The position numbers and the translations under genes are program-made. From assembly GCA_030637775.1 (NCBI GenBank), contig DAOWFY010000094.1, positions 1 to 9,600 of the forward strand: DNA of 9,600 nucleotides, in the 5' to 3' direction. How positions within the stretch are numbered: the first letter of the stretch is position 1; each line of letters begins with the position of its first letter. The notes under the pieces are model-generated. The model saw nothing but the letters and a program-made list of their open reading frames with translations. It made no database searches and had not been told where the DNA came from. Shown here in pieces: positions 1 through 9,600 of this stretch. This DNA comes from DAOVGU01 sp030637775 [NCBI: bacterium]. Lineage in GTDB: Bacteria > Ratteibacteria > UBA8468.

Positions 1-1079
1 AAAGGGCCGACCTCTCACTTAACTGGCATCGCATCGAGAAGACTTATGAGGCCGATTCTCCCATTGAGGGGAAGATTGTTCAGATAGTGAAAGGAGGTTT
101 TAAAGTAGATATTGGCGTACTTGCCTTTCTTCCAGGTTCCCAAGCAGATATTAAACCCTTAACCGAACCCAAAGAATTTTTGGGCAAGAACTACCAATTT
201 AAGGTTCTTAAGATTGATCGGTTCAAGAAGAATGTGGTGCTATCCCGCCGCAGTCTCTTGGAGGAAGAGGAGAGAAAAAAACATCTTTCTGCTCTTTTAA
301 AGTTAAAGGAAGGTGAATTGATTAAGGGAAAGGTAAAAAGTATTGTTGACTATGGTGCTTTTGTCGAAATAGATGGTGTTAGCGGATTTCTCCATATTAA
401 TGATATGGGCTGGGGCAGAATTAGCCATCCGTCTCAACTTTTAAGAGTTGGAGAAGAGATTGAAGTTCTTGTTTTAAAGGTTGATCGAGAAAAGGGAGAG
501 GTCTCCTTTGGTCTGAAGCAAAAAACACCCAATCCCTGGGAAAAGATAGAGGAAAAGTATCCCGTAGGTTCCAAAGTAAGAGGGAAGGTTGTTAATATCA
601 CTGAGTATGGCGCTTTTGTTAAGTTAGAAGAGGGGCTGGAAGGACTACTTCATATTTCGGAACTCTCCTGGATTGGCCATATTAAACATCCTTCCGAAAT
701 TATCGCGATGGGTGACGAATTGGAACTTTTGGTCATCGGAATTGAGAAGGAGCATCAGAAAATCTCCTTTTCTCTGAAGAGATTAGAACCGAATCCCTGG
801 GAGAAAATTAAAGAAAAATATCCGCCGGACACAAAGTTTGAGGGAAAGGTGGTCAGCCTCACCGATTATGGAGCCTTTGTCGAGATAGAGAAAGGAATTG
901 ACGGATTGCTCCATATCTCCAACATCTCCTGGGAGAAGATTAAACACCCTTCGGAGATTCTGAAAAAAGGGGAAAAGGTTGATGTAGTTATCCTTTCTGT
1001 AGATCCGGAAAGGAAAAAGATTGCTCTTGGTATGAAGCAACTAAAAGAGAAGCCAGAGGACAAGGAGGATGAAAAATGA
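1..1079 (+). CDS. rpsA: 30S ribosomal protein S1, 3' part (5' end outside window)
   Basis: S1 binds mRNA on the 30S subunit and helps initiation. The first complete codon in frame is at base 3, giving 358 visible residues. The reading frame is open to the window edge, so the internal GTG at 87 is not the start. The visible protein aligns with E. coli S1 domains 2 to 5. Domain 2 carries [16 protein letters not shown] and VVLSRR. Three full S1/OB repeats follow at about 312-521, 570-782 and 831-1043, each with a [DE]YGAFV strand, G(F/L)LHI, a W and HPS. The protein stops after domain 5 with a charged tail (KPEDKEDEK), so the sixth repeat of the E. coli protein is absent, which is common outside Proteobacteria. 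The stop overlaps the next start by 4 nt (ATGA). Identification is by family motifs and is confident; only the N-terminus is unseen. Confidence 0.95.
1062..1068 (+). promoter_or_regulatory. Shine-Dalgarno for the prepilin at 1076
   Basis: AAGGAGG lies inside the last codons of rpsA, 7 nt before the ATG at 1076. It fixes that start and suggests translational coupling of the prepilin to rpsA. Confidence 0.75.
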
Positions 1080-1637
1080 AGAGAAGAAAGGGGTTTACTT
1101 TGATGGAGTTATTGGTGGTAATGGCGATTATGGCGGCTTTGGCCGCTTTACTTCTACCTGTTTTAGGAAGAGCAAGGGAAAAGGGAAGAAGAACCATCTG
1201 TATTGCTAACCTTAAGCAGATTGGGATGGCAATCCATATGTATGCCGAGGATTACTTTGAGAGATTCCCGGGGAATGGAGTGGAAGATACCGGTTCTTCA
1301 GAGATGGGTTTTCTCTTTCCCAGATATATTAATGCCTCTGCTGTCTGGGACTGCCCGGGAGATAAGAAAAATGCCTTCGCCACAATTTCTAATCATATTC
1401 TGAGTAACTCCAGTTATGCTTACGACGATGAGCATTTGGAGAGTGAGGACGTCGATATTAAGTTAGCCCTTAGCGCCGATAGAGGAGTATCAACAACCTT
1501 AACGAAAAAATCGAATCACAGCATTGAGGGGGTTAAATGTTCTCTATGTGGATGGGGCAGCAAGATGGGTTCCGGCTGATGATGAGGGCAATATCAGAAC
1601 CTCTGGTGTCAGCAATAAAGAAAACCTGAAAGATTAA
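1076..1637 (+). pseudogene. Prepilin-like protein with H-X9-DG-type C-terminus, interrupted by a +1 frameshift
   Basis: The N-terminus is a class III signal: short basic leader MKRRKG, then [13 protein letters not shown], cleaved after Gly6 with Glu at mature position 5. The middle ([16 protein letters not shown], then a WDCPGDK segment) matches the DUF1559-like / H-X9-DG pilins common in planctomycete-related bacteria. The uninterrupted frame ends at 1579 with an atypical Cys-rich tail ([14 protein letters not shown]). Dropping one A from the AAA at 1535-1537 restores the family's ending: [18 protein letters not shown], followed by [13 protein letters not shown] and a stop at 1635-1637. Ten rather than nine residues lie between His and DG. 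The gene is therefore either a recent pseudogene or carries a sequencing or assembly indel. It sits between rpsA and gspG and overlaps the rpsA stop by 4 nt. The restored product would be about 186 aa, probably a pilin-like surface or periplasmic protein; its exact role is unknown. Confidence 0.8.
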
Positions 1638-1661
1638 TATAATTGCATAGGAATTTCCTTT

Positions 1662-1711
1662 CCCCCTCTTCTCATTCCTCCCCCTCAAGGGGGGGAGGAG
1701 ATAGGTGGGGG
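1662..1711 (+). repeat. G/C-rich palindromic interspersed repeat (REP/MITE-like)
   Basis: An 8-bp perfect stem (CCTCCCCC at 1677-1684, GGGGGAGG at 1691-1698) surrounds a 6-nt loop. An outer CCCCC (1662-1666) and GGGGG (1707-1711) can pair around it. Read on the minus strand it encodes HPHLSPPPLEGE, a peptide known as the spurious translation of a widespread bacterial intergenic palindrome. No T-run follows, so it is not a convincing terminator. It lies immediately before gspG, and the only purine-rich ribosome-binding candidate for gspG (AGGTGG, 1703-1708) is inside it. Other copies cannot be seen in this window, so the repeat call rests on recognised similarity. Confidence 0.6.
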
Positions 1712-1720
1712 TGTAATTTA

Positions 1721-2155
1721 ATGAAAAGAGGTTTTATGCTTGTTGAGATTGTGGTGGTAATGGCCATTATTGCGGGAATTGCTGCTCTTTTTTTACCTAC
1801 CCTAAGGAAGGCACGAAGACGCGCTCTCATTGGTAAGGCCCAGGTAGCAATCACCTCTTTAGAGACTGCTTTATCGATGTATGAGAGCGATTTTAGTGAT
1901 TATCCTCCTAACAGTGGAGAAGGTTGTAAAAATTTAGTTTCTCTTCTTCAGGGTCCGATAGCAGGTCACTCTTGGCATGGTCCCTATATGAGGTTTAAGG
2001 AGAAGGAGCTAAAGGATGGAAATTTTATTGATCCCTGGGAAAATCCCTACCGATATGAATATCCCCAAACCAAACATCCTAATGTGGCCTATCTTATTTC
2101 CTCTAATGGTCCTGATATGATTTTTGGCAGCGAAGATGATATTGTGAACTGGTGA
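1721..2155 (+). CDS. gspG: Type II secretion major pseudopilin GspG
   Basis: GspG is the main subunit of the periplasmic pseudopilus that pushes substrates through the secretin. The start is ATG 1721 (144 aa); the frame is open further upstream but only through the palindromic repeat, so the longer version is rejected. The leader MKRG is followed by FMLVEIVVVMAII: prepilin peptidase cleavage after Gly4, N-methyl Phe, Glu at mature position 5. The rest follows the GspG fold: ITSLETALSMYESDFSDYPP, then GPYM, an IDPWENPYRYEYP segment and the C-terminal SSNGPDMIFGSEDDIVNW, the calcium-binding terminus typical of GspG. The length is normal for the family. The Shine-Dalgarno is weak (GGTGG about 12 nt upstream, within the repeat). 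It is the first intact gene of the G-H-I-J-K series. A type IV pilus-like or pseudopilus system other than classical type II secretion is possible. Confidence 0.88.
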   Translation: MKRGFMLVEIVVVMAIIAGIAALFLPTLRKARRRALIGKAQVAITSLETALSMYESDFSDYPPNSGEGCKNLVSLLQGPIAGHSWHGPYMRFKEKELKDGNFIDPWENPYRYEYPQTKHPNVAYLISSNGPDMIFGSEDDIVNW

Positions 2156-2222
2156 GGAGGCTCGGAAGTTCCCTTGAGTCAATGCTCAGTTGTTTCGCAA
2201 GTAAACCACATTAAGAGGTGAC

Positions 2223-2263
2223 TGGAATAGCGAGACTTGTCTCGCGCCAGCACTGCTACTCCA
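2223..2263 (+). repeat. Compound hairpin in the gspG-gspH spacer (REP-like)
   Basis: TGGAATAG (2223-2230) pairs with CTACTCCA (2256-2263) with one mismatch. Inside it, CGAGAC (2231-2236) pairs perfectly with GTCTCG (2239-2244), and the remaining CGCCAGCACTG can form a small second stem. This two-hairpin-on-a-stem shape resembles REP-type or structured RNA elements. It has no downstream T-run and so is unlikely to be an intrinsic terminator. It sits in the 2156-2378 spacer, in which I see no protein-coding stretch. Other small palindromes there are GCGG/CCGC around 2276-2287 and GTGATCAC at 2319-2326, the latter inside AATCAT (2308-2313) and ATGATT (2329-2334). Confidence 0.45.
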
Positions 2264-2342
2264 AATAAAAATGGTGCGGCATAACCGCCAACTCGCTTCC
2301 AAACCCCAATCATCTCTTGTGATCACTTATGATTCCCCAATT

Positions 2343-2372
2343 TTGCCAGGGGGAACTGACTCGCCTTAGTAT
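2343..2372 (+). promoter_or_regulatory. Possible sigma70-type promoter before gspH
   Basis: TTGCCA at 2343-2348 (5 of 6 to TTGACA) and TAGTAT at 2367-2372 (4 of 6 to TATAAT) are 18 bp apart. The -10-like box ends 6 nt before the gspH ATG. gspH has no visible Shine-Dalgarno, so transcription starting here would give a leaderless or nearly leaderless mRNA. The evidence is sequence similarity only, and such matches occur by chance in AT-rich DNA. Confidence 0.25.
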
Positions 2373-2378
2373 ACACTA

Positions 2379-2816
2379 ATGAGAAGAAATTGCTATGCAG
2401 GCTTTACGCTTCTGGAAATATTGGTTGTTTTGATTTTAATTGGGCTTTTTAGTTTGATTAGTATTCCCGCCTTTTTTAATAAGATTAAAAGCTCTAAATT
2501 GAAAGCTACGGGTGAAGGCATTGCTCAAAGTCTAAAGTTAGCGAAAAGCTATGCCATCACCAAACGGGAGATTTGTCGGGTCGATTTTGATTTAATCAAT
2601 GGAGCCTGGGGAATCTATAATGGAGAATTGAGAGACAAATGGTTGAAACTCCCTAACAACATCAGGATAAAGGAGGTTACTGAGGGTTTTGATCCCGCAA
2701 TTTTTAGAGCCGATGGGACGATAAAGCAAGCAGGCCACCTTGTTCTTGAGAATATCCGGGATCTTTCAACAAAGAAGGTTATTGTTAATAGTTTGGGAAG
2801 GGTGAGAATTGAATAG
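2379..2816 (+). CDS. gspH: Type II secretion minor pseudopilin GspH (GspH/FimT-like)
   Basis: This 145-aa minor pseudopilin is predicted to sit near the pseudopilus tip. The leader MRRNCYAG precedes FTLLEILVVLILIGLFSLI: cleavage after Gly8, Glu at mature position 5, one hydrophobic helix. The SLKLAKSYAITKREICRVDFD segment (about residues 46-66) and the following GAWGIYNGELRDKW match the GspH/FimT pattern of a helix, basic turn and first beta strands. The late IFRADGTIKQAGHL and the C-terminal VIVNSLGRVRI are typical strands of that domain. The start is forced: an in-frame TAG lies at 2367-2369. No Shine-Dalgarno is visible. It is separated from gspG by 223 bp but overlaps gspI by 8 nt. Assignment to H rather than another FimT-like pilin rests on motif pattern and gene order. 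Confidence 0.82.
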   Translation: MRRNCYAGFTLLEILVVLILIGLFSLISIPAFFNKIKSSKLKATGEGIAQSLKLAKSYAITKREICRVDFDLINGAWGIYNGELRDKWLKLPNNIRIKEVTEGFDPAIFRADGTIKQAGHLVLENIRDLSTKKVIVNSLGRVRIE

Positions 2817-3171
2817 GGCAGGATTTACATTGATTAGTGTGGTTTTTGCACTTGCCATATTGACCATAGGGATATTAAGCATTGTCTGGCTCTTTCCTCT
2901 GGGACACAAAGCAGTTAGCAGAAGCAAGGCGATGACCATTGCTGCTCTGATTGCCGAAAGGGAATTGAATAGAATCCGGGGCCTCTATAGCAGTTTTGAT
3001 TCTCCCGATCCTCCGGAAGAAATGTCCGGTCGCGACCCCGACTTTCCAAGATTTTTTTGGAAAGCAATAATCTCGGGAAAGAAAATCTATGCCGTTGATT
3101 TAGAAGTCTCCTGGGAAGAGCAAAGAAAAAAAGAGCATGAATTCTTCACAACAGAATTTACAAAACATTAA
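2809..3171 (+). CDS. gspI: Type II secretion minor pseudopilin GspI (PilV-like), Glu5 replaced by Ser
   Basis: This is a 120-aa minor pseudopilin of the tip complex that GspI forms with J and K. The start is TTG 2809, inside the end of gspH (8-nt overlap), preceded by GGGAAGGGTGAG. After leader MNRAG comes FTLISVVFALAILTIGIL. The cleavage site and helix are normal, but mature residue 5, almost always Glu and needed for assembly and methylation in most pilins, is Ser. The AALIAERELNRIRG segment is the GspI/PilV signature region, and the C-terminus (VSWEEQ then EFFTTEFTKH) matches the usual final strands. The size is typical. It overlaps gspJ by 35 nt in another frame. The type IV pilus protein PilV is the main alternative, but the order H-I-J-K supports GspI. 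Confidence 0.78.
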   Translation: MNRAGFTLISVVFALAILTIGILSIVWLFPLGHKAVSRSKAMTIAALIAERELNRIRGLYSSFDSPDPPEEMSGRDPDFPRFFWKAIISGKKIYAVDLEVSWEEQRKKEHEFFTTEFTKH

Positions 3172-3775
3172 AGGGTTTACCATCTTGGAATTTCTCATTG
3201 CCGCTTTCATTCTCACCATCGTTGTCGGCTCGATCTTACTTCTTTTTAAGGAAAGTTCCTCTTCCTTTTCTCACGGCAAAAGCAAAGTGGGAATCTACGA
3301 GGCGGGAAGGGAATCGCTTAATTTCTTGATGAGTCGGTTGCGTACCGCTTTGGTGAACGATTGGGAGAATGACCGAATTAACTTCATTGGGGAAGGGAGA
3401 AAGGTAAAATTCATCTGCCCCTTTTCTACCCGTAAGGATTCTTCCGATATTTGTAAACTTGTCTTTTATTTGGAGGAGGAGGAGTTGAAGGTCTGGTTAG
3501 AAAGGATGGGAAAAGAGGGGAAAGATTATTCCTTTCCCGATTCCTTTCCCGGAAGTCAGGGCTTAATCACCAATGTAAAAGAGATGACTTTTGAATACTA
3601 TGATGGAAGTCTCTGGAGAGATTGTTGGGATTCCAGGAAAGGGGAAAGACAGGATAGTAAATTACCGAAAGCGGTACGCATTAGAATTAAGATTTCTGCT
3701 TCTCGGGGAACTGAGGGGAAGGAACCGATAGAGAGAAGTTTCTCTGCGATCACCTATCTTGAGAATAGTGGATAA
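3137..3775 (+). CDS. gspJ: Type II secretion minor pseudopilin GspJ
   Basis: This 212-aa minor pseudopilin is expected to join I and K at the pseudopilus tip. The leader is MNSSQQNLQNIKG, followed by FTILEFLIAAFILTIVVGSI, with cleavage after Gly13 and Glu at mature position 5. Downstream are ESLNFLMSRLRTAL (helix), a KLVFYLEEEEL strand, ITNVKEMTFEYYDGSLWRDCW and a LPKAVRIRIKISA strand, the usual order of the GspJ domain, ending at SFSAITYLENSG. The start codon ATG 3137 lies within the last part of gspI and is preceded by a purine-rich AAGAAAAAAAGAG. The 35-nt overlap with gspI and 17-nt overlap with gspK suggest translational coupling and stoichiometric synthesis. Confidence 0.83.
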   Translation: MNSSQQNLQNIKGFTILEFLIAAFILTIVVGSILLLFKESSSSFSHGKSKVGIYEAGRESLNFLMSRLRTALVNDWENDRINFIGEGRKVKFICPFSTRKDSSDICKLVFYLEEEELKVWLERMGKEGKDYSFPDSFPGSQGLITNVKEMTFEYYDGSLWRDCWDSRKGERQDSKLPKAVRIRIKISASRGTEGKEPIERSFSAITYLENSG

Positions 3776-6038
3776 TAAGGGGATTGCCATGATCATTGTC
3801 ATTGGACTCTTAAGCCTGCTTTTGGTAATGGGACTTTCCTTTCTACTTTTAATGAGGTTACAGGAGAAAGGTGCCGCCAACTACCTTTTCTCAGTGAGAG
3901 CGAAGAATATAGCAAGATTGGGGATTGAAAAGGCAATTGTCCAATTAAAGACGGCTCAAAAGGCTTATGATGTGGAGACAGAGGCCTGGCACTCAGACTT
4001 TGCTGGAGACGAGGTAGATTTAGATGGGGATGGTGAGCCTGATTCTAAATGGATAAATCTTTTTAAGAAAGGAAAGTTGATTGGCAGGTATAGTGTACTG
4101 GTAAAGGATGAGGAGGGTAAACTCAATATCAATGAGGCGGGTAATCTAAGCAAAGGTTCCCATACCAAGGAGCAGGGAGTTGATGAGGGCTGGAAGCCCT
4201 CGGAGATTGTGTTAACGGCTCTACCCGGAATTAGTGAGGGACTCGCCAAAAGCATAGTTAAATTTCGCTATGGGAAGGATAAAAAACCGGGTAAGAAAAA
4301 ATTTGATGATAATAAAAACAATCCCCGATTGACTGAGGATGGAATCGATAATGATGGTGATTGGGTCCCTGCCAATGACCGGATGCTCAAAGGCCGACGT
4401 AATGGGAGGCCAAATCCCGGGGAGGAAGACTGTGATGAGGATGACGAAGGAATAGATGAGCCGGAGGAATTCTGCTCGAGATCTCCTTTTGGTGATGATC
4501 AACCCTTTGTAACGATTGAGGATTTGAAGAGGGTTAAGGGAATAGGAGAGAAAAAATTTAAAGCTGTCAAAAATGTAATCACCACCTATTCCTATGATAA
4601 AAATATCAACAGCGAGGCTGAATTGAGGATGAATATCAATACCGAGCCAATAGAGAGAATAAAGTATGCTTTGAGAAAGGGTGGCATCACTGACCCGGAT
4701 ATCTGTAACCAGATTGCGGTAAATATTATTGATTATAGAGATAAGAACAATTTTCCCATATCCAACTTTGACCCAAATACATGGAAAACTTACTACGGAA
4801 TTGAGGAAACCCCTTATCTCAATGAAATAGAGGCCTCACCAGAACCTCTGGATGTTCCTCCAGGACTCGAGGAGATTATCGCCAAGATATTTGATGGCGG
4901 TGAATATATTGAACTTTATAATCCCTATCCCTTCGATATTCCTATCGGTGGATGGAGAATCACAACCTCCTCTACCGGCACCTCTTTTATTCAGACTATC
5001 TATTCTCTTTTAAATATGTTTCTTATTCCGATTGTAATTCCCGAAGGAACAGTTATCCCGGCAAATGGCTACTATACCATTGGAGATAATATAGCGATAG
5101 CGCTTATTAAGGCTGGAAAGCGGGTTATACCTGTCCCCTGGCCGATTAAGCCTACACCATCCGGATGCGATCAGTACCATCCAATAATCCTTTTTGATTT
5201 AGGTGGGAATCTAAGGTTGGAAGACTCCTCTTCTCATGCGATTGAAGATACTTATTATGGGCTAGATTTTTGCACTTCGATATCTCGAGAGAAAAACGAT
5301 CCCCGAGTAAGAAGATTCTACCTTGGCCCTGGTTCAGGGACTCCTGGAAAACCAAATTTTTTCTTTTTCCCTCCAATTGGAAAAGAGGTAAGTCTATTTA
5401 ACTGGCCGAGTAGTTTTGCGGTAAAGAATTATCCCTTTGCCGCGGTTGGGGAGTTGGGTGATGTCCATCGAGGAACTCAATGGAAGACAATTAACTTTTG
5501 GAGGGGAGAGGATATTGGTCTCTGTGATCAACTTACTATCGCTGAACCTGTCAGAGAGCCGCTCAAGGGAAGGATTAACATTAATACCGCCTCTGTACCT
5601 GTTTTAATGGGATTACCCGGAATTGAGAAGGAGTTAGCAGAAAAGATTTGCAAGGCCAGACCTTTCAAAACGATTGGAGAAATTTTTGGAGATTATTCTG
5701 AAGAGGAAGAAGATGAGGAAGATGAAGAGGAAGAGAAAGATCCTAAGAAAATTCTCAATAAAGTAATGATTGCTAAAGGGAAAGATTCCCTTGACAATGA
5801 TGAAGATGGATTTGAGGATGAGGATGATGAGGCCGAAGAGATTTTCAGAAGAATTTCCAGTCTTATTACCGTGAGGTCTAACCTCTTTTCTATTATCTCT
5901 CTTGCTCAATCCATCAGGGATAAAAATGGCAATGGTAAAGTTGATGAAGGGGAAATTCTTGCCGAGGAGAAGATCAAAGTAATCTACGATCGGGGTTCCT
6001 TGCCGAGAAAAATACGCTTTTATAAGGAGGTGCAATGA
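3759..6038 (+). CDS. gspK: GspK-like tip pseudopilin, enlarged, with lamin-tail-like domain and Ca-binding-like loops
   Basis: GspK caps the pseudopilus. TTG 3759 is used here (759 aa); GTG 3768 is an alternative start. Leader MRIVDNKG precedes IAMIIVIGLLSLLLVM, without Glu at mature position 5, as is usual for GspK. Helix-hairpin-helix/NINTA-like blocks occur at residues 121-170 (LNINEAG, LPGISEGLAKSI), 251-275 (VKGIGEKKFKAV), 289-328 (MNINTEP) and 604-635 (ININTAS, LPGIEKELAEKI). Acidic loops occur at 87-98 (DLDGDGEPD), 193-235, 677-691 and 721-732 (DKNGNGKVDEGE, a full EF-hand-type pattern). Residues about 353-533 resemble a lamin-tail domain: YLNEI, YIELYNPYPFDIPIGGW, IPANGYYTIG, LRLED and the closing GTPGKPN. 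A Glu/Asp run covers 647-659. Family GspK proteins are usually around 300-350 aa, so the size is unusual. The stop overlaps the next ATG by 4 nt. Confidence 0.83.
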   Translation: MRIVDNKGIAMIIVIGLLSLLLVMGLSFLLLMRLQEKGAANYLFSVRAKNIARLGIEKAIVQLKTAQKAYDVETEAWHSDFAGDEVDLDGDGEPDSKWINLFKKGKLIGRYSVLVKDEEGKLNINEAGNLSKGSHTKEQGVDEGWKPSEIVLTALPGISEGLAKSIVKFRYGKDKKPGKKKFDDNKNNPRLTEDGIDNDGDWVPANDRMLKGRRNGRPNPGEEDCDEDDEGIDEPEEFCSRSPFGDDQPFVTIEDLKRVKGIGEKKFKAVKNVITTYSYDKNINSEAELRMNINTEPIERIKYALRKGGITDPDICNQIAVNIIDYRDKNNFPISNFDPNTWKTYYGIEETPYLNEIEASPEPLDVPPGLEEIIAKIFDGGEYIELYNPYPFDIPIGGWRITTSSTGTSFIQTIYSLLNMFLIPIVIPEGTVIPANGYYTIGDNIAIALIKAGKRVIPVPWPIKPTPSGCDQYHPIILFDLGGNLRLEDSSSHAIEDTYYGLDFCTSISREKNDPRVRRFYLGPGSGTPGKPNFFFFPPIGKEVSLFNWPSSFAVKNYPFAAVGELGDVHRGTQWKTINFWRGEDIGLCDQLTIAEPVREPLKGRININTASVPVLMGLPGIEKELAEKICKARPFKTIGEIFGDYSEEEEDEEDEEEEKDPKKILNKVMIAKGKDSLDNDEDGFEDEDDEAEEIFRRISSLITVRSNLFSIISLAQSIRDKNGNGKVDEGEILAEEKIKVIYDRGSLPRKIRFYKEVQ

Positions 6039-6643
6039 AACTTTCAGTACGATCAGCCCAGTGGTTATTGTTGTCTTTATTGGCGGTTATCATTATTTCT
6101 CTTCTCTGTCTTCTGCACACACTTAGAGTGAAGAAAAGTCGGCAAACCGTTCTTGCCGAGGTGAACGGAGTAAGCATCACTGTCTCGGATTTTAATCGGC
6201 TTTGTTCTTCCAGTCCTGACTACTACAGGGATTTTATCAGGGAAAACAAGATGGCTTTTTTGGAGGATTTAATCAGTCGGGAACTTCTCTTTCAGGAGGC
6301 AAAGAGGAAGAAAATTGACAGATTAGAAAAGGTAAGACAGAAATTGCAGGATAAAGAGAAGGATATTTTAGTAGAGGCATTTACCAAAGAGGAGATTTTG
6401 AAAAGGATAGAGGCTTCGATGGGTGAGGTAAGATCCTATTATGAAGAACATAAAGAGGAATTTGTACTTCCCGGAACTATTCCTCCTCAAAAGGAAAGTT
6501 TTGATGATGTGAGGGAAAGGGTAAGGGGCCTTTTGGCAAAGAGTAAAGAGGTAGAAGCGTTTGGCAACTATCTGAAGAAGTTAAGGAAAAAAGCAAAGAT
6601 CAGGATCAATGAGGAACTACTCCAGAGCCTCCAGTTGAAATGA
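6035..6643 (+). CDS. SurA/PpiC-type chaperone-like protein lacking the parvulin domain
   Basis: This 202-aa membrane-anchored or exported protein has a hydrophobic segment at residues 10-28 with a basic residue before it. AEVNGVSITVSDFNRL (41-56) and FLEDLISRELLFQEAKRKKI (75-94) are the conserved start and core helix of SurA N-terminal domains. EVRSYYEEHKEEFVLPG (131-147) normally leads straight into a parvulin prolyl-isomerase domain. Here it jumps to TIPPQKESFDDVRERVRGLL, the sequence expected just after that domain, so some 80-100 residues are absent in frame. The product is probably a periplasmic chaperone without isomerase activity (inference). AAGGAGG at 6024-6030 lies 4 nt before the ATG, which overlaps the gspK stop. 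The next gene is a related paralogue, overlapped by 4 nt. Confidence 0.72.
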   Translation: MKLSVRSAQWLLLSLLAVIIISLLCLLHTLRVKKSRQTVLAEVNGVSITVSDFNRLCSSSPDYYRDFIRENKMAFLEDLISRELLFQEAKRKKIDRLEKVRQKLQDKEKDILVEAFTKEEILKRIEASMGEVRSYYEEHKEEFVLPGTIPPQKESFDDVRERVRGLLAKSKEVEAFGNYLKKLRKKAKIRINEELLQSLQLK

Positions 6644-7467
6644 AACTTTTTTACTTTATGTCTTTTGCATTTTACATCCTTTGTGCTGCCGCTATTTCCT
6701 CTACAGACACTTTTAGAGTTGTGGCTGTCGTCAATGATGAAGCAATTACTGAAGGTGAGGTTGAGGAATTGGTGGATCTTAAAGGAAATTTTTCCTCTGC
6801 TCTTAACTATCTTATCGAGGAGGCTCTTCTTTTCCAGGAGGCAAAGAAGAAGCAAATAGAGAAAGAAAGAGTGGATGAAGAATTCAATAGAGTTAAAGAA
6901 AGGTTTTCTTCCGAGGAGGGTTTTTATCAGCAGTTGCAGAAAGAAGGTTTAACTGCACATCAAGTAAAGAAGAACCTGGAAAAGCAACTTTTGATTCAAA
7001 GGCTTGTTAGGGAGGAGGTGCTTGAGAAAATTTCTGTCACTCCTTATGAAATCGAGGAAAGATTATCTCAGAGGAATTTTCCGAAAAAAGTCTCTTATCG
7101 GTTAAGTGAAATTTTTCGCAAGGAAAAAAAGGAGATTAAAGAGATTTTAGGGAGGATAAAAAAGGGACAACTGAAATTTGAGACTCTCTCTACCGACCTC
7201 GGCTATTTTCAAAGGGAAGAGATGGCTTTAGAGTTCCAGACCGTTTTATTCACATTGAAGATTGGCGAGATAAGTAAACCGATAGAGATGGAGGATGGCT
7301 ATCACCTCATCTCCATCACCGAGAAAAGGGAGGAAGAAAGAAGTCCCGAAGAGTTCAGGAAAGCGATCAGGGAAGAACTATTCCAGAAGAAATTCGGTCA
7401 GAAATACAAAGAATTTATTGTTGAATTAAAGAAGAACGCCCATATTGAGATAAAAAATAATGAATAA
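6640..7467 (+). CDS. surA: SurA-like periplasmic chaperone / peptidyl-prolyl isomerase
   Basis: This 275-aa exported protein has a probable signal peptide (MKLFYFMSFAFYILCAAA), then VVAVVNDEAITEGEVEELV (27-45), the hallmark start of mature SurA. The N-terminal helical region covers LNYLIEEALLFQEAKKKQIE and reaches about 145. A parvulin-like segment follows at about 151-228: VSYRLSEIF, then DLGYFQREEM, LKIGEISKPIEMEDGYHLISI. It is shorter than usual, and the first active-site His of parvulins (usual S-H-I-L) is replaced by Glu in LSEIF, while the late His of YHLI remains, so isomerase activity is doubtful. SurA helps outer-membrane proteins cross the periplasm. Its position before pdxA-ksgA matches the conserved surA-pdxA-ksgA neighbourhood, which supports the name. 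It overlaps the previous paralogue by 4 nt. A Cys at 15 is not in a good lipobox. Confidence 0.78.
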   Translation: MKLFYFMSFAFYILCAAAISSTDTFRVVAVVNDEAITEGEVEELVDLKGNFSSALNYLIEEALLFQEAKKKQIEKERVDEEFNRVKERFSSEEGFYQQLQKEGLTAHQVKKNLEKQLLIQRLVREEVLEKISVTPYEIEERLSQRNFPKKVSYRLSEIFRKEKKEIKEILGRIKKGQLKFETLSTDLGYFQREEMALEFQTVLFTLKIGEISKPIEMEDGYHLISITEKREEERSPEEFRKAIREELFQKKFGQKYKEFIVELKKNAHIEIKNNE

Positions 7468-7490
7468 AGTAAAGGGATCAGGTCTCCACA

Positions 7491-7564
7491 GTTGCTACAA
7501 GATTAACCTGAAAGACTAATTACGCATATTCCTACTAAAGTCAGTGTAATCAGTAAGTAGCGGA
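7491..7564 (+). repeat. ~75-bp repeat, type A, copy 1
   Basis: It starts GTTGCTACAAG and includes GCATATTCCTACTAAAG (7524-7540), ending near TAGCGGAA. The first 51 bases match the copy at 9454 at 46 positions (counted by eye). It lies between surA and pdxA and faces the inverted type B copy at 7594-7651, so the two cores can pair at 16 of 17 positions. No ORF is encoded. Confidence 0.8.
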
Positions 7565-7593
7565 ATTTGACAAACTTGCGACACCGCACTCTC

Positions 7594-7651
7594 TGCTATC
7601 TTTAGTAGCAATATGCGGGAGGATTAACCTCTTGATAATTCTCACAGCAAA
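7594..7651 (-). repeat. ~75-bp repeat, type B, copy 1 (inverted)
   Basis: Read on the minus strand it starts TTTGCTGTGAGAATTATC and contains GCATATTGCTACTAAAG (plus-strand 7600-7616), then GATAG. It matches the forward copy at 9528 at roughly 50 of 60 positions with one gap, and shares the GCATATT.CTACTAAAG core with type A. The repeat boundary falls only 2 nt before the pdxA ATG, so it forms the whole immediate leader of pdxA, which has no Shine-Dalgarno there (nearest GGGAGG at 7617-7622, over 30 nt upstream). Confidence 0.78.
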
Positions 7652-7653
7652 TT

Positions 7654-8685
7654 ATGAATAAGCCGATTATCGGGATTACGATGGGGGATCCCGCGGGAAT
7701 TGGACCCGAGGTGATTCTCAAAGCACTCGCAGAGGCGAGCATCAGAAAAAGCATCGCACCTCTCCTGATTGGTGAGGATTTCATCTTTGAGAGGGTAAAG
7801 AAGATTGTTGGTTTCCCTTTCCACTTTCATCCCATCAACAAAATAGAAGAGGCAATATTTAAAGAAGGGCAAATTGATATCCTTAATTTAGGAGAGATGA
7901 GAGAAAATAATTTTGTCGTCGGAAAGGTAAGCAGAGTCTGTGGAAAAGCAGCAATTGCTTATGTGAAAAAGGCCTTCTTTTTAGCCAAAAATAAAAGAAT
8001 TGGTGCTCTCGTCACCGCTCCCATCAATAAGGAGGCGGTCAGCCTATCTAATTTCCCCTATCCGGGTCATACAGAATTTTTAGCCGCTTTAACTAAAAGA
8101 AAAAGGGTGGGGATGGTGTTGGCGGCAAAAGAGTTAAAGGTCCTTTTAGTTACTACCCATTTAGCTCTTCGGGATATCTCTGCCGCACTTACTGAGGAGA
8201 AGATTCTGGAAAAGATTAAATTGGGTTACCATTTTTTAAAGGATGATCTAAAACTAAAAAATCCTCGTATTGGCCTCTGTGGTTTAAATCCACATAATGG
8301 GGAGGCAGGCATATTTGGCGATGAGGAGGAAAGGGTAATTAAGCCGGCAATTGCTGCTGCCAGAAGAGCCGGCATCAACTGTATTGGCCCGGTTCCCTCC
8401 GATATAATCTTTTACCAGGCAACAAAACAGAAAAAATATGACCTGGTGATAGCGATGTACCATGATCAGGGACTCATTCCCTTAAAAACCCTTTACTTCG
8501 AGGAAGCGGTGAATATTACCATTGGTTTGCCGATCATCCGCACCTCACCCGATCACGGGACCGCTTTTGATATTGCCTATCAGGGAAAAGCAGATTCTAC
8601 GAGTATGAAGGAGGCTATAAGATATGCGGCAAGATTGGTCTCTGCTAAAGGAAACAAAAGGTCTCCTCAAGCAATATCGGTTTAG
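7654..8685 (+). CDS. pdxA: 4-hydroxythreonine-4-phosphate dehydrogenase
   Basis: PdxA oxidises 4-phosphohydroxy-L-threonine with NAD(P); the product decarboxylates to 3-amino-2-oxopropyl phosphate, which PdxJ condenses into pyridoxine phosphate. It acts in the cytosol as a homodimer with a bound divalent metal. The 343-aa protein (E. coli 329) begins MNKPIIGITMGDPAGIGPEV, the family signature. The three metal-ligand His are present: His139 in GHTEF, His214 in NPHNGE and His270 in MYHDQG. RTSPDHGTA at 297-305 is the conserved late motif, and TAPINKEAV at 121-129 is also typical. ATG 7654 is the only sensible start because an in-frame TAA lies at 7636. No Shine-Dalgarno is visible. Its C-terminal 62 nt overlap ksgA. 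PdxA2-type dehydrogenases for sugar acids are related, but the surA/ksgA neighbours favour true PdxA. Confidence 0.95.
   Translation: MNKPIIGITMGDPAGIGPEVILKALAEASIRKSIAPLLIGEDFIFERVKKIVGFPFHFHPINKIEEAIFKEGQIDILNLGEMRENNFVVGKVSRVCGKAAIAYVKKAFFLAKNKRIGALVTAPINKEAVSLSNFPYPGHTEFLAALTKRKRVGMVLAAKELKVLLVTTHLALRDISAALTEEKILEKIKLGYHFLKDDLKLKNPRIGLCGLNPHNGEAGIFGDEEERVIKPAIAAARRAGINCIGPVPSDIIFYQATKQKKYDLVIAMYHDQGLIPLKTLYFEEAVNITIGLPIIRTSPDHGTAFDIAYQGKADSTSMKEAIRYAARLVSAKGNKRSPQAISV
8608..8614 (+). promoter_or_regulatory. Shine-Dalgarno for ksgA inside pdxA
   Basis: AAGGAGG in the pdxA coding region ends 9 nt before ATG 8624. It supports that start for ksgA and therefore a real 62-nt gene overlap. Confidence 0.75.
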
Positions 8686-9469
8686 GCCAAAAAAGAGGTT
8701 GGGCCAGCATTTCCTTATTAATTCATCTGCAGTTGAGAAGATTTTAACTACAGCTAATTTGAAGAAGGAGGATATAGTTCTTGAGATTGGCACCGGTCTT
8801 GGCCTGCTTACTGAAGAATTAGCAAAGAGAGTAAAAAAGGTAATTGGGTTTGAGGTTGATGAGAGGCTTTGCTCCATTTCACAGAAGGTTTTGGCCGATT
8901 TTCCGAATGTTGAAATTAAGAGGGAGGATATTTTAGAGGTCTCTCCAACCGATTTTCATTCCTTAGGAAAGTTTAAGGTAATTGGGAATCTTCCCTATTA
9001 CATTACCACACCAATTATATTTTCTCTTTTGTCCTGGGGCAAAAGTTTGATGTTGGCAATTCTTACCGTTCAGAAGGAAGTGGCAGAAAGGCTTATATCT
9101 CCCCCGGGTAGAAAAGAGTATGGGATTCTCTCCATTGGAGCTCAATTCTACAGCCAAGTGGAAAAACTTGCTGATTTTAAGAAGGAGTCCTTCTTTCCAG
9201 CCCCGGAGGTTGACTCCTCATTGATAAGAATAAAGATGCGAGAAAACCCCCCGGTTTTGGTAAAGGATGAAAAGAATTTCTTTAATCTGGTAAAAGTAAG
9301 TTTTGGTCAACGGCGTAAACAGCTGGTTAATGTTCTGTCCAAAGGCTTAAACCTCAAGAAAGAGATTATCTCTCACAAACTTTCACTTATAGGAATTGAC
9401 CCTAAACGAAGAGCAGAGACCCTTTCCCTGGAGGAGTTTGCTAAATTGAGCAATTTGCTACAAGCTTAA
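8624..9469 (+). CDS. ksgA: 16S rRNA (adenine1518-N6/adenine1519-N6)-dimethyltransferase
   Basis: KsgA (RsmA) transfers four methyls from S-adenosylmethionine to two adjacent adenines in the 3' hairpin of 16S rRNA and acts as a late 30S assembly checkpoint. At 281 aa, its length is usual. RPKKRLGQHFL (21-31) is the family N-terminal motif. VLEIGTGLGLLTEEL (52-66) is the SAM-binding motif I, with the following acidic Glu77 in FEVDE and Asp102 in REDIL. GNLPYYITTPI (121-131) is catalytic motif IV. FFPAPEVDSSLIRI and FGQRRKQLVNVL are the conserved late blocks. ATG 8624 is supported by a strong Shine-Dalgarno and gives the usual leader helix LLKETKGLLKQY. The last codons and stop (LLQA, TAA at 9467-9469) lie within the type A repeat starting at 9454, so the C-terminal end appears to be supplied by the repeat. 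Confidence 0.95.
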   Translation: MRQDWSLLKETKGLLKQYRFRPKKRLGQHFLINSSAVEKILTTANLKKEDIVLEIGTGLGLLTEELAKRVKKVIGFEVDERLCSISQKVLADFPNVEIKREDILEVSPTDFHSLGKFKVIGNLPYYITTPIIFSLLSWGKSLMLAILTVQKEVAERLISPPGRKEYGILSIGAQFYSQVEKLADFKKESFFPAPEVDSSLIRIKMRENPPVLVKDEKNFFNLVKVSFGQRRKQLVNVLSKGLNLKKEIISHKLSLIGIDPKRRAETLSLEEFAKLSNLLQA

Positions 9470-9527
9470 CCTGGGAGAGTAATTACGCATATTCCTACTA
9501 AAGTGAACATATAGTATGGTAGCGGAA
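9454..9527 (+). repeat. ~75-bp repeat, type A, copy 2 (overlaps ksgA stop)
   Basis: It starts TTTGCTACAAGC, contains GCATATTCCTACTAAAG at 9487-9503 (identical to copy 1 over these 17 bases) and ends with TAGCGGAA at 9520-9527. It is followed without a gap by type B in the same orientation. The first 16 bases are also the last coding bases and stop of ksgA. Confidence 0.82.
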
Positions 9528-9600
9528 GTTGCTGTGAGAGTTATCAAAGAGGTTAACCTTTTCGCATATTGCCACTAAAGATAGTATAATTAGATTTAAG
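9528..9600 (+). repeat. ~75-bp repeat, type B, copy 2 (reaches window edge)
   Basis: It starts GTTGCTGTGAGAGTTATC and contains GCATATTGCCACTAAAG at 9564-9580, 77 bp after the corresponding core of the type A copy before it. It then runs GATAGTATAAT, which holds a perfect TATAAT (9585-9590) but no clear -35. Whether the series continues beyond base 9600 cannot be seen. Confidence 0.75.

Follow-up and report, generated by a model that had tools for sequence, protein, structure and literature searches.

The pdxA and ksgA genes of a Candidatus Ratteibacteria-type genome are bracketed by four short repeats of two kinds, A and B, one of them inverted. What are these repeats, and how did they come to lie there? 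We analysed the contig itself, all 9,600 nt of it (below, the window), its genome (G000, a MAG of 1.4 Mb, 83.5% complete), and its relatives, G001 from the same genus and G002 and G003 from the same family. We favour, as rather probable, the reading that each repeat is a copy of a short, non-autonomous mobile element, which a Y1 (HUH) transposase acting in trans likely moves in the form of folded single-stranded DNA.

Units of the pdxA–ksgA window

All four repeats described in the first-pass annotation, including the inverted one, were found (Table 1). The edges of A1 were set by the general unit boundary rule. A1 matches A2 at 92% identity over 50 nt, and the complementarity of B1 to B2 is 87% over 38 nt. 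Since the window is the entire contig, the truncation of B2 is due to the assembly.

Table 1. Units and adjoining features of the window. R1 is the covariance model used for the searches.
Feature	Position	Strand	Evidence
ATGAATAA, left copy	7460..7467	+	comparison with G002
Y1-transposase MITE arm, outer part, GGGATCAGGTCTCCACA	7474..7490	+	this arm, with a few differences, also forms the terminal repeats of the Y1 IS at C119
A1: type-A 5' hairpin and common 3' hairpin, 75 nt	7491..7565	+	R1 match 7490-7568 including flanks, 81.2 bits
Same MITE arm, inner part, TTTGACAAAC, separating A1 from B1	7566..7575	+	cf. C12:23189, GTTTGTCAAATGTTGAGACCTGACCCC adjoining a B unit
B1, 76 nt, opposite in direction to A1: type-B 5' hairpin and common 3' hairpin	7576..7651	-	R1 match 7573-7652 including flanks, 79.9 bits
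ATGAATAA, right copy, the start of pdxA	7654..7661	+	comparison with G002
A2, at the 3' end of ksgA	9454..9527	+	R1 match 9453-9530, 77.9 bits; empty site in G002, AGCAATTTTTTATAA
B2, head-to-tail after A2, ended by the contig edge	9528..9600	+	R1 match, 48.9 bits, truncated

A1 is placed between the outer and the inner part of the MITE arm, that is, inside it. The same arm, with a few differences, also flanks units at C12, C46, C131 and C157. In G002, one copy of the octamer that flanks this arrangement is the place where surA and pdxA overlap. B1 and A1 may have entered the MITE arm ahead of pdxA. The recombination proposed earlier as a means of flipping a unit is not needed for the inverted B1, because it adjoins the arm sequence GTTTGTCAAA exactly like another B copy at G000:C12:23189.

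The insertion point of A2 in ksgA is AGCAA|TTT, and the G002 ortholog is unoccupied. The final codons of ksgA and its stop (TTG CTA CAA GCT TAA; ORF 8624-9469) come from A2. Presumably A2 entered the ksgA end; B2 lies directly behind it. The same tandem order is seen at C6, C57 and C157 of G000. A CRISPR array was rejected, as the units are dispersed singly or in tandem and tandem units abut without spacers, in line with the first impression that CRISPR-like spacing is absent.

Copy number and structure of the unit

The first-pass annotation would have taken a lack of further copies in the host genome as evidence against a repeat family; the opposite was found. The 1.4 Mb genome contains 45 matches to the core CGCATATTSCTACTAAAG with at most two mismatches and none to the reversed control pattern, and blastn with positions 7485-7660 as the query yields 58 places. 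At E ≤ 0.1 the model R1 has 58 matches in G000, 63 in G001, one in G002 and 46 in G003; at E ≤ 0.001 it has none in 31 genomes from other families of the class. A local duplication or a binding-site array limited to pdxA–ksgA, for which nothing but the clustering in the window speaks, is refuted by the 45 genome-wide core matches and the 110 model matches in the three relatives, and we give it practically no credence.

The exact core was found in 28 stretches of the genome collection, 11 from DAOVGU, nine from PFWI and eight from other organisms (Vibrio, Clostridia and others). Among 27 class genomes of other families, two contain single matches with one mismatch, and a third contains a match of the reversed control. 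The viral contigs yield one core match, lacking the remainder of the unit, and the phage and plasmid collections yield no match at E 1e-5. The eight stretches from other organisms, the viral contig and the two one-mismatch loci were rejected as units, since they score at most 19.6 bits with R1 (best E 0.12), compared to at least 36 bits for the listed units. Hence these matches are ascribed to chance. With no R1 match in the 31 genomes from other families, the spread is limited to one family of genomes.

Most units are 74–79 nt long, which leaves no room for a gene, and have the form [KTTGC - hairpin 1 - GCATA][TTNC - hairpin 2 - GNAA]. The boundary expressions listed 40 units and missed 18 sites, several of them full units (e.g. 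C17, C54, C104, C140) and one, in C140, false. Alignment A1 comprises 38 of the 40; a composite and a unit containing a foreign palindrome are omitted. At its 5' end every one of the 38 rows has KTTGC or KTTAC. Of the original description, a single-core unit of about 75 bp in two types, types A and B are real. The unit is, rather, modelled as two short imperfect hairpins: the 5' hairpin is exchangeable and has three types or more (A, B and the added C), the 3' hairpin is common, and a related family, D, has its 3' end in common with the A, B and C units.

The TTNC/GNAA position covaries, with all four Watson–Crick pairs seen. In the 38 rows from the own genome, pair 53-87 is GC in 21, AU in seven, CG in seven, UA in one and other in two, and pair 5-47 is GC in 30, AU in seven and other in one. 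The matches fetched from the relatives have changes on both sides in seven of 12 pairs (shuffled mean 3.0; seven reached in 0 of 500 shuffles). The own genome has only two such pairs of 12 (1.8 on average in shuffles, 415 of 500 reaching two) and eight further pair types (shuffled mean 8.8, reached in 482 of 500); its excess of covariation is in cells, not in pairs. An outer stem joining the 5' and 3' ends was rejected: 92.1% of its cells are paired, but 91 of 500 shuffles reach that. Such an outer pairing does have some excess of covariation, five cells against a shuffled 1.5 (0 of 500), although 12 of the 38 rows are unpaired at its variable position. Complementary arm changes can also be produced by arm-to-arm copying in a DNA palindrome.

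Folded as single DNA units, A1 and A2 do not surpass their shuffles (z 0.43 and 0.61), and B1 does so only somewhat (z -1.78; 8 of 200 shuffles equally good). The minimum-energy folds obtained differ from the modelled structure. Thus, with folds of lone units being weak and of another shape, the two-hairpin structure rests on covariation.

These results bear on the suggestion that the repeats are a structured RNA or a cis-regulatory element held by selection at gene ends, of which the covarying arms survive as a point in its favour. The intergenic position is likewise consistent with it, as midpoints lie within ORFs for 3/42 units in G000 versus 0.81 for random points. However, the gene neighbours of the G000 units (n=42) occur in every orientation (++ in 14 cases, -- in 12, -+ in 5, +- in 2, and a single neighbour in 9), and this lack of a fixed orientation, together with A1 and A2 folds at the shuffle level, speaks against an RNA gene or cis-regulator. 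Further, an Rfam 15 search of positions 7400-9600 at a lax threshold yielded four matches, all below the gathering score and none over a unit. Given also the nested, tandem and REP-borne copies and the empty orthologous sites described below, this explanation is very improbable.

Insertion sites

The unit enters between N, mostly A, and TT, without target duplication, and is present or absent at orthologous sites. Twelve joined sites were obtained out of 19 unclassified ones; seven were searched in the relatives, and three gave an exact empty site without target duplication: C73 of G000, GATATA[unit]TTTACTC, versus GATATATTTACTC in G001; C149, ATATAA[unit]TTTGTC, versus ATATAATTTATC in G001; and C31, ATCA[unit]TTTTGATATAA, versus GTCATTTTGATATAA in G002. 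The C24 site is empty, with a diverged right flank, the C117 and C69 sites are rearranged in the relatives, and C85 aligns across the junction but is not among the exact cases. Paralogous empty sites, GGGTCGGATTTATCCGACCC and GGGCTTGATTTATCAAGCCC, correspond to the occupied GGGTCGGA[unit]TTTATCCGACCC and GGGCTTGA[unit]TTTATCAAGCCC. The absence of duplication is unambiguous for copies beginning with G and ambiguous for those beginning with T. A DDE-type MITE was rejected, as the exact empty sites feature no duplication and the inverted part of the outer ends is limited to about 4 nt (TTGC/GCAA).

Position -1 is A in 35/42 rows in G000, 40/54 in G001, 34/38 in G003 and 0/1 in G002, and the right flank begins with TT in 36/42, 51/54, 37/38 and 1/1, respectively; these rows, from which GTAG was also counted, include a few truncated or forced fits (e.g. 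L216-L218, L222). GC skew at the units shows no strand bias, being positive in 24/42, 7/12 and 5/12.

The unit also enters its own copies and the apex of palindromic repeats. Units lodged in the junction of hairpins 1 and 2 of another unit were found at C12, C119, C117 and C30 of G000 and at two places in G003, and in 0/28 cases in G001. Compared with intergenic A|TT sites, units are at a palindrome apex in 7/42 versus 33/894 cases in G000 (p 0.0014), 5/28 versus 36/682 in G001 (p 0.018) and 9/23 versus 32/587 in G003 (p 5e-6), these 42, 28 and 23 units being taken from 58, 63 and 46 model matches. One of the seven apex sites of G000, C24, depends on G-T pairs. Many host palindromes are GTAG-type REPs, and GTAG palindromes host units in G000, G001 and G003; GTAG stands at the left of 32 units, for two of which it is merely the 3' end of another unit. 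The host counts are inflated, because some composites of host and unit were copied whole (GGACGCAGA copies in G003). The other settings are intergenic regions, head-to-tail tandems and arms of the Y1-transposase MITE.

Of the options initially offered, the non-autonomous mobile element is thus the one that the data bear out: by copy number, exact empty sites, nested and tandem copies and spread within one family, the mobility of the unit is well supported.

Candidate enzymes and related systems

Y1_Tnp genes, eight in total, are present in all four unit-carrying genomes searched (G000–G003). Those that were typed either belong to a TIR-bearing IS (312-314 aa) or resemble REP-type transposases (~150-170 aa). 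None of the eight genes in these four incomplete genomes is framed by both unit hairpins, one of them (G001:C173) lying at a contig end. The Y1_Tnp and IS110 searches of the four genomes revealed no gene with unit ends and no autonomous copy with a transposase between hairpins 1 and 2.

We infer a Y1 transposase as the mobilising enzyme. The unit would move as folded single-stranded DNA; an enzyme of the Y1/HUH type acting in trans would bind the imperfect hairpins (a short stem, a 2-nt bulge, a conserved TACTRAAG) and cut on the left after ...A and on the right after GNAA, and the excised piece would be joined into single-stranded spots rich in TT, hairpin loops for example.

PATEs are non-autonomous IS200/IS605 derivatives that insert behind a short motif without duplicating the target; their ends are defined by strand, and each has a hairpin close by. 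The units, with their hairpins as modelled, are similar in these respects, but no cognate TnpA was found for them, their target is merely A|TT, their hairpins are weak, and they prefer the palindrome apex. Considered as IS200/IS605-type elements, they lack target duplication at orthologous and paralogous empty sites, and imperfect hairpins near their ends are suggested by covariation, with weak and differently shaped single-unit DNA folds; their ends match no TnpA-encoding element among the eight Y1 genes of the four incomplete genomes.

REP, BIME and REPIN elements with RAYT (GTAG families) share with the units being short, intergenic, palindromic, multicopy, non-autonomous and probably moved by Y1 enzymes, and RAYT-like genes are present in G001 and G003. 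The units could be an atypical REP family, copied by the RAYT/TnpAREP of these genomes. The Y1 genes of ~150-170 aa have GTAG palindromes beside or inside them (C94 in G003; C244 and C122 in G001), the 3' end of the unit is often GTAGCGNAA, and TnpAREP, according to PMC8266576, binds folded single-stranded REPs and uses the GTAG tetranucleotide, a bulge being required in E. coli. However, the unit is modelled as two tandem hairpins, not one, of ~75 nt in all and with TTNC/GNAA stems; no GTAG 5' of a hairpin occurs in the 38 rows of alignment A1; REPs serve the units as targets, the insertions being in REP loops; and the Y1 search of G000 (83.5% complete) yielded no more than two genes, each of the long TIR type. 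We regard this alternative as unlikely.

IS1397 inserts in the REP loop. REP palindromes are the insertion target of IS1397, ISKpn1, IS621 and ISPpu9/10, and of several IS families including IS3 and IS110, according to PMC1525189. The units resemble these elements in targeting REP palindromes, but the latter encode transposases, whereas the unit is non-coding, ~75 nt long, and enters palindromes with many stems. An enzyme of another kind, e.g. an IS110-type RNA-guided recombinase targeting palindromes, might move the unit. A G000 gene of this family (domain at C64:2507) lies, by eye, ~400 bases past the apparent broken-off 3' end of an inverted unit. This IS110 copy, however, seems by eye to be inserted into the unit rather than to end in unit ends (the contig stops inside), the gene is present in only one of the four unit-carrying genomes, and no core dinucleotide common to both junctions was seen; so mobilisation of this kind also has a low probability. 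The unit as an IS110-type element itself, a kind marked by a DEDD transposase or its non-coding guide region, was rejected, as the mostly 74–79 nt of a unit cannot accommodate a gene and the IS110 gene is found in one genome of four.

REPs inside palindromes, as treated in PMC3733652 (section 7), include A. variabilis GTAG-15, T. roseum GTAG-23 and H. neapolitanus CGTC-1. They are similar to the units in being palindromic repeats nested in palindromes; in these examples the REP is the guest, while here it plays host to a two-hairpin, self-nesting unit. We found no described family to which the units belong.

Beyond the Y1-moved element that we prefer, a wider and decidedly more tentative proposal is a superfamily of gene-less hairpin elements, with a constant 3' hairpin (...CGNAA|TT) and interchangeable 5' hairpins (A, B and C, plus D, which is longer). 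One enzyme in trans would insert all of them precisely and with no duplication into the single-stranded tips of hairpins, their own included, making them a modular single-strand parasite of other palindromic repeats.

The spread of REP-like palindromes is, according to PMC8266576, still poorly understood. The idea that small palindromes move as folded single strands into hairpin tips is directly testable here, since the units have precisely defined edges and numerous palindromes as targets, their arms have matched changes, and orthologous sites without a unit are available. The family lies in Ratteibacteria, a candidate phylum on which the library searched has little literature. The units also reshape gene ends, one of them supplying the stop codon of ksgA.

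Units and genes of the window

The window is the entire contig C114 of its genome (G000). The first-pass annotation had described two repeat types, A and B, each found once before pdxA and once after ksgA, and this description is correct. According to the ORF reading, the final codons and the stop of ksgA come from A2. Elsewhere in the window, short ORFs follow one another at 1076-6038, their N-termini resembling those of pilins (GFTLxE-like motifs, as judged by eye); together with the large ORF that comes after them, they probably represent a type II secretion/pseudopilin cluster.

Repeat units and neighbouring genes in the window
Feature	Position	Strand	Location	Source of name
SurA-like gene	6640-7467		5' of A1	first-pass annotation, ORF reading
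Unit A1	7491-7565	+	between SurA-like gene and pdxA	
Unit B1	7576-7651	-	between SurA-like gene and pdxA	
pdxA	7654-8685		right of B1	first-pass annotation, ORF reading
ksgA	8624-9469		5' of B2, 3' end overlapping A2	first-pass annotation, ORF reading
Unit A2	9454-9527	+	at ksgA 3' end	
Unit B2	9528 to contig end		behind A2	

The suggestion that recombination had flipped a unit was not borne out. A1 is inserted into a MITE arm (CCACA^TTTGACAAAC, the caret marking the insertion point here and below), and B1 adjoins the opposite side of that arm, exactly like the B unit at C12:23189; thus the inverted arrangement is accounted for by two independent insertions. The stretch across A1 and B1 (7510-7650) folds well (z = -4.41), as expected of any inverted repeat. 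The composite is bracketed by an 8-bp duplication of ATGAATAA (window 7460-7661), which we cannot account for by the insertion mode of the unit itself; both surA and pdxA are intact. In G002, a genome of the same family, the two genes overlap. The surA/pdxA junction of the same-genus genome G001 contains a different repeat, likewise with repeated bases on both sides.

Structure and distribution of the family

The unit consensus in the alignment is [K TTRC ... GYATA][TTNC TACT RAAG ... AGTRNC GNAA], followed by TT. The 3' half is modelled as a single short hairpin (ATTNC/GNAAT and TACT/AGTR pairings) with a two-base bulge on its 3' side, and the 5' half as a second hairpin with a TTRC/GYA pairing. 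The 3' hairpin is common to three types of 5' hairpin, A, B and C; of 135 units, at least 12 have type C (TTGGGAGTGT...ACTCTCC). A foreign palindrome, CCCCTGATTWAATCAGGGG, is seen within hairpin 1 of several type A and B units (G000:C12:23189 and C30:17397; G001:C121, C257, C113, C95 and C167).

In 38 units, the variable pair of the 3' hairpin is GC in 21, AU in seven, CG in seven, UA in one and other in two, and that of the 5' hairpin is GC in 30, AU in seven and other in one. Both sides are changed in 22 cells, compared with a shuffled mean of 4.7 (reached in 0/500 shuffles), while the number of covarying pairs in this set, 2/12, shows no excess over shuffles (mean 1.8; 415/500 reach it). 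Among the relatives' matches 7/12 pairs covary against a shuffled mean of 3.0 (0/500), in a set of 99 matches, 87 of them distinct, from partly overlapping loci and with a model-guided alignment that leans towards structure. The folding of single units as DNA speaks against the model: A1 and A2 do not outperform their shuffles (z = 0.43 and 0.61), B1 does so only somewhat (z = -1.78; 8/200 shuffles as good), and the minimum-energy folds differ in shape from the modelled two hairpins.

The 1.4 Mb genome contains 45 instances of the 18-base core with at most two mismatches, and none of the reversed pattern. The covariance model R1, built from 38 own-genome units, yields 58, 63, 1 and 46 matches at E<=0.1 in G000, G001, G002 and G003 (another same-family genome), respectively, among up to 150 candidates scored per genome, and 57, 54, 1 and 39 at E<=0.001. 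At the latter threshold, just four of 35 class genomes searched have matches, all from one family. No match was found in the phage and plasmid records searched. Lone core matches in other organisms were rejected as units, their R1 scores being 19.6 bits or less.

The related family D is a longer hairpin element of about 110 nt, ATTGTGTCG...CGACACAATGGCG...GTATCGCAA^TT, which shares its 3' end with the units. It has six matches in G000, 14 in G001, none in G002 and two in G003, and its copies nest with units and in D itself (G000:C67:1871-1979, C73, C78, C3; G001:C175, C2; G003:C207).

Insertion points and hosts

At orthologous empty sites the junctions are exact, without target duplication: GATATA^TTTACTC in G001 for the C73 unit; ATATAA^TTTATC in G001 and ATATAA^TCTTTC in G003, likewise empty, for C149; GTCA^TTTTGATATAA in G002 for C31; and AGCAA^TTTTTTATAA in G002 for the ksgA end. 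Paralogous REPs show the same cut (empty GGGTCGGATTTATCCGACCC versus occupied GGGTCGGA[unit]TTTATCCGACCC). For units starting with T, a short target duplication could also be read; units starting with G allow this reading only if the G arose later. In G001 (L228, about 3300), the site corresponding to the target of A2 carries GTTGCTGTGA, and ksgA ends with AGCAAGTTGCTGTGA; this equals the opening ten bases of a B unit and may be either a remnant or a chance match.

The units avoid genes: midpoints fall inside ORFs (110 aa or more, called by a simple script) in 3/42, 2/12 and 1/12 cases in G000, G001 and G003, compared with fractions of 0.81, 0.79 and 0.75 for random points. The hosts are other units, entered at the hairpin 1/hairpin 2 junction (C12, C119, C117, C30; G003 L167, L169) or the 3' end (C6, C57, C114, C157); MITE arms and centre (C46, C131, C12, C157, window), the arms matching the IS with a 312-aa Y1 transposase; and palindrome apices. 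Outside all these classes are 19/42, 18/28 and 9/23 units in the same three genomes. Stem scores of at least 14 around the insertion point were obtained for 7/42, 5/28 and 9/23 units, versus 33/894, 36/682 and 32/587 control A^TT positions lying between genes in the same loci (p = 0.0014, 0.018 and 5e-6). GTAG is present within 17 bases left of 32/135 units. Ends of other units account for two of the 32, and the remainder are mostly REP-like, with more than 10 different stems. CTAC is seen on the right of four units, none being a REP by eye.

In G003, near-identical B units lie within a GGACGCAGA...ACGCAGAT repeat (L133, L139, L142, L144, L147), apparently copied jointly with it. Since some such composites were copied whole, the events are fewer than the rows counted.

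Candidate mobilising enzymes

Each of the four genomes with units has at least one Y1_Tnp gene (two in G000, four in G001, one each in G002 and G003). Leaving aside the G002 gene and a cut-off gene at G001:C173, these genes are of two types: one belongs to TIR-bearing IS (312-314 aa), and the other, seen in G001 and G003, is RAYT-like (about 150-170 aa) and accompanied by GTAG palindromes. No unit ends were seen around the Y1 genes of these genomes. Units are located within Y1 IS at C119 and G001:C157. G000 has one IS110-family transposase gene, preceded by a long leader (L090:2080-3617, contig C64); the contig ends inside the element, and the gene lies behind what reads as the broken-off 3' end of an inverted unit.

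IS200/IS605 insertion produces no target duplication. Published work describes TnpAREP as recognising REPs in the form of folded single strands, with bulges being important in the E. coli case (PMC8266576), IS that target REPs (PMC1525189), and REPs within palindromes (PMC3733652). In the open-access literature searched, neither an account of such a family, with two hairpins and nesting in itself, nor a paper title on Ratteibacteria repeats was seen. We call the unit family a REP/PATE-like non-autonomous element. Our preferred reading is that a Y1 enzyme acting in trans would move the units, since the bulged hairpins, the lack of duplication and the landing at hairpin tips fit the TnpAREP and IS200/IS605 chemistry best.
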